From Actinomycetospora straminea (GTDB lineage Bacteria; Actinomycetota; Actinomycetes; Mycobacteriales; Pseudonocardiaceae): a DNA stretch of 64,000 bases. The position numbers and the translations under genes were made by a program. Location of the stretch: the NCBI RefSeq assembly GCF_028737255.1, contig NZ_JAQZAN010000001.1:372001-436000 (forward strand), in the 5' to 3' direction. Shown piece after piece: positions 1 to 64,000 of the stretch. Every line of letters starts with the position of its first letter. Position 1 is the stretch's first letter. The notes beneath the pieces are model-generated. The model made no database searches, was not told where the DNA came from, and was given only the letters and a program-made list of their open reading frames with translations.

Positions 1-399
1 CTCGAGCACCTCGTCGCGCTCGAGGTAGGCCGCAGGCAGGCGCCCCGGGACCGTCGCGAACGTGCAGTAGTGGCAGCGGTCGCGGCACAGGCGGGTCAGC
101 GGGACGAAGACCTTGGGGCTGTAGGTGACCACGCCCGGGCGGCCCTCGGCGCGGAGGTGCGCGTCGCGGCGGGTGGCGGCGAGCCCGAGCAGCGCGTCGA
201 GCTCCTCGCCCCGCGCCGCGAGCAGCGTCGTCGCGTCGAGGAGGGCCGCGGGGTCCTGGGGGTCGTCGGCGAGCGCGCCGTCCGCGGCCCGCCCGAGCGC
301 GACCCGGACGTCGGTGCGCGACGGCTCCGCCGGCTCCGGCAGCTCCACCAGCCCGCGCGGCGGCGGCGCGGGATCCGGGAGATCGGCGAGGAAGACCAC
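1..399 (-). CDS. fbiC: FO synthase FbiC, N-terminal part (cut by window edge)
   Basis: Reading leftward from a GTG at 399, the frame is open to base 1 and gives 133 residues. Residues from about 93 read VTYSPKVFVPLTRLCRDRC followed by HYC, so the radical-SAM signature CRDRCHYC (CxxxCxxC) is complete. This sequence context is typical of the CofG half of FbiC, which with the CofH half makes the deazaflavin FO from tyrosine and diaminouracil, the first step of coenzyme F420 biosynthesis. The first ~85 residues are a low-complexity acidic, alanine-rich extension, common ahead of the actinobacterial CofG domain. The C-terminal halves lie outside the window. It is divergent from the MFS remnant, with about 105 bases between them. 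The exact start is uncertain because no good Shine-Dalgarno sequence precedes the GTG. Confidence 0.85.
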   Translation of the reverse strand, partial: MVFLADLPDPAPPPRGLVELPEPAEPSRTDVRVALGRAADGALADDPQDPAALLDATTLLAARGEELDALLGLAATRRDAHLRAEGRPGVVTYSPKVFVPLTRLCRDRCHYCTFATVPGRLPAAYLERDEVLE

Positions 400-504
400 G
401 TCCCGAACCTACGCGCCCGTGCGAGCGATGCGGCATGACTCGCGGCTGACGCCGGGATCGCCACGTCCTCGCCCGCGCGCCACGCCGGAGCGCGGTGGTC
501 CAGG

Positions 505-1673
505 GTGGGCGGCGTGGAGCCCCGGAGCCGCGCGCTGGCCGCGCTGTGCGTCACGGAGATCGTGAGCTGGGGCGTCCTCTACTACGCGTTCCCGGTGCTC
601 GTGGGCGCGATCAGCGCCGACACCGGCTGGTCGGTCGCGGCGGCCACGGGCGCGTTCTCGGTCGGCGCGCTCGTCTCCGCCGGCGCCGGCATCGTCGTCG
701 GGCGGCTGATCGACCGCCACGGGCCGCGTGTGGTGATGACCACCGGCTCGGTCGTCGGCGTCCTCGCCGTCGTCGCGATCGCCACGGCCCCGACCCTGCC
801 GCTGTTCTACGCCGCCTGGGCGCTCGCGGGTCTGGCCCAGGCCGCGACGTTCTACCCGCCGGCGTTCGCCGCGCTCACCGGCTGGTACGGCGAGGCCCGG
901 GTGCGCGCGCTGACGACGCTGACCCTCGTCGCCGGCTTCTCGAGCACGGTCTTCGCGCCGCTGACCGCCGCCCTGCTCGGCCCGCTCGGCTGGCGCGGCG
1001 TCTTCGGCGTGCTCGCCGTCGTGCTCGCCGTCGTCACCGTGCCGCTGCACGCCGTCCTCCTCACCCCGCCGTGGCGGGCGCACGACCGGGTCGCCGGCGG
1101 TGCGGGCGACGCCGACCACGCCCGCGTCGTCCTGCGCAGCCCCCGCTTCGCCGTCGTCACCGCGGTGATACGGTCGGCGCGTTCGGCCTCTACGCGACGA
1201 CGATCAACCTCGTCCCGCTGCTCGTCGGGCGCGGCCTGGACCTGGGCACCGCGGCGCTCGCGCTGGGGCTGACCGGCGTCGGCCAGGTGGCGGGCCGGCT
1301 GGCGTTCGTCCCGCTGGTCCGGCACTCGACGGCGCGCACGCGCGTCGCCGGCGTCCTGCTGCTGGGCAGTGCCGGGGTGCTGGCGCTGGCGCTGGTGCCC
1401 GGGCCGAGGGTGCTGCTCGTCGCGCTCGCGGTGGTCGCCGGCGCGGGGCGCGGGCTGCACACGCTGCTGCAGGCCTCGACCGTCGCCGACCGGTGGGGCA
1501 CCCGCGCGTTCGGCCGGGTCAACGGCGTCTTCTCCGCGCCCGTGACGCTCGCGGTCGCGCTGGCCCCGGCCGGCGGGGTGGCCGTCGCGACGGCGGTAGG
1601 TGGCTTCCCGGCGGCCTTCCTCGTGCTCGGGCTCGCGACGGTGCTGGCCGCGCTGGTCGGGCTCGCGGCCTGA
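505..1673 (+). pseudogene. MFS permease interrupted by a single-base frameshift
   Basis: Two overlapping frames together make one ~390-residue, 12-helix major facilitator permease. The first frame (from GTG 505) carries the N-terminal half with an RLIDRHGPR loop, the usual MFS loop 2-3 motif, and stays coherent up to about base 1167. The C-terminal half, starting TVGAFGLYATTINLVPLLV, continues in the next frame from about 1170 to the stop at 1673. Restoring one base near 1168-1170 would join the halves as VxTVGAFGLY. This is either a real inactivating indel or a sequencing error. The substrate cannot be told from sequence. If read as intact, it would be an uncharacterised drug or metabolite efflux-type MFS protein. 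Confidence 0.8.
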
Positions 1674-1765
1674 GGTCCGTCCGCGTCCGTTCCGTCCGAG
1701 CAGGGTGGTGGGGCGCCTCGCGCCGCGGGGGCCTGCCACTGCCCCGCGCGTGCCCGGCACCGCGC

Positions 1766-1815
1766 TGATCGTGGGGGATTTCCTGACGTTGAGCGCCAGC
1801 GTGGACGCCAGGCTG
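1766..1815 (+). repeat. Copy A of a 50-bp dispersed intergenic repeat
   Basis: This 50-base stretch lies between the convergent MFS remnant and the TetR gene. It matches 43 of 50 bases of the segment at 52172-52221. Both copies contain the blocks TTTCCTGAC, CGCCAGC and TGGACGCCAGGCTG. Both are in non-coding DNA next to a regulator gene. No coding role is evident. Confidence 0.7.
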
Positions 1816-1838
1816 GAACACCGGCGCGGAGGAGGAGC

Positions 1839-2378
1839 TCAGAGCGTTGCGAGGTGGGCGGCGACGGCGGCGTCGAGGCGCTCGGCGTCGCCGGTGGCGA
1901 GGAGGTCGAGCAGGGCCCCGCGGAGCACGGCGAGCAGCAGCACGCGCTGGGCGGGGTCGTCGACGGCCTGGTGCGCGGCGAGCAGGGCGTCCCAGTCGGC
2001 GACGGTCCGCGCGGCGAAACCCGCCCACGGGCCGTCGCCGGCGTCGGTCACGGAGTGCGTGTAGGCCTCGAGCCAGAGCCGCAGCAGCGCGCGGTGCTCC
2101 GGTGCGGCGAGCCACGCCCACACCCGCGCCCCGACCTCCGCGAGCTCCCCGCCCTCGCCGACGGCGTCGACGACGGCGAGCTGGTCGGTGCGCGAGCGCG
2201 CGAGCAGGGCACGGACCAGCCCGTCCTTGCTGCCGAAGAGGAACAGCAGCACGCGGGGACTCGACCCGATCGCCTCGGCCAGAGGGCGCAGGCTCATCCC
2301 GGCCCAGCCGTGCTCGAGCACCCACGCGTACGCGGCCTCGAGCAGCTCCTGCTGCCGCGCCGACCCGTTCCCGGTCAC
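1839..2378 (-). CDS. TetR/AcrR family transcriptional regulator
   Basis: A 179-residue protein. The N-terminal ~50 residues form a TetR-type DNA-binding domain (RQQELLEAAYAWVLEHGWAG, then SLRPLAEAIGSSPRVLLFLFGSKDGL), and the rest is a helical ligand-binding domain that cannot be assigned a ligand. GTG 2378 was chosen over GTG 2396 because the latter lies inside a perfect 24-base palindrome (2393-2416) that is the probable operator. It is divergent from a GNAT acetyltransferase whose Shine-Dalgarno sequence begins at the operator edge, so the regulator probably represses both itself and the acetyltransferase. Specific partner and inducer are unknown. Confidence 0.85.
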   Translation of the reverse strand: MTGNGSARQQELLEAAYAWVLEHGWAGMSLRPLAEAIGSSPRVLLFLFGSKDGLVRALLARSRTDQLAVVDAVGEGGELAEVGARVWAWLAAPEHRALLRLWLEAYTHSVTDAGDGPWAGFAARTVADWDALLAAHQAVDDPAQRVLLLAVLRGALLDLLATGDAERLDAAVAAHLATL

Positions 2379-2392
2379 CCCCGCAGTGTGCT

Positions 2393-2416
2393 TCACTGAA
2401 ACAGTCGTTTCAGTGA
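2393..2416. promoter_or_regulatory. Palindromic operator between tetR and GNAT genes
   Basis: The arms TCACTGAAAC (2393-2402) and GTTTCAGTGA (2407-2416) are perfect 10-bp inverted repeats around a 4-base centre. Position between the two divergent starts and the symmetry fit a TetR-family operator; binding by the adjacent regulator is inference. Confidence 0.75.
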
Positions 2417-2426
2417 GGAGGTCGTG

Positions 2427-2909
2427 ATGGGCGAGGTGACGATCCGGGAGCTGGGCCGGCCCGGGGACCTGGGCTGGGTGCTCATGGCCCACGGCGAGCT
2501 CTACGCCGCCGAGTACGGGTGGGCGATCGACGCGGTGACGGCACCGATCGTCGCCCGGTTCGCCACCGCCGCCGTGCCGGGTCGCGACGCCGGGTGGATC
2601 GCCGAGCTCGACGGCGTGCGCATCGGCAGCGTGCTGTGCGTCCGCGACGACGAGCGGACGGCGCGCCTGCGACTGTTGCTCGTCGACCCCGCCGCGCGCG
2701 GGCACGGCGTCGGGCGCCGACTCGTGACGCGGTGCGTCGAGTTCGCCCGCGACAGCGGCGCCGCCCGGCTCGTGCTGTGGACCAACGAGCCCCTCGCGGC
2801 CGCGCGGCACCTCTACCTCGAGGCCGGGTTCGCCCTGACCGGCGAGGAGAGCCACACGGAGTTCGGGACCGAGGTGCGGGGCCAGTCGTACGAACTCGAA
2901 CTCGCCTGA
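2427..2909 (+). CDS. GNAT family N-acetyltransferase
   Basis: A 160-residue single-domain GNAT protein. Motif A, which binds the acetyl-CoA pyrophosphate, is clear as RLLLVDPAARGHGVGRRL (R-G-H-G-V-G), and the C-terminal part has the usual LYLEAGF segment. The substrate cannot be predicted. ATG 2427 is preferred over the GTG three bases upstream because GAGGAG at 2415-2420 is well spaced for it. It starts beside the palindrome shared with the divergent TetR gene, so it is probably TetR-controlled. Some GNAT proteins of this size acetylate antibiotics or amines, but nothing here decides that. Confidence 0.85.
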   Translation: MGEVTIRELGRPGDLGWVLMAHGELYAAEYGWAIDAVTAPIVARFATAAVPGRDAGWIAELDGVRIGSVLCVRDDERTARLRLLLVDPAARGHGVGRRLVTRCVEFARDSGAARLVLWTNEPLAAARHLYLEAGFALTGEESHTEFGTEVRGQSYELELA

Positions 2910-2913
2910 CCCC

Positions 2914-2945
2914 TTGACCGGACTCTTCAGTCCTGTTTTCATATC
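2914..2945 (+). promoter_or_regulatory. Possible promoter with small inverted repeat upstream of the DoxX-like gene
   Basis: TTGACC at 2914-2919 resembles a -35 box, with an AT-rich stretch near 2936-2945 suitable as -10. Between them GGACT (2920-2924) and AGTCC (2929-2933) form a short inverted repeat that could be an operator. This is pattern-based only. Confidence 0.35.
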
Positions 2946-2979
2946 AAACCAACGGGTTGAACAGCTGGAGGAGTCCACC

Positions 2980-3408
2980 ATGAGCACCGCGACCGTCACC
3001 GCCGCCCCCACCACGCGCCCCCGCGCCGCCCGCTGGGCCCTCGGTGTGCTGCAGGTCCTGCTGGCCGCCGTCTACCTCTTCTCCGCGGCCGGCAAGATCT
3101 CGCTCGAGCCGACCGTCGTCGCCGGCTTCGCGATGATGGGGATCGGCGCGGCCGGCACGGTCGCCCTCGGCGTCGTCGAGCTCGCCGCGGCCATCGGGCT
3201 GCTCGTCCCCCGGCTCGCCGGCCTCGCGGCCACCGGGTGCGTCGCGCTGATGACCGGCGCCGTGATCATCACCGCGATCACGGTCGGCGGCGCGATGATC
3301 CTCGTCCCGGCGGTCGTGCTCGTGCTCGTCGCGGTCGTCGCCTGGGTGCGCCGCCACGAGACCGTCGCCCTGCTCCGGAACCCGCGCGCGGTCCTGTTCG
3401 CACGGTGA
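2980..3408 (+). CDS. DoxX-like small membrane protein
   Basis: A 142-residue protein with four predicted membrane helices: about residues 20-40 (VLLAAVYLFSAAGKI), 50-72, 78-96 and 100-125. The first helix with its FSAAGKI ending is typical of the DoxX family. Members have been linked to redox and oxidative stress complexes, but the biochemical role of small actinobacterial members is not known. The start at ATG 2980 is supported by GGAGGAG at 2967-2973. A longer open frame from 2914 would run through the proposed promoter and is not used. It follows the GNAT gene by 70 bases and may have its own promoter. Confidence 0.75.
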   Translation: MSTATVTAAPTTRPRAARWALGVLQVLLAAVYLFSAAGKISLEPTVVAGFAMMGIGAAGTVALGVVELAAAIGLLVPRLAGLAATGCVALMTGAVIITAITVGGAMILVPAVVLVLVAVVAWVRRHETVALLRNPRAVLFAR

Positions 3409-3422
3409 CCCCGCCGGTCCTC

Positions 3423-3453
3423 GGCGCCCGACCTCGCTCGCGGGGCGGGCGCC
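3423..3453. terminator. Possible weak bidirectional terminator
   Basis: GGCGCCCG (3423-3430) and CGGGCGCC (3446-3453) form an 8-bp stem with a 15-base loop between the convergent DoxX-like and AI-2E genes. There is no U-tract. The remaining ~150 bases to 3611 show no gene. Confidence 0.35.
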
Positions 3454-3611
3454 GCGGCGTGTCGTCCTCGCGAGGATGTGGCGATCCTGGCGATGAGTGC
3501 CGGCGATGCCGCATCGCTCGTCGCAGGGTCGACGGCCAGCTGACCGTCGTCGTCGTGCTCGTCGCCGTGGGGGTGTCCGGCGCGGCACCAGGCGCCTGAC
3601 CACGACGTGGG

Positions 3612-4928
3612 TCAGGACCGCAGCGACGACCCCGACCCGCCCCGGCTCTCCGGTGCGCCGTCCCGCGACGGCACGCCGGGGTCGGCCTGGCTGTGGGCGG
3701 GGCCGTCGACGGGCGGGTCCGGCTGGTCCCCGAGCACCTCCTCGACCGGCCGGACGCCGGTCGGCTCCTCGTGGTGCTCCAGCGTGTCCTCGTCGTCGAC
3801 CTCGCCCGACGCCTCGGCTCGCGCCCCGGTCTGGACGTCGATCTGCTGGCCGATGTAGCGCAGGATCTCCGCGATCACTGCGGCGACGGGCACCGCGAGG
3901 AACGCCCCGGCGATGCCGGCGAGGCTCGAGCCCGCGGTCACGGCGAGGATCACCAGCGCCGCGTTGAGCCCCAGGCCCCGGCCCTGCACGAGCGGCTGGA
4001 GCAGGTTCCCCTCGATCTGCTGCACGGCGAGGATGAGGATCAGCACCCCGATGGCGGTGCCGGGACCCTGCACGACCAGCGCGATGAGCACCGACAGCGC
4101 GCCGGCCACGAGCGCGCCGACGATCGGGATGAACGCGCCGAAGAACGTCAGCACGGCGAGCGGCAGCGCCAGCGGGACACCGAAGATGACCAGGCCGACG
4201 CCGATGAACACGGCGTCGACGAGACCGATGATCGCCTGGCTGCGGATGAACCCGCCGAGGCTGCGCCAGCTGCGGCGACCGACCTCGGCGAGGTGCCCGC
4301 CCGACGTCGGCCCGGCCACGCGCTGCAGCCACGGCAGGAACTTCGGGCCGTCCTTGACGAACAGGAACGCGAGCACGACGGCGAGCACGGCGTTGATGAC
4401 GCCGTTGGCGACGGTGGTGACGCCGGTGAGGACGCCGGTGGCGATCTGGCCCGCGCTCTGCTGCAGACGCTCGGTCGCCATCTGCACGTAGCCGCCGATC
4501 TGGCTCGCGCCCAGGTTGAACGGCGGGCCCTGCAGCCAGTTCTGGATCTGCTGGATGCCCTGCGACGCGCCCTGGACGATCGCCGGTGCCTGCCCCGCGA
4601 CGGCCGGGGCGATCAGCGCGACGATCCCGCCGAGGACGCCGAGCCCGAGCACGAGCACCAGCGCGGTGGCCAGGGCGGCCGGCACCCGGCGGCGGCGCAG
4701 GAACGTCACCGGCGGCTCGAGCACCGTCGCGATCACGAGCCCGAGGAACACCGGGAAGACGATCGACCAGAGCCAGATCGCCATCAGCCCGAGCAGCGTC
4801 AGGGCGGCCGCGACCAGCAGGAACCGCAGGCTCCACCGCGCGGTCCAGGCGAGGCCCTCCCCGATGACGTGACCGCGCGTGGGCTGGTGCCCACGCTCGA
4901 TGTCCCGGGACGCGGGTGCCTCCTCCAT
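3612..4928 (-). CDS. AI-2E family transporter (PerM/TqsA-like permease)
   Basis: A 438-residue integral membrane protein of the AI-2E exporter family. Two helix pairs fill residues ~32-95, a soluble segment rich in Gln (GIQQIQNWLQ) follows, and a second block of helices (residues ~165-350) includes the family-typical stretches FLFVKDG and FFGAFIPIVGALVAG with QQIEGNLLQPLVQGR near the end. The C-terminal ~70 residues are acidic, Pro/Asp-rich and cytoplasmic. Family members include the E. coli autoinducer-2 exporter TqsA and bacterial sodium/proton antiporters, so the substrate is undetermined. ATG 4928 is the best start. It is downstream of, and codirectional with, icd, but a strong terminator separates them. 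Confidence 0.85.
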   Translation of the reverse strand: MEEAPASRDIERGHQPTRGHVIGEGLAWTARWSLRFLLVAAALTLLGLMAIWLWSIVFPVFLGLVIATVLEPPVTFLRRRRVPAALATALVLVLGLGVLGGIVALIAPAVAGQAPAIVQGASQGIQQIQNWLQGPPFNLGASQIGGYVQMATERLQQSAGQIATGVLTGVTTVANGVINAVLAVVLAFLFVKDGPKFLPWLQRVAGPTSGGHLAEVGRRSWRSLGGFIRSQAIIGLVDAVFIGVGLVIFGVPLALPLAVLTFFGAFIPIVGALVAGALSVLIALVVQGPGTAIGVLILILAVQQIEGNLLQPLVQGRGLGLNAALVILAVTAGSSLAGIAGAFLAVPVAAVIAEILRYIGQQIDVQTGARAEASGEVDDEDTLEHHEEPTGVRPVEEVLGDQPDPPVDGPAHSQADPGVPSRDGAPESRGGSGSSLRS

Positions 4929-5080
4929 GGACGTGAGTCTCTCAGCGATCGAGGTCCTCCGGGGGTGCGGTCACGCCGCGCGACGGCGCAGGTGTCGTGG
5001 ACGGCGACGGGATGCCCAGCCGTCCCTCGCGCTACCCGTGGGTGGCCGGTCCGCTCACGGAGCGCGGTCGCGAGACACGT

Positions 5081-5113
5081 CGGGCCCCGCCCCGACGTGC
5101 GGGGAGGGGCCCG
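5081..5113 (-). terminator. Terminator hairpin after icd
   Basis: CGGGCCCC (5081-5088) pairs with GGGGCCCG (5106-5113), and CCCCG (5090-5094) pairs with CGGGG (5100-5104) around a 5-base loop, giving a 13-bp stem with one mismatch. It begins 16 bases past the icd stop. No U-run, as is common in actinobacteria. Confidence 0.75.
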
Positions 5114-5128
5114 AGGAGCGTGCGGGTG

Positions 5129-6346
5129 CTAGGAGGCGACGGCCTTCTGCAGGCCCTCGTCGATGGCGTCGAGGAAGTCCTGGGTGTTGAGGTAGTCGGC
5201 GTCCTTGCCGACGAGCAGCGCCAGGTCCTTGGTCATCTTGCCGCTCTCGATCGTGTTCACGCAGACGTCCTCGATCTTCTGCGCGAAGTCGACGAGGGCG
5301 TCGTTGCCGTCGAGCTTGCCCCGCTGGGACAGCCCGCGGCTCCAGGCGAAGATCGACGCGACCGGGTTGGTCGAGGTCTCCTTGCCCTGCTGGTGCTGGC
5401 GGAAGTGGCGGGTCACGGTGCCGTGCGCCGCCTCGGCCTCGACGGTGCCGTCGGGGGTCATGAGCACCGAGGTCATCAGACCCAGCGAGCCGAAGCCCTG
5501 CGCGACGATGTCGGACTGCACGTCGCCGTCGTAGTTCTTGCAGGCCCAGACGTACCCGCCCTCCCACTTGAGGGCGGCGGCGACCATGTCGTCGATGAGG
5601 CGGTGTTCGTAGGTCAGGCCGGCCTTCTCGAAGTCGGCCTTGAACTCCGACTCGAAGATCTCCTCGAAGGTGTCGCGGAACATGCCGTCGTACGCCTTGA
5701 GGATGGTGTTCTTGGTCGACATGTAGACCGGGTAGTTGCGGTCCAGGCCGTAGCGCAGCGACGCGCGGGCGAAGTCGACGATCGAGTCCTTGTAGTTGTA
5801 CATGCCCAGCGCGACGCCCCCGTCCTCCGGGAACTTCGCGACCTGGAACTCCATCGGCTCGCCCTCGCCGTCGGGCGTGTAGCTGATGGTGACCGTGCCG
5901 GGGCCGGGGACCTTGAAGTCCTGGGCCAGGTACTGGTCGCCGTGCGCGTGACGGCCGACGACGATCGGCTTCGTCCAGTGCGGGACGTAGCGCGGGATGT
6001 TCTGGCAGACGATCGGCTCGCGGAAGATGACGCCGCCGAGGATGTTGCGGATCGTGCCGTTGGGCGAGCGGTACATGCGCTTGAGGCCGAACTCCTCGAC
6101 CCGCGCCTCGTCCGGCGTGATCGTCGCGCACTTGACGCCGACGCCGTGCTTCTTGATCGCGTTGGCCGCGTCGACGGTGACCTGGTCGTCGGTCTCGTCG
6201 CGGTGCTCGATGCCCAGGTCGTAGTACTCGAGGTCGATGTCGAGGTACGGGTGGATCAACTTGTCCTTGATGAACTGCCAGATGATCCGGGTCATCTCGT
6301 CACCGTCGAGCTCGACGACGGTGCCCTCTACCTTGATCTTCGCCAC
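5129..6346 (-). CDS. icd: NADP-dependent isocitrate dehydrogenase
   Basis: A 405-residue dimeric isocitrate dehydrogenase of the eukaryotic-like type (subfamily II), converting isocitrate and NADP+ to 2-oxoglutarate, CO2 and NADPH in the TCA cycle. Visible landmarks are [10 protein letters not shown] at residue ~14, the substrate loop with [14 protein letters not shown] at ~95, [25 protein letters not shown] near 250, and the cofactor region [12 protein letters not shown] near 305. Length and N-terminus ([19 protein letters not shown]) match the family. It appears monocistronic: a divergent-free upstream region of 135 bases and a hairpin terminator downstream. The upstream segment 6347-6481 has no gene. 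Confidence 0.97.
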
Positions 6347-6481
6347 GACTCGGGAGACCTCCTCCTGGGGCGCCGACCACCGGCGCCCGGCTGACCTGAC
6401 CGCACGCTATCAACGCGTCCGGCGACCACGACGGGTGAGGAATACCCAGGTGGGCGGTGTCACCGGCACCTCATCGGCAGG

Positions 6482-7018
6482 TCACCGGTAGGCGAGCGGT
6501 CCCCCGGTGATGGTCAGGGAGACGGCGATCATGACCAGCCCGAACAGCACGTACGTGACGATGTCGACGCGCCGGCTGCGGACGGCGAGCAGGCCGGCGG
6601 CGGTGCGGGTGAGGCTCGCGCGCAGCACCCCGGCGAGGAGCAGGGCGAGGCCCAGCTCGGTGGTCCCCTCGCGCCAGTGCTGCAGGCCGATCCGGCCGAA
6701 CGCGACGGCCACGACGACCATCACCGCGAGGAACGCCAGGTGTCCGCGGACCTTGCGCAGGGTCTCGGCGCGGGTGCGGCGCGGCCGCGCGTGCCGGCCC
6801 GCCGGGAGCATCTCGGTGGGGCTCTCGTCGGGCGGGGGCAGGGGGACGGGCGCCGGGGCCGACGTGACCGGGCGCGGCGCCGGCGGCGCCTGCTGTGGCG
6901 GCGCCTGCTGTGGCGGCGCCTGCTGTGGCGGCGCCTGCTGCGGTCCCTGCTGCGGCGGCCCCTGCTGCGGCGCGGGCGTCCGCGGCGGCGGGCCCGGGCG
7001 GGGGGTCACGGAGGTCAT
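6482..7018 (-). CDS. DUF3017 membrane protein
   Basis: A 178-residue protein. Residues 1-75 are Pro/Gln-rich and disordered, with tandem QQAPP units; residues ~88-178 hold three predicted helices (AFLAVMVVVAVAFGRI, LGLALLLAGVL, VLFGLVMIAVSLTITGG). The hydrophobic part matches the actinobacterial family DUF3017, members of which often sit just downstream of folD as here (15 bases apart, same strand). No function is known. Translational linkage with folD suggests co-expression rather than a one-carbon role. Confidence 0.8.
   Translation of the reverse strand: MTSVTPRPGPPPRTPAPQQGPPQQGPQQAPPQQAPPQQAPPQQAPPAPRPVTSAPAPVPLPPPDESPTEMLPAGRHARPRRTRAETLRKVRGHLAFLAVMVVVAVAFGRIGLQHWREGTTELGLALLLAGVLRASLTRTAAGLLAVRSRRVDIVTYVLFGLVMIAVSLTITGGPLAYR
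6885..6944. repeat. 15-bp tandem repeat inside the DUF3017 gene
   Basis: Three perfect copies of GGCGCCTGCTGTGGC start at 6885, 6900 and 6915, with a diverged fourth copy to 6944. They encode the QQAPP repeats in the N-terminal linker, a likely site of length variation between strains. Confidence 0.85.
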
Positions 7019-7033
7019 CCGGTGCTCATCCCC

Positions 7034-7885
7034 TCACCCGCTCATCCGCTCCGCGCGCTCGACGACGTTGGTGAGCAGCATCCCGCGCGTCATCGGGCCG
7101 ACGCCGCCGGGGACCGGCGCGAGGAACGAGGCGACCTCGGCGACCTCGGGGGCGACGTCGCCCACCAGCCCGTTCTCGCCGCGCGTGATGCCCACGTCGA
7201 GCACCGCCGCGCCCGGCTTGACCATGTCCGCGGTGACGAGCCCGGGCACCCCGGCCGCCGCGACGATCACGTCGGCGGCCCGCAGCTCCGCGGCGACGTC
7301 CTTGGTGCCGGTGTGGCACAGGGTCACGGTGGCGTTGACCGAGCGCAGCGTCAGCAGCAGCCCCAGCGGGCGCCCGACCGTCACGCCGCGGCCCAGGACG
7401 GTCACCTTTGCGCCGTTCAGCGGCACGTCGTAGCGGCGCAGCAGCTCGACCACGCCCCGCGGGGTGCAGGGCAGCGGGCCCGGCTCCTGGAGCACGAGGC
7501 GACCGAGGTTGGTGGGGTGCAGCCCGTCGGCGTCCTTGTCGGGGTCGATGCGCTCGAGCACCGCACCCGAGTCCAGGCCCTTGGGCAGCGGGAGCTGGAC
7601 GATGTAACCGGTGCACGCCGGGTCGGCGTTGAGCTCGTCGATCGCGCGCTCGACGTCGGCCTGGGTGGCGTCGGCGGGCAGGTCGCGGCGGATCGAGTCG
7701 ATGCCGACCTTCGCGCAGTCGCTGTGCTTGGCCTTGACGTAGGACTGCGACCCCGGGTCGTCGCCGACCAGGACGGTGCCGAGACCGGGCGTACGGCCGG
7801 CGGCCGCGAGCTTCTCCACCCGCCCGCGCAGGTCCTCGAGGATCGCGGCGAGGGTGGCCTTCCCGTCCAGCTTGGTCGCGGTCAC
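7034..7885 (-). CDS. folD: Bifunctional methylenetetrahydrofolate dehydrogenase/cyclohydrolase
   Basis: A 283-residue FolD protein, which oxidises 5,10-methylene-THF with NADP+ and then hydrolyses the product to 10-formyl-THF, feeding purine and formyl-Met synthesis. Seen are [16 protein letters not shown] with the catalytic YxxxK (Tyr and Lys of YVKAK), PLPKGLD around residue 100, and the nucleotide-binding loop [16 protein letters not shown] near 165. The family ending [15 protein letters not shown] is present. GTG 7885 starts four bases after the stop of the upstream DMT permease gene, so the two are probably cotranscribed. Location beside two purine-related genes elsewhere in the window is not operonic. 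Confidence 0.97.
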
Positions 7886-7889
7886 GCCC

Positions 7890-9023
7890 TCATGATGGCA
7901 GGTCGGACCCCGTGTCCCGCGGAGCCGACCGCCCCCGCGGCCCGGACCGTCGCCGAGGCAGCGGCCAGGGAGCCGACGCCACCCCCGCCGCGACCAGCGT
8001 GAGCGCCGCGCCGAGGACCGTGGTCACGCCCGGGGTGCCCGCCGACGACGGGATCGCCAGGTCGATCGCCAGCGAGCCCACGATCTGCCCCGCGACCGCG
8101 CCGAGCGAGAGCAGCAGGACCCCGACCTGCCCGACGACCCACGCGCCCAGCCCGATGAAGATCGCGCCGAACGGTCCCCCGAGATAGAGGTACCAGGCGC
8201 TCGGGAACGGGTTCGGCGGGCCGGTCACCAGCACCGCGACGAGCCCGGCGACCAGCAGCGCGGCGAGCCCGACGACGAAGTTGATCGTGGCCGCGGGCAG
8301 CACGGATGCGACGACGGAGTCGCGCCCGTCCGGCGACGCATCGTCCCCGGTGGGCTCGGTCGGCTCGGTCGGCTCGTCCCCGGCGCGCTCGGCGTCGGCG
8401 GTCCCAGTCGCCCCGGCCCCGCTCGCCCCGGGCCCGCTCGCCCCACCGGCCGCGGCGGCGACCCGGCCGTTGAGCGCCTGCTGGGTGGCGGCGGCGACCC
8501 CGGCGGCGAGCGGGAGCAGCGCCAGGACCACCGGCGCCTCGGTGCTCACCGACGGCGCCACCGACAGCACGACCGCCCCGAGCATGAGGACCGCGCCGAG
8601 CACCCGCGGCGGCGTCGTGCGCCGCGGCCCCGCCGGCCCGAGCCCGGCGCGGTCGACGACGAGGCCGCCGCTGGCCTGACCGGCGACGACGGCGATGGTG
8701 AACAGCGCGGTGCCGAGCACGTGCGCGGTGAGGCCCTGCCCGGCGACCAGCAGCGCCCCGCCCAGCCCGCCGAGCAGCTGCCAGGGCCGCAGCGTCCCGC
8801 GGCGCCGGGCGACCCGGACCCGCCGGAGCCCGCGCCGCCCCGCGGGCAGCAGCGCCAGGAGCACGAGCAGCAGGACCAGGCCGAGACCGAACGACACGAT
8901 CGCGGCGAGCACCCCGTCACCGAGGGCCACGCCGAGCTCGGCGTTGACCCGCGCCTGGGCGACGGTGAACCCGCCGGTGACGACGGCGCCGACGAGCCCG
9001 AGGGCGGTGCGAGGAGCGACCAC
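7890..9023 (-). CDS. DMT superfamily permease (YdcZ/DUF606-like, duplicated)
   Basis: A 377-residue membrane protein made of two related halves (~150 residues each), each with about five helices. Each half has the DUF606/YdcZ hallmarks: [24 protein letters not shown] in the first half and [13 protein letters not shown] with [14 protein letters not shown] in the second. An Asp/Glu/Thr-rich loop ([17 protein letters not shown]) separates the halves. Substrate is unknown for this family. The start is a GTG at 9023. The downstream folD gene begins four bases past the stop. A fused two-domain form is normal for actinobacteria. Confidence 0.75.
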
Positions 9024-9035
9024 GGTCCGGGGAAC

Positions 9036-9566
9036 CTAGCGCCTGGTGATCAACCGCGCCGTCGCCGTGTTCGCCGCGGCGACCGCGCCGGCGTAGATGC
9101 CGTGCTGGACGAAGCTCGTCACCAGCAGGCGACGCTCCCAGCGCCACGGCGGCGGGGTGTCGCCGAGCACCGGGAACAGGCCGAGGGCCATCACCTGGCT
9201 GCCGGCGAAGAACGCGAACCCCGGGGCCGGTTCGCGACCCAGGAGGTGCTGGAGGCCGACGTGGGCCGTGCCGACCACCGAGCCGTAGCCCCAGTGCACG
9301 ACCCAGAACAGCGCGTGCCGGCCCTCCGCCGTGCGCGGCGCCCAGCCGATGACGTGGCGCAGCAGCGTCGACGCCGCGATGACGACGTGCTCGCTGTCGT
9401 CGTAGTCGAGGATGACATCGATCTCGGACGTGTCGATGCCACGGTGGTGGGCGTAGCGACGCCGGCGGAGGTCGGCCGCGAGGGCCATCGCCCCGGTGCC
9501 CACGGCGCCCCCGACCACGCCCCGGGCGATCTCCCGCAGCACCGGCGCGCTCCTCCGTCGACCCAT
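9036..9566 (-). CDS. Hypothetical membrane protein
   Basis: A 176-residue protein that I do not recognise. Two or three weakly hydrophobic segments are visible: GVVGGAVGTGAMALAADL near residue 15, ALFWVVHWGYGSVVGTAHVGL near 85, and FAFFAGSQVMALGLFPVLG near 115. A helix-rich C-terminus ends TARLITRR. The first segment, with Gly-Thr-Gly-Ala-Met, resembles small inner-membrane proteins such as DUF1440/YagU, but this is only an impression. ATG 9566 is preferred to GTG-type starts upstream. It is 12 bases upstream of the DMT permease gene on the same strand and may be its operon partner. Confidence 0.55.
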   Translation of the reverse strand: MGRRRSAPVLREIARGVVGGAVGTGAMALAADLRRRRYAHHRGIDTSEIDVILDYDDSEHVVIAASTLLRHVIGWAPRTAEGRHALFWVVHWGYGSVVGTAHVGLQHLLGREPAPGFAFFAGSQVMALGLFPVLGDTPPPWRWERRLLVTSFVQHGIYAGAVAAANTATARLITRR

Positions 9567-9629
9567 GGACGCCCATCGTGCCCTGGATCGGTTCACGACG
9601 CGGCCGGGCGCGGTGCGCGATGTCGCGGG

Positions 9630-12600
9630 TCACCGGAAGTCCCGCGAGCTCGAGGGGACGCGCAGGTCGAGGCGCTCGACGCGGTCGGCGACGAGGTTGA
9701 CCACGCTCGGGGCGTCGTGGGCCCGCTCGACACGCCCGCGGATCACGAGCGCGGCGCTGGTGCGGGCCACCACCCGGTGGCGCGCCCACAGGCCCTCCGA
9801 GCAGACGACGTTGAGCATGCCCGTCTCGTCCTCGAGGTTGAGGAACGTCGTGCCGCCCGCGGTGGCGGGGCGCTGGCGGTGGGTCACCACCCCGCCGACC
9901 TCGATGCGCTCCCCCTCGGGCACGCGGGCGACCGCGGCCACCGACAGCGCCCCGCGCTCCTCGAGCGCGGCGCGCAGGTGGGTCACCGGGTGGCTGTCGG
10001 GGGTCAGCCCGGTGGCCCACACGTCGGCGACGGTGAGCTCGACCGCGCTCATGCCCGGCAGCGCGGGCGCCTCGAGCCCGACGGCGGTGTCGGGCAGGCG
10101 GTCGTGGCGCACGCCGTCGCGCACCACCCCGACCCCGGCCGCCGCCGCCCCGGCCGCCCAGAGCGCCTCACGGCGGTCGAGCCCGAAGCACCCCAGGGCC
10201 CCGGCCGTCGCGAGGGCCTCGACGTGGGCGGTGGTGAGCTCCGCGCGCCGGGCGAGGTCGGCGACGTCGCGGTAGGGACCGTGCTCGGTACCGCTCCCGG
10301 TGCCGCTCTCGGTGCCGCCCTCGGTCCCGTCCCGGCGGGCCACGATCCGGGCGGCCACCTCGTCGCCGAGCCCGCGCACCCCGGCCAGCCCGAGGCGCAC
10401 GGCGACCCCGCCGGCGCTGTCGGGGTGCGGCTCGAGGCCGGGGGTGTCGGCGGCGACGAGGACGTCCGGGCCGAGCACCACCACCCCGTGCCGGCGGGCG
10501 TCGGCGGTGAGCGACTGCGGTGAGTAGAAGCCCATCGGCTGGGCGCGCAGCAGCGCCGCGCAGAAGGCGGCCGGGTAGTAGAGCTTGTACCAGGCGCTGA
10601 CGTAGACCAGCGACGCGAAGCTGATCGAGTGGCTCTCCGGGAAGCCGAAGTTCGCGAACGCCTTGGTCTTGGAGAAGATCGTGTCCGCGAGGTCGCCGGT
10701 GATCCCGTTGGCCGCCATGCCCTCGTAGAACCGCGCGCGCATCCGCTCGATCCGCTCGCTGGAGCGCTTGGCCGACAGCGCCCGGCGCAGCTCGTCGGCC
10801 TCGGCGGCGGAGAAGCCGGCGACGTCGACCGCGAGCTGCATGAGCTGCTCCTGGAACAGCGGCACCCCGAGGGTCTTCTCCAGCGCGGGCTCGCAGAGCG
10901 GGTGGTCGTAGACGACACGCTCCAGCCCGTTGCGGCGCCGGATGTAGGGGTGCACCGACCCGCCCTGGATCGGCCCGGGGCGGATGAGCGCGACCTCGAC
11001 GACCAGGTCGTAGAACTCGCGGGGCCGCAGCCGCGGCAGCGTCGCCATCTGCGCCCGGGACTCGACCTGGAACACGCCCACCGAGTCGCCCTCGGCGAGC
11101 ATGGCGAACACCGCCGGATCGGTGGCCTGCAGGTCGTGCAGCTTCACCCGCACCCCGTGGTGCTCGGCGACGAGGTCGGCGGCGTAGTGAAGCACCGAGA
11201 GCATCCCGAGCCCCAGCAGGTCGATCTTGACCAGGCCCACCGCCGCCGCGTCGTCCTTGTCCCACTGGATGACGCTGCGCCCCGGCATCCGCCCCCACTC
11301 GACGGGCACCACCTGGTCGACCGGCCGGTCGCAGATGACCATGCCGCCGGAGTGGATGCCGAGGTGGCGCGGGAAGCCCGCGATCTGCTCGGCGAGCGAC
11401 GCCACCGCCGGCGGCATCTCGGGCACCTGCCCCGCCAGCTCGGCACCTGGTCCCCACCGGTCGATCTGCTTGCTCCACGCGTCCTGCTGGCCCTGCGCGA
11501 ACCCCAGCGCCCGGGCCGCGTCGCGCACCGCCGAGCGCGGCCGGTAGGTGATGACGTTGGCGACCTGCGCGGCCCGGTCGCGCCCGTAGCGCGCGTAGAC
11601 GTACTGGATGGCCTCCTCGCGGCGGTCGGACTCGATGTCGAGGTCGATGTCGGGGTAGCCGTCGCGCTCCGGGGACAGGAAGCGCTCGAACAGCAGGTTC
11701 ATCGCGACCGCGTCGACGTGGGTGATGCCCAGCGCGAAGCAGACCGCCGAGTTGGCTGCCGACCCCCGGCCCTGGCAGTAGATGTCGTGGTCGACGCAGA
11801 ACTGCACGATGTCGGCGACGATGAGGAAGTAGCCGGGGAAGCCCTGGCGCTCGATGACGTCGAGCTCGTGGTCGATCACCTCGAACGCCCGGGGGGAGCG
11901 CAGCCGGTCGCCGTAGCGCACCGCCGCCCCCATCCACGTCAGCCGGCGCAGCCAGCTCGCCTCCGTCTCGCCCTCGGGCACCGCGAACGGCGGCAGCTCG
12001 GGCGCCAGCAGCTCGAGGCCGAACGCGCACTCGCGACCCAGCCGCGCGGCGTGGGCGACGGCCTGGGGGTGGCGGGCGAACCGCTGCGCCATCTCCGCCC
12101 CGGACCGCAGGTGCGCCGGGCCCGGCGGCAGCCAGCCCTCGGCGTCGTCGAGGCTGCGGCGCGCCCGCACCGCGCCGAGCGCGGCGGCGAGCCGCGCGCG
12201 GTCCGGCGTCGCGTAGTGGGCGCCGGTGGTGGCCACGGTGCGCAGGCCCCGCCCCCGGTCGGCGCGCCCGGCGAGCTCGGCGAGCGCCGCGTTGCGCTCG
12301 GTGTCGTCCGGCAGGCCCTGGTCGGTGAGCTCGACCGCGACGTTCTCGGCCCCGAACAGCGCGACCAGCCGGTCGATCTCGCGCGCCGCGCCGTCGGCCC
12401 CCTCGGCGGCCAGGGCCCGGCGCACCGACCCCTTGCGGCAGCCCGTCAGCACCTGGACGTGGCCCCCGAGCGTCGACGCGACCCGCTCCGGGTCGTACAC
12501 CGGGCGGCCCTTCTCGCCGTGGGTGTGCATCTGCCCCTCGGTGATCGCCCGCGAGATCGCCCGGTAGCCGTCGGGGTCGCGGGCGAGGACCAGCAGGTGG

Positions 12601-13259
12601 TCGCCCTCGGGGTCGGGTACGCCGTTCTGCGGGGCGGTCAGGCCCAGCGAGAGCTCCGCGCCGTAGACCGTCGGGACCCCCAGCTCCTGGGCGGCCTCGG
12701 CGAAGCGGACCACGCCGTACATGCCGTCGTGGTCGGTGAGCGCGATCGCCTCGAGCCCCAGCCGCGCGGCCTCCTCGACCAGCTCCTCGGGGTGCGACGC
12801 GCCGTCGAGGAAGCTGAAGTTGGAGTGCACGTGCAGCTCGGCGTAGGGGACGGTCAGGCCCGCGTCCCCGGCCCGCGACCCCGGCGGCGGACGGTAGGGC
12901 GTGCGGTGCCGCGACCAGGCCGGGCTGTCGCCACCGTCGCCGGGGAACTGCTCGTCGCGCGGCGGGCGGATGCGCCCCGGGCCGTCGACCCGCTCGCTGT
13001 CGTCGAACGCGAGCGGGTCGCGGACGAAGCCGTCGGGGACCTCCCACTCCGGCGGCCAGGGGCCGACGTGCCCCGCGTGCGGCCCGTCCCGGTGGCTCCC
13101 CCGACCCTGCTGATCCGCCTGATCCGACCGGCCGCCCCGGCCCTGGATCGCATCGCGCGAGCCGTTGCCCCGCCCCTGCATGCTCGGGTTGTCGGACGGG
13201 CGCCCGGACAGGAGGCGCTCCATCTCCGACCAGTCGACCGGCGGGTTGCTCCACCCCAT
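9630..13259 (-). CDS. dnaE2: Error-prone DNA polymerase DnaE2
   Basis: A 1209-residue C-family polymerase, the mutagenic DnaE2 of the actinobacterial SOS mutasome, which performs translesion synthesis with ImuA and ImuB. The N-terminus MGWSNPPVDWSEMERLLSG is typical of actinobacterial DnaE2. A ~75-residue polar Gly/Arg-rich insert follows, then the PHP domain (AELHVHSNFSFLDGA). The palm motif PDIDLDIESDRREEAI provides catalytic aspartates, and GRGSAANSAVCFALGIT is the conserved loop. C-terminally there is a tandem helix-hairpin-helix (GLAGVRGLGDEVAARIV) and an OB fold (VGGVVTHRQRPATAGGTTFLNLEDETG). ATG 13259 overlaps the imuB stop as TGATG, so translation is coupled. DnaE2 lacks the tau- and beta-binding tail of replicative DnaE1. 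Confidence 0.96.
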   Translation of the reverse strand: MGWSNPPVDWSEMERLLSGRPSDNPSMQGRGNGSRDAIQGRGGRSDQADQQGRGSHRDGPHAGHVGPWPPEWEVPDGFVRDPLAFDDSERVDGPGRIRPPRDEQFPGDGGDSPAWSRHRTPYRPPPGSRAGDAGLTVPYAELHVHSNFSFLDGASHPEELVEEAARLGLEAIALTDHDGMYGVVRFAEAAQELGVPTVYGAELSLGLTAPQNGVPDPEGDHLLVLARDPDGYRAISRAITEGQMHTHGEKGRPVYDPERVASTLGGHVQVLTGCRKGSVRRALAAEGADGAAREIDRLVALFGAENVAVELTDQGLPDDTERNAALAELAGRADRGRGLRTVATTGAHYATPDRARLAAALGAVRARRSLDDAEGWLPPGPAHLRSGAEMAQRFARHPQAVAHAARLGRECAFGLELLAPELPPFAVPEGETEASWLRRLTWMGAAVRYGDRLRSPRAFEVIDHELDVIERQGFPGYFLIVADIVQFCVDHDIYCQGRGSAANSAVCFALGITHVDAVAMNLLFERFLSPERDGYPDIDLDIESDRREEAIQYVYARYGRDRAAQVANVITYRPRSAVRDAARALGFAQGQQDAWSKQIDRWGPGAELAGQVPEMPPAVASLAEQIAGFPRHLGIHSGGMVICDRPVDQVVPVEWGRMPGRSVIQWDKDDAAAVGLVKIDLLGLGMLSVLHYAADLVAEHHGVRVKLHDLQATDPAVFAMLAEGDSVGVFQVESRAQMATLPRLRPREFYDLVVEVALIRPGPIQGGSVHPYIRRRNGLERVVYDHPLCEPALEKTLGVPLFQEQLMQLAVDVAGFSAAEADELRRALSAKRSSERIERMRARFYEGMAANGITGDLADTIFSKTKAFANFGFPESHSISFASLVYVSAWYKLYYPAAFCAALLRAQPMGFYSPQSLTADARRHGVVVLGPDVLVAADTPGLEPHPDSAGGVAVRLGLAGVRGLGDEVAARIVARRDGTEGGTESGTGSGTEHGPYRDVADLARRAELTTAHVEALATAGALGCFGLDRREALWAAGAAAAGVGVVRDGVRHDRLPDTAVGLEAPALPGMSAVELTVADVWATGLTPDSHPVTHLRAALEERGALSVAAVARVPEGERIEVGGVVTHRQRPATAGGTTFLNLEDETGMLNVVCSEGLWARHRVVARTSAALVIRGRVERAHDAPSVVNLVADRVERLDLRVPSSSRDFR

Positions 13260-14989
13260 CAGTCGTAGATCCCTTCCACCGCCCAGCGGCCGTCGCGGTG
13301 GACCAGCAGCAGGGCCCGGCCGACCGCGTCGGCGCCGGAGGCGACCGGGTCGGGCGCCAGGTCGGCCGCCGGGTCGGGCTCGGGGTCGCGGCCGGCGGCG
13401 AGCTCGTCGGCGTCGGTGCTGCAGACCACCTGGATGCGCACGCTGCCCTCGGCCCCGACCTCGGCCACGGCACGGGGGTCCCACCAGCGTCCGGGGTCGG
13501 GCCACGGGCCGCCCCAGGCGCGGACCGGCGCGGTGGGGGCGGCCGGGTCGGTGCCGAGCGCGACGTGGGCCGGCGGCGCGGTGAGCCGGCCACGGGAGGC
13601 GCGGCGCACCGGCACCCCCTCGGCGTCGAGCACCCGCGCCGGCAGCGGCTCGGGCGGGACCCGGGCCGGCGAGGGCGCGGGGAGCGCGCCGGGCCAGGGC
13701 GCCTCCGGGTCGATCGCCGGGGTGCGCTCGTCGCCCCAGGGCACCAGCCGGATCCGCTCCCCCGGCCCGCGCCCGCCCCCGGCGACCCCGGTGAGCACCT
13801 CCTCGGGACCGAGCAGGCCCTGGACCCGCACGAGCGCGCGCCCGGCCCGCTCGTCGGCGACCCCGACCTCGCCCCAGAGCCCGAGCTGCAGGCGCCCGGC
13901 CTCGACGACCTCCTCGGGCACCAGGCGCAGCACGACGAGCCCGCCGTCACGGCTGCCCGGCCCCGGACCGCCCTGCCCACGCCGCGACAGCCAGCCCTCG
14001 AGCTGCCAGCGCACGCGGTCGGCGGTGCCGTGCGGGGTCAGCGGCTCGGCGCAGCGCCACACCCGGGCCAGCTCCTCGCCCTCGGTGGTGCGCGCCTGCA
14101 CCCCGAGACGCGTGCACGCGAGCCCGGCCCGCCCCAGCGCCTCGTGCAGCCGCTCGGCCAATGAGCGGGCGGCGAAGGCGGCGGCGTCGACCCGGTCGAC
14201 GGGGGGGTCGAGCGGGAGCTCCACGGTGAGCTCGTCGGGGATGCGCCGCCGCGAGGGCGGGCGCTCGTCGAGCCCGCGGGCCAGCCGGTGGGCCCGCACC
14301 GCGGCCGCGTCGAAGCGCGAGGCCACGTCGGTGGCCGACAGGTCGGCGAAGGCCCCGAGCGTGCGCAGCCCCAGCCGGCGCAGCAGGCCGATGAGCTCCG
14401 CGCGGGCGGCGCTCGCGTCGTCGTCGGCGCCGGCGGTGTCGGGCTCGACCCCCGGTTCGAGCGCGAGCTCGGTGACCGGCAGCGGCGCCAGGAACCCCGG
14501 GCTCTCCCCCGGCGGCACGAGCAGCGACCGGCGCGCGGCGAGCCCCGCCGCGAACAGCCCGTCCGCGACCCCGACCTGGCACTCGACGCGGGTGCGCCCC
14601 GCCACGTGGTCGACCAGGCGCTCGGCCACGACCTCCTCGCCGCCGAAGTACCGCGCCGGCCCGCGCGCCGAGAGCGCGACCAGCCCCGGGCGGACCACCT
14701 CGACCCCGGGCGCCAGCTCCTCGACCGCCGCCGCGACCGGCTCGAAGCAGCGGGCGTCGCGCTCGGGATCGCGGGCGAGCACCGCGAGGTCCGGGCAGCG
14801 GGCCTGGGCCTCGCGCCGGCGCAGCCCCCGGCGGACGCCCTGGGCGCGCGCCGTCGCCGAGCAGGCCACCACCCGGTGCGCCGCGAGGACCGCCGCGGGC
14901 CGGGCGGGCGGCAGCCCCGCGTCGGCGGCACCCGCCACCACCGGCCAGTCGGGACACCACAGCGCGAGCACCCGCGCCGGCGCGCTCAC
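13259..14989 (-). CDS. imuB: ImuB, Y-family polymerase-like mutasome protein
   Basis: A 576-residue Y-family polymerase homologue. It opens ARVLALWCPDWPVVAG, where true DinB enzymes have a metal-binding DxD-type acidic motif; those acidic residues are missing, so it is presumably non-catalytic, as described for mycobacterial ImuB, which serves as the hub connecting DnaE2, ImuA and the beta clamp. A helix-hairpin-helix segment with LIGLLRRLGLRTLGAFADL and a little-finger-like domain follow. The C-terminal ~170 residues are Pro/Gly-rich. It overlaps imuA by GTGA (14986-14989) and dnaE2 by TGATG, forming a tight three-gene SOS operon. Confidence 0.93.
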   Translation of the reverse strand: MSAPARVLALWCPDWPVVAGAADAGLPPARPAAVLAAHRVVACSATARAQGVRRGLRRREAQARCPDLAVLARDPERDARCFEPVAAAVEELAPGVEVVRPGLVALSARGPARYFGGEEVVAERLVDHVAGRTRVECQVGVADGLFAAGLAARRSLLVPPGESPGFLAPLPVTELALEPGVEPDTAGADDDASAARAELIGLLRRLGLRTLGAFADLSATDVASRFDAAAVRAHRLARGLDERPPSRRRIPDELTVELPLDPPVDRVDAAAFAARSLAERLHEALGRAGLACTRLGVQARTTEGEELARVWRCAEPLTPHGTADRVRWQLEGWLSRRGQGGPGPGSRDGGLVVLRLVPEEVVEAGRLQLGLWGEVGVADERAGRALVRVQGLLGPEEVLTGVAGGGRGPGERIRLVPWGDERTPAIDPEAPWPGALPAPSPARVPPEPLPARVLDAEGVPVRRASRGRLTAPPAHVALGTDPAAPTAPVRAWGGPWPDPGRWWDPRAVAEVGAEGSVRIQVVCSTDADELAAGRDPEPDPAADLAPDPVASGADAVGRALLLVHRDGRWAVEGIYD

Positions 14990-15873
14990 CCCGCCACCCC
15001 GATGCGGGCGGGCGCCGGGAGGGGCTCGCCGGTCTGCCCGGCCCGGCGCGGTGGGCCGGTGAGCGGCGCCCCGATCGGCAGCTCGCCGTCCGGCAGGCAC
15101 GTCCCGGCCGGCCCGGGCAGCAGCAGCGGCTCCTCCTGATCGCCGGGGCGGCCCCGCGCGGCGCAGCGGACGCGGACCCGCCGCGAGCGCAGCCGTCCCG
15201 TGCCGTCGCCCCCGAGCCCGGCCCAGGCGCTGCCCTCGGCGCGCAGCTCGACCTCGGCGCCCGGCCACGCGCCCGCCGCGCCGACCGGCACCAGCACCGC
15301 GCCCCGCTGGCGGACCCGGGCGCCGAGCCGCTGCCGCTCGCCCGCGGGCCACCGCACGCCGGGCAGCGTGGTGTCGAGCACGACCACGTCCACCCCGTCG
15401 ACCAGCGCCGCCACCACCGCCGCCGGCCGCGGACCGGGCCGGGGCACCAGCGCCGTGCGCGCCAGGTCGAGCCCCGCCTCCGCGGCCGCCTGGACCCCCA
15501 GGTCCGGCAGCCCGACCACCGCGCACCACGACCCGGCCCGCGATGCCTCGGCCAGCAGCGCGAGCAGCAGCGACGTCGACCCGCACACCGCGACCGCCGA
15601 CCCGCGCCGCAGCCCGCCGTGGGGCAGCAGCCCGGCCAGCGGCGCGCTCACCGGCAGCACCGCGCTGCCCTCGCGGTCGGCCGGCACCGGCTCCGGACTC
15701 GCGACCGGCTCCGGGGGCGCGACCGGCCCCGGGCCCGGCTCCGGGCGCTCCTCCACCGGCGCCCCGCGACGCGCGGATCGCCGCCCCCGCAGCTCCGAGG
15801 CCCGCACCACCCCGAGGTCGGACCACCGCCGCGACGGGGCCTGCCCGTCGAACAACGACGACGCACCGCCCAT
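14986..15873 (-). CDS. imuA: ImuA (ImuA-prime), RecA/SulA-like SOS mutasome accessory protein
   Basis: A 295-residue protein encoded first in the imuA-imuB-dnaE2 operon. It has the weak RecA-like core seen in actinobacterial ImuA: a hydrophobic LLPHGGLRRGSAVAVCGSTSLLLALLAEAS in the position of a Walker A strand but with no GKT, so ATP binding is doubtful, and VDVVVLDTTLPGVRW where Walker B would be. The N-terminal ~75 residues are Pro/Glu-rich. ATG 15873 is chosen, not the upstream ATG at 15924, because a perfect LexA box occupies 15884-15899 and GAGGAG gives a good ribosome site. Expression is expected on DNA damage. Confidence 0.88.
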   Translation of the reverse strand: MGGASSLFDGQAPSRRWSDLGVVRASELRGRRSARRGAPVEERPEPGPGPVAPPEPVASPEPVPADREGSAVLPVSAPLAGLLPHGGLRRGSAVAVCGSTSLLLALLAEASRAGSWCAVVGLPDLGVQAAAEAGLDLARTALVPRPGPRPAAVVAALVDGVDVVVLDTTLPGVRWPAGERQRLGARVRQRGAVLVPVGAAGAWPGAEVELRAEGSAWAGLGGDGTGRLRSRRVRVRCAARGRPGDQEEPLLLPGPAGTCLPDGELPIGAPLTGPPRRAGQTGEPLPAPARIGVAG

Positions 15874-15883
15874 GAGCGCCTCC

Positions 15884-15899
15884 TCGAACACGTGTTCGA
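15884..15899 (-). promoter_or_regulatory. LexA/SOS box of the imuA-imuB-dnaE2 operon
   Basis: TCGAACACGTGTTCGA is a perfect match to the mycobacterial/actinobacterial LexA consensus TCGAAC-N4-GTTCGA. It ends 11 bases before the imuA start and overlaps the expected promoter. LexA itself is not in the window. Confidence 0.92.
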
Positions 15900-15981
15900 A
15901 CAACGAGGAAACGCTAGCCCACACCCCCGACAGTCGCCGAGTCCCCGGGCGAGGGTCACCCCGGCGGTCGGGTCCGCCGTC

Positions 15982-17811
15982 TCAGCCCGGCGTGGCCGTC
16001 CGCAGCGGGCCGAGCTCCCACCGGCCGTCGCCCTGCAGCTCGAGGCGGGTGTCGTGGAACGCCTCGAGGCTGCTGCGGTGGCCGACGCTGACCACGATCA
16101 GCTCCGGCAGCTCCCGGCGCAACAGCGTGTAGAGCTCGTGCTCGAGCCCCTCGTCGAGCGCCGCCGTGGCCTCGTCGAGGAAGACGACGTCCGGGCGGGC
16201 GAGCAGCAGCCGGCCGAACCCGAGGCGCTGCTGCTCGCCGGGCGAGAGCTCCCGCCACCACACGCGTTCCTCGTCGAGCCGCTCGGCCAGCTGCCCCAGG
16301 GACACCGCGCGCAGCACGTCGGCGATCCGGTCGTCGCCGACCTCCTCGGGCGGCTCAGGGTAGGTCACGCCGGTCCTCAGGTCGCCGAGGGGCACGTAGG
16401 GCTGCTGGCCGAGGAACACGGCGTGGGGCCCGGTCGGCCGGGCGACCTCGCCGTCGGCGAACGGCCAGAGGTCGGCCAGGCTGCGCAGCAGCGTCGTCTT
16501 GCCGTACCCGGACCGTCCGGTGACGAGGAGCCGGTCCCCCGGGCCGAGGTCCAGCTCCAGGTCCTCCACCAGGACCGCGCCGTCGGGCCGGCGCACGGTG
16601 AGGTCACGGACGGCGACCCCCTCGGCCCGCTGGGCCACCCCGACCTCGGGGAGCTCGCGGGCCTCCTCGTCGGCGTCGAGGAGGCCGGTCAGGCGGTCGA
16701 GCACCGCGCGGTAGGCCGCGAACTGGTCGTAGGCGTTGCGGAAGAACGACAGCCCGTCGTGGACCTGGCCGAAGGCGCTCGCCGTCTGCTGGACGTCGCC
16801 GAGGGTGATGGCCTGGGCGAAGAAGCGCGGCGCCTGGATGATGATCGGGAAGACCACGGAGATCTGGGTGACCACCAGGTTGAAGCCCTGGAACCGCAGG
16901 TTCCGTCGCACGATCCGCCAGTAGTTGGCGATGACGGCGGCGAACCGGGCGTCGAGCGTGCGCTTCTCCGGCGCCTCGCCGCGCAGGAAGGCGATGTTCT
17001 CGGCGTTGTCGCGCACCCGCACGAGGCCGTACCGGTAGTTCGCGCCGAGCCCCTCGTTGAGGAAGTTCAGCCGGATCAGCGGCTTGCCGATGCGGAACGC
17101 GATGACCGTCGCGACGATCACGTAGAGGAACGCGAGGAACGTCATCGCGCGCGGGATCTCCACGCCGGCGATCGACAACGGGCCCGAGAGCTCCCAGAGC
17201 ACGAAGGTGAACGACGCGACCGAGAGCACGGCGTTGACCGCGCCCGAGGGCCCCACGGAGAGGTCCACGGACGTGTCCGCGAAGGAGGTGATGTCCTCCT
17301 GGATGCGCTGGTCGGGGTTGTCGACCTGGTGCGGGGTGAACCGTGACCGGTGGTAGGCCCGCCCGCCCAGCCAGTCGCCCAGCAGCCGCTCGTTGAGCCA
17401 CTCCCGCAGCCGGATCACGAAGGCCTGGCCCAGGTAGTAGGCCACCAGGACCTCCGCCACGTAGATCGTCGCGAGGATCGCGAAGACGCCCACGGCGGCC
17501 CAGAACCCGCCGGCGTCGAGGTCCTGCAGCGCGGTGTAGAGCGCGTTGCTGTTGTAGGACAGCAGGACGTTGAGCCGGACCGCGACGACGACCAGCGCCA
17601 GGAGCGCGAGGACCATCAGCAGGGGCCGCCACCCCTGGTCGCCGCCGGGCCGCAGCCACGGACCCACGAGGCGCCGGACCTGCCGGCCCCACGTGGTCGT
17701 CCGCGCGAGGAGCACGGCCACGAGCACGACCACCACGACGGTCGCGACGAAGACCGCGGCGATCCAGATCAGGGACGCGAGCCATTCCTGGCCCCAGTCG
17801 ATGTCGCCCAC
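15982..17811 (-). CDS. BacA/SbmA-like ABC transporter, fused permease and ATPase
   Basis: A 609-residue fused transporter. Residues ~15-380 form the ABC_membrane_2 (SbmA/BacA-like) domain with about six helices and the family stretch FVIRLREWLNERLLGDWLGGRAYHR. Residues ~395-609 form the ATPase: Walker A GRSGYGKTT with Lys438, Q-loop near FLGQQPYVP, signature LSPGEQQRLGFGR, and Walker B VVFLDEAT. Related actinobacterial proteins include Rv1819c of M. tuberculosis, which imports vitamin B12 and hydrophilic peptides; function here is inferred from that family. GTG 17811 is the start. It is divergent from the epimerase gene with a 122-base gap. Confidence 0.9.
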   Translation of the reverse strand: MGDIDWGQEWLASLIWIAAVFVATVVVVVLVAVLLARTTTWGRQVRRLVGPWLRPGGDQGWRPLLMVLALLALVVVAVRLNVLLSYNSNALYTALQDLDAGGFWAAVGVFAILATIYVAEVLVAYYLGQAFVIRLREWLNERLLGDWLGGRAYHRSRFTPHQVDNPDQRIQEDITSFADTSVDLSVGPSGAVNAVLSVASFTFVLWELSGPLSIAGVEIPRAMTFLAFLYVIVATVIAFRIGKPLIRLNFLNEGLGANYRYGLVRVRDNAENIAFLRGEAPEKRTLDARFAAVIANYWRIVRRNLRFQGFNLVVTQISVVFPIIIQAPRFFAQAITLGDVQQTASAFGQVHDGLSFFRNAYDQFAAYRAVLDRLTGLLDADEEARELPEVGVAQRAEGVAVRDLTVRRPDGAVLVEDLELDLGPGDRLLVTGRSGYGKTTLLRSLADLWPFADGEVARPTGPHAVFLGQQPYVPLGDLRTGVTYPEPPEEVGDDRIADVLRAVSLGQLAERLDEERVWWRELSPGEQQRLGFGRLLLARPDVVFLDEATAALDEGLEHELYTLLRRELPELIVVSVGHRSSLEAFHDTRLELQGDGRWELGPLRTATPG

Positions 17812-17933
17812 CCGCGCCCCCTCGCCTGCCGGAAGATCGGCGCAGCGTAGCGACGGTCCGCGGCGGTGTCGGGACCGGTCCGGACGGTCGCCCCCGGTCG
17901 CCGATGCCCGGGCGGACCGGCAGGGTCCACCCC

Positions 17934-18713
17934 ATGACCGAGCGCGTCCTCGTCACCGGCGCCGCCGGGCGGATCGGCGGCTACCTGCGCACCCGCCTCG
18001 CCCGTCCCGGCCGCGTCCTGCGCCTGCTCGACGTGCGGGAACCCGCGGACCCGGGCGACGGCGAGGAGGTCGTCACCGCGTCGGTCACCGACCTCGACGC
18101 GCTGGTCGACGCCTGCCGGGAGACCGACGCCGTCGTCCACCTCGGCGGCTACGCGGGCGAAGAGGCGTGGGAGGACGTCCTCGCGACCAACATCCACGGC
18201 ACCTACGTCGTGTTCGAGGCCGCGCGCCGGGCCGCGGTGCCGCGGGTGGTGTTCGCGAGCAGCAACCACGCCGCCGGTTTCCACCCCACCGTCGACCCCG
18301 TCCCCGACGACCTCCTGCCCCGGCCGGACACCTTCTACGGCGTCGGGAAGGTGGCCGGGGAGGCGCTCGGCAGCCTGTACCACGACCGTCACGGCCTCGA
18401 CGTCGTCTGCCTGCGGATCGGGACGTGCCGCGAGGCCCCGACCGACGCCCGCGGGCTCGCGACCTGGCTCTCCCCCGACGACTGCGGCCGGCTCGTCGAG
18501 GCCGCGCTGACCTGCCGCTCCCCCGGTTTCCGCGTCGTGTGGGGCGTCTCGGCCAACACCCGCCGGCGGTGGGCGCTGTCGGGGGCGCACGAGCTCGGGT
18601 ACCGCCCGCAGGACGACGCCGAGGTGTTCGCGACCGAGGTCGGCGACCGCGTCGCCGCCACCGACGTCTACGTCGGCGGGGAGTTCTGCGGCCCCGCCGA
18701 CGCCCCGGCCTGA
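17934..18713 (+). CDS. NAD(P)-dependent epimerase/dehydratase (uronate dehydrogenase-like SDR)
   Basis: A 259-residue extended short-chain dehydrogenase. The dinucleotide loop is VTGAAGRIGGYLRTRL (GxxGxxG variant GAAGRIG), Ser-Ser-Asn at residue ~110 (ASSNHAAGF) supplies the catalytic Ser, and YGVGK at ~140 the Tyr and Lys. Length and the PxxR/CLRIGTC segment resemble NAD-dependent uronate dehydrogenases, but the substrate is not proved. ATG 17934 is preferred to a GTG 30 bases upstream because a ribosome site (CAGGG) precedes it. Its 3' end overlaps the convergent chorismate-mutase-like gene by 46 bases, so both genes share a coding overlap. Confidence 0.8.
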   Translation: MTERVLVTGAAGRIGGYLRTRLARPGRVLRLLDVREPADPGDGEEVVTASVTDLDALVDACRETDAVVHLGGYAGEEAWEDVLATNIHGTYVVFEAARRAAVPRVVFASSNHAAGFHPTVDPVPDDLLPRPDTFYGVGKVAGEALGSLYHDRHGLDVVCLRIGTCREAPTDARGLATWLSPDDCGRLVEAALTCRSPGFRVVWGVSANTRRRWALSGAHELGYRPQDDAEVFATEVGDRVAATDVYVGGEFCGPADAPA

Positions 18714-18991
18714 GCCACGATCTCCTCCTCGACCCGGATCGCCTCCTCCATCAGCAGATCGGCCAGTCGGACGAGGAAGGTCTCGTCGAGGCCGTGCGCC
18801 CGCGCGTGCTCCGCGGCCCGCCGCTCCACCTCGTCGGCGCGGCCGGGCTGGAACACGGGCATCCCGGCCCGCGCCTTCACCGCCCCGACCCGCTCGATGC
18901 AGCGCATCCGGTCGCGGACGAGGCCGTAGAGGGCCTCGTCGATGCCGTCGAGCTCGGCGCGCAGCGCCGCGAGCTCCTCCGCCGTGGTCAC
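18668..18991 (-). CDS. Chorismate mutase type II (AroQ-fold) protein
   Basis: A 107-residue all-helical protein. The sequence LRAELDGIDEALYGLVRDRMRCIERVGAVKARAGMPVFQPGRADEVERR has the AroQ pattern: Arg of helix 1, RxxxIxRVGxxKA with the catalytic Lys (AVKARAG), and the R of the following helix (RADEV), then helix 3 with VRLADLLMEEAIRVEEE. Family members convert chorismate to prephenate, or in secondary metabolism act as 4-amino-4-deoxychorismate mutases or isochorismate pyruvate lyases. A second AroQ-type gene lies at 34858, so this may serve a different chorismate branch. It starts at GTG 18991 and is divergent from the MFS/esterase operon. Confidence 0.8.
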   Translation of the reverse strand: MTTAEELAALRAELDGIDEALYGLVRDRMRCIERVGAVKARAGMPVFQPGRADEVERRAAEHARAHGLDETFLVRLADLLMEEAIRVEEEIVAQAGASAGPQNSPPT

Positions 18992-19029
18992 GGTTCCCCA
19001 CCTTCTCGACGCAGAGTGATGACAAACGG

Positions 19030-19065
19030 ATGACGTTGCGCGCGAAGAGCCCTACGGTACTCCTC
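19030..19065 (+). promoter_or_regulatory. Candidate promoter of the MFS/esterase operon, leaderless type
   Basis: TACGGT at 19053-19058 fits a -10 box (TAnnnT) and ends 7 bases before ATG 19066, so the transcript may start at or next to the initiation codon. ATGACG at 19030-19035 is a partial -35 at 17-base spacing. The same TACGGT-then-start arrangement occurs at 47671 and 63683. Confidence 0.45.
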
Positions 19066-20466
19066 ATGGCCCTGTCGACGGCTACGTTGCGTGCCGCAGC
19101 GCCGTTCCTCCCCGTCGCCGCGGGCCTGTTCTGCATCCAGCTCGACTTCTTCTCGCTCGGCCTGGCCCTGCCGACCATCGCCGTCGACCTCGGCACGACG
19201 GTGACGAACCTGCAGTGGCTGCTCAGCGGCTACATGATCGCCCTCGGCGCCCTGCTCATCCCGGCGGGACGGCTCGGCGAGATGCTCGGGCGCCGGGAGG
19301 TCGTGCTCGCCGGGATCGCGCTGTTCGGGCTGACCTCGCTGGTGTGCGGCCTGACGAGCTCGGTGCCGGTGCTGATCGGCGCGCGGGTGGCGCAGGGCCT
19401 CGGCGCGGCCCTGATCATGCCGTCGAGCTTCGCACTGGTCACCAACGCGACGACCGAGCGGGAGCGACCGGGGGTCACCGGCGTGCTGCTCGGCATCTCC
19501 GGTGTCGGCACCGCCCTCGGGCCGGTCGTCGGCGGCGTCCTGTCCTCGACGGTCGGCTGGCGCTGGGTGTTCCTCGTCAACGTGCCCGTGGCGCTGGTGG
19601 CGCTCTGGGGCGGGCGCCGGATGCGCACGTCGCGCGACGAGGAGGCCGGGCGCGACCTGCGCACCCTCGACTGGTGGGGCGTCGTCACCGTCGTCGGCGG
19701 CCTCGTGGCGGTCAGCGTGGCCATCGACGACGTCGGCGTGCAGGGCTGGACGAACCCGGCGACGTGGGGACCGCTGCTCGGCGGCGTGCTGCTCCTCGTC
19801 GCGTTCGCGGTCCGCGAGCGCCACGCCCCCGCCCCGCTCGTCCGGCCCTCGCTCGTGCGCAACCGCGTGTTCGTGCTGCTCTGCCTAACCGGGACCCTGG
19901 CCAACGTCGGCACCGTGGGCTACGTCGTCGCCGCGACCATCGACCTGCAGACGCTGCGGGGCCTGCCCGCGGCCGCAGCCGGGCTGGCGTTCGTGGTCTC
20001 GTCGGTCGGCCTCGCCGTGACCGGTCCGCTGTCCGGGTGGCTGACGACGAAGGTCCCGCCCGGCCTCGTCATGGCGGTGTCGGTGATCGCGGGCGCGCCG
20101 GCGCTCGTGCTGCTCGCCCTCGCCGAACCCCTGCCGCTCTACGTCGTGGCGCTCGGCCTGTGCGGGCTGACCACCGGCATGGGCTACGGGCTCGGCCCGC
20201 TGGCGGTGCAGAACGTCCTGCCCCCGCAGCGCTCGGCCGAGGCCACCGGCGTCGTGCTCACCTCGTTGATCTGCGTCGGCGGCATCGGCATCGTCGCGGT
20301 CACGGCGGTCATCGAGGCCGTGGGACCGCGCCCCCCGACGAGCGCCGGCGTGGCCCTCACCCTCGTCGCGATCGCGGCGCTCCTGCTCGTCGCCGGCGTG
20401 GCGACGCTCGTCAGCCAGTGGCCGCGCCGGCGGGCCGCCGAGAGCACCGATCCCGTACCCGCCTGA
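19066..20466 (+). CDS. DHA2-type MFS permease (EmrB/QacA-like, 14 helices)
   Basis: A 466-residue drug:H+ antiporter-like permease with about 14 hydrophobic segments. Motif A appears as AGRLGEMLGRREV near residue 70, and motif C-like GISGVGTALGPVVGGVL near 150, both diagnostic of efflux MFS proteins; a third block LTTGMGYGLGPLA lies near 375. The substrate is unknown. The ATG at 19066 fits a leaderless transcript from the TACGGT promoter; an in-frame ATG at 19030 would put the start upstream of that -10. The stop is followed 11 bases later by an esterase gene, so a substrate modified by or cleaved by the esterase could be exported, which is speculation. Confidence 0.85.
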   Translation: MALSTATLRAAAPFLPVAAGLFCIQLDFFSLGLALPTIAVDLGTTVTNLQWLLSGYMIALGALLIPAGRLGEMLGRREVVLAGIALFGLTSLVCGLTSSVPVLIGARVAQGLGAALIMPSSFALVTNATTERERPGVTGVLLGISGVGTALGPVVGGVLSSTVGWRWVFLVNVPVALVALWGGRRMRTSRDEEAGRDLRTLDWWGVVTVVGGLVAVSVAIDDVGVQGWTNPATWGPLLGGVLLLVAFAVRERHAPAPLVRPSLVRNRVFVLLCLTGTLANVGTVGYVVAATIDLQTLRGLPAAAAGLAFVVSSVGLAVTGPLSGWLTTKVPPGLVMAVSVIAGAPALVLLALAEPLPLYVVALGLCGLTTGMGYGLGPLAVQNVLPPQRSAEATGVVLTSLICVGGIGIVAVTAVIEAVGPRPPTSAGVALTLVAIAALLLVAGVATLVSQWPRRRAAESTDPVPA

Positions 20467-20477
20467 GGAGGACGACC

Positions 20478-21380
20478 GTGGCCAGTGTGGAGGCCGAGCG
20501 CTTCGCCGCGATGCTGCGGCAGGCGCCGCGGATGGCCGAGATGCCGCTCGACCAGCAGCGGGCCGCCGGCGAGCACGCCGAGGACCTCAGCGCCGCCCCC
20601 GAGGGAATCACCTACGAGACCGTCGCCGAGGACGGCGTCACGGGGGTCTGGGCTACGGGCCCGACCCACACCGCCACGGTGCTCTACCTCTTCGGCGGCG
20701 GGCACGTCATCACCTCGCCCGCGGCGCGGCACAAGTTCGCCGGCCACCTCGCCCGCGCCCTCGACGCTCGCGTCCTGCTGCTCGACTACCCGCTCGCGCC
20801 CGAGCACCCGTACCCGCAGGACGTGGACGCCGCGGTCCGCGCCGCCCGGTGGCTGCTCGAGGCGCAGGGCGTCGCGGCCGATCGCCTCGTCCTCGCCGGT
20901 GAGTCGTCCGGGGGCGGGCTCGTCCTCGAGACGCTCCTGGCCGCCGCCCGCGCCGGGCTCCCGCGCCCCGGCGCGGCATACCTGATGTCGCCGTGGGCCG
21001 ACCTCACCTGCCGGTCCGCCGCGTTCGACCAGCGCAGCGACGTGGACCTCGAGTGCAGCCGCGAGAGCCTGCGGCGGATGGCCGGCCAGTACCTCGACGG
21101 CCACGACCCCGCCGACCCGGCCGCCTCGCCCGCTCTCGCGCCGCCCGCGGAGGTCGCCGGCGCGTGGCCGCCGCTGCTCGTGCAGGTCGGCAGCCACGAG
21201 GTGCTGCTCGACGACGCGCTGGCCGTGACCCGCGCGGCAGCGCTCGCCGACGTCCCGGTGACGCTGGACGTCTGGTCGGAGATGCAGCACTTCTTCCAGC
21301 TCGGCGTCGGGATCTACCCGGAGGCGGCCGCAGCGCTGGCGCGCGCCGGGACCTGGCTGCGGGAGCTGCTTGCGTCCTAG
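20478..21380 (+). CDS. Alpha/beta hydrolase, HSL-type esterase/lipase
   Basis: A 300-residue hydrolase of the hormone-sensitive-lipase family. The oxyanion-hole segment is [13 protein letters not shown], where HGGG is replaced by FGGGH. The nucleophile elbow is GESSGGG (GxSxG with catalytic Ser), the catalytic Asp is likely in HEVLLDDAL, and the His in MQHFFQLG near the C-terminus. The substrate is unknown but family members cleave short acyl esters. GTG 20478 has the Shine-Dalgarno GAGGAG. It ends in TAG (21378-21380) within CTAG, the same four bases that give the reverse stop of purH, so the two convergent genes share a palindromic stop. Confidence 0.85.
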
Positions 21381-22999
21381 TGCGCGAAGTGCCGGGTGCC
21401 GGTGAGGTACATGGTGACGCCGGCCCGCTGCGCCGCCTCGATCACCTGCTCGTCGCGCACCGACCCGCCGGGCTGGACGACAGCCGCGACGCCCGCCTCG
21501 GCGAGGACCTCGAAGCCGTCCGGGAAGGGGAAGAACGCGTCCGAGGCGGCCACGGCACCGCGCACGCGGTCGCCGGCGCGGGTCACCGCGAGCCGGGCGG
21601 CGTCGACGCGGTTGACCTGGCCCATGCCGACGCCGACGGTGGCGCCGTCGTGGGCCAGCAGGATCGCGTTCGACTTGACCGCGCGGCAGGCCCGCCAGGC
21701 GAACGCGAGGTCCGCGAGGACGGCCTCGGAGGCCGCCTCGCCGCACGCCAGCGTCCAGGTCGCCGGGTCGTCGCCGGGCGCGTCGACGGCGTCGCGCTGC
21801 TGGAGCAGCAGGCCCCCGGAGATCGGGCGCTGCTCGACCGGCGACGGCGCCCAGGTCGCGGTCAGCACGCGGATGTTCTTCTTGCGGGTCAGCACGTCGA
21901 GCGCGCCGTCGGCGTAGGACGGGGCGACGATCACCTCGGTGAAGATCTCCGAGACGGTCTCGGCCATGGCCACGCTGACCTCGGTGTTCGCGGCGATGAC
22001 ACCCCCGAACGCGCTGGTGGGGTCGCAGGCGTGGGCCTTGCGGTGCGCGGCGGCCACGTCGTCGTCACCGTCGTCGTCACCGGTCGCCACCGCGATCCCG
22101 CAGGGGTTGGCGTGCTTGATGATCGCGACGCAGACCCCGTCGTGGTCGTGCGCGGCCCGCCACGCGGCGTCGGTGTCGACGTAGTTGTTGTACGACATCT
22201 CCTTGCCGTGCAGCTGCGTCGCGCCCGCGACGCCCGAGGCCACCTCCGGGTCGCCGTAGAGTGCGGCGGCCTGGTGCGGGTTCTCGCCGTAGCGCAGCAC
22301 CGCGCGGCGCCGGGCCGTGGTGCCGACCCAGCCCGGGAACGGCGAGCCCGGCACCGACGGATCCGGGTCGGACGTCAGCACGTTGCCCATCCACGACGCC
22401 ACCGCGACGTCGTAGGACGCGGTGTGCCGGAACGCCTCGGCGGCGAGGCCGCGCCGGTCGGCCAGCGTCACCCCGCCTGCCGCGACCTGCTCGAGCACCC
22501 ACGCGTAGCGCGTCGGGTCGGTGACGACGGCGACGGACTCGTGGTTCTTCGCGGCCGCGCGGATCATCGCCGGGCCGCCGATGTCGATCTGCTCGACGCA
22601 GTCGTCGGGCGAGGCGCCGGACGCGACGGTCTGGGTGAACGGGTAGAGGTTGACCACGAGCAGGTCGAACGGCGCGATGTCCAGCGACTCGAGCGCCTCG
22701 GTGTGGGTGGGCAGCCGCATGTCGGCGAGCAGGCCCGCGTGCACGCGCGGGTGCAGCGTCTTGACCCGCCCGTCGAGGCACTCCGGGAACCCGGTGACCT
22801 CCTCCACGCGCGTCACCGGCACGCCCGCGTCCTGGATGCGGCCGGCCGTCGACCCGGTGGAGACCACCTCGACGCCCGCCGCGTGCAGCCCGGTGGCCAG
22901 ATCGAGCAGGCCCGCCTTGTCGAACACGCTGACCAGCGCGCGACGGACGGGACGCCGCCCTTCGACGCCGGTGGTGGGGTGGGCCTCGGTGGCGGTCAC
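21377..22999 (-). CDS. purH: AICAR formyltransferase/IMP cyclohydrolase
   Basis: A 540-residue bifunctional enzyme of the last two steps of purine synthesis: formylation of AICAR with 10-formyl-THF and ring closure to IMP. The N-terminal ~200 residues are the MGS-like IMP cyclohydrolase domain ([32 protein letters not shown], then [15 protein letters not shown]). The formyltransferase domain contains [19 protein letters not shown], the catalytic KHANPCG and the AFGGVIAAN and [12 protein letters not shown] segments. Length and ending ([10 protein letters not shown]) fit the family. It starts at GTG 22999, overlapping the purN stop by GTGA, so the pair are translationally coupled. Confidence 0.97.
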
Positions 23000-23601
23000 G
23001 GAATGTTCACTCCTCGTCCGGTGACGGTGGCGCCGTGGCGGGCGAGCGCGGCCACGGTCTCGACGAGCATCCGGCGCTCGACCACCTTGATGCGCTCGTG
23101 CAGCGTGTCCTCGGTGTCGTCCGGCTCGACCCCGACGGCCTCCTGGGCCAGGACCGGCCCCGTGTCGACGCCGGCGTCGACCAGGTGCACGGTCGCGCCG
23201 GTGACCTTCACCCCGTAGTCGACGGTGTCGCGCACGGGGTGGGCGCCGGGGAAGGCCGGCAGCAGGGCCGGGTGCGTGTTGATGGTGCGGCCGCCGAAGC
23301 GGGCCAGGAACGTCTCGCCGAGCAGCCGGGCGAAACCCGCGGACACGACGAGGTCGGGCTCGGCGGCCGCGACGGCGTCGGCCAGCGCGGCGTCCCAGAC
23401 GACGCGGTCGCCGTACTCGGCGGGCCGGACCACGGCGATGTCGACCCCCGCGGCCGTCGCGCGGTCCAGGGCGCCGACGCCGGCCCGGTCGGAGACGACC
23501 GCGACGACCCGCGCCGGGTAGTCCGCGCTCTCGCACGCGTCGAGCAGGGCCTGCAGCAGGCTCCCCGACCCGGAGGCGAGGACGACGACGCGGGCGGGCA
23601 C
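22996..23601 (-). CDS. purN: Phosphoribosylglycinamide formyltransferase (GART)
   Basis: A 201-residue enzyme that transfers formyl from 10-formyl-THF to GAR in purine synthesis. Signature pieces are the N-terminal [17 protein letters not shown] nucleotide loop, [18 protein letters not shown] with the catalytic Asn and His, and [22 protein letters not shown] with the catalytic Asp. Start GTG 23601. It precedes purH with a GTGA overlap, and a gene for a DUF6350 membrane protein lies 72 bases upstream on the same strand. The purN-purH pairing and this surrounding order are the same as M. tuberculosis Rv0956-Rv0957. Confidence 0.97.
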
Positions 23602-23673
23602 GGGCAGGATCAGCCGGTGCGGCTCGGTGGTGGTCAGCGCTGCTCCCGGGCGGATGTGGATGTCCCGCCCAGG

Positions 23674-25137
23674 TTAGCTGCGACCGTCACCACCAGCAGC
23701 AACGCCCTCGGAGCCCTCGGGGCCCTCGGAGCCCTCGGGCTCGGCCGCCGACCCGGCCTCCTCCGCGGGCGCCGGATCGGGCTCCTGCTCCGGGGTCCGC
23801 TCCGCGGTCCGCGCCGGGGCCGCCGGGCGCCGCGATCGCGACCGCCGCCGGGTGACCGAGTTGTCCGACTCGTCCGCGTCGTCCGCGTCGTCCGAGGCCG
23901 TCCCGATCGGCACCGCGAGCAGGGCGACGACCAGACCAGGCACCAGCACCCAGGCCAGCACCGCCAGCGCGACGGGGCCGGCGGGCACGGTGACCGGGTC
24001 GAACGGGCCCGCCCCGAGCCGCCCGCCGGACACGGCCGCGGCCAGCCCGAGCAGCAGGGCCGCGGAGACGGCCGCGACGACGACCTCGCGCACCCGCGTC
24101 GCCGCGTCCGGGGCCGTCGGCGCGAGACGCCAGCCGACGAGGCTCCCGACGGCGAGCGGGACGGCGAACGCGAGCCCGGCCCAGGTCGGCGGCGGGCTCT
24201 GCGGGAGGACGGCGGCCAGCGGGATCGGCGGGAGCAGGCCCGAGCTGATCGCGGTCGGCGTCGCCGAGGCGGCCCCGATCGACACCCCGGGCCCGATCAG
24301 CCACGACGCCGCCCCGACGACCGCGTTCGGCAGGTAGGCGAGCGTGAGCAGCGTCAGCCCGGCGCCGCTGCCCGCCTCCGGCGCGACGTCGGCGACCACG
24401 TCCGCCACCGCGGCCGCGTCCGCGAGCAGAGCCGCGAGCAGGAGACCGGCGCCGGCGGTGAGCAGCCCCGCGGTCGCGACGAGCCCGCCACGCAGGCCGT
24501 GGCGCGCCCACCGCGGCAGGCGGCGCGGCAGCGCGAGCAGCCCGCACGGACGCGCCACGCCCGCGACGGCCGCGAGCCCGGCCAGCACCCCGCACACGAC
24601 GCCGGCGAGGCCGGGCGAGGCGTCGACCACCGTCTCCGGCGTGAGCAGCGCGGCGGCCAGCACGCCGATGACCGCGTGCGCCGCCGCGGCCGTCGCGACC
24701 ACCGGCACCCCGACCCCGTGCAGCAGGCCGGCGGGCCGCCCGTCGCCCTCGAGGCGCACCACCGCGCCCCGCGCGACGGTGGCCACCAGGACCGCGAGCA
24801 GCGCCGCGGGCGCCAGGGGCAGCACGCCCAGCGGGACGCCGGTGACCTGCAGCGGGACCAGGTGCGCGACCAGCCACAACGGGATCCCGACGGCCAGCGC
24901 CTGGCCCAGGCCGGGCTCGCCGCCCGGGGTGGTGCCCGATGCGAGCGCCGCGACGACGCCGGCCACCACCACGGCGATGCCGTAGCAGGTCAGCGGGGGC
25001 AGGAGCGCCACCCGCGCGAGGACCGGGACCCAGGCGGGGGCGCCCGTCGTCGCCTCCGTCCCGTCGGAACCGGCGGCCTCACGCCGACCGCCGCCCCGGC
25101 CACCGCGCCGCGGCGAGGGGCTTGTCCGCACGGTCAC
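23674..25137 (-). CDS. perM: DUF6350 family polytopic membrane protein (PerM-like)
   Basis: A 487-residue protein with about 10-12 predicted helices between residues 37 and 410, and an Asp/Glu/Ser/Gly-rich cytoplasmic tail (residues ~415-487: [11 protein letters not shown]). It occupies the position of M. tuberculosis Rv0955 (PerM), a cell-division-associated membrane protein linked to septum stability, which makes it the likely orthologue; the assignment rests on position and topology, since the sequence has few motifs. Residues near 350 ([12 protein letters not shown]) are typical of DUF6350. GTG 25137 was used. It is encoded between purN and the DUF5336 gene. Confidence 0.78.
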
Positions 25138-25196
25138 GACCCGACCATGTCAGCCGACGGGTCCCGGCCGGCGCTCCCACGCCGCGCGCCGTCCGG

Positions 25197-27861
<2,665 letters not shown>

Positions 27862-27866
27862 CGTTT

Positions 27867-29036
27867 CTACGCCCCTGCCGCCAGCTCGGCGGCCTTCGCG
27901 GCCGCGTCGTCCATCGTGTCCACCACCGTGACCAGCGGGTGGTTCGCCTCGGCGAGGATCCGGCGGCCCTCGTCGACGTTGTTGCCGTCCAGCCGGACGA
28001 CGAGCTGCTTCGTGGCGTTGTCGCCGAGGATCTTCAGCGCCTCGACGATGCCGTTGGCCACCGCGTCGCAGGCGGTGATGCCGCCGAAGACGTTGACGAA
28101 GACGCTCTTGACGTCCTCGTCGCCCAGGATGACGTCCAGGCCGGCCGCCATGACCTCGGCCGACGCGCCGCCGCCGATGTCGAGGAAGTTGGCGGGCTTC
28201 ATGCCGCCGTGCTGCTCACCTGCGTACGCGACGACGTCGAGGGTGGACATGACGAGGCCGGCACCGTTGCCGATGATCCCGACCTGGCCGCCCTCGAGCT
28301 TGACGTAGTTGAGGCCCTTCTCCTTGGCCTTGGCCTCGAGCGGGTTCTGGCTGCGCTCGTCCACCAGCTCGGAGTGGGCCTCGTGCCGGAAGTCGGCGTT
28401 CTCGTCGAGGGTGACCTTCCCGTCGAGCGCGACGACCCGGTCCTGCGGGTCGCGCACCAGCGGGTTGACCTCGACCAGCGTCGCGTCCTCGCCGACGAAG
28501 GTGTCCCAGAGCTTGACGATGACCTGCGCGGCCTCGTCGGCGACCTCGGCGGGGAGGTTGCCCTGCTTGACGATCTCGTCGGCCTTCGCGCGGTCGACGC
28601 CGGCGATCGGGTCGATCGGCACCCGGGCCAGCGCCTCGGGCCGCTCGACCGCGAGCTCCTCGATCTCCATGCCGCCCTCGGCCGAGCACATGGCGAGGAA
28701 GGTGCGGTTGGACCGGTCGAGGAGGAAGGAGAAGTAGTACTCCTGCGCGATGTCGCTGGCCTCGGTGACCAGGACCCGGTGGACGATGTGGCCCTTGATG
28801 TCGAGCCCGAGGATGGCCTCGGCCTTCTCCTTGGCCTCGGCGGGGGTCTCGGCGAGCTTGACGCCGCCGGCCTTGCCGCGACCGCCCGTCTTCACCTGCG
28901 CCTTGACGACGACGGCGGTGCCGATCTCCTGCGCGGCCCGCTCGGCCTCGGAGGCGGTGTCGACGGTGCGCCCGGGCAGCACCGGCACCCCGTGGGCGGC
29001 GAAGAGGTCCTTCGCCTGGTACTCGTACAGGTCCAC
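27867..29036 (-). CDS. sucC: Succinyl-CoA synthetase beta subunit (ADP-forming)
   Basis: A 389-residue subunit with an ATP-grasp nucleotide-binding domain (residues ~1-235) and a CoA-ligase domain. The start GTG 29036 gives [22 protein letters not shown], the canonical N-terminus, and is preceded by [27 protein letters not shown] contains the nucleotide-binding Lys and Gly-rich loop; EVNPLV around residue 200 and the C-terminal [17 protein letters not shown] and [10 protein letters not shown] are characteristic. A longer upstream frame is not used because it lies in the sucC leader. The gene is divergent from a lipase-like gene with a 296-base intergenic region. Confidence 0.98.
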
Positions 29037-29241
29037 TCGTGAACTCTCCTCACCAACTCCCCGGGGCGCCGCCCGCGGCGGCGGCCGGGCGAGGTCGCGT
29101 GGCGCCCACCTCTCCGGTGGCGCGCCCACGTCTCGACGGATGCGCGGCGACCCTATCGACGCGACGGGTACCCGGGCGGTGCGACGGGGGCGACACCGGA
29201 CACACGCGCCGGTCAGCGCGGTGCTGAATCGTTCCGGCGTG

Positions 29242-29261
29242 CGATCGGGTGCGCCCGATCG
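29242..29261. promoter_or_regulatory. Palindrome in the sucC/lipase intergenic region
   Basis: CGATCGGG (29242-29249) and CCCGATCG (29254-29261) are perfect 8-bp arms around TGCG. A second, weaker symmetry TGTTC/GAACA is at 29301-29314. The intergenic segment 29037-29332 holds no gene and must contain the divergent promoters. No regulator can be named. Confidence 0.4.
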
Positions 29262-29332
29262 GGGTCGTACTTGATCGGTCCGGGCACGTCCTACCGCGAC
29301 TGTTCGCGTGAACAACCCTTAACGTCCACCTC

Positions 29333-30304
29333 ATGGACGTGACGGGCGTCATGTCCCCTGCCGAGGAGCCGGGGACCGAGCCGGCGGGTCTCGCCGCGCC
29401 CGTCGAGCGGCCGCTGGCGACCATCGCGGGCGCGGTCTGGCGAGGGCTGGGCTACGCGGCGCGCACCGTCGGGGTGCCGGCGGGCGTGCGCGGGCTGGCC
29501 GTCGAGATCGCGTACACCGCGGTCCACGTCTCCCTCTACCCCTGGGGCCTGGTCGACGAGGTGCTGCGCCCGGCGGGCACGTTCGTCCACCACCGCACCG
29601 CCTCGCTGTCCCCCGCGCAGCGCAGCCTGGTCGTCTCCGACATGGAGTCCTCGACGACACCGGTGCTGCTCGTGCACGGGATCGTCGACAACCGTTCGAT
29701 CTTCGCGCTGCTCGCCCGCGCGCTGCGCCGCCGCGGCTTCGGCGTGGTGCACGCGGTGAACTTCAGCGTCCTCACCGCGTTCACCGGCGACATCCGGGCC
29801 GCCGCCCGCGAGCTGGGCCACCACGTGGAGCGGCTCTGCGCGAGCACGGGCGCCGACCGGGTGCACATCGTCGGGCACTCGCTGGGCGGGCTGATGGCGC
29901 GCTACTACGTGCAGCGGCTCGGGGGCGACGCGCGCGTCGACACGCTCGTGACGCTCGGGACCCCGCACCGCGGCAGCCTCATCGCCCACTTCCTGCCGCC
30001 GACGCGGGTCCCCCAGCAGCTGCAGCCCGGATCGGACCTCCTGCGCGAGCTCGCGGAGCCGGCGCCGGACTGCCGCACGCGGTTCCTCGCGGTGTGGAGC
30101 CGCCAGGACCAGTTGATCATCCCGCAGTCGGCGGCGCGGCTGACCCACCCCGACCTCGCGGTCACGGAGGTCGAGCTCGAGCACGTCGGGCACCTGTCGA
30201 TGACGATCGACCCGGAGGTCGTGCACCTCGTGACCCGCCTGCTGTCCCGGCGGCCGCTGCGCGGCCGCGACCGGGCGGGCTCGGCGCGCGCGGTGGCGGG
30301 CTGA
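29333..30304 (+). CDS. Alpha/beta hydrolase, putative lipase
   Basis: A 323-residue hydrolase of the lipase class with a helical N-terminal ~95 residues. LLVHGIVDNRSIFALLARAL carries the oxyanion-type HG motif, VHIVGHSLGGLMARYYVQRLG is the nucleophile elbow with GHSLGG, and the acid and base are likely the Asp of WSRQDQLIIPQSA and the His of VEHVGHLSM (the sequence reads ELEHVGHLSMTID). This architecture is like esterases/lipases with a PGAP1- or lipase-2-like lid; no lipid substrate is predictable. There is no signal peptide. The gene is inserted, relative to M. tuberculosis, between sucC and the M23 peptidase gene. ATG 29333 is the first reasonable start. Confidence 0.8.
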   Translation: MDVTGVMSPAEEPGTEPAGLAAPVERPLATIAGAVWRGLGYAARTVGVPAGVRGLAVEIAYTAVHVSLYPWGLVDEVLRPAGTFVHHRTASLSPAQRSLVVSDMESSTTPVLLVHGIVDNRSIFALLARALRRRGFGVVHAVNFSVLTAFTGDIRAAARELGHHVERLCASTGADRVHIVGHSLGGLMARYYVQRLGGDARVDTLVTLGTPHRGSLIAHFLPPTRVPQQLQPGSDLLRELAEPAPDCRTRFLAVWSRQDQLIIPQSAARLTHPDLAVTEVELEHVGHLSMTIDPEVVHLVTRLLSRRPLRGRDRAGSARAVAG

Positions 30305-30683
30305 CCGGGGCGTTTCGGGCATTCGGGGCCATCCCGGGTCGATCCGGACACCGTCCCGGCCGCGCCGCCGGGTGAGTGGTCGACCGCGCGTGACGGCCCG
30401 CCGGGGGCGCGCGCCGAACGGGGAGGACACGTCCGACCGAGCGACGAGGGGTCACCCGACACGGTGACGACCGCTCGGCGCGCACGCCCGCACGCACGGC
30501 GTAGCGACCGGCTCGGGGCACTCCTGTCGTTTGCTCAGCCCGTGACCGCGTCGCTACCTTCTCGCCGTCCTCATCACGGTCAGGTCACGAACGACATACG
30601 GAACGACCCCGAACGTTCCGTCAGGGCACTCCCCGAATTCCCGCCCTGGATGTCGCCGTGACCGGCCCCGATCCGCGGGAAGG
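30305..30683 (+). promoter_or_regulatory. Intergenic leader region of the M23 peptidase gene
   Basis: No gene in this 379-base region. TTGCTC (30531-30536) and TACCTT (30555-30560), 18 bases apart, make a fair promoter with a start near 30567, which gives a transcript leader of roughly 115 bases. In that leader CGGAACG (30599-30605) and CGTTCCG (30614-30620) form a 7-bp hairpin. Leaders of cell-wall hydrolase genes in actinobacteria sometimes hold c-di-AMP riboswitches, but I could not recognise that consensus here. Confidence 0.4.
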
Positions 30684-31913
30684 ATGGTCTTGGCGAACAG
30701 CTCCCCGCGCCCGCCGTCCGCGCCCCTCTTCGGTTCCCTCGGCCTCACCCCCGCCCTCGCCGGCGGCTTCGGTGGCGGCCCCGCGGGACCGCGCTTCCCC
30801 GACCTGTCCGGCCTCGGTGCCGGTCTGCCCGGTCTCGGCGCCCGGGGCGGGCGCCGCGGCGGTGACGCCGCCGGGTTCGTCAGCGGCACCGGCCGCGCGC
30901 CGGAGGTCCCCGCCCGTCCCGTCGGGCTGCGGCCCGGCCCCGTGGCCCCGGCGCCCGCGCCGCAGCGGCCCGCGGGTCCGACCACCGGCGGCCACCCGCG
31001 TCCTGCGTACCGCGACCTCCCCCGCGAGGAGACGCTGCGCGAGCTGCCGCGTGAGCACCGGGACCCCCGGGACCGCCGCACGCCCCGCCCGCCGCAGGGC
31101 GGTCCCCGGCGTCGCGACCTCGACCCGGGCCCCCCGCCACGGCCCGCGCCGCCGGCCGGCCGCGGGCCCTCGCCGCTGCGCGGGCGCCTCGCCGTCGCCG
31201 CCGTCGCCGCCGGTGCGCTCGCGACCGCGGGGCACAGCCTCGCCGGCCTCGACGCCCTGTCCGACGCGCCGACGACCGCCGAGCTGGCCCTGGCCTCCGA
31301 CCGCGCGACGACGAGCGACGTGTCCTCGTCCCGCGCCACCGGGCTCGACGCGGCCACCTCGGGCGTCCTGCCGGTGACCTCGCCGGCCGCGACCGCCTCG
31401 ACCGGATCCGCGGACACCGCGACCGCCGACGAGGGCCACCAGGTCGGCTCGCTGAGCAAGGCCGCCGACCGCGCGGCCGCCGCGGCCCGCGCCGCCGCCG
31501 AGGCCGCGCGCCCCGACTACGTCCGCCCGGCCGAGGGTCGCTTCACCTCGGGCTTCGGTGCCCGCTGGGGCTCGTCGCACCGCGGCATCGACATCGCGGG
31601 CCCGATCGGCACCCCGATCGTCTCGGTCGCCGACGGCACCGTCGTCGAGTCCGGGCCGGCCAGCGGCTTCGGCATGTGGGTCAAGGTCGAGCTGGACGAC
31701 GGCACGATCAACGTCTACGGCCACGTCAACCGCTCCTACGTCGAGGAGGGCCAGCGGGTCCGGGCCGGCGAGGAGATCGCCGAGATCGGGAACCGCGGCC
31801 GCTCCACCGGCCCCCACCTGCACTTCGAGGTGTGGGAGGACGGCTCCCGCAAGGTCAACCCGCTGCCGTGGCTCGCCGAGCGCGGCATCTCGTTGGGCTC
31901 CCCCCAGGACTAG
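30684..31913 (+). CDS. M23 family peptidoglycan metallopeptidase
   Basis: A 409-residue envelope protein. Residues ~1-165 are Pro/Arg/Gly-rich and cytoplasmic, a single hydrophobic segment (LAVAAVAAGALATAGHSLAG, residues ~172-191) anchors it, and residues ~270-409 form the LytM/M23 zinc peptidase domain: HRGIDIA (Zn His and Asp), YGHVNRS and the HLHFE motif (HxH). It cuts peptidoglycan cross-bridges outside the membrane. It matches M. tuberculosis Rv0950c in position, next to pcrA and convergent with it. ATG 30684 has poor spacing; a TTG at 30690 following GGAAGGA is a plausible alternative. Confidence 0.88.
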   Translation: MVLANSSPRPPSAPLFGSLGLTPALAGGFGGGPAGPRFPDLSGLGAGLPGLGARGGRRGGDAAGFVSGTGRAPEVPARPVGLRPGPVAPAPAPQRPAGPTTGGHPRPAYRDLPREETLRELPREHRDPRDRRTPRPPQGGPRRRDLDPGPPPRPAPPAGRGPSPLRGRLAVAAVAAGALATAGHSLAGLDALSDAPTTAELALASDRATTSDVSSSRATGLDAATSGVLPVTSPAATASTGSADTATADEGHQVGSLSKAADRAAAAARAAAEAARPDYVRPAEGRFTSGFGARWGSSHRGIDIAGPIGTPIVSVADGTVVESGPASGFGMWVKVELDDGTINVYGHVNRSYVEEGQRVRAGEEIAEIGNRGRSTGPHLHFEVWEDGSRKVNPLPWLAERGISLGSPQD

Positions 31914-31934
31914 TCCGCTCCCCGCAAGACGGCC

Positions 31935-31964
31935 AGGGCCCCGGAGCACGCGCTCCGGGGCCCT
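31935..31964. terminator. Bidirectional terminator between M23 gene and pcrA
   Basis: AGGGCCCCGGAGC (31935-31947) and its exact complement (31952-31964) form a 13-bp stem with loop ACGC. It lies between two convergent genes, 22 bases past the peptidase stop. The pcrA side is 75 bases away. Confidence 0.85.
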
Positions 31965-32038
31965 CGTCGTTTCTCCGCGCTCAGTACCGACCCGCGCGCC
32001 GACCCCCGAGCCGGAGCCCGCCACCGGGGGTAGCGCGG

Positions 32039-34561
32039 TCAGAGCTTCGTCAGCGGCACGCCGCCGATGAGCATCAGCCGCACGGTGCCCGAGGAGCCGA
32101 AGTCGATGGTGGCCGTGGCCCGCGAGCCGACGCCGTCGACGGTGACCACCGTGCCGAGGCCGTACTTGTCGTGGCTCACCCGGTCGCCGACGTCCAGCGA
32201 GATCGTCGGCGCCTCCTTCCAGTCCGGGCGCATCGGCGAGGGGCGCGAGGCCCGGCCGGACAGGTCGGTGCCGGGGCTCGCCCAGCGCCCGGAGCCGAAG
32301 CGGGTGCGCCCGACCGGCGAGGACCGCTCGGAGCTGGGCTCGACACGGCGCCACTCCCACACGTCGGCGGGCACCTCGTCGAGGAACCGCGACGGCGGGT
32401 TGGCCTGCGGCTGCCCGTACGCCGAGCGCATGACCGCGCGCGAGAGGTAGAGCCGCTGCTGGGCGCGCGTGATGCCGACGTAGGCGAGCCGGCGCTCCTC
32501 GGAGAGCTCGGCGGGGTCGGCGAGCGCCCGCGAGTGCGGGAAGACGCCGTCCTCCCAGCCGGTGGTGAACACGACCGGGAACTCGAGGCCCTTCGCGGTG
32601 TGCAGCGTCATCAGCGTGACCACGCCGTCGCCGCCGTCGGGGATCGAGTCGGCGTCGGCCACCAGCGACACCCGCTCGAGGAACGCCTCGAGCGAGCCCG
32701 GCACGGCCTGGCCGTCGGTGCCCTCGGCCTGCTCCACCGTCTGTTCCCCGGCGGCGTCCTCGACGCCCTCGGCGTTGAGCGCGTCCTGCACGAACTCGCG
32801 CGCGACGCTGACGAGCTCCTGCAGGTTCTCCAGCCGCGACTGCTCCTGTGGGTCCTCCGAGCCCTCGAGCTCGGCCCGGTAGCCCGAGCGGTCGAGGATC
32901 GCCTCGAGCACCTCGTCGACCGACGTGCCCTCGGCGACCAGCCCGGCGAGACCGTCGAGCATCTCGACGAAGTCGGCGATGTTGCGCTGCGAGCGCGTCG
33001 CCAGCCCGTGGACCTCGCCCGCGGCGGCCCGGCGCAGCGCGGCGGCGAAGGTGATGCGCTCGCGGTCGGCCGCGTCGGCGACCACCGACTCCGCACGGTC
33101 GCCGATGCCCCGCTTCGGCACGTTGAGGATGCGGCGCAGGGAGACCGTGTCCTCGGGGTTCGAGAGCACCTTGAGGTAGGCCATCGCGTCGCGGACCTCG
33201 CGGCGCTCGTAGAAGCGCACGCCGCCGACGATCTTGTACGGCAGCCCGAGGCGGATGAACACGTCCTCGAACACCCGCGACTGACCGTTGGTCCGGTAGA
33301 AGACCGCGACCTCGCCGAAGCGCGCCTCGCCCGCGTCGACCAGCCGGTCGATCTCGGCGGCGACGAACGCCGCCTCGTCGTGCTCGTTGTCGGCGACGTA
33401 GCCGACCACCAGCTCGCCGTCGCCCGCGTCGGTCCACAGCCGCTTGTCGCGACGGTCCGGGTTGCGGCTGATGACGGCGTTGGCGGCCGTGAGGATGCGC
33501 TGGGTGGAGCGGTAGTTCTGCTCGAGCAGGATGGTGCGCGCCTCGGGGTAGTCGCGCTCGAACTCGACGATGTTGCGGATGGTGGCGCCGCGGAAGGCGT
33601 AGATCGACTGGTCGGCGTCGCCCACCACGCACAGCTCGGCCGGGGGCACCGCGCCGTCCTCGCTGCCCGCCGCCAGGGCCCGGACCAGCATGTACTGCGC
33701 GTGGTTGGTGTCCTGGTACTCGTCGACCAGGATGTGCCGGAACCGGCGCCGGTAGTACTCGGCGACGTCGGGGAAGCGGGTCAGCAGGTCGACGGTGCGA
33801 CCGATGAGGTCGTCGAAGTCGAGCGAGTTCGACTGCTGCAGCCGCTGCTGGTAGACGGCGTAGACCTCGGCCGTGCGCTTCTCCGCCTCGGTGGCCGCGG
33901 CGTCGGCGGCCTCGATGGGCGAGACGAGCTCGTTCTTCCACGCCGAGATCCGGGCGAGCAGCCCGCGCGGCGAGTACTTCTTGGCGTCCAGGTCGAGCCC
34001 GCGCGCCACCGACGCGACGAGCCGCCGCGAGTCGTCGGCGTCGTAGATGGAGAACGTGGAGCTCAGCTCGAGGTGGCGGTACTCGCGGCGCAGGATGCGC
34101 ACGCACATCGAGTGGAACGTCGACACCCACATCGCGTTCGCCCGGCGACCCACCAGCGCGGCCACGCGCTCGCGCATCTCGGCGGCGGCCTTGTTGGTGA
34201 ACGTGATGGCCATGACCTGGCCCGGCCCGACGCCCTGGTGGCGCATCTGCCAGGCGATCCGGTGGGTGAGCACCCGCGTCTTGCCCGATCCGGCGCCGGC
34301 GACGATGAGCAGCGGCGACCCGGTGTGCACCACCGCCTCGCGCTGCGGGGGGTTCATGCCCTCGAGCAGCGGGTCGTCCGCCGGGTCGGGACGGTCGGTG
34401 TCGCGGCGCAGCGCGGCGCCGGCCCCCGCGTCGTCGCCGCCCGCGGCGGCCGCGGCCAGCCGCCGGGACAGGGCGGACGCCGCCGAACGCACGGGCGGGC
34501 CCGACCCGACGTCTGACGTGGTGTCGGACGCGGCGTGGCGGGTGGCGGGACCGGTGCTCAT
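32039..34561 (-). CDS. pcrA: ATP-dependent DNA helicase UvrD1/PcrA
   Basis: An 840-residue superfamily 1A 3'-5' helicase used in nucleotide excision repair and replication restart. Motif I is AGAGSGKT at residues 88-95, motif Ia ITFTNKAAAEMRER, motif II VDEYQDTN, motif III GDADQSIYAFRGA, motif IV QNYRSTQRIL, motif V LMTLHTAKGLEFPVVF and motif VI RRLAYVGITRAQQRL. A ~65-residue disordered N-terminal extension precedes the core. The C-terminal ~60 residues (DVGDRVSHDKYGLGTVVTVDGVG) form the Tudor-like RNA-polymerase-binding domain of UvrD1. ATG 34561 is the first good start. It is convergent with the M23 gene and divergent from the chorismate mutase leader. Confidence 0.97.
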   Translation of the reverse strand: MSTGPATRHAASDTTSDVGSGPPVRSAASALSRRLAAAAAGGDDAGAGAALRRDTDRPDPADDPLLEGMNPPQREAVVHTGSPLLIVAGAGSGKTRVLTHRIAWQMRHQGVGPGQVMAITFTNKAAAEMRERVAALVGRRANAMWVSTFHSMCVRILRREYRHLELSSTFSIYDADDSRRLVASVARGLDLDAKKYSPRGLLARISAWKNELVSPIEAADAAATEAEKRTAEVYAVYQQRLQQSNSLDFDDLIGRTVDLLTRFPDVAEYYRRRFRHILVDEYQDTNHAQYMLVRALAAGSEDGAVPPAELCVVGDADQSIYAFRGATIRNIVEFERDYPEARTILLEQNYRSTQRILTAANAVISRNPDRRDKRLWTDAGDGELVVGYVADNEHDEAAFVAAEIDRLVDAGEARFGEVAVFYRTNGQSRVFEDVFIRLGLPYKIVGGVRFYERREVRDAMAYLKVLSNPEDTVSLRRILNVPKRGIGDRAESVVADAADRERITFAAALRRAAAGEVHGLATRSQRNIADFVEMLDGLAGLVAEGTSVDEVLEAILDRSGYRAELEGSEDPQEQSRLENLQELVSVAREFVQDALNAEGVEDAAGEQTVEQAEGTDGQAVPGSLEAFLERVSLVADADSIPDGGDGVVTLMTLHTAKGLEFPVVFTTGWEDGVFPHSRALADPAELSEERRLAYVGITRAQQRLYLSRAVMRSAYGQPQANPPSRFLDEVPADVWEWRRVEPSSERSSPVGRTRFGSGRWASPGTDLSGRASRPSPMRPDWKEAPTISLDVGDRVSHDKYGLGTVVTVDGVGSRATATIDFGSSGTVRLMLIGGVPLTKL

Positions 34562-34660
34562 CGTCGGTCCACGCTACCGGGGCCCTCCGACAGTCGCGGC
34601 GGCGTGGCGGCCCGGGGAGGTCCACCGGGCGGCCGTTTGGTCGCACGCCGCGCCGATGGC

Positions 34661-34735
34661 ATGATGACCGCCGTGCGCGCGCAGTTTCGTCGATTTTTCT
34701 ACGGGTACCGGACCCCGGTGCCCGTGGTCAGCTGA
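34661..34735 (+). CDS. Aromatic leader peptide of the chorismate mutase transcript
   Basis: A 24-codon open frame, too short for routine gene calls, translating to MMTAVRAQFRRFFYGYRTP then VPVVS and a TGA at 34733. Within ten codons it has three Phe (TTT 34685, TTT 34694, TTC 34697) and two Tyr (TAC 34700, TAC 34706). Two of the Phe codons are TTT, which should be rare in this GC-rich genome. The run lies exactly where a stalled ribosome would mask strand 1 of the downstream attenuator, so its job is probably to sense charged tRNA-Phe and tRNA-Tyr. ATG 34664 is an alternative start. No strong Shine-Dalgarno is visible, and a leaderless transcript is possible. Confidence 0.7.
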   Translation: MMTAVRAQFRRFFYGYRTPVPVVS

Positions 34736-34785
34736 CGCGCCCGCCGCGCTGCCACGCCGCCCCGGAGTCCACGGACCCCGGGGCG
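34703..34785 (+). promoter_or_regulatory. Ribosome-mediated transcription attenuator before the chorismate mutase gene
   Basis: Three mutually exclusive structures. Hairpin 1:2: GGGTACCGG (34703-34711) pairs with CCGGTGCCC (34715-34723). Antiterminator 2:3: GGACCCCGG (34710-34718) pairs with CCGGAGTCC (34762-34770, one mismatch), CGTGG (34723-34727) with CCACG (34752-34756), and CAGC (34729-34732) with GCTG (34748-34751). Terminator 3:4: CGCCCCGG (34758-34765) with CCGGGGCG (34778-34785), extended by GTCC (34767-34770) and GGAC (34773-34776), followed by TTCTCGT. Stalling on the Phe/Tyr codons would free strand 2 for antitermination; normal translation to the stop would cover strand 2 and let the terminator form. 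No experimental evidence is available. Confidence 0.78.
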
Positions 34786-34857
34786 TTCTCGTGTCCGGGG
34801 TCGCGAGGGCCCACCGACCCGGGAACCACCCGGACACACCCTGGAGGCCGATCCCCC

Positions 34858-35220
34858 GTGAGTGCCGCGACCAGCTCCACCGACAGCCCTACCGACAGCG
34901 CCGCCGACGCCGGGTCCGAGGACGCATCCCCCGCGTCCACCGACGCGCCGGCCCCGCTCGCCCCGGCCACCGCCGACGAGATCCCCTCGCTGCGCGAGGA
35001 GATCGACGCGATCGACGCCGAGCTGCTGCGCCTCGTCAAGCGCCGCTCGGAGATCTCGCAGCGGATCGGGCTGGCGCGGATGGCCGCCGGCGGGCCCCGG
35101 ATCGTCTACAACCGCGAGATGCAGGTCCTCGCCCGGTTCCGCGACCTCGGGACCGAGGGCCGGGAGCTCGCCATGCTGCTGCTGCGTCTCGGGCGCGGGC
35201 GGCTGGGCGGTCGGGCCTGA
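34858..35220 (+). CDS. aroQ: Chorismate mutase, AroQ delta type
   Basis: A 120-residue protein with a ~38-residue Ser/Ala/Thr/Asp-rich leader, then the short AroQ-delta domain: SLREEIDAIDAELLRLVKRRSEISQRIGLARMAAGGPRIVYNREMQVLARFRDLG. Conserved Arg of helix 1, RRxEIxxRIGxARM with its catalytic-loop Arg, and RIVYNREM match the intracellular chorismate mutase Rv0948c of M. tuberculosis, which is nearly inactive until complexed with DAHP synthase. It makes prephenate for Phe and Tyr. GTG 34858 is preceded by GGAGG. The gene lies directly downstream of the Phe/Tyr attenuator, which fits end-product control. It is divergent from pcrA as in mycobacteria. Confidence 0.88.
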   Translation: MSAATSSTDSPTDSAADAGSEDASPASTDAPAPLAPATADEIPSLREEIDAIDAELLRLVKRRSEISQRIGLARMAAGGPRIVYNREMQVLARFRDLGTEGRELAMLLLRLGRGRLGGRA

Positions 35221-35334
35221 CGCTCCCGGGACGGCGCTAGCACCCGGCGCGGGTCCCGACCCCGACCCGACACCCTGAGGTGTTCCGGGGTCCGACGAGC
35301 GCCGACCACACGCCGGTGGTGGCACGCTGGTGCC

Positions 35335-35652
35335 ATGGGAACGGTCATCGACCTGATCGCCACGATCGTCACCGTGCTGAGCCTGCTCGCCGCGGTCGGC
35401 TACGGCGGCTACCTGCTCATGATCTCGTCGGTGGCCTCCAAGCGCCCGGGGGCCGCGCACCTCGCGACCGACGCGCGCAAGCGGCTACCGGCGGCGGGCG
35501 GCCTCGCCCTGGGCGCGCTCGTCGCGCTGCTCCTCACGGGTGGCGGCATCCCGCTCGACGTCATCGGGCTGCTCGTCGGCGGTGGCGTGGGCCTCGTCGC
35601 GACGAACCAGCTCCAGGGGGCCCGCAAGCGGCTCGCCGCCCCGCCGCGCTGA
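35335..35652 (+). CDS. Small two-helix membrane protein
   Basis: A 105-residue protein that I do not recognise. Predicted helices lie at about residues 5-30 (LIATIVTVLSLLAAVGYGGYLLMI) and 53-88 (AAGGLALGALVALLLTGGGIPLDVIGLLVGGGVGLVA), the second long and glycine-rich. Both ends are basic, with KR at residues ~38 and ~100. Similar small hypothetical membrane proteins are found in many actinobacteria. ATG 35335 is used although no ribosome site is obvious. It follows the chorismate mutase gene by 114 bases on the same strand, but a link is doubtful. Confidence 0.55.
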   Translation: MGTVIDLIATIVTVLSLLAAVGYGGYLLMISSVASKRPGAAHLATDARKRLPAAGGLALGALVALLLTGGGIPLDVIGLLVGGGVGLVATNQLQGARKRLAAPPR

Positions 35653-35865
35653 GCCCAGCGGTCACGTTCCGGCGCCCACCGGTGCATGAGCGTGGGCTGT
35701 CCGGCGAGCGAACGTCCGTGTTCGGCCCAACCCGCTGACACGGCCGCTGGGCGCCCGGACACGAACGGTCGCACCTCGTCCCCTGGACGGCTCTGCACGT
35801 CCGGGTGACGCCCCGAGTAGCTATTCCCCCACGGGGAGTGGACACGGGACGAGGAGCAGAGGGAC

Positions 35866-38127
35866 ATGGACGAGCGTGGTGGCCGGCACGCGTGGTTCGA
35901 CGAGCCCGCCGAGGTCACGGGCACCCTGGTCGCCCCGCCGACCGTCCCTCCGCCCGCCCTGCCCGGTGGTGGTCCGGGCGCCGACGACCGACTCGCGGAG
36001 GGCGTAACGCCGGGCGAGGTACCGATCGATCTGGTTCCCGTGCCCCGACGTCCGGTCGACGACCTGCCGCCCGTACCGCACCAGGACGAGGCCCGTCACA
36101 CCGACGGTGTCCCGGTGACCGAGCTCCTCGCGCGCCTCACCGCCTCCGCCCGCCGCGTCCGCGAGGCCGAGCGCGGCGAGGCCGTGCCGGAGCCCCGCTC
36201 CGCGCCGCCGACGACCCTTACCGACGACGCCACGCGCGACGAGCGGCGGCCCGCCCTGACCCCGGTCGCGACCCCGGACAGCACCCACGCCACCGCCACC
36301 GGCTCCACCGAGCTCGACGCGGCCCTGGCCTTCGCCGCCGCGCTGGAGGCGGCCGAGGCCGCCGAGGCGGCCGGCACGACCACGGCGGGGCCCGCTCCCG
36401 CCGGGGCCCGGCCCGACGGCCCCGTCTCCGACCTCGGCGCGGCGCGCGCGGCGGCGGCCGCCGACCTGCGGGCCTTCGTCCGCCAGGGCGACACCGGCCC
36501 CGCTCTCGTGCGCCCGCTGCCCACCCCCGGGCGGTCGGCGCGCCGGCGCACGAACCCGTTCCGCCGCACGAACACCCGGACGTTCGGCGCCACCACGGGC
36601 GCCCTGCTCGTGGCCGGCACCGTCGCGAGCATCGCCGGCCTGCCCCTGCCGGGCCTGCCCGTCGAGGAGGCGCCGTCGCCCGGCGGCCCGGTCGCGCTCC
36701 CGCCCGGGGCGGGCATCGTCCCGGTTCTGCCCGGCACGCCGGGCGCGATCCCGGGCGTCGTCCTGGGCCCCGACGGCCTGCCCCTCGGCACCGGCATCAC
36801 GCTGAGCGCCGCGGCCTCCGACCTGGGCCTGGGCCTCGGCGCGCCCGGCGGCGCGGCCGTCGCGGGCGGCGGGCTCGCCGGCGTCGACGGCCCCCTCACC
36901 GCGGCGCCGGGGGGCGTGGGCGGTGTGGCCCCGCCCGGCGGCGGTGGCGGCGTCGTCCCCGGGGGCCCCGGCGCCCCGGGTGTCCCCGTCGGGCCCGGCA
37001 CCCCGGGCGCACCCGTCGGGGGCGACGGCGGTGGCGGTGGCGGCGTCATCGGTCCCTTGGTCGACGGAGCCGGCGAGGTCATCGGCGGGACCGGCGGCGT
37101 GGTCGGCGGAGCCGTGGGCGGCGTCGGCGACACGGTCGGCAACGCCACCGACGGCCTCGGCACCACGGTCTCCGGCGCCGGGCGCACCGTCGAGACGCTG
37201 GCCGACGGGCTCGACACCACGGTCACCGGCGTCACCGACGGCCTCGGCACCACCGTGGGCGGGGTCGGCGGCGTGCTCGACGGCCTGCTCGGCGGCGAGA
37301 CGCCGGCCCCGACGCGCCCCCCGGGCCTCGTCGGCACCGTCGGCGTCGTCGTCGACGGCACCACCGGCCGGCTCGGCGGCCCCCTGCCCGGCCCGCTCGG
37401 CGGGCCGGTCACCGGCCTCGGCGGCACGGTGAACAGCACGCTGCGCTCGCTCGAGTCGCAGGTCGCGGACCCGGCGGTCGGTACCGTCACCGGAGGCGTC
37501 CGCGACGCCGGCGCGACCGTCGGCAGCACGGTCCGCTCGGCGAACCACGACGTCGTCGGCCCCCTCGCCGGCACCGTGTCCGGCGCCGTGGGCGACACCG
37601 GCACGACGGCCGCCACCACCCTGCGCGCCACCGCGGCCGACGTCGTCGCCCCCGCCGGCGAGACCCTCACCGACACCCTCGACGCGGTCGGGGACGCCAC
37701 CGGCGGGTCGACCCCACCGCTGGTCGAGGACACCGCGGACACCGTCGAGGGGGTCTCCTCGACCGTCGAGGAGACCGTCGAGGAGACCGGCGACGCGGTG
37801 GGGGACACCACGGACGAGGTCGAGGAGACCGTCGAGGACACCGCGGACACCGTCGGGTCGGTGGTCGACACGACCGGCGACACCGTCGAGGACACGACCG
37901 ACGCGGTGGGTGACGGCGTCGAGGGGCTGCTCGGGCTCAGCGGGGACGCCAGCGGGGACGACGCCAGCGGCGACGACGGGGCCGCCGGCGACAGCGGAGA
38001 CGACGGGGCCTCCAGCGCCGGCAGCAGCAGCGGCAGCAGTGCCGGGAGCAGCAGCGACGACGCCGCGGACGAGGGCAGCAGCGCCGACACCGGCGACGGC
38101 GGCAGCTCCGGCGACGGCGACGACTGA
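35866..38127 (+). CDS. Long Gly/Thr/Asp-rich membrane-anchored repeat protein
   Basis: A 753-residue hypothetical protein. Residues 1-225 are disordered, Pro/Ala/Glu-rich, ending in an Arg-rich patch (RRRTNPFRRTNTRTF). One hydrophobic segment (ATTGALLVAGTVASIAGLPLP, residues ~243-263) likely anchors it. The outer part runs from Gly/Pro-rich tracts through a region of degenerate ~11-residue repeats with spaced Thr-Val and Gly (DTVGNATDGLGTTVSGAG, ETVEETVEDTADTV) to an Asp/Ser/Gly tail. The Thr-Val-Asp periodicity suggests an amphipathic or apolipoprotein-like helix. Cytoplasmic N-in topology fits the basic patch. ATG 35866 is preceded by GAGGAG. Function is unknown; cell-envelope structural role is a guess from context with a kinase. 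Confidence 0.75.
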   Translation: MDERGGRHAWFDEPAEVTGTLVAPPTVPPPALPGGGPGADDRLAEGVTPGEVPIDLVPVPRRPVDDLPPVPHQDEARHTDGVPVTELLARLTASARRVREAERGEAVPEPRSAPPTTLTDDATRDERRPALTPVATPDSTHATATGSTELDAALAFAAALEAAEAAEAAGTTTAGPAPAGARPDGPVSDLGAARAAAAADLRAFVRQGDTGPALVRPLPTPGRSARRRTNPFRRTNTRTFGATTGALLVAGTVASIAGLPLPGLPVEEAPSPGGPVALPPGAGIVPVLPGTPGAIPGVVLGPDGLPLGTGITLSAAASDLGLGLGAPGGAAVAGGGLAGVDGPLTAAPGGVGGVAPPGGGGGVVPGGPGAPGVPVGPGTPGAPVGGDGGGGGGVIGPLVDGAGEVIGGTGGVVGGAVGGVGDTVGNATDGLGTTVSGAGRTVETLADGLDTTVTGVTDGLGTTVGGVGGVLDGLLGGETPAPTRPPGLVGTVGVVVDGTTGRLGGPLPGPLGGPVTGLGGTVNSTLRSLESQVADPAVGTVTGGVRDAGATVGSTVRSANHDVVGPLAGTVSGAVGDTGTTAATTLRATAADVVAPAGETLTDTLDAVGDATGGSTPPLVEDTADTVEGVSSTVEETVEETGDAVGDTTDEVEETVEDTADTVGSVVDTTGDTVEDTTDAVGDGVEGLLGLSGDASGDDASGDDGAAGDSGDDGASSAGSSSGSSAGSSSDDAADEGSSADTGDGGSSGDGDD

Positions 38128-38226
38128 GCGGGCCGGCGGTGAGCTGGTCCGCCGCCGGGCGCGTGGTCGTCACCCGGTCGGGACCTCTACTGTGACCCCC
38201 GTGGACCCGCGGACCCGGAGCAGCCG

Positions 38227-39936
38227 GTGAGCTCTCCCCGCGTGGTCGCCGGGCGGTACCGCCTCGAGGAACGCATCGGGTCCGGGGCGATGGGCGTGGT
38301 CTGGCGCGGGACCGACGAGCGCCTGGGCCGGGTCGTCGCCGTCAAGCAGGTGTTCCTGCACGCGGGGCTGGACGACCGCGAGGCCGAGGAGGTCCGCCAG
38401 CGCACGCTGCGCGAGGGCCGGATCGCCGCGCGGCTGCAGCACCCGCACGCCATCTCGGTGTTCGACGCCTCCATCGAGGGCGACGAGCCGTGGCTGGTCA
38501 TGGAGTACCTGCCCTCGCGCAGCCTCGCGAACGTGCTCGGCGAGCAGGGCACGCTCGAGCCGCGGACGGTGGCGCGCATCGGGCGGCAGGTCGCCGACGC
38601 CCTCGACGCCGCCCACCAAGCCGGCATCGTCCACCGCGACGTCAAGCCCGGCAACGTGCTGCTCGGCGCGGACGGCACCGTCAAGATCACCGACTTCGGC
38701 ATCTCCCGCGCCACGGGCGACCTCACGCTCACGCGCACCGGGATGCTCGCCGGCACCCCCGCCTACCTCGCGCCCGAGGTGGCCCGCGGCGAGGACTCCA
38801 CCTCGGCGTCCGACGTCTTCTCCCTCGGCGCGACCCTCTACGCGGCCGTCGAGGGCATGCCGCCGTTCGGCGCCGACGACAACGCCCTCGCCCTGCTGCA
38901 CAACGTCGCCGCCGGCAAGGTCGTACCGCCCGCGCAGGCCGGGCCGCTGACCGCGCTGCTCATGCGCCTGCTGCGCGACGACCCGGCCGAGCGCCCCAGC
39001 GCCGCGCAGGCCCGCCAGGAGCTGGGCCGCATCGCACACGCGGGCGGGCGCACCGAGGAGCCGCTGGCCGACCTCGTCGCCCCGGGCGCGGCGGCCGCGT
39101 CGGTCCCCGAGGCGCGGCACTCGTCCGACCCGTGGCTCGCCGGCCCGGCCGGTCGGGCCACGGGCCCCGGCAGCGGCCCCGGTCCGGTCGGACCGCCGAC
39201 CCGCCAGGGCCTGCCCGCCCCCGACGCGCCGGCCCGCCGCCGCACGCCGCGCCGGCCGACCGCGGCGATCGTCGTCCTCGTCCTGCTCGTCGCCCTCGCG
39301 GCGGGCGGCATCGTCGGCGTCGCCCTGCTCTCGGGCAACGGCTCCGACTCGACGGGCGCCACCGTGGCGTCACCCGACGCCGCGAACCCGGACCCGGCCG
39401 CCGCCATGGTCGCCGCCGTCCGCGACTACTACGGCGTCGTCACCGGCGACGAGGCCGCCGGCTGGGCCCGTCTCGGCCCGGGGTTGCAGGGCCAGACCGG
39501 CGGGTTCGCGCGCTACCAGGCGTTCTGGACGACGATCGCGTCGGTGCAGGTCGTCGACGCCACCGCGGTCGACGGCGACACCGTGCGCGCGACGCTCGAC
39601 TTCGTGCCCCAGGGTCGCGACCCGATCCGCGAGGTCCACGAGCTGGGGATGGTCCGCGGCCCCGACGGCCGGTGGCTCATCGACAGCGACGAGAGCGTCG
39701 ACGGCGCGAGCCCGCGCGCCGCCGCGACGGGCCTGCAGCTCGACCAGCCGCTCGCGGAGGGTCCGACCACCTCGGCGTCCCCGTCGCGCGCGGCCGAGTC
39801 CGCCGGCGACGACGGGGACCACGGCGACGATCGGGACCGCGGGGACCGCGGGGGCCGCTCCGGCGACGACGACCCGGGACACGGATCCGACGACGGTTCC
39901 GACCACGGATCCGACGACGGCGGGGACGAGGGCTGA
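38227..39936 (+). CDS. Serine/threonine protein kinase, PknB-like, transmembrane
   Basis: A 569-residue Hanks-type kinase. Residues ~10-265 hold the kinase domain: Gly-loop RIGSGAMGVVWRG, catalytic Lys40 (VAVKQ), HRDVKPGNV with Asp138, DFGISR with Asp156, and the GTPAYLAPE activation loop end. After a Pro-rich linker, a helix spans residues ~346-369, and the extracellular part (residues ~395-500) is a small alpha/beta domain, not PASTA, resembling NTF2-like folds by eye. The tail (residues ~525-569) is Asp/His/Gly repeats that may bind metal. GTG 38227 follows GGAG. Role in envelope signalling is inferred. Confidence 0.9.
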   Translation: MSSPRVVAGRYRLEERIGSGAMGVVWRGTDERLGRVVAVKQVFLHAGLDDREAEEVRQRTLREGRIAARLQHPHAISVFDASIEGDEPWLVMEYLPSRSLANVLGEQGTLEPRTVARIGRQVADALDAAHQAGIVHRDVKPGNVLLGADGTVKITDFGISRATGDLTLTRTGMLAGTPAYLAPEVARGEDSTSASDVFSLGATLYAAVEGMPPFGADDNALALLHNVAAGKVVPPAQAGPLTALLMRLLRDDPAERPSAAQARQELGRIAHAGGRTEEPLADLVAPGAAAASVPEARHSSDPWLAGPAGRATGPGSGPGPVGPPTRQGLPAPDAPARRRTPRRPTAAIVVLVLLVALAAGGIVGVALLSGNGSDSTGATVASPDAANPDPAAAMVAAVRDYYGVVTGDEAAGWARLGPGLQGQTGGFARYQAFWTTIASVQVVDATAVDGDTVRATLDFVPQGRDPIREVHELGMVRGPDGRWLIDSDESVDGASPRAAATGLQLDQPLAEGPTTSASPSRAAESAGDDGDHGDDRDRGDRGGRSGDDDPGHGSDDGSDHGSDDGGDEG

Positions 39937-39950
39937 GCCTCCCGGCTCAG
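39933..39950. terminator. Short bidirectional hairpin over two stop codons
   Basis: CTGAGCC (39933-39939) and GGCTCAG (39944-39950) form a 7-bp hairpin with loop TCCC, covering the kinase stop (TGA 39934-39936) and the response-regulator stop (TCA 39947-39949). The two convergent genes thus share one symmetric terminator-like element. Confidence 0.55.
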
Positions 39951-40639
39951 ACGAGCCGGCGGTCGCTCGCCCAGCGCGAGAGCTCGTGGCGGTTCGACGA
40001 CTGCGTCTTGCGCAGGACGCTCGACACGTGGGTCTCGACGGTCTTCACCGAGATGACGAGCTCGGCGGCGATCTCCTTGTACGACCAGCCCCGCGCGAGC
40101 AGCCGCAGCACGTCGCGCTCGCGGCGGGTGAGCTGGTCGAGCTCGGGGTCGACGACGCCGGTCGCTCCCGGACGGTCGGCGAAGGCGTCGAGCACGAACC
40201 CCGCCAGCCGCGGCGAGAACACGGCGTCCCCGGCCTTGACGCGGACGACGGCGTCGGCGAGCTCGCGGCCCGAGATCGTCTTGGTGACGTAGCCGCGGGC
40301 ACCGGCGCGGATGACGGAGATGACGTCCTCGGCGGCGTCGGACACCGACAGCGCCAGGAACACGACGTCGGGGTGCTCGGGGCGGGTGCGGGAGAGCACC
40401 GCGGCCCCGCCGCCGTCGGGCATGTGGACGTCGAGCAGCACGACGTCGGGCTTCCGGTGCCCGATCACCGCGACGGCCTCGTCGACCGACCCCGCCTCAC
40501 CGACGACGCTGACGGTGCGCCGCGCCAGCGACTCGAGCTCGGCGCGCACCCCGCGGCGGAACAGGGCGTGGTCGTCGACGACCACGACGGTGACGAGCTC
40601 GTCGGGTGTCCCGGACGTGGTGCCGGACGGCTCGGTCAT
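39947..40639 (-). CDS. LuxR-type (NarL) response regulator
   Basis: A 230-residue regulator. The receiver domain (residues ~15-135) has acidic pocket Asp22-Asp23 (VVVDDHALFRRGVR), phospho-acceptor Asp70 (VVLLDVHMPDG), and the Lys of the GYVTKT loop. The C-terminal domain (residues ~165-225) is a LuxR helix-turn-helix (LTRRERDVLRLLARGWSYKEIAAELVISVKTVETHVSSVLRK). ATG 40639 overlaps the histidine kinase stop as ATGA, giving a tightly coupled two-component pair. The two-component system probably responds to membrane stress, given the PspC domain on the kinase. Target genes are likely to include the divergent pspC gene. Confidence 0.92.
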   Translation of the reverse strand: MTEPSGTTSGTPDELVTVVVVDDHALFRRGVRAELESLARRTVSVVGEAGSVDEAVAVIGHRKPDVVLLDVHMPDGGGAAVLSRTRPEHPDVVFLALSVSDAAEDVISVIRAGARGYVTKTISGRELADAVVRVKAGDAVFSPRLAGFVLDAFADRPGATGVVDPELDQLTRRERDVLRLLARGWSYKEIAAELVISVKTVETHVSSVLRKTQSSNRHELSRWASDRRLV

Positions 40640-42093
40640 CGGGCCTCCTCCTCGAGGGGCGTCTCGCTGGTGCCGTTGCTGGGGGCGCCGTGCGTGCCGC
40701 GCCGGGCCCGGGGCAGCACCAGGCCGACCTCGGTGCCCTCGCCGGGCGCGGTGCGCAGCCGCACCCGGCCGCCGTGGCGGGTCATGCGGTCACGCACCGA
40801 CCCGGCGAGGCCACGACGGTCCTCGGGCACGGCGTCGGGGTCGAAGCCGCGGCCGCGGTCGCGCACGAACACCTCGACGGTCTCGGGCTCCACCTCGGCG
40901 TAGACGTCGACCTCGTCGACGCCCGCGTGCTTGGCCGCGTTGACCATGGCCTCGCGGGCGGCGGCGACGAGCGCGGTGGTGTCGGGATCGAGCGGGGCGT
41001 CGCCGACGACGACCGGCGCCACCCGCAGCCCGTAGTCGTCCTCGACCTCGCCCGCCGTCGACGCGAGCGCCGCCGCGAAGGTGGCGTCCCCGGCGCCCGC
41101 CGGGTGTCCCGCATCGCCGCCGGGCGGGCCGTAGAGCCAGGCGCGCAGTTCGCGCTCCTGGCTGCGGGCCAGGCGGCGCACCTCGCGGCCGGCGACGTCC
41201 TCGCCGGCCTGCTTCTGGATCAGCGCCAGGGTCTGGAGCACCGAGTCGTGCAGGTGCGCGGCGATGTCGGCGCGCTCCTGGCCGCGGATGCGCTCGCGGC
41301 GCTCGGCGCCGAGCTCGCGGACCAGCCGCATCCACCACGGGACGGTCAGCACCACGACCCCGGCGAGCGTCGCGAGCGCGGCGAGGAGGCCGAACTGCAC
41401 CTGCGAGAGGTCGACGTTGCCGAGCAGGAACGCCGCGATCCCGGCAGTCACGAGCACCGCGCCCGCGAGCAGCCGCAGGAGCCCCAGCCGGCCACCGACC
41501 AGCCGGCGCGAGCGTTGCGCGAGGCCCGCCTCCGCGTCCGGGGTGTCGGCCTCGCGCCACACCAGCGCGACACCGGTGAGCACCACGGCCAGCGGCCCGA
41601 CGACCCAGCCGGAGAGCTGCCCGCCGATCCCGGAGAGCACGAGCGCGAGGAGGACGCCCAGCGTCGCGAGCCCGAGGCCCTGCCGGCGCTCGCGCGGCGG
41701 CACCGCGCGGCGCACCCCGCGCGGCTCGATCGGGCAGAACAGCCAGAGCAGCGCGTAGGCGGCGAACCCGGCGCCGGCGGCGGCCACGAGCAGCACGAAC
41801 ACGAGCCGGACGCGCAGGACGTCGACGCCGAGGTGGTCGGCGATGCCGCCGGCGACGCCGGCGATGACCGCGCCCTCCCGCCGGCGCCGGACGCGGCGCA
41901 CCACGGCAGCGGTCGGAGCCGCCGGGGGCGCGGGAGCCGTGGCGGGGCTCGGGGCCGCGCCGTCCGTGCCGCCCGCGCCGTCCGTGCTGGTGGCGGCAGG
42001 GTCGACGGCAGGGTCGACGGCAGGGTCGATGGCAGGGCCGACCCCGGTGTCGACCCGGTCGGGCCGGGGTGCCACGTCCTCCACGTCATCCAT
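40636..42093 (-). CDS. Sensor histidine kinase with N-terminal PspC domain
   Basis: A 485-residue kinase. After a ~60-residue disordered leader, residues ~65-125 form a PspC domain (RRRREGAVIAGVAGGIADHLGVDVLRVRLVFVLL), followed by several helices (residues ~130-250). The dimerisation and phospho-acceptor region is of the HisKA_3 type, with the His at 282 in HLHDSVLQTLALIQ, and the ATP-binding domain has the N-box EAMVNAAKHAG, G1 DRGRGFD and GLAGSVRDRMTRHGGRV. It phosphorylates the adjacent LuxR regulator. PspC domains sense membrane stress. The preferred start is ATG 42093; a GTG six bases upstream is possible. Confidence 0.92.
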   Translation of the reverse strand: MDDVEDVAPRPDRVDTGVGPAIDPAVDPAVDPAATSTDGAGGTDGAAPSPATAPAPPAAPTAAVVRRVRRRREGAVIAGVAGGIADHLGVDVLRVRLVFVLLVAAAGAGFAAYALLWLFCPIEPRGVRRAVPPRERRQGLGLATLGVLLALVLSGIGGQLSGWVVGPLAVVLTGVALVWREADTPDAEAGLAQRSRRLVGGRLGLLRLLAGAVLVTAGIAAFLLGNVDLSQVQFGLLAALATLAGVVVLTVPWWMRLVRELGAERRERIRGQERADIAAHLHDSVLQTLALIQKQAGEDVAGREVRRLARSQERELRAWLYGPPGGDAGHPAGAGDATFAAALASTAGEVEDDYGLRVAPVVVGDAPLDPDTTALVAAAREAMVNAAKHAGVDEVDVYAEVEPETVEVFVRDRGRGFDPDAVPEDRRGLAGSVRDRMTRHGGRVRLRTAPGEGTEVGLVLPRARRGTHGAPSNGTSETPLEEEAR

Positions 42094-42297
42094 CGTCACA
42101 CGTCACCGGCCCCCGGTGGCTCCGGTGCGACCCCCGGGGTCCTCGGGGTCGGCTCGGGGTGGGGACCGGGGTCGCTCCCGGATTCCGCGGGCCTCCCCCT
42201 CGCCCAGTCTCGGTGGGGCGAGCCGGCCCGGAGGTGGCCGGCGGGGACACGCGCCGCGGAGCCCGGCTCCGGCGGTCGACGAGGGAGGATGAGGACG

Positions 42298-43530
42298 ATG
42301 AGCAGTCCGGGGCAGGGGTCGCGGGCGCCGGCCGGCGCCGACGTCGGCTCGACGCTGCGCGAGATGTGGGGCACGCGCCCCGCCCGCCTCAAGGAGGACC
42401 GCAAGGTCGCGGGCGTCGCAGCGGCGATCGCGCGCCGCTACGCGATCGACCCGACGATCGTGCGGGTCGCGTTCGTCGTGGCCGCGTTCTACGGCATCGG
42501 CCTGCTGGTCTACCTCGCCGGCGTCCTCGTGCTGCCGCGCGTCGACGAGCACGGGCGCCGCGAGACCCCGGTGTGGGCGATCGTCCTCGGGAGCATCCTC
42601 GGCGTCATCGCGGTCGCCGGGGCGTTCTCCGGGGACCTCGGCACCGTCATCGGCGTCGTCACCGTGGTCGGCCTGTTCTACGCGCTGCACCGCACCCGCG
42701 GTCACCTGCGCGACCCGCAGCGCCCGATCGCGCCGGCGGACGGGGGCACGCCCGCGGCGGGCGTCCACGCCGCCGACCCCGCGACCGGCGACACCACCGA
42801 CACCCCGCGCCCGCCCTCGTGGGACCCGCTGGGTGCCGCGCCGTTCGCGTGGGACCTGCCCGAGCCCGCCGAGCCGCCCGCCCCGAAGCCGCCGCGCTCG
42901 CGGCTCGTGCCCGTGACGCTCGCCGCCGCACTGCTCGCCGCCGCGGCCGTCGCCGGGCTGGGCCTGCTCGGCGTCCTGCCGCTCGGGGTCACCGCGGTGA
43001 TCGCGACCGCGCTGGGCGTCGTCGGCGCCGGCCTCGTCGTCGGGGCGTTCCTGCACCGCGGGCGCGGCCTGGTCGTGGCCGCCGTGCCGCTCGCGCTGAT
43101 CCTCGTGGCGGCCGCCAACGGCGGACCCGGCCGCGGCGGTCCGTGGGACGACCGCGTCGCCCCGTGGACCGACGACCGCTCGGGCGCGGTCCAGGCCCTC
43201 GGCGACGCCACCTGGGCGCCCGCCCCGTACGCCGTCGCGCCGGCGTACGAGACGGCCTACGGCGACATCACCCTCGACCTGCGCGCGCTCGCCGCGGTCC
43301 CGCCCGGCTCCGCGCCGGTGCGCACCCAGGCGCAGAGCGGCGCCGGCGACGTCACCGTGATCGTCCCGGCGAACGCCGACGTGGCCGCGACCTGCGAGTC
43401 CGGCGGCGGCGACGCGACCTGCCTCGGCACCGGGCCGATCCGTGACCTCGGCCCCGACGGGCCGGGCGGACCGGTCATCGACCTGCAGGCCGTCAGCGGC
43501 GGCGGCGACGTGGAGGTGCGCCGTGGCTGA
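42298..43530 (+). CDS. PspC domain-containing membrane protein
   Basis: A 410-residue protein. The N-terminal PspC domain (residues ~20-85: RPARLKEDRKVAGVAAAIARRYAIDPTIVRVAFVVAAFYGIGLLVYLAGVLVLPRVDEHGRR) is followed by two more helices (residues ~90-125), a Pro-rich linker, another block of helices (~205-280) and an extracytoplasmic C-terminal domain of about 120 residues with GDVTVIVPANADV and SGGGDVEVRRG, resembling the DUF1707/toastrack-like fold often appended to PspC. ATG 42298 is spaced 9 bases from GAGGGAGG; an in-frame ATG at 42289 overlaps that ribosome site. The gene is divergent from the PspC histidine kinase and likely its target. Confidence 0.88.
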   Translation: MSSPGQGSRAPAGADVGSTLREMWGTRPARLKEDRKVAGVAAAIARRYAIDPTIVRVAFVVAAFYGIGLLVYLAGVLVLPRVDEHGRRETPVWAIVLGSILGVIAVAGAFSGDLGTVIGVVTVVGLFYALHRTRGHLRDPQRPIAPADGGTPAAGVHAADPATGDTTDTPRPPSWDPLGAAPFAWDLPEPAEPPAPKPPRSRLVPVTLAAALLAAAAVAGLGLLGVLPLGVTAVIATALGVVGAGLVVGAFLHRGRGLVVAAVPLALILVAAANGGPGRGGPWDDRVAPWTDDRSGAVQALGDATWAPAPYAVAPAYETAYGDITLDLRALAAVPPGSAPVRTQAQSGAGDVTVIVPANADVAATCESGGGDATCLGTGPIRDLGPDGPGGPVIDLQAVSGGGDVEVRRG

Positions 43531-43843
43531 GCACACGCCCCGGGACCCGTACACGATCCACGAGGACGTGGACGCGGTCGACACGACCACCGCCACGGGC
43601 ACCGGCGCCCGCGACCCGTACAGCGACCCCGACCCCGACGCCGACCCCCACGCCGGCACGGCCCCCGCCCGGCGTCCCGGTCCCGACCCGCTGGCCCTCG
43701 TGGCGGGGCTGACCGCGATCGTCGTCGCGGTCCTCGCCGTCACCGGCACCCTGGTCAGCGTTGACCCGCGCTGGGTGCTCGTCCTCGCCGCCGTCGGCGT
43801 CGGGGTCTCCGTCCTCTGGGTGACGGTGCGCCGCCGCTCCTGA
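43523..43843 (+). CDS. Small two-helix membrane protein downstream of the PspC gene
   Basis: A 106-residue protein with an acidic, Asp/Pro/Thr-rich N-terminal half (DPYTIHEDVDAVDTTTATG, then DPYSDPDPDADPHAG) and two C-terminal helices (residues ~58-78 LALVAGLTAIVVAVLAVTGTL and ~82-102 RWVLVLAAVGVGVSVLWVTV). GTG 43523 overlaps the end of the PspC gene by eight bases, so translation is coupled. Homologous short proteins accompany PspC genes in other actinobacteria, and a structural or regulatory partnership is likely but not known. No annotated domain is recognised. Confidence 0.7.
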   Translation: MAEHTPRDPYTIHEDVDAVDTTTATGTGARDPYSDPDPDADPHAGTAPARRPGPDPLALVAGLTAIVVAVLAVTGTLVSVDPRWVLVLAAVGVGVSVLWVTVRRRS

Positions 43844-43855
43844 CCCCCGCCCGAC

Positions 43856-43904
43856 CGTTACTGGCTGGTATCGCTCGCCCGGCGAGCGATACCAGCCAGT
43901 AACG
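43856..43904. terminator. 49-base perfect palindrome, probable strong bidirectional terminator
   Basis: A 24-base arm at 43856-43879 and its exact complement at 43881-43904 flank a single base (43880), ending CGAGCG..., with core TATCGCTCGCC. It lies between the convergent small-membrane-protein gene and the amine oxidase gene. No U-tract. The extreme perfection of the arms is unusual for a terminator alone and could mark a mobile or structural palindrome. Confidence 0.7.
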
Positions 43905-43905
43905 C

Positions 43906-43956
43906 GTCAGTGGCAGTCGTCAGTGGCAGTCGTCAGTGGCAGTCGTCAGTGGCAGT
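43906..43956. repeat. 13-bp tandem repeat at the end of the amine oxidase gene
   Basis: Three exact copies of GTCAGTGGCAGTC start at 43906, 43919 and 43932; a fourth, 12 of 13 bases, begins at 43945 and contains the amine oxidase stop (TCA, 43946-43948) and its last codons. The repeats therefore lie beyond the stop and probably arose by local duplication of the gene's 3' end. Confidence 0.9.
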
Positions 43957-45883
43957 GCCCGTTCGAGGACGGCGGCACGTCCAGCGTGGGGTTGCGGTCG
44001 AAGAACCCGACGGGCATCAGCCGGAAGCCGGCGTAGTCGACGGGCATGATCGGCCAGTCCTCGGGCCGCGGCACGTGGGTCAGGCCGAAGGTGTGCCAGA
44101 GGACGACGTCGGCGCCCCGGCCGTCCTCGTCGAGGCTCCGGTCGGCGGCGGTCCAGGTCGGGAGGCCGGCGCCGCCCGGGTGCTGGTTCACGTGGTCACC
44201 CGCGGGGTAGCGCTCGTCGGCGTCGTACGCGGTGACCCAGAGGTGCCGTGTCGCGAAGGCCGCCCGGCCCGCGACCACGGAGGTGGGGTCCGAGAGCAGC
44301 GTCGGGCTCCCCTCCGCGTGCAGCGCGTACCCGACGGGGCGGCCGAACCGGTTGGTCCTGCCCGGGTTGACGACCTGCCAGCTCCGGTTGCTCGCCGGGT
44401 TCGCCAGGCGCGCGGCGTCCGACTCGCGGGTCAGGCGCGTGCGCGACTCCACGAACGCGTTGCCCCACGGGTTGTCCTCGCCGACGGGCAGCGCGACCGC
44501 CTCGACCTCCTCCACCGCGTTCGCGGTGCCGTCGACGGTCATGTCGAGGCGGGCCGAGAACAGGTGCTGGTGGAACGGCAGCCCGAGCCCGGGCGCGGCC
44601 TCGGTGGCGAACCGGTGCTCGCCCGACGGCATCCCCGAGGTGAACGGGATGCCGGTCAGCTTGGCCTCGCACTCGATCGTGCCGTCGAGGTAGAGGTACC
44701 AGTAGAAGCCGTAGTCGTAGTTGCCGATGGTGGTGAAGAACGAGACCACCATGCGGCGCTGGCGACGGGTCTCCTGCGCGTTCGTGAAGAGGTCGGTGTG
44801 CTTCCAGAGCACCCCGTAGTCCTCCTCGTGCAGGCAGATCGCGTTGGTGATGGTGCGCGGCTCGCCGAGGTCGTCGGCCACCACGACGTCCATGTACCGG
44901 ATCTCGCCCAGGCAGTCGCAGCCGAGCTCGAGGGAGTTGGCGTAGCGGGCGAACATGTACTCGCCGGCGTCGAAGTAGTTCTGCCAGAAGCGCACCGGCG
45001 ACGGGTCGCCGTAGGGCACGACCATCTCGGCGATCGACGCGCGGTAGATCACCGGACGGCCGTGGATGCCGATCTGGTGCAGGGTCAGGCCCTCGCGCTC
45101 GTTGAACCCGATCCGCAGGTCCCAGCCCTCCCACCGCAGGCGGTTGCCCTCGAGGGTGAAGCTGACGCCCTCGGGCTGGGTGATCTCGATCGGCTTGAGC
45201 GTCGTGCGCTGCGGGCCGACCTGCTCGGGGTCGTCGAAGTTGCCCGGCTCGTCGGGGACGGCGATCTCGGCGTGGTCGATGACCCGGGTGACCTCGCGGG
45301 CGATGAGGTCGATGTAGGCGACCAGGCCGTCCACGGGGTGGGCCCAGGGCGAGTCCTTCTCGTGGTCCTGGCGGAAGCCCAGCACCCGCGCCATGCGGTG
45401 CCCGACCTCCTCCGGGTAGTAGGCGCCGGCCGACAGCGGCACGGCGCGCACCGCGTCGGGGTCGATGCCGCGACGGGTCAGGGCGTCGCGCCACTCGTCG
45501 GAGGTGTTGACGATCCCCTCGATGATCTCGAACTCGGCGTCGATGATCGGGAGCTGGCCGCTGGTGGCCGGGTCGAGCTCGACGGCCGAGTCGACCTCGC
45601 GGCGGGTGGCGGAGACGACGACGTCGCGCGACGGCGCCCCGCTCATGTCGAGCAGCAGCACGCGGAAGCGCCGGTCGATCGGGTCGCCGTCGGTGTGGGC
45701 GAGCACGGTGGCCTTGTCGGGCTCCTCGAGACCGGCGAAGCAGAACCGCACGGCCTCGCCGAGCAGCCCGGCGTCGGCCAGCACCTCGCGGACCGTGCGG
45801 AACTCCTCCGAGGTGGCCATGTCCAGCGGATGCGTGGCGGCGCCGGGGGCGACGCCGGTGGACGTGGGGGCGGTGGCGGTCAC
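43946..45883 (-). CDS. Copper-containing primary amine oxidase
   Basis: A 645-residue copper amine oxidase, which deaminates primary amines (tyramine, phenylethylamine, histamine or polyamine-like) to aldehyde, ammonia and H2O2. TPQ forms at Tyr389 in TIGNYDYGFYWYLYLDG (NYDY motif), the catalytic base is the Asp of YFDAGEYMFARYANSLELGCDCLGEIRYMD, and two copper His are in LPFHQHLFSARLD; the third is downstream, near TFGLTHVP. The protein has no signal peptide, so it is cytoplasmic. GTG 45883 follows AGGAGG with 7-base spacing. It is 50 bases downstream of an APC permease gene, which likely supplies the amine. Confidence 0.95.
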   Translation of the reverse strand: MTATAPTSTGVAPGAATHPLDMATSEEFRTVREVLADAGLLGEAVRFCFAGLEEPDKATVLAHTDGDPIDRRFRVLLLDMSGAPSRDVVVSATRREVDSAVELDPATSGQLPIIDAEFEIIEGIVNTSDEWRDALTRRGIDPDAVRAVPLSAGAYYPEEVGHRMARVLGFRQDHEKDSPWAHPVDGLVAYIDLIAREVTRVIDHAEIAVPDEPGNFDDPEQVGPQRTTLKPIEITQPEGVSFTLEGNRLRWEGWDLRIGFNEREGLTLHQIGIHGRPVIYRASIAEMVVPYGDPSPVRFWQNYFDAGEYMFARYANSLELGCDCLGEIRYMDVVVADDLGEPRTITNAICLHEEDYGVLWKHTDLFTNAQETRRQRRMVVSFFTTIGNYDYGFYWYLYLDGTIECEAKLTGIPFTSGMPSGEHRFATEAAPGLGLPFHQHLFSARLDMTVDGTANAVEEVEAVALPVGEDNPWGNAFVESRTRLTRESDAARLANPASNRSWQVVNPGRTNRFGRPVGYALHAEGSPTLLSDPTSVVAGRAAFATRHLWVTAYDADERYPAGDHVNQHPGGAGLPTWTAADRSLDEDGRGADVVLWHTFGLTHVPRPEDWPIMPVDYAGFRLMPVGFFDRNPTLDVPPSSNGHCH

Positions 45884-45933
45884 GGGCACTCCTCCTGGGG
45901 TGGGGGTGGGTCGGGGCTGGACCGGGCTGCGTC

Positions 45934-47403
45934 TCAGACGTTCTCGCGCGGGGTGCGGGGCGCGACACCGTCCGTGTTGTCCGGATCGGTTCCGTCGACC
46001 GCCGTCGGGCGCCGGACCAGCGCCATGACCACGCCCGCGAGGAAGACGACGACGAGCACGGCGCCGATGGCGACGGCCAGGCCGGTGGAGCCACCGATGA
46101 GCGTGGCGAAGTTGTTGATGGTCAGCGCGAGGCAGACGAGGAGCCCGACGAGGCCCAGCGCGGGCGCCACGCGCGTGTGCCACACCCGGCGGTCGACGCC
46201 GGTGCGGGCGAAGAAGGCGAGCACGGCGACGCAGGTCAGGACCATGAGCACGAGCACGCCGAGCGTCGCGGTGCCCGCCATCCACGCGAAGACCTGGGCG
46301 ACGGGGTCGAGGCCCGCGACCGCGAAGATCACGACGAGGACGGCCGCGAGCACGGTCTGGGCGAGCGAGGCGACGTGCGGCGAGCCGTGGCGGGCGTGGG
46401 TGCGCGCGACGGCGCCGGGGAAGGCGCCGTGCCCGCCGAGGGCGTACCAGTAGCGCGCGGCCACGTTGTGGAACGCGAGGATCGCCGCGAACAGGCTCGT
46501 GACCAGCAGGATCGTGACGAGGTGCAGGCCCACCGGGCCGAGCCAGTTCTCGAACGTCGTGAGCAGGAACGTCGCCGGGTTCGCGCCGGCCTCGGCGACC
46601 GCGGCGTCGTCGCCCCACGCGGACACGATGGCCCAGGTCGAGAGGGCGTAGAAGACGCCGACGATGACGAGCGCGAGGTAGGTGGCGCGCGGGATGGTGC
46701 GCTGCGGGTCGCGGGCCTCGTCGCGGAACACCGCGGTGGCCTCGAAGCCGATGAAGCTCGCGATCGCGAACATGATCGCGATGCCGACCTCGCCGGACAC
46801 GACCTGCGCGGGGTCGAACAGGGCGGTCGAGAAGCCCTCGGCCCCGCCGCCGCGCGCCACGACGACGACGTCGAGGACGAGCACGATGGCGATCTCGGCG
46901 AGGAGCAGCACCCCGAGCACGCGGCTCGAGAGCTCGATGTGCCGGTAGCCGAGCACGCCGACGATCGCGACGACGAGCAGCGTCCACGCCCACCACGGCA
47001 CGCTCGGGCCGCCGAAGCTGGTGACGAGCTCGTCGATCGCCGCACCGATGTAGCCGTAGACCGCGGCCTGCACGGCGGTGTACGTGGCGAGGGCCAGGAA
47101 CGCGGCGCCGAGCCCGAGGGGCCGGCCGAGCCCGTGGCGGATGTAGGTGAAGAAGGCGCCGGCGTCGGGGACGTGCGGGCTCATCGCGCAGAAGCCGACG
47201 GCGAAGAGCAGCAGGACGACCGCGCACAGCACGAAGGTCATCGGGAAGGCCGCGCCGTTCCCGGCGCCGACCCCCAGCGGGATGGTGCCCGCGATGACGG
47301 TCAGCGGCGCCGCGGCGGCGATGACCATGAAGACGATCGACCCCACACCGAGCGCACCCGAGAGGCGGGCGGGTGGTGCGGAGGATTCGGCGGGTGCGGC
47401 CAT
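45934..47403 (-). CDS. APC superfamily permease, likely amine or amino acid importer
   Basis: A 489-residue transporter with about 12 helices. The first, GALGVGSIVFMVIAAAAPLTVIAGTIPLGVGAGNGAAFP, carries the family's broken helix near residue 25, and FIGFEATAVFRDEARDPQRTIPRA is a conserved intracellular loop with Glu. It is followed 50 bases downstream by the copper amine oxidase, which strongly suggests uptake of the amine substrate. A cytoplasmic C-terminal Asp/Thr tail ends the protein. ATG 47403 is the first start. It is divergent from a second APC permease, and both promoters lie in 47404-47682. Confidence 0.85.
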   Translation of the reverse strand: MAAPAESSAPPARLSGALGVGSIVFMVIAAAAPLTVIAGTIPLGVGAGNGAAFPMTFVLCAVVLLLFAVGFCAMSPHVPDAGAFFTYIRHGLGRPLGLGAAFLALATYTAVQAAVYGYIGAAIDELVTSFGGPSVPWWAWTLLVVAIVGVLGYRHIELSSRVLGVLLLAEIAIVLVLDVVVVARGGGAEGFSTALFDPAQVVSGEVGIAIMFAIASFIGFEATAVFRDEARDPQRTIPRATYLALVIVGVFYALSTWAIVSAWGDDAAVAEAGANPATFLLTTFENWLGPVGLHLVTILLVTSLFAAILAFHNVAARYWYALGGHGAFPGAVARTHARHGSPHVASLAQTVLAAVLVVIFAVAGLDPVAQVFAWMAGTATLGVLVLMVLTCVAVLAFFARTGVDRRVWHTRVAPALGLVGLLVCLALTINNFATLIGGSTGLAVAIGAVLVVVFLAGVVMALVRRPTAVDGTDPDNTDGVAPRTPRENV

Positions 47404-47564
47404 GGCGACTCCCGGGACAATGGCGGGCGGGGGGCTGCGCGGGGACAGCGAAAATGTCGCGCGTCACGTTTGCGGAGGCGTTCCCGCGGGGTCAACCCCT
47501 CGTTGAGCTGCACGGTCGTCGGCGAGATCCGCTCTCTCGCTCCCGACGGGAAATGGCCGCGGCT

Positions 47565-47635
47565 TTCTCCGAACGGAGAACGGTGGCGCCGTTGTCGGGG
47601 TCGAACGAGAAACTGTCGGGCGTGGTTCTCGTTCG
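47565..47635. promoter_or_regulatory. Two inverted repeats in the divergent permease promoter region
   Basis: TTCTCCG (47565-47571) with CGGAGAA (47574-47580) is a 7-bp perfect palindrome with a 2-base centre. CGAACGAGAA (47602-47611) with TTCTCGTTCG (47626-47635) is a 10-bp perfect pair with 14-base spacing. Both contain GAGAA half-sites. They lie between two divergent permeases of a catabolic cluster with an IclR gene; IclR binding is inference. Confidence 0.55.
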
Positions 47636-47670
47636 GGTCGCGGGCCCTTCGTTCCGGGCGGTCCGCGCTC

Positions 47671-47682
47671 TACGGTGACGGC
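47671..47682 (+). promoter_or_regulatory. Candidate -10 box, leaderless start, second APC permease gene
   Basis: TACGGT at 47671-47676 ends six bases before GTG 47683. This is the same TACGGT and start-codon spacing seen at 19053 and 63683. There is no convincing -35 box, so this is a weak call. Confidence 0.4.
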
Positions 47683-49110
47683 GTGACGCGGATCCCCGGC
47701 TTGCGCGCGCGGTCGCCCGTCGCCGGCCTGCACCGGCGCACGCTGCGCCCGCTCGGGGTGTTCGCGCAGTCCGTGGCGACCACGGCGCCGGCGGGCGCGA
47801 TGGCCTCGACGCCGCTGCTCGTCATCGCCGTCGCCGGACGCGGCGCGCCGTGGTCGTTCGCCGTGGCCGCCGTGCTCGTCGGGCTCGTCGCCGCCTGCAT
47901 CGCGGTGTTCGCACGACGGATGGCGGCGGCCGGCGGGCTGTACAGCTTCACGGCCAAGGGCCTCGGGGCGGGCGGCGCCTACGCCTGCGCGGTGGCGATG
48001 GTCGTCGGCTACGGCCTGCTCGTCGCGGCCGCGTTCTCCGGGGTGTCCTGGTACGGCGGCGCGCTGGTGGCGCGCCTGCTCCCGGGCGTGGGCGCCGTCG
48101 GGGCGGGCGTCGCGCTCGTCGTCGTGCTGGCGGTGACGGTGGCCGTGTGCGCGGTCCGCGGCGTGCGGCTCGCGGGCCGGGTGATGCTGGTGATCGAGGC
48201 GGCGTCGATCGGGCTGATCCTCGTCGTGCTCGTGGCGCTCGCGGTGACGACGGCACCGACCGGGGTGCCGGCCGGGGTGCCGGCCGGGACCGGGGTCGGG
48301 GCGGTCGGCGTCGGGAGTGTCGCGGTCGGCGTGCTGCCGGCGCTGGCCGCGTTCATCGGCTTCGACAGCGCGGCGACGCTCGGCGTCGAGGCCCGGCGGC
48401 CCTACGCGTCGGTGCCGCGGGCGATCGGGGCGACCGCGGCGGTCACCGCCGTGCTCTACCTCGTCGCGACCCTGGTCCTGCTCGCCGCGCCCGGGGCGGC
48501 GGCGTCCGGGGTGACGAGCCCGCCGACCGGCGACCTGAGCTGGGCCTCGGTGCTCATGGACGCCGGCATCGTCGCCTCGTTCGGCGCGTGCGCGCTGGCC
48601 GCCCTGAACACGCTGGTCCGCGTGCTGTTCTCGCTCGCGCGCGAGGGCCTCGCGCCGGCGGCCCTGGGGCGCACGCACCGCCGGCACCTCACGCCCGCGG
48701 TGGCCGTCGGGGTCACGGTGCCGGTGCTCGCGGCGGTCGTGGTGGTCGGGACCCTCGCCGGGATCACGCCCGAGGCGGTGTTCGGCGGGCTCCTCTCGGT
48801 GGGCACGCTGGCCTTCCTCGCCGCCTACCTGCTGGTCTGCGTCGCCGCGCCCCGCTTCCTCGCGCGGATCGGCGAGCTGACCCGCGGGGTGGTCGTGACC
48901 GCGGTGCTCGCCTCCGTCGCGCTCGCCGCCACCGCCGTGGTCGTCGTGCTGCACGCCGGCACCGGACTGGTGGTGACCCTCGCCGCGCTCGTCGTGGTCG
49001 GCGCCGGCGGCTGGCTGCTGCTGCGGCGGCTGCGGGGGCCGGCGCTGCGGGCGATGGGGGTCTACGACGAGACGACGACCGCCGACGTCCTGGCCGTGCG
49101 GGCGCGGTGA
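47683..49110 (+). CDS. APC superfamily permease (second, divergent)
   Basis: A 475-residue transporter with about 12 helices. A short basic N-terminus (TRIPGLRARSPVAGLHRRTLRPLG) precedes the first helix with SVATTAPAGAMASTPLLVIAVAG. Interior repeats of GVPAG occur near residue 195, and AAFIGFDSAATLGVEARRPYASVPRAIG is the conserved loop. The gene is divergent from the permease-amine-oxidase operon and overlaps the IclR gene by GTGA, so the IclR regulator is cotranscribed. The transported compound is probably an amine or amino acid related to the amine oxidase substrate. Confidence 0.8.
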   Translation: MTRIPGLRARSPVAGLHRRTLRPLGVFAQSVATTAPAGAMASTPLLVIAVAGRGAPWSFAVAAVLVGLVAACIAVFARRMAAAGGLYSFTAKGLGAGGAYACAVAMVVGYGLLVAAAFSGVSWYGGALVARLLPGVGAVGAGVALVVVLAVTVAVCAVRGVRLAGRVMLVIEAASIGLILVVLVALAVTTAPTGVPAGVPAGTGVGAVGVGSVAVGVLPALAAFIGFDSAATLGVEARRPYASVPRAIGATAAVTAVLYLVATLVLLAAPGAAASGVTSPPTGDLSWASVLMDAGIVASFGACALAALNTLVRVLFSLAREGLAPAALGRTHRRHLTPAVAVGVTVPVLAAVVVVGTLAGITPEAVFGGLLSVGTLAFLAAYLLVCVAAPRFLARIGELTRGVVVTAVLASVALAATAVVVVLHAGTGLVVTLAALVVVGAGGWLLLRRLRGPALRAMGVYDETTTADVLAVRAR

Positions 49111-49847
49111 CGTCGGTGACCTCGGGCTCGATCAGCGGCCGGCAGCCACAGGCCGTCCGCAGCGCGCTGGCGATCCTCGAGGAGGTCGCGGCGGCCGGGG
49201 TCGGGATCACCGCGAAGGAGATCTCGACGGCGCTGCGCATCCCGCCCGCGACGACCTACCGCCTGCTCAACCTGCTCGTCGCCGAGGAGTACCTCGTGCG
49301 GCTGCCCGACCTCGGCGGCTTCGCCCTGGGCCGGCGCAGCGCGAACCTCGCCCCGTCGTCGGTGGCGGCGCCGACCGCGGCGCGCCAGGTGATGCGGCGC
49401 CTGCGCGAGCGCGTCCGCTGGGGCGCGCACCTCGTCGCGTTCGACCGGCACCGGCTGACGTTCCTCGACCCGGACCCCGACCACCCGCCCACCGACGCCG
49501 ACGAGCTCTCCCGCCACCCCCACGCCAGCGGCCTCGGGCGCCTGCTGCTCGCCGAGCACGGCCTGCCCGACGGCCCGCTGACGCGCCTGACCCCGCGGAC
49601 CGTCGTCGACCGCGACGAGCTGGCCGGGCGCCTCGACGAGGTCCGCGCGACCGGGCTGGCGCGCCAGTGCGGGGAGTTCCACGCGACGCTGGGCTGCCTC
49701 GCCGTCGCCGTCCGGGCCCCCGACGACGGGCGCCTCGTCGCCGGCCTCGCCCTCACCGGCCCGGCCGAGCGCGTCGCGGCCCCGAACACCGAGCTCGTCG
49801 ACCTCCTCCACACCCACGCCGGCGACCTGGCCCCGCTCCTGGCGTGA
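49107..49847 (+). CDS. IclR family transcriptional regulator
   Basis: A 246-residue regulator. Residues ~12-70 form the winged helix (AVRSALAILEEVAAAGVGITAKEISTALRIPPATTYRLLNLLVAEEYLVRL), with the recognition helix at IPPATTYRLL, and residues ~85-240 the effector-binding domain (LVAFDRHRLTFLDPDPDHPP, and LGCLAVAVRAPDDGRLVAGLALTGPAERV). Family proteins control catabolic operons and bind aromatic or organic acid effectors. It starts at GTG 49107 inside the permease stop. It probably controls the divergent amine uptake and oxidation cluster through the inverted repeats upstream. Confidence 0.9.
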   Translation: MTSVTSGSISGRQPQAVRSALAILEEVAAAGVGITAKEISTALRIPPATTYRLLNLLVAEEYLVRLPDLGGFALGRRSANLAPSSVAAPTAARQVMRRLRERVRWGAHLVAFDRHRLTFLDPDPDHPPTDADELSRHPHASGLGRLLLAEHGLPDGPLTRLTPRTVVDRDELAGRLDEVRATGLARQCGEFHATLGCLAVAVRAPDDGRLVAGLALTGPAERVAAPNTELVDLLHTHAGDLAPLLA

Positions 49848-49862
49848 GACCGGGGTGGTGGA

Positions 49863-49988
49863 GCGAGGGCGTCCTCGGCTGCGTGGGAGGCAGCGAGGGC
49901 GTCCCTCGCTGCGTTCGATCGGCGCGCCACCCCGCGGGGCGAGGGCGTCCCTGGCTGCGTGGGACGCAGCGAAGGAGTCGTTCGCTGC
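49863..49988. repeat. Duplicated hairpin element between IclR and FAD monooxygenase genes
   Basis: Two ~50-base copies (49863-49912 and 49939-49988) share GCGAGGGCGTCC, GGCTGCGTGGGA and GCAGCGA. Copy 1 ends in a perfect 10-bp hairpin GCAGCGAGGG/CCCTCGCTGC (49890-49899 and 49903-49912, loop CGT); copy 2 ends in GCAGCGAA/TTCGCTGC (49966-49973 and 49981-49988). The genes on either side are convergent, so both may act as terminators. The rest of the gap is non-coding. Confidence 0.75.
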
Positions 49989-50011
49989 CCCTCCACGCCG
50001 ACCCCGTGCGG

Positions 50012-51244
50012 TCAGGGCGCGCCGGCGGCGATCACGGGCACCGGCGCCGGCACCTCGACCCGCGCCCGCCGCCCCGCCAGGCGCGGGAACCCCGGCACGC
50101 GGGCCAGGGCGCGCAGGGCCTCCGGCGGCCCGGCGTCACCCTGCGCGATCCTCCTCGCCGCCAGGCGCTCCGTGCGCACCTGGCCGCGCTGCTCGCGCTC
50201 CACCGCCGGCCGGCGCGCCACCTCGAGTCCCGCCGCCGCGTCGTCGAGCTGCGCCGGGTCGGGCGGGGTGCGGCGCAGGGGCCCGATCAGCCGGTTGGCG
50301 AGGTCCGCGGCGTCGGCGAGCGCGAGGTTGATCCCGTTGCCACCCACCGGCGACACGACGTGCGCCGCGTCCCCGAGCAGCACGAGCCCGGGCCGCGTCC
50401 AGCTCTCGACGGTCGTGATGCGCACGGGCAGGAGGGTCAGGTCGGCGACGTCGTCGAGGTCGTCGAGGCGGCCCTCGAGCCAGGGCAGCACGCCCACCGC
50501 CGCCGCCCGCAGCGCCCCGATCCCCCGCGCGCGGACCTCCGCCAGTGACCCGGCGCGGATCGTCCACCCGAGCTGCCAGTCCCGCCCCTGGTCGAGCAGG
50601 GCGACGCTGCCGGTCGGCGTGCCGAAGAGGTCCAGCCCCGAGTACGACGGGTCGTCGGCGCGGCGGGGGAAGGCGTGCCAGAGGATGTCGAGGCTCGCGC
50701 CCAGCTCGGTCGCGGCGAGCCCGGACGCGGCGCGGACCTTGGAGTTCCGCCCGTCGGCGCCGACGACCAGCGCGGCGTCCAGCGTGTGCTTGACGGCGTC
50801 GACGCTGTACTCGACGCCGCACACGCGACCCGCGGGGTCGTCGGCGTCGTGGCGCAGCGCCGAGAACCGCGCGCCCATGTGGATCTCGGCGCCGTGGGCC
50901 CGCGCCCGCTCCGCGAGCCACGGCAGGAACGACGCCTGCGGGATCAGCGCGTAGAAGGGGAACCGCCGGCTGGCGCCGCGGTAGTCGACGAGGGTCCAGG
51001 TGCGCTCGGCGGTGTGCCAGCGGAAGGCGTCCGAGCGCGTGTGCGGCACCTCGTCGAGCAGCGGCCGCGCCAGCCCGAGCGTGTCGAGGTACTCGAGCAC
51101 GCCCGGCGCGAGCGTGTCCCCGCGGAAGCGCCGGGCGAAGTCGCGCCGCGACTCCAGCAGCGTCACCGACGCCCCGCCGCGGGCGAGCAGGTAGGTCAAC
51201 AGGACGCCGCCGGGCCCGCCACCGACGACCACGATGTCAGTCAC
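50012..51244 (-). CDS. FAD-dependent monooxygenase (PHBH-fold)
   Basis: A 410-residue flavoprotein hydroxylase. The FAD Rossmann loop is VVVGGGPGGVLLTYLLARGG (GxGxxG), the DG motif is VVGADGRNSKVR near residue 165, and GLVLLGDAAHVVSPVGGNGINLALADA is the GD motif near residue 285. Substrate is likely an aromatic or phenolic compound. A Pro/Val/Ala-rich segment ends it. GTG 51244 is the start. It is 28 bases downstream of a cupin gene on the same strand, and both appear to be under the divergent MarR regulator. Confidence 0.88.
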   Translation of the reverse strand: MTDIVVVGGGPGGVLLTYLLARGGASVTLLESRRDFARRFRGDTLAPGVLEYLDTLGLARPLLDEVPHTRSDAFRWHTAERTWTLVDYRGASRRFPFYALIPQASFLPWLAERARAHGAEIHMGARFSALRHDADDPAGRVCGVEYSVDAVKHTLDAALVVGADGRNSKVRAASGLAATELGASLDILWHAFPRRADDPSYSGLDLFGTPTGSVALLDQGRDWQLGWTIRAGSLAEVRARGIGALRAAAVGVLPWLEGRLDDLDDVADLTLLPVRITTVESWTRPGLVLLGDAAHVVSPVGGNGINLALADAADLANRLIGPLRRTPPDPAQLDDAAAGLEVARRPAVEREQRGQVRTERLAARRIAQGDAGPPEALRALARVPGFPRLAGRRARVEVPAPVPVIAAGAP

Positions 51245-51272
51245 TCCATCATCATACCTCTTGACTGTCGAA

Positions 51273-51644
51273 CTATCTCGCCCACGGCGGGACGAGACGC
51301 GAGCCGTCGGCCAGCTCCGCCTCGAGCCCGGGCGACGTCGTCACCCACACCGACGCCGGTGCGCCCCCGCCGTCGACCCGGAGCTCGGCGCCGGTCGGCA
51401 CGAGGACCACGTCGCCGGCGACGACCGGCGTCGCCACGCCGTCGAGGGTCACGTGCAGGTCGCCGTCGAGGACGAGCAGCACCTCCTCGCGACTCGGGCG
51501 GTGCGGTGCGCCGACCTGGCCGGCGGGGACCTCGAGTCGCCAGGCGCAGAGCTCGGCGCTGCCGCGCGACGGGGCGACGAGGGCGTGGAACGCGGCGCCG
51601 TGGGCCTCGTGACGGACGGCGTCGGCGGGACGGAGGACGGGCAT
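51273..51644 (-). CDS. Small cupin protein
   Basis: A 123-residue single cupin fold. Conserved motif 1 is GAPHRPSREEVLLVLDGDLHV (HxPxxEEx...G), motif 2 is VVAGDVVLVPTGAEL, and the hydrophobic strand WRLEVPAGQVG precedes them. The usual metal His are reduced: one His in motif 1 (HRPSRE) and no clear His in motif 2, so metal binding is uncertain. Such small cupins are often isomerases, dioxygenase partners or sensors. ATG 51644 follows AAGGAG. The next gene is a FAD monooxygenase, suggesting that the two process the same aromatic compound. Confidence 0.8.
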   Translation of the reverse strand: MPVLRPADAVRHEAHGAAFHALVAPSRGSAELCAWRLEVPAGQVGAPHRPSREEVLLVLDGDLHVTLDGVATPVVAGDVVLVPTGAELRVDGGGAPASVWVTTSPGLEAELADGSRLVPPWAR

Positions 51645-51656
51645 CGGGTCTCCTTC

Positions 51657-51696
51657 TGGTCAATCTGGTTGACCATATGGTCAGCTCGCTTGACCA
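51657..51696. promoter_or_regulatory. Clustered MarR operators between the cupin and MarR genes
   Basis: Four half-sites of TGGTCAA or TTGACCA (TGGTCA minimal): TGGTCAA at 51657-51663, TTGACCA at 51669-51675, TGGTCA at 51678-51683 and TTGACCA at 51690-51696. The central TGACCATATGGTCA (51670-51683) is a perfect 14-base palindrome. The density of sites between divergent genes is typical of MarR autoregulation. Confidence 0.75.
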
Positions 51697-52162
51697 CCCT
51701 GTCAAGCTCGTGGCCGTGGACGACCGCGCGGCGACCGACCTGGCGATGCTCGTGCTCCGGGCGGCGACGGAGGTGGTCGACGGCGTCCAGGAGGGCCTGG
51801 CCGCCCGCGGCTACGACGACCTGCGTCCCGCCCACGGCTTCGCGTTCGCGCGGATCGCGGCGGCGGACACGACGGTCGTCGACCTCGCCGAGCACCTCGG
51901 CACGACGAAGCAGGCCGCGAGCCAGCTCGTCGCGGGGCTCGTGGCGCGGGGCTACGTGGTGCGCGAGCCCGACCCCCGCGACGCCCGGGCCCGGCTGCTG
52001 CGCCTGACCCCGGCGGGCGAGGCGTGCACGGGCGCGGCGGAGGAGGCGGCGGCCGAGGTGGTCGCGGGCTGGAGCGACGTGCTGCCCGGCGCGTCGCTGG
52101 GCGCGCTGCACGCGATGCTGCGGCGCGTCGTCACCCCGGGGCCGCTGCGGCCGGCGTGGTGA
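51677..52162 (+). CDS. MarR family transcriptional regulator
   Basis: A 161-residue regulator with a winged helix at residues ~60-110 (TTVVDLAEHLGTTKQAASQLVAGLVARGYVVREPDPRDARARLLRLTPAG), which includes the MarR wing REPDPRDARARLL. Dimer helices flank it. ATG 51677 lies inside the operator cluster; GTG 51710 or 51716 would shorten the protein by 11-13 residues and place the start outside the operators. No ribosome site favours any of them. It is divergent from the cupin/monooxygenase operon, which it probably represses, with an aromatic or phenolic inducer by family precedent. Confidence 0.82.
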   Translation: MVSSLDHPVKLVAVDDRAATDLAMLVLRAATEVVDGVQEGLAARGYDDLRPAHGFAFARIAAADTTVVDLAEHLGTTKQAASQLVAGLVARGYVVREPDPRDARARLLRLTPAGEACTGAAEEAAAEVVAGWSDVLPGASLGALHAMLRRVVTPGPLRPAW

Positions 52163-52171
52163 TGGTGGGAG

Positions 52172-52221
52172 TGATCGTGGCGGCTTTCCTGACCTCCAAC
52201 GCCAGCATGGACGCCAGGCTG
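52172..52221 (+). repeat. Copy B of the 50-bp dispersed intergenic repeat
   Basis: Matches copy A (1766-1815) at 43 of 50 bases. It begins 10 bases after the MarR stop and lies in the otherwise empty gap before the urease-like operon. Both copies have the same orientation. Confidence 0.7.
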
Positions 52222-52359
52222 CCACGGCGAGTGACACGGCCGCGACGCCTTCCCCCCGGCCGTCGTCACAGGGCACGCTGGGCCGCTCACCCACCGCGCA
52301 CACACCCACTCCGCTCACCCCGCCCCGCCCACCCCGACCCGCCGCCCGGGAGGCCGCCC

Positions 52360-52947
52360 TTGCACCTCACCCCGCGCGAGGAGGAGAGGGTGCTGCTGCA
52401 CGGCGCGGCGGAGCTCGCGCGCCGGCGGCTGGCCCGTGGCGCGCGGCTCGGCGCGACCGAGGCGATCGCGCTGGTGTGCGACGAGATCTGCGAGCTCGCC
52501 TGGGACGGGCTCGACCTCGACGACGTGGTGCGCCGTGCCCGCGAGGTCGTCGGACCCGGGCAGCTGGTCGAGGGCGTGCCCGCGGCCGTGCCCTCGCTGC
52601 AGGTCGAGGCCCTCTTCCCGCACGGCACCACCCTCGTCCACGTCGACCGACCCTTCGGCCCGCCCTCCGCCGACGGGCCCGGCGCGGTCCGCCCGGCGCC
52701 CGGCACCGTCGAGCTCGCCCCCGGCCGCGTGCGGTCCGGGGTCGTCCTGCGCAACGAGGGCGAGCAGGCGGTCTGGGTGACCTCGCACGTCCCGCTCGAC
52801 CGGCTCAACCGCCGGCTGCGCGTCGACGTCGACGACGGCACCGATCCCGCGCATCTGCGCCTCGACCTCCCCGCCGGCACGGCGCTGCGCGTCGAGGCCG
52901 GCGCCTCGCGAGGAGCGACCGCCGTCCACCTCGGCGGTGCCCGGTGA
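52360..52947 (+). CDS. Fused urease gamma-beta subunit-like protein
   Basis: A 195-residue fusion. Residues ~1-98 are a UreA domain (HLTPREEERVLLHGAAELARRRLARGARLGATEAIALV, then VPSLQVEALFPHGTTLVHVDRP), and residues ~115-195 a shortened UreB domain (GTVELAPGRVRSGVVLRNEGEQAVWVTSHVPLDRLNRRLRVDVDD). The UreB hallmark GSHYHFFEVN is changed to TSHVPLDRLN and the C-terminal loop is missing. Fused UreA/UreB is known from Helicobacter, where it is longer. The start is a TTG at 52360, supported by GGGAGG six bases upstream, and unusual in this window. Overlap with the next gene (GTGA) couples translation. Confidence 0.8.
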   Translation: MHLTPREEERVLLHGAAELARRRLARGARLGATEAIALVCDEICELAWDGLDLDDVVRRAREVVGPGQLVEGVPAAVPSLQVEALFPHGTTLVHVDRPFGPPSADGPGAVRPAPGTVELAPGRVRSGVVLRNEGEQAVWVTSHVPLDRLNRRLRVDVDDGTDPAHLRLDLPAGTALRVEAGASRGATAVHLGGAR

Positions 52948-54632
52948 GCAGCCTCGACCGGGGCGCCTACGCGCGGGTCTACGGGCCGACCACCGGCGAC
53001 CGCGTCCGCCTCGCCGACACCGACCTGTGGGTGGAGGTCGAGGCCGACGACACCGAGCCGGGCGAGGAGATGCTCGGCGGCTGCGGGAAGACCGCGCGCC
53101 AGGGCGCCCTGGTCGCCGACCGGGCCCCGCGCGACAGTGCCCTCGACCTCGTCGTCCTCGGGGTCCTGCTGCTCGACCCCGTCCTCGGCGTCCGCAAGAC
53201 GTCGATCGGGGTGGCCGACGGGCGCGTCGTCGGCGTGGGGCGGGCCGGCAACCCGGACGTCCAGGACGGCGTCGAGCTCGTCGTCGACGCCCACACGGCG
53301 ATGGTGCCCGGCGAGGGCCTCATCGCGACGCCGGGCGTCGTGGACTCCCACGTCCACCTCTCCAACGCCGACCTCGCGCCGGCCGCGCTCGCCACCGGCG
53401 TGACGACGATGGTGGGGATGGGCATCGGCGGGGTGTGGGACGTCGGCGCCAACCCCGCGCCCAACCTGCACACGCTCATGGCCTCGTGGACCGGCGCCCC
53501 GGTGAACGCCGCGTTCCTCGCCCGCGGCTCCTCGGGGTCGGCGGACCTGCTCGAGCGGGCGGTGCTCGCCGGCGCCGGCGGGTTCAAGGTCCACGAGGAC
53601 TGGGGCGCGGGCCCCGACGCCGTCGACACCTGCCTGGGCGTCGCCGAGCAGGCCGACCTCCCCGTCGCCCTGCACACCGACACGCTCAACGAGTCGGGCT
53701 ACCTCGACGACACCCTCGACGCCGTCGGCGGGCGGACCGTGCACGCGTACCACGTCGAGGGCGGCGGCGGGCACCCCGACCTGCTGCGCATCGTCGGCGA
53801 CCCGGCGGTCCTGACGTCCTCGACGACACCGACCCTGCCCCTGACACCGGCGACCGTCCGCGAGCTGGGGCCGATGACGATGACCGTGCACCGCGGTCAC
53901 CCCGACCTGCCCAGCGACCGCAGCATCGCCGCGAGCCGCATCCGCGAGCACGCGATCGCCGCGGAGAACCGCCTGCACGACGACGGGGCGATCGCCATCG
54001 TCAACTCCGACGCGCTCGGCATGGGCCGCATCGGCGAGACCGTGCGCCGCACCTGGCAGCTCGCCCACGTCCAGGCCCACCTCGCCGGGGAGACGGGGCC
54101 GGACGTCGCGAACAACGCCCGCGTGCTGCGCTACCTCGCCAAGCTGACGCACAACCCGGCGGTCGCCCACGGGCTGGCCGCCCACGTGGGCTCGCTAAGG
54201 GCCGGCCGGCTCGCCGACATCGTGCTGTGGTCGCCCGCCTGGTTCGGGGCGACGCCCGAGCTGGTGATCAAGTCGGGGTTCGTCGCGTGGGGCGCCGCCG
54301 GGTCGGGGTCGGGGTCGACGCGGCTCACCCAGCCCCGGCGGATGCGCGGGTTCCACGGCGCCCGCGGCGGCGCGCCCGCCCGCCTCGCGCACCAGTTCGT
54401 CGCCGCGGCCTGCCTCGACGACCCGGCCGCCCGCGCCGCCCTGCCGTCCGGGCCGCGCTACCTGCCCGTCGCCGGCAGCCGCGGGCTCGGCGCCGCGGAC
54501 ATGCTCCACAACACCGCGACGCCGCGGGTGGAGATCCCCGGCGAGCCGTCCCCGGTGCGGGTGGACGGCCGCGAGGTGCCGCTGCACCACGCCGTCGCCC
54601 TGCCCCTGACCCGCCTGCACCACCTGGCCTGA
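52944..54632 (+). CDS. Divergent urease alpha subunit-like nickel amidohydrolase
   Basis: A 562-residue UreC homologue. All metal ligands are kept by alignment to the Klebsiella protein: His136 and His138 (DSHVHLSNA), Lys215 and His217 (GFKVHEDWG), His244 (LHTDTLNESGY), His270 (AYHVEG), catalytic-region His316, and Asp356 (VNSDALGMGRIGE). The flap motif, usually MVCHHLDP, reads MTVHRGHP: the flap Cys is Val315 and the second His is Arg317, and the PQQ-type segment after the HxH is lost. The C-terminal ~200 residues match UreC. No ureDEFG genes are in the window. Urea as substrate is therefore doubtful. GTG 52944 overlaps the upstream gene. Confidence 0.85.
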   Translation: MSSLDRGAYARVYGPTTGDRVRLADTDLWVEVEADDTEPGEEMLGGCGKTARQGALVADRAPRDSALDLVVLGVLLLDPVLGVRKTSIGVADGRVVGVGRAGNPDVQDGVELVVDAHTAMVPGEGLIATPGVVDSHVHLSNADLAPAALATGVTTMVGMGIGGVWDVGANPAPNLHTLMASWTGAPVNAAFLARGSSGSADLLERAVLAGAGGFKVHEDWGAGPDAVDTCLGVAEQADLPVALHTDTLNESGYLDDTLDAVGGRTVHAYHVEGGGGHPDLLRIVGDPAVLTSSTTPTLPLTPATVRELGPMTMTVHRGHPDLPSDRSIAASRIREHAIAAENRLHDDGAIAIVNSDALGMGRIGETVRRTWQLAHVQAHLAGETGPDVANNARVLRYLAKLTHNPAVAHGLAAHVGSLRAGRLADIVLWSPAWFGATPELVIKSGFVAWGAAGSGSGSTRLTQPRRMRGFHGARGGAPARLAHQFVAAACLDDPAARAALPSGPRYLPVAGSRGLGAADMLHNTATPRVEIPGEPSPVRVDGREVPLHHAVALPLTRLHHLA

Positions 54633-54640
54633 GGAGGGGC

Positions 54641-56302
54641 ATGGAGATCGACCTGCTGCTGACCGGCGCCGACGTCCGCACCCTCGACGACGAGCACCCG
54701 CGGGCCCGGGCCCTGGCCGTGCACCACGGCCGCGTGCTCGCGGTCCTCGACGACGACGCGCTGCCGGCCGGGGTGCGGGCCCGCCGCACCGTCGACGCCG
54801 ACGGCGCCACCGTCGTGCCCGGGTTCGACGACGCGCACCAGCACGCCGCCTGGTTCGGGCAGTCGCTCGCCGAGATCCCGCTCGCGGGCGTGACCGATCT
54901 CGACGCGTTGTACGACGCCGTCGCCGCCCGCGCCGCGGAGCTGCCCGCGGACGCCTTCGTCATCGGCAGCGGCTACGACGACGTCGCCCTCGGCGGCTCG
55001 CCCGACCGCCACGTGCTCGACCGCGTCGGGGGCGGGCGGCCGGTGTGGCTCAAGCACCGCTCCGCGCACGTCTGCGCGGTCTCCAGCGAGGTGCTGCACC
55101 GCGCGGGGGTCCTCGACGGGACCGCCACCGTGCCCGCCGGTGGGGTCGTCGTCCGCGACGGGGCGGGCGCGCCGACCGGTGTCCTGCTCGAGGCCGCGCA
55201 GGCCCTGGCCGGCGACCTGCTGCGGCCCTACCCCGTCGCCGAGCTGGCCGACGCGATCGCCGCCGCGACCGCGGTGTTCGCCCGCGAGGGCCTCACCCAC
55301 GTCACCGAGGCCGGCATCGGCGGCGGGTGGATCGGGCGCTCCCCCCGCGAGCTCGCCGCCTACCAGCTCGCCCGCGAGCGCGGCGACCTCGCGGTGCGCG
55401 TCGACCTCATGCCCGAGACCTCGGTCCTGCGCGCGACGCCCGGCGAGCCCGGCCGGGGCCTCGACCTGGGCCTGCGCCCCGGGCTCGGGGACCTCGACCT
55501 GCGCGTCGGACCCATGAAGATCTTCTTCGACGGCGCGCTGAGCTCCCGCACCGCGGCGATGCGCGAGCCCTACGCCGACCGCGACGAGGCCGGCTACCTC
55601 GGCGACGACCCGGAGGTCCTGCACGCCGCCGTCGTCGAGGCCGTGGCGGGCGGGTGGACGGTCGCCGCGCACGCGATCGGCGACCGCGCCGTCGACGCCG
55701 CGCTCGACGCCTTCGCCGACGCGGCCCGGACCCCCTGGCCGGGCGTGCGCCCACCCCGGCACCGCCTCGAGCACGCCGGCGTCGTCGACGACGCCGCCCT
55801 GGCCCGCCTCGCCGATCTCGGGGTCACCCCGGTCCCCCAGGCCCGGTTCCTGTACGAGATCGGGGACTCGATGATCGCCGCCGTCGGCGAGCACCGCGCC
55901 GACCTGCTCTACCGCCACGCGTCCTTCCTGCGCGCGGGGCTGCGGGTGCCGGCGAGCTCCGACCGTCCGTGCGTCGCCGACGGGCACCCCCTGCGCGGGA
56001 TGCAGTCGATGGTGCAGCGGCGGACGTCGTCGGGACGGACCCTCGCCGCCGACGAGGCCGTCGACGCCGACACCGCCCTGCGCGCCTACACGGTCGACGC
56101 CGCCTGGATCGCCGGCGACGAGGACGTCCGCGGGCGGCTCGCGCCCGGCTTCGTCGCCGACCTCGTGCTCCTGGGCGACGACCCCCTCCGCGTCGATCCC
56201 GACCGTCTCGGCGACATCGACGTCGTCGCCACCCTGCGGGGCGGGCGCGCCACCCACGGCGCCGACGTCCTGGACCTGCCGCCCGACGGAGGACCGCGAT
56301 GA
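54641..56302 (+). CDS. Amidohydrolase_3 family metal-dependent hydrolase (YtcJ-like)
   Basis: A 553-residue enzyme with the composite beta-sandwich (residues ~1-55 and ~500-553) and TIM barrel typical of N-substituted formamide deformylase-like proteins. The metal HxH is in VVPGFDDAHQHAAWFG (residues ~65), and further ligands lie in MKIFFDGALSSRTA, VAAHAIGDRAVDAALDAF and HRLEHAGVVDDAA. GVRVPASSDRPCV holds the catalytic-region Asp. It begins at ATG 54641 after GAGGAGG, eight bases past the UreC-like stop. Its position between a urease-like enzyme and a transporter suggests consecutive hydrolysis of one N-containing substrate; the chemistry is unknown. Confidence 0.88.
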   Translation: MEIDLLLTGADVRTLDDEHPRARALAVHHGRVLAVLDDDALPAGVRARRTVDADGATVVPGFDDAHQHAAWFGQSLAEIPLAGVTDLDALYDAVAARAAELPADAFVIGSGYDDVALGGSPDRHVLDRVGGGRPVWLKHRSAHVCAVSSEVLHRAGVLDGTATVPAGGVVVRDGAGAPTGVLLEAAQALAGDLLRPYPVAELADAIAAATAVFAREGLTHVTEAGIGGGWIGRSPRELAAYQLARERGDLAVRVDLMPETSVLRATPGEPGRGLDLGLRPGLGDLDLRVGPMKIFFDGALSSRTAAMREPYADRDEAGYLGDDPEVLHAAVVEAVAGGWTVAAHAIGDRAVDAALDAFADAARTPWPGVRPPRHRLEHAGVVDDAALARLADLGVTPVPQARFLYEIGDSMIAAVGEHRADLLYRHASFLRAGLRVPASSDRPCVADGHPLRGMQSMVQRRTSSGRTLAADEAVDADTALRAYTVDAAWIAGDEDVRGRLAPGFVADLVLLGDDPLRVDPDRLGDIDVVATLRGGRATHGADVLDLPPDGGPR

Positions 56303-57627
56303 GCGACCGCACGCCCGCCCCCACCCCCACCGCCGCGGACGCCCGCCGCGTCGCGGTCGGCGCCTTCGTCGGCACCGCGTTCGAGTGGTACGACTTCTTC
56401 CTCTACGGCACCGCCGCGTCGCTGGTGTTCAACCGCCTGTTCTTCGCCACCGACGACGCCGTCGTCGCGACCCTCGCCGCGTTCGCGTCGTTCGCCGTCG
56501 GCTTCGTCGCCCGGCCGCTGGGCGGGATCGTCTTCGGCCACCTCGGCGACCGGATCGGCCGGCGCGCGTGCCTGCTCATCACCGTCGTGATGATCGGCGC
56601 CGTCACCGGCCTCATCGGGGTGCTCCCGGGGTTCGCCGACATCGGCGTCGCCGCGCCGGTGCTGCTGACGCTGCTGCGCCTGCTGCAGGGCGTCGCGGTC
56701 GGCGGCGAGTGGGGCGGGGCGATCACGCTCGCCGTCGAGCACGCCCCGCCGGAGAAGCGCGGGCGCTACGCGGCGATGCCGCAGATCGGGTCGCCGGTGG
56801 GGACGCTGCTGTCGTCCGGGGCGTTCCTGCTGGTCGCGCTGCTGCCGCCCGAGGACTTCGACGCCTGGGGCTGGCGCATCCCGTTCCTCGTCGCCTTCCC
56901 GCTGCTCGGGGTGGCGCTGTGGCTGCGCCGGCGCGTCGAGGAGTCGCCGCTGTTCGACCGCCTGCTCGCCGAGGACGCCCGCGCCTCGGCGCCGGTCACG
57001 CAGGTGGTCACCGGGGCGTGGCCCGCGCTGCTCGTCGGGGCCGGGTCGGCGCTGCTCGGGGTCGGCGGCTTCTACCTCGCCACCACGTTCGTCATCAGCT
57101 ACGCCACCGGCGACCTCGACCTGCCGCGCCCGCTCGCCCTGGGCGCGACGCTCGTCGCCGCAGTGGTCGAGATCGGCGTGCTCGTCCTGGGCGGGCGGCT
57201 CGCGGAACGCTTCGGGGCCGCGCGCGTCACGGTCGCCGGCGGCATCGCCTCCGCCCTCGTGGCGCTGCCGATGTTCTGGCTGCTCGACACCCGCAACGGC
57301 GTCGCCGTGGTGCTCGGCGTGACGCTCGGCGTCGCCATGCTCTCGATCCCCTACGCCGTCTCCGGCGACCTGCTCGCGCGGCTCTTCCCGGCGCGCCTGC
57401 GCTACAGCGGCATCGCGCTCGCGGCCAACCTCGCCGGGATCGTGTCGGGCTTCGTGCCGCTGGTCGCCACCGCCGTGCTCGCGGCGGCCGGGGGCGGGTC
57501 GTGGGCGCCGGGGCTGCTGCTGGTCGGCATCGCCCTGGTCACCGTGGTCAGCGGCCTGCTCGCGCCGCGGCTCTACGTGCCGGAGGCGGAGATGACCACC
57601 GAGGGCGTGGCCCGATCGCGGGCCTGA
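56299..57627 (+). CDS. MHS family MFS transporter (metabolite:H+ symporter)
   Basis: A 442-residue permease with 12 helices. FVGTAFEWYDFFLYGTAASLVFN is the MHS N-terminal signature, GGIVFGHLGDRIGRRACL is MFS loop motif A, and GGEWGGAITLAVEHAPPEKRG the conserved loop. Family members import shikimate, proline/betaine, alpha-ketoglutarate or similar organic acids. ATG 56299 overlaps the amidohydrolase stop (ATGA), so the operon has four genes. It is convergent with an aminotransferase gene with only six bases between stops and no terminator hairpin. Confidence 0.9.
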   Translation: MSDRTPAPTPTAADARRVAVGAFVGTAFEWYDFFLYGTAASLVFNRLFFATDDAVVATLAAFASFAVGFVARPLGGIVFGHLGDRIGRRACLLITVVMIGAVTGLIGVLPGFADIGVAAPVLLTLLRLLQGVAVGGEWGGAITLAVEHAPPEKRGRYAAMPQIGSPVGTLLSSGAFLLVALLPPEDFDAWGWRIPFLVAFPLLGVALWLRRRVEESPLFDRLLAEDARASAPVTQVVTGAWPALLVGAGSALLGVGGFYLATTFVISYATGDLDLPRPLALGATLVAAVVEIGVLVLGGRLAERFGAARVTVAGGIASALVALPMFWLLDTRNGVAVVLGVTLGVAMLSIPYAVSGDLLARLFPARLRYSGIALAANLAGIVSGFVPLVATAVLAAAGGGSWAPGLLLVGIALVTVVSGLLAPRLYVPEAEMTTEGVARSRA

Positions 57628-57633
57628 CCCTCT

Positions 57634-58779
57634 TCACAGCTTGCGCAGCCGCAGCAGGGCGTCGGCGAGGATCTCGTCGCGCTTGCAGCAGGCGAAGCGG
57701 ACCTGGGTCTCGACGCCCACGGGCGAGGCGTGGAACACCTGGTTCGGCACCGCCGCCACGCCCACGCGCTCGGGCAGGGAGCGGCAGAACTCCAGCGAGT
57801 CGGTGACGCCCAGCGGCGCGACGTCGGCGGTGACGAAGTAGGTCGCCTTGGAGTGGAACACCTCGAGGCCCAGCTCGCGCAGACCGTCGGTGAGCAGGTC
57901 GCGCTTGCGGGCGAGGTCGTCGCCGAGGTGCGCGAGCCGCTCGTCGGGCAGCTCCAGGCCCGCCGCGATCCCGTGCTGCAGCGGCGTGCCGGCGGCGAAC
58001 GAGAACCACTGCTTGACGCCGAGCACCTTCTCCACGAGGTCCGCCGGCCCCGTCGCCCAGCCGATCTTCCAGCCGGTGACCGAGAACGTCTTGCCGCCCG
58101 ACCCGACGGTGATCGTCCGCTCGAACATCCCGGGCAGCGTCGCGATCGGGACGTGGCGGTTGTCGTCGAAGACCAGGTGCTCGTAGACCTCGTCGGACAG
58201 CACGACCAGGTCGTGGTCCCGCGCGACCTGCGCCACCGACTCGAGCTCGGCGGTCGACAGCACCGCGCCGGTCGGGTTGTGCGGGGTGTTGAGGACGATC
58301 ATCGTGGTGCGGTCGGTGACGGCCGCCCGCAGCGCCGCGGCGTCCAGCGCGTAGTCCGGCGCGTGCAGGCGCACCGGCACGAGGCGCGCGCCGAGCAGTG
58401 CCGCGGTCGCCCCGTACAGGTCGTAGTACGGCTCGAGCGCGATCACCTCGTCGCCCGGCGAGAGCAGCGCGGTCATCGCCGACGACAGCGCCTCCGACGC
58501 CCCCGAGCACACGACCACCCCGCCGTCCGCGGCGACGTCCAGGCCGTACCAGCGCCGCTGGTGGTCGGCGATGGCCCTCCGCAGCGACGCGATGCCGACG
58601 GCCGGCGGGTACTGGTTCCAGCCCTTGTGCATCGCGGCCACCGCGACGTCGACGACCTCGCGCGGCCCCGGCGTGTCGGGGAAGCCCTGACCGAGGTTGA
58701 TCGCGTCGTGCTCCAGCGCGAGCCGGGACATCTCGCTGAAGATCGTCTCAGCCACCGTGACCTCCGGTCTCGTGAGCAC
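57634..58779 (-). CDS. Class I/II PLP-dependent aminotransferase (DapC or kynurenine type)
   Basis: A 381-residue aminotransferase. INLGQGFPDTPGP and NQYPPAVGIASLRRAI are typical of the DapC/kynurenine aminotransferase group; PLP is held by Lys230 in TVGSGGKTFSVTGWKIGW, with VVLSDEVYEHLVFD supplying the Asp and Tyr; RFACCKRDEIL ends the fold. M. tuberculosis Rv0858c (N-succinyldiaminopimelate aminotransferase) is the nearest functional relative I recall. The true start is uncertain: GTG 58779 gives a homologous N-terminus, GTG 58755 has the better ribosome site (GGAGG), and a longer frame extends to 58839. It runs 60 bases downstream of guaA on the same strand. Confidence 0.85.
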   Translation of the reverse strand: MLTRPEVTVAETIFSEMSRLALEHDAINLGQGFPDTPGPREVVDVAVAAMHKGWNQYPPAVGIASLRRAIADHQRRWYGLDVAADGGVVVCSGASEALSSAMTALLSPGDEVIALEPYYDLYGATAALLGARLVPVRLHAPDYALDAAALRAAVTDRTTMIVLNTPHNPTGAVLSTAELESVAQVARDHDLVVLSDEVYEHLVFDDNRHVPIATLPGMFERTITVGSGGKTFSVTGWKIGWATGPADLVEKVLGVKQWFSFAAGTPLQHGIAAGLELPDERLAHLGDDLARKRDLLTDGLRELGLEVFHSKATYFVTADVAPLGVTDSLEFCRSLPERVGVAAVPNQVFHASPVGVETQVRFACCKRDEILADALLRLRKL

Positions 58780-58839
58780 TTCCGTGGCCTGTAGCACCAG
58801 GACAAGGGGAGCACGCCGATCGGGTGCGCGCAGCCGCAC

Positions 58840-60408
58840 CTACTCCCACTCGATCGTCCCCGGCGGCTTGCTGGTCACGTCGAGGACGACGCGGTTGATC
58901 TCGGCGCACTCGTTGGTGATGCGCGTGGAGATGCGCTCGAGCACGTCGTAGGGCAGGCGGGTCCAGTCCGCGGTCATGGCGTCCTCGCTGGACACCGGGC
59001 GGAGCACCACCGGGTGGCCGTAGGTGCGCCCGTCGCCCTGCACCCCGACCGACCGCACGTCGGCGAGCAGCACCACCGGGCACTGCCAGATGACCTCGTC
59101 GAGTCCGGCGGAGGTCAGCTCCTCGCGCGCGATGGCGTCGGCGCGGCGCAGGGTCGCGAGGCGGTCGGCGTCGACGGCCCCGATGATCCGGATCGCGAGC
59201 CCGGGGCCCGGGAACGGCTGGCGGCGCACGATCGTCTCGGGCAGCCCGAGCTCGGCGCCGACGCGGCGCACCTCGTCCTTGAACAGCGCCCGCAGCGGCT
59301 CGACCAGCGAGAACTGCAGGTCGTCGGGCAGCCCGCCGACGTTGTGGTGCGACTTGATCGTCGCGGCCCCGGACCCGCCGCCGGACTCGACGACGTCGGG
59401 GTAGAGCGTGCCCTGGACGAGGAAGTCCGCACCCTTCCCCTGCGCGACGTCGCGCGCCGCACCCTCGAACGCGCGGATGAACTCGCGCCCGATGATCTTG
59501 CGCTTCTCCTCCGGGTCGACGACGCCGTCGAGCTCGCGCAGGAAGGTCTCGGCCGCGTCGACGGTGACGAGGTCGACGCCCGTCGCGGCGACGAAGTCCC
59601 GCTCGACCTGGCCCCGCTCGCCCTCGCGCAGCAGGCCGTGGTCGACGAAGACGCAGGTCAGACGGTCGCCGATGGCGCGCTGGACGAGCGCGGCGGCCAC
59701 GGCGGAGTCGACCCCGCCCGACAGCCCGCAGATCGCGCGCCCCTCGGGACCCACCTGCTCGCGGACCGCCGCCACCGTCTCGTCGATGATGTTGGCGGTG
59801 TTCCAGTCGGCGTCCACGCCGGCGACGTCGCGCAGGAAGCGGCGCAGCACCTCCTGGCCGTGCGGCGAGTGCCCGACCTCCGGGTGGTACTGCACGCCGG
59901 CGAAGCGGCGCTCGACGTCCTCGAACGCGGCGACCGGTGCGCCGGGCGAGGACGCGGTGACCGTGAAGCCCTCGGGCGCCTTCGTCACGCCGTCGCCGTG
60001 GCTCATCCACACCGGGTGGGCGTCGGGCAGGTCGTCGTGCAGCCGCCCGGGCGTGGTCACCGCGAGCTCGGTGCGCCCGTACTCCCGCGCCCCGGTGTGC
60101 TCGACGACCCCGCCCAGCGCGCCGGCCATGAGCTGGAAGCCGTAGCAGATGCCGAACACCGGCACGCCGGCGTCGAACACCGCCGGGTCGATGCTCGGCG
60201 CCCCCTCCTCGTACACGCTCGCGGGCCCGCCGGAGAGCACGATCGCGGCCGGGTCCCTGGCGAGCATCTCGTCCACCGGCGTCGTGTGCGGCACGACCTC
60301 CGAGTAGACCTGCGCCTCCCGTACCCGACGGGCGATGAGCTGCGCGTACTGCGCGCCGTAGTCGACGACGAGGACGGGGCGATCACCGCTGGCGGTCACG
60401 CCCACCAT
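58840..60408 (-). CDS. guaA: GMP synthase (glutamine-hydrolysing)
   Basis: A 522-residue two-domain enzyme converting XMP to GMP. The N-terminal amidotransferase has the catalytic Cys in [12 protein letters not shown] and the His and Glu in [12 protein letters not shown]. The ATP-pyrophosphatase domain has the P-loop [14 protein letters not shown], and the dimerisation domain ends in the conserved KPPGTIEWE. Start at 60408 (ATG). It is the last purine biosynthetic gene in the window and is divergent from the PadR/monooxygenase operon. Its 5' leader (60409-60460) is short, and I see no riboswitch. Confidence 0.98.
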
Positions 60409-60436
60409 TGTCCAGATCCCCGCCAGCCATCGACCC

Positions 60437-60475
60437 TTGCCGTCATAGTGTCGACGACACTAGTATCGTCGACAC
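60437..60475 (+). promoter_or_regulatory. Promoter and operator of the PadR-monooxygenase operon
   Basis: TTGCCG (60437-60442) and TAGTAT (60461-60466), 18 bases apart, form a good promoter with a start very near ATG 60477, so the mRNA is nearly leaderless. Overlapping symmetries cover it: TAGTGTCG/CGACACTA (60446-60462, one-base centre) and GTGTCGACGA/TCGTCGACAC (60448-60457 and 60466-60475). The adjacent PadR protein is the likely ligand. Confidence 0.75.
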
Positions 60476-60476
60476 C

Positions 60477-61091
60477 ATGACCCAGCGCTCCGGCCTCGCC
60501 CTCGCCGTCCTCGCCCTCGCCGCGGAGGAGCCCATGCACCCGTACCGGATGCAGCAGCTCCTGCGCGAACGCGGCAAGGACCAGGTGGTCAACGTCGGTC
60601 AGCGCTCGCAGCTCTACAAGACGATCGACCGGCTCGTGCGCGACGGGCTGCTCGTGGTCGCCGCCACCGAGCGGGAGGCGACGCGCCCCGAGCGCACCGT
60701 CTACGCGGCGACCGACGCGGGCCGCGAGCTCGCGGTCACGTGGACGCTCGACATGCTCACCGCGCCCCGCCACGAGTTCGCCGAGTTCACCGCCGCGCTC
60801 GCCTACCTCCCGTTGCTCGAGCCCGAGGTCGCCGCCGACGCGCTGGCCCTGCGCCTGTCCGACCGGCGCGGCGAGCTCGACCGGGTGTGCCGCGAGCTCG
60901 AGCACGCGCCCGGCTTCCTGCCGCGGATCGTCGTCGTCGAGGCCGAGTACGCCATCGCGCACCTCGAGACCGACGTCGCCTGGATCGCCGCCCTGCTCGA
61001 CGACCTGCGCTCCGGCGCCCTGCGCTGGGACCGCGCCGCCCTGACCGACATCGCACGCCGGGTGGACGCCGGCGGAGAGGACGCGCCATGA
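60477..61091 (+). CDS. PadR family transcriptional regulator
   Basis: A 204-residue regulator. The winged helix (residues ~5-80: LALAVLALAAEEPMHPYRMQQLLRERGKDQVVNVGQRSQLYKTIDRLVRDGLLVVAATEREATRPERTVYAATDAG) matches PadR, and the C-terminal helical dimerisation domain follows. PadR proteins repress genes for detoxification of phenolics and drugs. ATG 60477 sits right behind the palindromic promoter. It overlaps the FAD monooxygenase by ATGA, which suggests that the regulator controls that enzyme and itself. It is divergent from guaA. Confidence 0.92.
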   Translation: MTQRSGLALAVLALAAEEPMHPYRMQQLLRERGKDQVVNVGQRSQLYKTIDRLVRDGLLVVAATEREATRPERTVYAATDAGRELAVTWTLDMLTAPRHEFAEFTAALAYLPLLEPEVAADALALRLSDRRGELDRVCRELEHAPGFLPRIVVVEAEYAIAHLETDVAWIAALLDDLRSGALRWDRAALTDIARRVDAGGEDAP

Positions 61092-62404
61092 AGGTGATCA
61101 TCATCGGGGCCGGCACCGGCGGGATGTGTCTCGCGCACGGGCTGCGGCGCGCGGGCATCGAGGTCGCCGTGCACGAGCGCGACCGCACGCGCACCAGCGG
61201 CCTGCACGGCTACCGCGTCGGCATCTCGCCCAACGGTGCCCGCGCGCTGCGGTCCTGCCTCCCACCGGAGCTGTTCGCGACGTTCGTCGCCACCACCGCG
61301 GCGCCCTACACGACGCTCGCCATGCTCACCGAGCGGTACCGGACGCTGATCAGCATCGACTTCGCCGACCTCCCGCACAGCAGCGACGCCCCCGAGGACG
61401 GCGAGCACAACGTCAGCCGCATGACGCTGCGCCAGGTGCTGTTCACGGGCATGGAGGACGTCATCACGTTCGACCGCCGCTTCACCCACTACACCCGGCA
61501 CGCCGACGGCCGGGTCACCGCGCACTTCGACGACGGCAGCAGCGACACCGGTGACCTGCTCGTCGGCGCGGACGGGGCGAGCTCCCGGGTGCGCCGCCAG
61601 TACCTCCCGCACGCGACGCACACCGAGACCGGGCTGGTCGCGATCGGCGGCAAGACGCTGCTCACCGAGCGGTCCGAGCGCCTCGTCCCGGAGCAGGTCC
61701 GGCACGGCTTCGGCATGTACTTCGACCGGCGCGGCCAGTTCGGGATCACGCACGTGATGCGGATGCCGTGGGGCAGCCGGAACGACGAGGAGCTGATCGC
61801 GCGCCACCCCGGCCTGCGTTTCGACAACACCACCGACCACGTCTCCTGGGCGATCACGACGTCGCGCTCGATCGCGCCGCCGGACCTCCTCGAGCGCACC
61901 GGCCGCGACGCCCTCGCCCTGGCCGGCGAGCTCAGCGAGGGCTGGGACCCCCGCTGGCTCGACCTGATCGCCACCGCCGACCCGGGCTCCACGGTCACGC
62001 TGGCCATCCGGACCTCCGACCCCGTCCCGGCGTGGACGCCGAGCACGGTGACGATGGTCGGCGACGCGATCCACACCATGACACCGGGCCGCGGGGCCGG
62101 CGCGAACACCGCGCTGCGCGACGCCCGCGAGCTGCGCGACCGGCTCGTGCGCGTGCGTGACGGCGAGCTCTCGCTGCTCGAGGGCGTCGGCGAGTACGAG
62201 GAGCTCATGCGCCGCTACGCGGCCCTCGCCGTGCGCGAGTCGCTGGAGTTCATGAACGACGACGGCACCGCGCGGCGCCCGGTGATCGGGCCGCTGTCGG
62301 TGCTGGCGCAGCGCACGGGCATGCGGATCGTCGACCGCATCCCGCCGGCCAAGCGGCGCATGGCGCGCGGCTTCCAGAAGGTGCGGGACTCCGAGCTGGT
62401 GTGA
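61088..62404 (+). CDS. FAD-dependent monooxygenase (tetracycline or aromatic hydroxylase-like)
   Basis: A 438-residue flavoprotein. The FAD loop is VIIIGAGTGGMCLAHGLRRAGIEVAVHE, the DG motif is LLVGADGASSRVRRQYLP (residue ~160) and the GD motif is VTMVGDAIHTMTPGRGAGANTALRDA (residue ~325). The R-G-Y-R-V motif and overall length resemble rebeccamycin/tetracycline-type monooxygenases and antibiotic-inactivating hydroxylases. Its PadR neighbour, transcribed with it, suggests xenobiotic induction. ATG 61088 overlaps the padR stop. Substrate remains unknown. The convergent gene beyond the palindrome at 62413 is a P450. Confidence 0.85.
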   Translation: MKVIIIGAGTGGMCLAHGLRRAGIEVAVHERDRTRTSGLHGYRVGISPNGARALRSCLPPELFATFVATTAAPYTTLAMLTERYRTLISIDFADLPHSSDAPEDGEHNVSRMTLRQVLFTGMEDVITFDRRFTHYTRHADGRVTAHFDDGSSDTGDLLVGADGASSRVRRQYLPHATHTETGLVAIGGKTLLTERSERLVPEQVRHGFGMYFDRRGQFGITHVMRMPWGSRNDEELIARHPGLRFDNTTDHVSWAITTSRSIAPPDLLERTGRDALALAGELSEGWDPRWLDLIATADPGSTVTLAIRTSDPVPAWTPSTVTMVGDAIHTMTPGRGAGANTALRDARELRDRLVRVRDGELSLLEGVGEYEELMRRYAALAVRESLEFMNDDGTARRPVIGPLSVLAQRTGMRIVDRIPPAKRRMARGFQKVRDSELV

Positions 62405-62412
62405 CGTGAGCT

Positions 62413-62466
62413 GCGCTCATGTGAGCACTTCGAAGTGCCACAGCACTCCAGAGTGCTCACGAGCGC
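62413..62466. terminator. Complex terminator-like palindrome between monooxygenase and P450
   Basis: GCGCTC (62413-62418) then GTGAGCACT (62421-62429) pair with AGTGCTCAC (62452-62460) then GAGCGC (62461-62466), making a 15-bp interrupted stem. Inside are two more hairpins: CACTTCGAAGTG (62426-62437) and GCACTC/GAGTGC (62443-62456). It overlaps the P450 stop. Convergent transcription fits a bidirectional terminator. Confidence 0.65.
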
Positions 62467-63635
62467 GGAGCGCACACCACCGGCAGCGCCAGCGGCCCGG
62501 AGTCGACCTCGCCGCGGTGCCACGGCACCTCGGCGAGCGGCACCGCCAGGCGCAGGCCCGGGGCCCGGCGGGACAGGGCGGTCAGGGCCGCGGTGAGCTC
62601 GAGGCGGGCCAGGGCGGCGCCGAGGCAGTGGTGCGGGCCGCGCCCGAAGCCGAGGTGCGGGCCCGCCCGCCCCGGGCGCAGCGCCTCGGGCTCGGCGAAG
62701 CGCGCCGGGTCGTGGTTGGCGGCCTCGAGGCGCAGCAGCACCCGGTCCCCCGCGGCGATCGCGACGCCGCCGAGCTCGAGGTTCTCCTGCGCCCAGCGCG
62801 GGAACACCTCGACGCCCGTCCGCCGCACCAGCTCGTCGACGAGCCCCGGGACGTCCGGGTGGTCCGCCAGCCCGGCGAGCAGGTCGTCCGCCAGCAACCG
62901 CACCACCGCGACCGCGAGGCCGCCCCGCACCGTGATGACGCCCGCCGCGAGCAGGGCCGTGACCAGCGCGACGAGCTCGCCGTCGTCGAGGCGGCCGTCG
63001 TCGGCGTCGCGCACCGCCACGAGCGTGCCGAGCAGGTCGTCGCCCGGCGTCTCGCGGGCGGCGGCGACGAGCTCGGCGGTGAACGCCATCAGCGCGCCCC
63101 ACGCCCGCTCGGCCTCGGCCAGCAGCGCGGGGTCCTCCGCGGCGGCCATCGGGTCCGCGCGCAGGGCGTCGTCGACGAGGCCGCGGAAGTGCGGGTGGTC
63201 GGCGAGCGGGACGCCCAGGAGCAGGCCGAGCGACCCGACGGCGAGCGGCGCGCCGACGAGGTCGACGAGGTCCGCCGGCCCGTGGTCCGCGGCGGCGACC
63301 AGCGCGGCGACGTGCTCCTCGGCGAGCGCCTCGACCCGCGGTGCGAGCTCGGCGACCCGGCGCGGCGTGAACGCGCGGGCCACGAGGCGGCGCAGGCGGG
63401 TGTGCGCCGGGCCGTCCCGGAACAGCGAGGCACGCTCGTCGACCGCGACCCCGGGCGGCGTGAGCCCCAGGCGCGGGTCGGCGAGGCCGGTCGCGACCAG
63501 GTCGTGGGAGGTGACGAGCCACGCCGGCGCCCCGTCGTGGCCGACGACCCGGGCCACCGGCTCGTGCTCCCGCAGCCGCCGGTAGTCCGCCGGCGGGGCG
63601 GTCGGGTCGGGACGGTCGAGCGGCAGCGTCGTCAC
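62457..63635 (-). CDS. Cytochrome P450
   Basis: A 392-residue class I bacterial P450. The haem-ligand loop is HLGFGRGPHHCLGAALAR with Cys337, the ExxR helix appears as DELVRRTG with Glu and Arg, and HPDVPGLVDELVRR leads in. The I-helix, normally AGxDT or AGxET, reads AGVIT (residues 231-235): the acid of the acid-alcohol pair is replaced by Ile234, while Thr235 remains. The BC loop has DERASLFRDGPAHTRLRRLVARAF with the HTR(L) substrate-recognition arginine. GTG 63635 follows GAGGAG. The gene is divergent from a TetR regulator, which probably controls it. Confidence 0.9.
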   Translation of the reverse strand: MTTLPLDRPDPTAPPADYRRLREHEPVARVVGHDGAPAWLVTSHDLVATGLADPRLGLTPPGVAVDERASLFRDGPAHTRLRRLVARAFTPRRVAELAPRVEALAEEHVAALVAAADHGPADLVDLVGAPLAVGSLGLLLGVPLADHPHFRGLVDDALRADPMAAAEDPALLAEAERAWGALMAFTAELVAAARETPGDDLLGTLVAVRDADDGRLDDGELVALVTALLAAGVITVRGGLAVAVVRLLADDLLAGLADHPDVPGLVDELVRRTGVEVFPRWAQENLELGGVAIAAGDRVLLRLEAANHDPARFAEPEALRPGRAGPHLGFGRGPHHCLGAALARLELTAALTALSRRAPGLRLAVPLAEVPWHRGEVDSGPLALPVVCAPRS

Positions 63636-63646
63636 GGGGTCCTCCT

Positions 63647-63667
63647 CGTTGCATTGCAGGTGCAACG
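63647..63667. promoter_or_regulatory. Palindromic operator between P450 and TetR genes
   Basis: CGTTGCA (63647-63653) and TGCAACG (63661-63667) are perfect 7-bp arms with TTGCAGG between, the spacer itself repeating TTGCA. The site is upstream of both divergent starts, and TACGGT at 63683-63688 is a -10 candidate for the TetR gene six bases ahead of its GTG. Confidence 0.7.
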
Positions 63668-63694
63668 TAACCGAGGAGGCCATACGGTCGCAAC

Positions 63695-64000
63695 GTGCCG
63701 AAGCAGGTCGACCACCACGAACGCCGGACGCTCCTCGCCGACGCGCTGCTGCGCGTGGCCGCCGAGCGGGGGCTGATGGACGTGAGCCTGCGCCACGTCG
63801 CCGCCGAGGCCGGCGTGACCGCGGGGATGGTGCAGCACTACTTCCGCACCAAGGACGAGATGATGATCTTCGCGCTGGACGTCGTCGCCGCGCGCGTGCA
63901 GGCCCGGCTCGCCGACGACCCCGACGTTCAGGGCGACCCGCGCCGTCTCGTCCGGGCCCTGCTCGTGCAGCTGCTCCCGCTCGACGCCGACCGCGAGCTC
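63695..64000 (+). CDS. TetR family regulator, N-terminal part (cut by window edge)
   Basis: The 102 residues to the window end have a TetR DNA-binding domain (ERRTLLADALLRVAAERGLMD then SLRHVAAEAGVTAGMVQHYF, KDEMMIFALD) followed by the first helices of the ligand domain. The recognition helix is at GVTAGMVQHYF. GTG 63695 may be used on a leaderless transcript because the TACGGT box is only six bases upstream. It is divergent from the P450 gene with the palindromic operator between, so autoregulation and P450 repression are likely. The remainder of the protein is outside the window. Confidence 0.85.
   Translation, partial: MPKQVDHHERRTLLADALLRVAAERGLMDVSLRHVAAEAGVTAGMVQHYFRTKDEMMIFALDVVAARVQARLADDPDVQGDPRRLVRALLVQLLPLDADREL

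Follow-up and report, generated by a model that had tools for sequence, protein, structure and literature searches.

The window analyzed here (the whole stretch of 64,000 nucleotides from Actinomycetospora straminea) encodes a chorismate mutase whose gene is separated by an intergenic region from a pcrA-type helicase gene on the opposite strand (Table 1). The mutase gene lies directly 3' of a short frame rich in Phe and Tyr codons, as the original prediction had it, and its product is confirmed as AroQ-type by NF005894 and TIGR01808. The best matches of the protein among solved structures are 6ygt and 2qbv, the latter named Rv0948c. Chorismate mutase carries out the committing step from chorismate to Phe and Tyr. 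Two more CM_2 (PF01817) proteins are encoded in the same genome (window positions 18725-18964 on the minus strand and G000:C33:75166-75399), and no aromatic leader was seen upstream of either. A model of the leader has a single strong match in this genome (E 2.3e-27) among 15 matches at E up to 10. A second attenuator copy in the genome was considered and rejected: two of the 15 are the opposite strand of the strong one, and two of the weak full-length matches, on reading, were taken by eye as chance, one in a tRNA region and one where a small heat-shock-like gene ends.

Table 1. Features of the chorismate mutase locus and its proposed attenuator (window coordinates)
Feature	Position	Strand	Basis or remark
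pcrA-type helicase gene	32039-34561	-	NCBIfam above cut-off; other flank of the attenuator's intergenic region
-35-like hexamer TTGGTC	34637-34642	+	17 bases 5' of the -10 box
-10 box CATGAT	34660-34665	+	lineup of loci by eye; scan of 175 loci without regard to frame
Leader ORF, GTG start, 20 codons, MRAQFRRFFYGYRTPVPVVS	34673-34735	+	probably leaderless; start 7 nt past the -10 box
Sensing codons	Phe TTT 34685, Phe TTT 34694, Phe TTC 34697, Tyr TAC 34700, Tyr TAC 34706	+	
Hairpin 1	arms 34701-34711 and 34715-34725	+	-20 kcal/mol, z -4.4, 0/200 shuffles as good
Antiterminator, inner helix	34710-34718 with 34762-34770	+	one C-A mismatch
Antiterminator, outer helix GUGG:CCAC	34724-34727 with 34752-34755	+	compensatory changes on tree
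Terminator hairpin	34758-34785	+	-22 kcal/mol, z -4.0, 0/200 shuffles as good
Terminator tail, U-enriched but interrupted	34786-34794	+	
Possible third hairpin, terminator 3' arm with CCGGGGUC (34795-34802)	34774-34802	+	exclusive with the terminator
Shine-Dalgarno-like GGAGG of the chorismate mutase gene	34843-34847	+	read in sequence
AroQ-type chorismate mutase gene (Rv0948c type), 120 aa, GTG start	34858-35220	+	NCBIfam NF005894 and TIGR01808 above cut-off

Judging from the sequences compared, GTG 34673 is the most likely start of the leader, which then has 20 codons in place of the 24 counted from ATG 34661 in the earlier proposal. That ATG lies inside the -10 box, here as in some congeners, and is missing in the rest, and we rejected it because GTG 34673 alone is the start common to 17 genus loci. 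The transcript is probably leaderless, with its 5' end at the GTG. The three Phe and two Tyr codons said to fall within ten codons are indeed present, and span eight codons from first to last. None of 5000 dinucleotide shuffles of 34562-34857 reaches five Phe/Tyr in a stop-free 10-codon stretch. Elsewhere in the 64 kb, five Phe/Tyr in ten open codons occur only near 56377 (plus strand) and at 44713-44725 (minus strand).

The distance between promoter and frame is conserved. In a lineup of 41 loci, the -10 box is followed by 6-7 bases and then GTG (rarely ATG); the -35 position of congeners holds, by eye, sequences such as TTGGCG or CTGACA. We also scanned 175 loci (75 from the family, 20 from the order, and 80 from named genomes) for starts without regard to frame, using the pattern CANANT, then 5-9 bases, then GTG or ATG. 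The start candidates were in frame with the FFY codons in 141 cases versus 4 out of frame, and every one of the 138 loci (of 175) with any candidate had an in-frame one, although these counts are not independent events because the loci are related. A looser box gave candidates in 167/175 loci (178 in frame versus 26 out). With 5-9 nt allowed, the box-to-start spacing was 6-7 nt in 139/141 in-frame cases; the in-frame distance from start to Tyr takes nine values, from 18 to 72 nt. Sixteen mycobacterial loci without a start near FFY have the conserved box and a GTG farther upstream, in frame and separated from FFY by additional codons. Mycobacterial loci such as L153, L168, and L190 carry added in-frame codons between the GTG and FFYGY, with box and core unchanged.

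Hairpin 1 is present as originally claimed, although it starts in the first Tyr codon (34700-34702) and not in the last aromatic codon, which sits within its 5' arm. Both antiterminator helices fall inside the ranges given at the outset (34710-34732 with 34748-34770); the inner helix has its C-A mismatch at a site that is U-A in 52/75 family rows. The terminator hairpin was recovered at the expected position with a significantly low folding energy (Table 1), and it does share a strand with the antiterminator: 34762-34770 enters both, in mutually exclusive pairings. At equilibrium in the window with hairpin 1 masked, the terminator is favored at -22.3 versus -16.2 kcal/mol for the antiterminator. 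Given that the terminator wins even in the stalled state, the switch would have to be kinetic, with the order of synthesis deciding the outcome.

An anchored scan, run without a shuffled control, found a GC-rich hairpin after the leader in 175/175 loci (median -20.6 kcal/mol, with a mean of 4.27 T among the 9 bases that follow); some of its picks are imperfect, and those in L128 and L132 are odd. It supersedes a scan in which ten loci gave no hairpin and others a wrong one, and whose native median was -20.0 versus -13.2 kcal/mol in 40 shuffles. The possible third hairpin joins the 3' arm of the terminator to a conserved GGGG stretch downstream, and folds at -19.3 kcal/mol (z -3.8, 1/200 shuffles as good). 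Swapping its arms between loci costs 1.65 kcal/mol of pairing, compared with about 0.3 in reversed controls, a modest effect in a test that ignores kinship.

The original prediction named a lack of conservation of the frame or stems in relatives as refuting it, and the opposite was found across the family and the order. In the genus, AroQ occurs in 17/18 genomes and a Phe/Tyr leader at 17/17 of these loci. Over the family, AroQ is present in 149/150 genomes, and the leader precedes it in 76/76 loci read, covering 46/46 genera (L078 has a variant form). At the level of the order, model R1 matches 257/298 genomes at E up to 0.1, weak matches included. All 20 loci taken from strong R1 places in nine further families have the leader, and all 20 have AroQ downstream (19 with the first query, and L117 with nearer queries). 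The 19-mer GATTTTTCTACGGGTACCG occurs in at least 118 stretches among named genomes; the matches listed include Mycobacterium, Mycolicibacterium, Rhodococcus, and Pseudonocardia, and 79 of the 80 listed exact matches have AroQ downstream, with the remaining one (L165) stopping at a contig border.

There are exceptions within the order. AroQ was sought in 22 order genomes, of which 19 lack an R1 match and three (G234, G301, and G389) have a weak one, and found in 17. Of the 15 AroQ loci judged by eye, seven have a Phe/Tyr or Phe-rich leader. No clear aromatic leader was seen at the eight AroQ loci that belong to family f8 (some of these genomes have weak model matches elsewhere), the one family with losses. 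Upstream of AroQ in L270 and L273 (family f8, genus g65), where an aromatic leader was not seen, another short stretch around GTCTGTTTCACGGTGAA looks common to both. In genome G228, AroQ and a weak R2 match are at separate places.

At E up to 0.001, models R1 and R2 match 22/148 and 32/148 class genomes, respectively, and these counts include order members, so detection beyond the order is patchy and confined to a minority. In the phylum, 16/100 genomes matched. Among 23 loci read from the class and phylum searches, 17 precede AroQ (four of them in order members) and six precede a type I DAHP synthase. Starting instead from the gene, we found AroQ in 19 of 79 class genomes; the 14 new class AroQ loci that were read comprise, by eye, seven with clear leaders, five with a short frame holding a single FY, and two with none. 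Overall, the frame, the promoter spacing, the stems, and the downstream gene are kept over family and order, and beyond it they have diverged and occur in part of the genomes only.

An alignment of relatives had been expected to reveal both a Phe/Tyr frame and covarying stems. This holds for the frame, hairpin 1, and the outer antiterminator helix, to a smaller extent for the terminator, and, on trees, fails for the inner antiterminator helix. In alignment A3 (73 rows), hairpin 1 and the terminator together have 55 cells changed on both sides versus 17.8 in shuffles, and the inner antiterminator has 41 versus 11.9. Trees built from AroQ remove part of the kinship problem. On the tree used for hairpin 1, the terminator, and the inner antiterminator (69/73 rows, ten with short AroQ pieces), we counted 15 double compensatory changes in hairpin 1 (0-4 in slid controls) and 5 in the terminator (0-3 in slid controls). 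The inner antiterminator showed no excess there (2 versus 1-4 in slid controls), and had none on the family tree. The outer antiterminator helix has 7 on the family tree (0 in slid controls), which covers 65/75 rows, many from short AroQ pieces at a lax E-value. Because the 3' strand of the outer helix is part of neither the terminator nor hairpin 1, these changes speak for the antiterminator itself. For the inner helix, pairing is kept and the arm-swap test is positive: antiterminator arms pair 3.2 kcal/mol better with their own partners than when swapped between loci (0/2000 permutations as good), and reversed-arm controls are 0.7 kcal/mol worse, in a test that ignores kinship and is controlled by the reversed arms. 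L078 is not among the aligned rows, since the anchor does not fit its leader, RYFARGFRTPAPVVA.

The RNA also outlasts the peptide. Four of the 75 aligned family loci (L037, L047, L056, and L025) have frameshifts after FFYG, three by single-base deletion and one by insertion, and all keep the RNA arms. This indicates that RNA, and not the peptide beyond FFYG, is under selection. Comparison of loci supports the predicted leader and the frame it is read in, its association with the mutase gene, and the stems, among which hairpin 1 and the outer antiterminator fare best.

The codon content of the leaders fits the product of the pathway branch. All 71 traced family leaders (from 75 gene-anchored loci) contain both Phe and Tyr codons, as do 167/167 traced leaders from the 175 loci, where it should be noted that the 80 named loci were chosen by a 19-mer that includes FFY and the 71 family leaders were not. 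Residues of the family leaders are 11.4% Phe, 8.4% Tyr, and 0.1% Trp; Trp occurs in 2/71 family leaders and in 16/167 of all mutase leaders. TTT accounts for 87/155 Phe codons in the gene-anchored family leaders and for 0/41 in four long frames of the window (over all sets it is 187/355, with the named set chosen by a TTT-containing pattern). TTT may be a slow codon that makes the sensor stronger; alternatively, the run of U may have a role as RNA.

In our view, the chorismate mutase gene is very probably controlled by ribosome-mediated transcription attenuation, with the charging of tRNA-Phe and tRNA-Tyr as the signal. The arrangement of leader and stems fits classical attenuation, because a ribosome stalled at FFY would mask the 5' arm of hairpin 1, and one at UGA 34733 would mask the antiterminator strand. 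Transcription would start at GTG 34673, and the ribosome would begin on the bare 5' end. A shortage of Phe or Tyr would make it stall at UUU UUC UAC and cover that arm; the freed 34710-34727 would then pair with 34752-34770 before the terminator 3' arm is made, allowing read-through into aroQ. When Phe and Tyr are plentiful, the ribosome would reach the UGA, and the terminator would form. If there is no translation, hairpin 1 would form, leading to termination too. The transcript start, the stalling, the termination, and the response to Phe and Tyr are what we infer from this arrangement of sequence elements.

Several other explanations deserve consideration. The stems might hide or expose the aroQ start, so that the output is something other than termination. 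The U tail is poor and broken in the window, and for the Cys leaders of mycobacteria the available text of PMC13236596 describes attenuation of translation. However, the GGAGG of aroQ lies 57 nt past the end of the terminator and 40 nt past the third hairpin, and TTTT directly follows the hairpin in 11/20 fetched order loci, making control of translation unlikely. Somewhat less credible still is Rho-dependent attenuation, with stalling or its absence exposing a Rho site and the hairpin being merely protective. Few Rho-independent terminators are reported in Mycobacterium (PMC1262725, as far as its accessible text goes), and in some Actinobacteria they are the lowest among phyla (PMC2965389, likewise), but this has to be set against the GC-rich, T-followed hairpin that the scan, which had no shuffled control, picked at every locus.

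The leader peptide is strikingly conserved, which would suit an arrest peptide, with the sequence of the FFYGxRTPxPV tail itself causing the stall and the signal being something besides tRNA charging. We consider this very unlikely, because the four frameshifted leaders alter the peptide after FFYG and retain the RNA, the conserved codons coincide with an antiterminator strand, and Streptomyces-like leaders read FxFTYGxRPxGC. Chance, or an unrelated conserved sequence (e.g., a protein-binding site), has in its favor only that the core is highly conserved. The shuffles of the intergenic region, the in-frame spacing from box to codons, and the compensatory changes leave that reading with a negligible probability. 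Attenuation of transcription by a ribosome reading Phe and Tyr codons is the interpretation that we favor.

Related systems are known, and they differ in specific ways. The aroR leader before aroF (DAHP synthase) in Corynebacterium glutamicum contains Phe-Tyr-Phe and acts by transcription attenuation, according to the available parts of PMC11802643 and PMC4046766. So far as those parts describe it, aroR resembles the window leader in its aromatic codons, transcription attenuation, aromatic pathway, and actinobacterial host, and differs in preceding DAHP synthase rather than chorismate mutase. In Neshat et al. (2014), the aroR leader is reportedly leaderless. At L276, which belongs to the one genome that has the nearest mutase to PDB 5hub (a C. 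glutamicum protein), an aromatic leader was not seen upstream of the mutase. Another attenuator of the aromatic pathway is pheL-pheA of Escherichia coli (PMC11802643, in the text available). It shares with the window a Phe leader, chorismate mutase activity downstream, and the same logic. However, pheL-pheA has a leader for Phe only, led by a Shine-Dalgarno sequence, and a fused mutase-dehydratase, and is proteobacterial.

The trpL, ilvL, and leuL leaders of Streptomyces and Corynebacterium, and ilvB1 of Mtb, are also short, with cognate codons and overlapping stems, but serve other amino acids, and most S. lividans leaders of this type, as well as ilvB of C. diphtheriae, are leaderless (PMC8079986, PMC5784534, and PMC13236596, for the portions available). 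None of the eight S. lividans leaders in Table 4 of PMC8079986, the part of that paper at hand, is a Phe or Tyr leader. The polycysteine leaders described in mycobacteria (Canestrari et al. 2020; PMC9094748, PMC13236596, in the accessible text) are likewise leaderless regulatory short frames, but read cysteine and are described as translation attenuation. In a 2005 survey of Actinobacteria, the available text reports no conserved structures before amino acid pathway genes besides Trp, Cys, and Leu (PMC1262725). Rfam 15, including its leaders and T-boxes, has nothing in the window at gathering score, and its four matches are far below it (E 0.11 to 9.6). The open-licence literature, a scope that most subscription papers and supplements fall outside, gave no account of an attenuator before an Rv0948c-type mutase gene, and neither did the available text of PMC11133741. 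Thus, an attenuator before chorismate mutase that is widespread in actinobacteria is most likely undescribed, although an earlier notice elsewhere is possible.

The six DAHP synthase loci (L295, L298, L299, L300, L301, and L302) have aromatic leaders and a GC-rich hairpin before a type I DAHP synthase, assigned by tblastn in all six and by family scan in two. L295 is from the class and the other five are from elsewhere in the phylum; L301 and L302 belong to one genus and are nearly alike. Five of the six leaders include Trp besides Phe/Tyr (e.g., MKRYFWFFGTSGHPGAFAL), and Trp is rare in mutase leaders, a distribution that matches the pathway. The scan found no aromatic leader at the type II DAHP synthase of the A. 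straminea genome itself. Tentatively, one ancestral leaderless aromatic attenuator could have spread in Actinomycetota and moved between the two entry points of the pathway, its codons matching the branch (Phe/Tyr for the mutase, and Phe/Tyr/Trp for DAHP synthase), with the conserved third hairpin perhaps locking the read-through state; we regard this scenario as possible rather than probable. In mycobacteria and corynebacteria, the mutase and DAHP synthase form a complex. Consequently, an attenuator that acts on one of the two could govern the flux through both; for the type I DAHP synthases found here this would be an extrapolation.

Control of actinobacterial chorismate mutase is described at the enzyme level, through the complex with DAHP synthase and inhibition by Phe (PMC11802643, in the text available). 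If our interpretation is correct, a conserved attenuator would add control of expression to this enzyme in a group with mycobacteria and antibiotic producers among its members. It would also offer metabolic engineers a defined switch, and the many natural, probably leaderless attenuators would serve for the study of stalling, as well as of termination without a clean U tract.

What the first reader, a model, noticed from the sequence alone, without database searches (positions are those of the whole stretch)
34661..34857. Phe/Tyr leader peptide and transcription attenuator ahead of an AroQ-delta chorismate mutase
Seen directly: a 24-codon frame holding three Phe and two Tyr codons within ten codons, a first hairpin that starts in the last of those codons, an antiterminator pairing (34710-34732 with 34748-34770) and a terminator hairpin (34758-34785) that share strands. 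Established: chorismate mutase feeds only Phe and Tyr, and attenuators with aromatic leader peptides control phe operons in enteric bacteria. Inference: this gene is controlled by ribosome stalling on tRNA-Phe/Tyr. I know of no description of such an attenuator in front of the Rv0948c-type gene; a literature search is needed.
Basis: partly seen in the sequence, partly recalled or inferred. Interest (0 to 1): 0.87.

Follow-up and report, generated by a model that had tools for sequence, protein, structure and literature searches.

The report
Phe/Tyr attenuator before chorismate mutase
Ahead of a chorismate mutase gene in an actinomycete lies a tiny gene rich in phenylalanine and tyrosine codons, followed by competing RNA hairpins; the same switch recurs in many actinobacteria and probably turns on aromatic amino acid synthesis when these amino acids run short.

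Summary
Leader frame, first hairpin (34699-34727), antiterminator (34715-34732 with 34748-34765) and terminator (34758-34785) are all present. One correction: the ATG at 34661 lies inside a -10 box; the start is most likely GTG 34673, giving a leaderless 20-codon peptide, VRAQFRRFFYGYRTPVPVVS. Upstream of related chorismate mutase genes a leaderless aromatic-rich peptide is detected in 203 of 257 regions, against 0 of 257 on their reverse strand. Strands 1:2, 2:3 and 3:4 are co-adapted within loci (z -17, -10, -19, 108 loci; control pairings -1.6 to +1.4), though 2:3 gives no signal inside the two least varied groups. The same element precedes class I DAHP synthase in other families; there 38 of 47 codon clusters contain Trp, against 7 of 203 before chorismate mutase, matching what each enzyme feeds. 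This favours codon-based sensing. I judge it a new, widespread member of a known kind, ribosome-mediated transcription attenuation. The nearest described case I saw is the Phe-Tyr-Phe leader of aroF in Corynebacterium glutamicum. My searches found no description of the chorismate mutase element. Nothing was tested at the bench.

The parts
34637..34665 (+). putative promoter: TTGGTC (34637-34642), 17-base spacer, CATGAT (34660-34665)
   Evidence: sequence; a [CT]ANNNT box 6-7 bases before an in-frame start in 114 of 123 loci; no start site has been mapped
34673..34735 (+). leader peptide gene, GTG start, 20 codons plus TGA: VRAQFRRFFYGYRTPVPVVS
34685..34708 (+). control codons: Phe TTT 34685, TTT 34694, TTC 34697; Tyr TAC 34700, TAC 34706
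   Evidence: aromatic core recurs in relatives
34699..34727 (+). hairpin 1 (strand 1 34699-34711, strand 2 34715-34727)
   Evidence: 1:2 z -17.4; pair changes on both sides
34715..34765 (+). antiterminator 2:3 (34715-34718, 34720-34721, 34723-34727, 34729-34732 with 34748-34756, 34759-34760, 34762-34765)
   Evidence: 2:3 z -9.6 over 108 loci, -9.75 after trimming overlaps
34758..34792 (+). terminator hairpin 3:4 (34758-34785) and T-rich run
   Evidence: 3:4 z -18.8
34794..34802 (+). strand 5, complementary to strand 4; role unexplained
   Evidence: 4:5 z -4.3 over 108 loci, but none in two of four groups
34843..34847 (+). likely ribosome-binding site of aroQ (GGAGG)
   Evidence: sequence
34858..35220 (+). 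chorismate mutase gene (aroQ), 120 aa
   Evidence: NF005894 and TIGR01808 over cut-off; solved Rv0948c enzyme 2qbv at 8.3e-28

Best explanation
A ribosome-mediated transcription attenuator of aroQ. RNA starts at or next to GTG 34673, so a ribosome can load on the bare 5' end and translate the 20-codon leader close behind RNA polymerase. When charged tRNA-Phe (perhaps also tRNA-Tyr) is scarce, the ribosome stops at TTT-TTC-TAC-GGG-TAC and covers strand 1; strand 2 pairs with strand 3 before strand 4 is made, the terminator cannot form and aroQ is transcribed. When charged tRNA is plentiful, the ribosome runs to the stop codon at 34733 and covers strand 2, so 3:4 forms and transcription ends near 34790. 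Shown here: the parts, their conservation, the reading frame, the co-adapted pairings, and codon content that follows the enzyme. Inferred: start site, stalling, termination and the response to starvation.
For: Frame kept 114 to 1 to 0. Leader detected in 203 of 257 upstream regions, 0 of 257 on the reverse strand. 1:2, 2:3 and 3:4 co-adapted (z -17.4, -9.6, -18.8; each 0 of 4000 permutations), six control pairings not; the same in 43 DAHP synthase elements (z -9.2, -5.5, -12.0). 10 of 19 pairs changed on both sides, 4-6 when slid. Trp in 38 of 47 leaders before DAHP synthase, 7 of 203 before chorismate mutase. Tails frame-shifted behind the core while the hairpin stays, for example L031 and L032. 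With strand 1 covered and strand 4 not yet made, the window RNA folds into the 2:3 antiterminator.
Against: No expression or termination data. Once strand 4 is present, the terminator is the more stable fold even with strand 1 covered, so the switch has to be kinetic. 2:3 shows no signal within family f20 (z -0.8) or genus g3 (z +0.4). The terminator's T run is weak in the window and in many relatives. Some relatives keep only one Phe and one Tyr in the core, and five loci of genera g4, g6 and g7 of family f2 show no leader. Permutations do not remove common descent.
Confidence: 0.86

Rival explanations
1. Arrest peptide: the nascent FFYG peptide itself stalls the ribosome in response to a metabolite (for example free Phe or prephenate), not through slow decoding of Phe/Tyr codons.
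For: The core FFYG, and the YG.R.P.PV tail in many loci, are strongly conserved.
Against: The tail is coded by hairpin 1 and covaries as RNA. It is frame-shifted in some loci with the hairpin kept (L031, L032). The N-terminal part varies freely. Before DAHP synthase the cluster usually gains Trp.
Confidence: 0.06
2. Translational control added to or replacing termination: strand 5 pairs either with strand 4 or with sequence near the aroQ ribosome-binding site.
For: 4:5 z -4.3 over 108 loci and -2.8 in Pseudonocardiaceae; strand 5 complements sequence near the start in some Actinomycetospora loci (read by eye).
Against: 5:6 z -1.6 overall; 4:5 gives z +1.8 in family f20 and +0.3 in f3.
Confidence: 0.05
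3. A structured RNA or operator that binds a protein or metabolite, with no role for translation.
For: CGATTTTTCTACGGGTACCG is conserved even at third codon positions.
Against: Frame kept 114 to 1 to 0 with varying numbers of codons before the core, and TTT/TTC and TAT/TAC exchanges. No Rfam family reaches its cut-off. Codon content follows the enzyme.
Confidence: 0.03

Closest known systems
aroR leader upstream of aroF (DAHP synthase), Corynebacterium glutamicum
   Same: Short leader with Phe-Tyr-Phe, attenuator of an aromatic pathway gene (PMC4046766 passages; PMC11802643 passages). That it is leaderless is recalled from Neshat et al. 2014, which I could not read.
   Different: Controls DAHP synthase, not chorismate mutase; one species described; sequence not available here, so homology to this element is untested.
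Leaderless amino acid attenuators of Actinobacteria (leuA, ilvB, trp)
   Same: Leaderless leader peptides, hairpins, terminators: S. lividans (PMC8079986 passages), C. diphtheriae ilvB (PMC5784534 passages); codon-dependent ilvB1 attenuator in M. tuberculosis (PMC13236596 passages).
   Different: Other amino acids and genes. The eight S. lividans leader peptides include none for Phe or Tyr. A 2005 survey states that no conserved RNA structures were seen upstream of Phe or Tyr operons (PMC1262725 passage).
pheL-pheA attenuator of enteric bacteria
   Same: Phe codons in a leader ahead of a chorismate mutase gene (the bifunctional pheA; PMC11802643 passage).
   Different: Enteric leader is Phe-only as I recall and has a ribosome-binding site; the enzyme is a fused chorismate mutase-prephenate dehydratase. 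No sequence relation was tested.

Membership tests
Ribosome-mediated transcription attenuator | Short translated leader rich in codons for the end product | tested here: met
   Frame kept 114 to 1 to 0, leader in 203 of 257 regions; translation itself not observed
Ribosome-mediated transcription attenuator | Control codons at the foot of strand 1, stop codon near strand 2 | tested here: met
   Codons 34694-34708 run into hairpin 1; stop 34733-34735 behind strand 2
Ribosome-mediated transcription attenuator | Mutually exclusive pairings 1:2, 2:3 and 3:4 | tested here: met
   no 2:3 signal within f20 and g3 alone
Ribosome-mediated transcription attenuator | Intrinsic terminator ahead of the structural gene | tested here: met
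   Terminator-like hairpin in 221 loci; 5 further loci skipped. T run weak in part: 46 of 221 have 0-2 T in the nine bases behind it
Ribosome-mediated transcription attenuator | Read-through rises when the amino acid is limiting | not testable with these tools
   needs an experiment
aroR-type attenuator of C. glutamicum | Homologous leader and RNA | not tested
   the aroR sequence was not in any call
aroR-type attenuator of C. glutamicum | Lies upstream of DAHP synthase | tested here: not met
   the window element precedes chorismate mutase; related elements precede class I DAHP synthase in other families

The most novel reading that the evidence does not exclude
One ancestral leaderless attenuator controls entry into aromatic amino acid synthesis across much of the class Actinomycetes. 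In some lineages it sits before chorismate mutase and reads Phe and Tyr; in others it sits before class I DAHP synthase, an unrelated gene, and has taken up Trp codons. It would be a regulatory cassette that changed genes and retuned its codons to the new enzyme's products, using mainly the otherwise avoided codons TTT and, before DAHP synthase, TAT as sensors.
Probability: 0.55. Interest if true: 0.78.

Novelty: new member of a known kind. Interest (0 to 1): 0.68.

Why it matters
The Rv0948c-type enzyme needs a complex with DAHP synthase for high activity (abstract of PMC7762937 as listed); a mechanism controlling its expression was not found in my searches. This element offers a concrete, conserved one, also in a named mycobacterium (L035). 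The contrast of Phe/Tyr before chorismate mutase with mostly Phe/Tyr/Trp before DAHP synthase is a natural experiment in which control codons follow enzyme products. It is also good material for asking how leaderless translation couples to transcription.

Tried and rejected
ATG 34661 as start: rejected; it lies in the -10 box, and many relatives lack it.

A 'domino' model with a 5:6 hairpin closing the aroQ ribosome-binding site: not supported (z -1.6). 4:5 is kept as unexplained.

A second copy in the own genome: the model gives one hit of 79.8 bits and eight of 26.4 bits or less; two of the eight are the opposite strand of the element itself, three were read (L285, L288, L290) and do not look like leaders, three were not read. 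Class II DAHP synthase as a further target: 2 of 30 upstream regions hit, with peptides unlike the leader. Weak model hits in the class scan: of 20 fetched, 9 are DAHP synthase leaders and 11 are not, so 98 of 148 genomes with a match overstates true elements.

Known families: no Rfam match at cut-off in the window; two matches far below cut-off in the stretch; no usable protein family for the leader peptide.

Dropped rows: L037-L042 (remote) were not used; L066 was dropped as a chance hit; L119, L126, L130, L133 and L137 were skipped in the pairing tests because the script found no hairpin or terminator; the DAHP synthase pairing test used 43 of 47. At least four genomes occur twice among the 257 regions (G095, G196, G349, G355), so counts are not all independent; near-identical loci were removed before the pairing tests. 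Families f# and genera g# are unnamed; names I gave them in scripts and notes are guesses.

Full report
What is there. The stretch holds a promoter-like pair (TTGGTC 34637-34642, CATGAT 34660-34665, spacer 17), a frame from GTG 34673 to TGA 34735 coding VRAQFRRFFYGYRTPVPVVS, a first hairpin 34699-34727, a terminator hairpin 34758-34785 with TTCTCGTGT behind it, a likely ribosome-binding site GGAGG 34843-34847, and aroQ from GTG 34858. AroQ belongs to NF005894 and TIGR01808 (over cut-off) and matches the solved Rv0948c enzyme 2qbv at 8.3e-28.

Start codon. In 123 loci with the leader, ATG or GTG codons 6-7 bases behind [CT]ANNNT are in frame with the aromatic core 114 times and 1 and 0 times in the other frames; 9 loci have none in frame. 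In 108 of the 114 the core begins 5 to 9 codons after the start. This is strong evidence for translation and for a leaderless start, though no start has been mapped.

Conservation. Upstream regions were taken (34 of 40 loci), from an order-wide and a class-wide draw and from four narrower draws: 257 regions, a few genomes twice. A search for the core found the leader in 123 of 146 of the first sets (L066 dropped) and in 103 of 111 of the last (three of its eight misses are on short contigs). A detector requiring a leaderless start and at least three of Phe/Tyr/Trp in eight codons found 203 of 257, and 0 of 257 on the reverse strand of the same regions. Twenty further regions were fetched late and only read by eye: seven show an FFYG- or FTYG-type core behind a leaderless start, one an FFDG core behind such a start, two the core without a recognised -10 box, and ten none (four of these ten are second gene copies, one is only 95 bases). 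No leader was detected in five loci of genera g4, g6 and g7 of family f2.

Pairings. For each locus the strands were cut out by anchors, and the duplex energy of two strands of one locus was compared with that of strands from different loci (4000 permutations). Over 108 loci less than 75% alike: 1:2 z -17.4, 2:3 z -9.6, 3:4 z -18.8 and 4:5 z -4.3, each 0 of 4000; 5:6 z -1.6 (105 loci); control pairs 1:3, 1:4, 1:5, 2:4, 2:5 and 3:5 between -1.6 and +1.4. Within Pseudonocardiaceae (55 loci): -6.7, -5.4, -8.1, 4:5 -2.8. In family f3 (32): -5.1, -3.2, -9.6, 4:5 +0.3. In family f20 (22) only 3:4 stands out (-4.7); 1:2 and 2:3 do not (-0.2, -0.8). In genus g3 (20) 1:2 stands out (-4.2), 2:3 does not (+0.4), 3:4 and 4:5 are weak (-1.6, -1.8), and one control pair, 2:4, reached -2.0. 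So the support for 2:3 rests on differences between and within the more varied groups. The permutation does not remove common descent; the flat controls in the pooled test argue against a general artefact. Windows of 2 and 3 overlapped in 70 of 221 loci; trimmed, 2:3 stayed at z -9.75. A pair count on 53 aligned sequences gave 10 of 19 pairs changed on both sides and 86.6% of cells paired, against 4-6 pairs and 32-53% when slid; that structure was drawn from the same sequences. The antiterminator repeats a plan: CCGG of strand 2 with CCGG in the terminator arm, and CGUGG, CGUCG or CGUAGGUC with CCACG, CGACG or GACCUACG just before the terminator.

Switch. With a ribosome placed at the first Tyr codon and strand 4 not yet made, the best fold of the window RNA is the 2:3 antiterminator (-25.2 kcal/mol); with no ribosome it contains hairpin 1; with the ribosome at the stop codon neither forms and the terminator follows. 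Once strand 4 is present, the terminator is the best fold even with strand 1 covered. The switch must therefore be kinetic, as I recall it is for known attenuators.

A second gene under the same element. A covariance model built only from chorismate mutase loci has one strong hit in the own genome. In family f18 all ten hits that were fetched lie upstream of a class I DAHP synthase gene (gene positions). Five such proteins, one of them from f18, score over cut-off for NF006421 and TIGR01361. A search of 296 genomes found this enzyme in 103. Ninety upstream regions were examined, 13 of them with no start codon recognised by the script and so placed roughly, two of them very short: 47 have a leaderless aromatic leader, in families f4, f9, f15, f18, f22, f26, f28, f29, f30 and f39; family f21 has none in 14. 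Of the 47, 38 carry Trp in the cluster (for example MRTAFWFWYGDGP, VARWFFSYYAEPG, MSCNGYYWFTDG), against 7 of 203 before chorismate mutase with the same detector. Family f28 (5 leaders) has no Trp, f30 1 of 3, f39 2 of 4; 24 of the 47 come from f18 alone. DAHP synthase feeds Phe, Tyr and Trp; chorismate mutase feeds Phe and Tyr only (established biochemistry). The DAHP synthase elements show 1:2, 2:3 and 3:4 co-adaptation too (43 loci; z -9.2, -5.5, -12.0; controls -0.9, -1.7, +1.8). The window's genome has no match to this enzyme at the threshold used and has a class II enzyme. Class II genes gave 2 hits in 30 upstream regions, with unlike peptides. Whether the two kinds of element share one origin is not proven.

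Codon choice. In leader cores before chorismate mutase, Phe is TTT 275 times and TTC 143, Tyr TAT 73 and TAC 313; in DAHP synthase leaders TTT 50, TTC 33, TAT 42, TAC 29; in the DAHP synthase frames of L342-L371 with a recognised start TTT 1, TTC 159, TAT 1, TAC 117. The Phe codon three before the Gly is TTT in 109 of 115. In the window's own large divergent gene it is TTT 0, TTC 24. Codons these genes otherwise avoid are thus used for sensing; whether for sensitivity or to keep the RNA open is unknown.

Literature. I saw listings or passages only. A 2005 comparative study of Actinobacteria states that no conserved RNA structures were seen upstream of Phe and Tyr operons (PMC1262725, passages). 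S. lividans has eight listed leader peptides, none for Phe or Tyr (PMC8079986, passages). C. diphtheriae has trp, ilvB and leu leaders (PMC5784534, passages). C. glutamicum has a Phe-Tyr-Phe leader before aroF (PMC4046766, passages), said in a review to respond to Phe and not Tyr (PMC11802643, passages). A 2026 paper on M. tuberculosis attenuation does not contain the words chorismate, Rv0948, phenylalanine or aroQ in its main text (PMC13236596). Twelve papers name Rv0948c, none with a title about its leader (listing). No paper holds RFFYGY; two hold FFYGY, unrelated by title (listing). Other searches. Supplementary tables, most subscription papers and preprints could not be searched, so the element may sit unnoticed in a transcriptome table.

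Verdict. It is a new, widely conserved member of a known kind, with a twist worth testing: the same switch before two different enzymes carries codons that match what each enzyme feeds.

Noticed in passing
window 34794-34802 and equivalents in relatives: A fifth strand complementary to the 3' arm of the terminator (4:5), co-adapted over 108 loci (z -4.3) and in Pseudonocardiaceae (-2.8) but not in families f20 or f3. Its role is unexplained.
   Followed up: partly
leader cores, for example window 34694-34696: Control Phe codons are mostly TTT, and Tyr codons before DAHP synthase mostly TAT, although DAHP synthase frames and the window's large divergent gene hardly use them.
   Followed up: partly
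L310-L312, L314, L315, L317-L321 and part of L342-L431: The same element upstream of class I DAHP synthase, mostly with Trp codons added.
   Followed up: yes
L065, L066, L069, L080, L084: No leader detected upstream of chorismate mutase in genera g4, g6 and g7 of family f2, although the gene is present. What replaces it was not examined.
   Followed up: no
L382, L417-L427, L429-L431 (family f21): Class I DAHP synthase without any leaderless aromatic leader in 14 of 14 regions of this family.
   Followed up: no
window 35866-38127 (+): A 753-residue open frame with long Gly/Val-rich repetitive stretches close downstream of aroQ.
   Followed up: no
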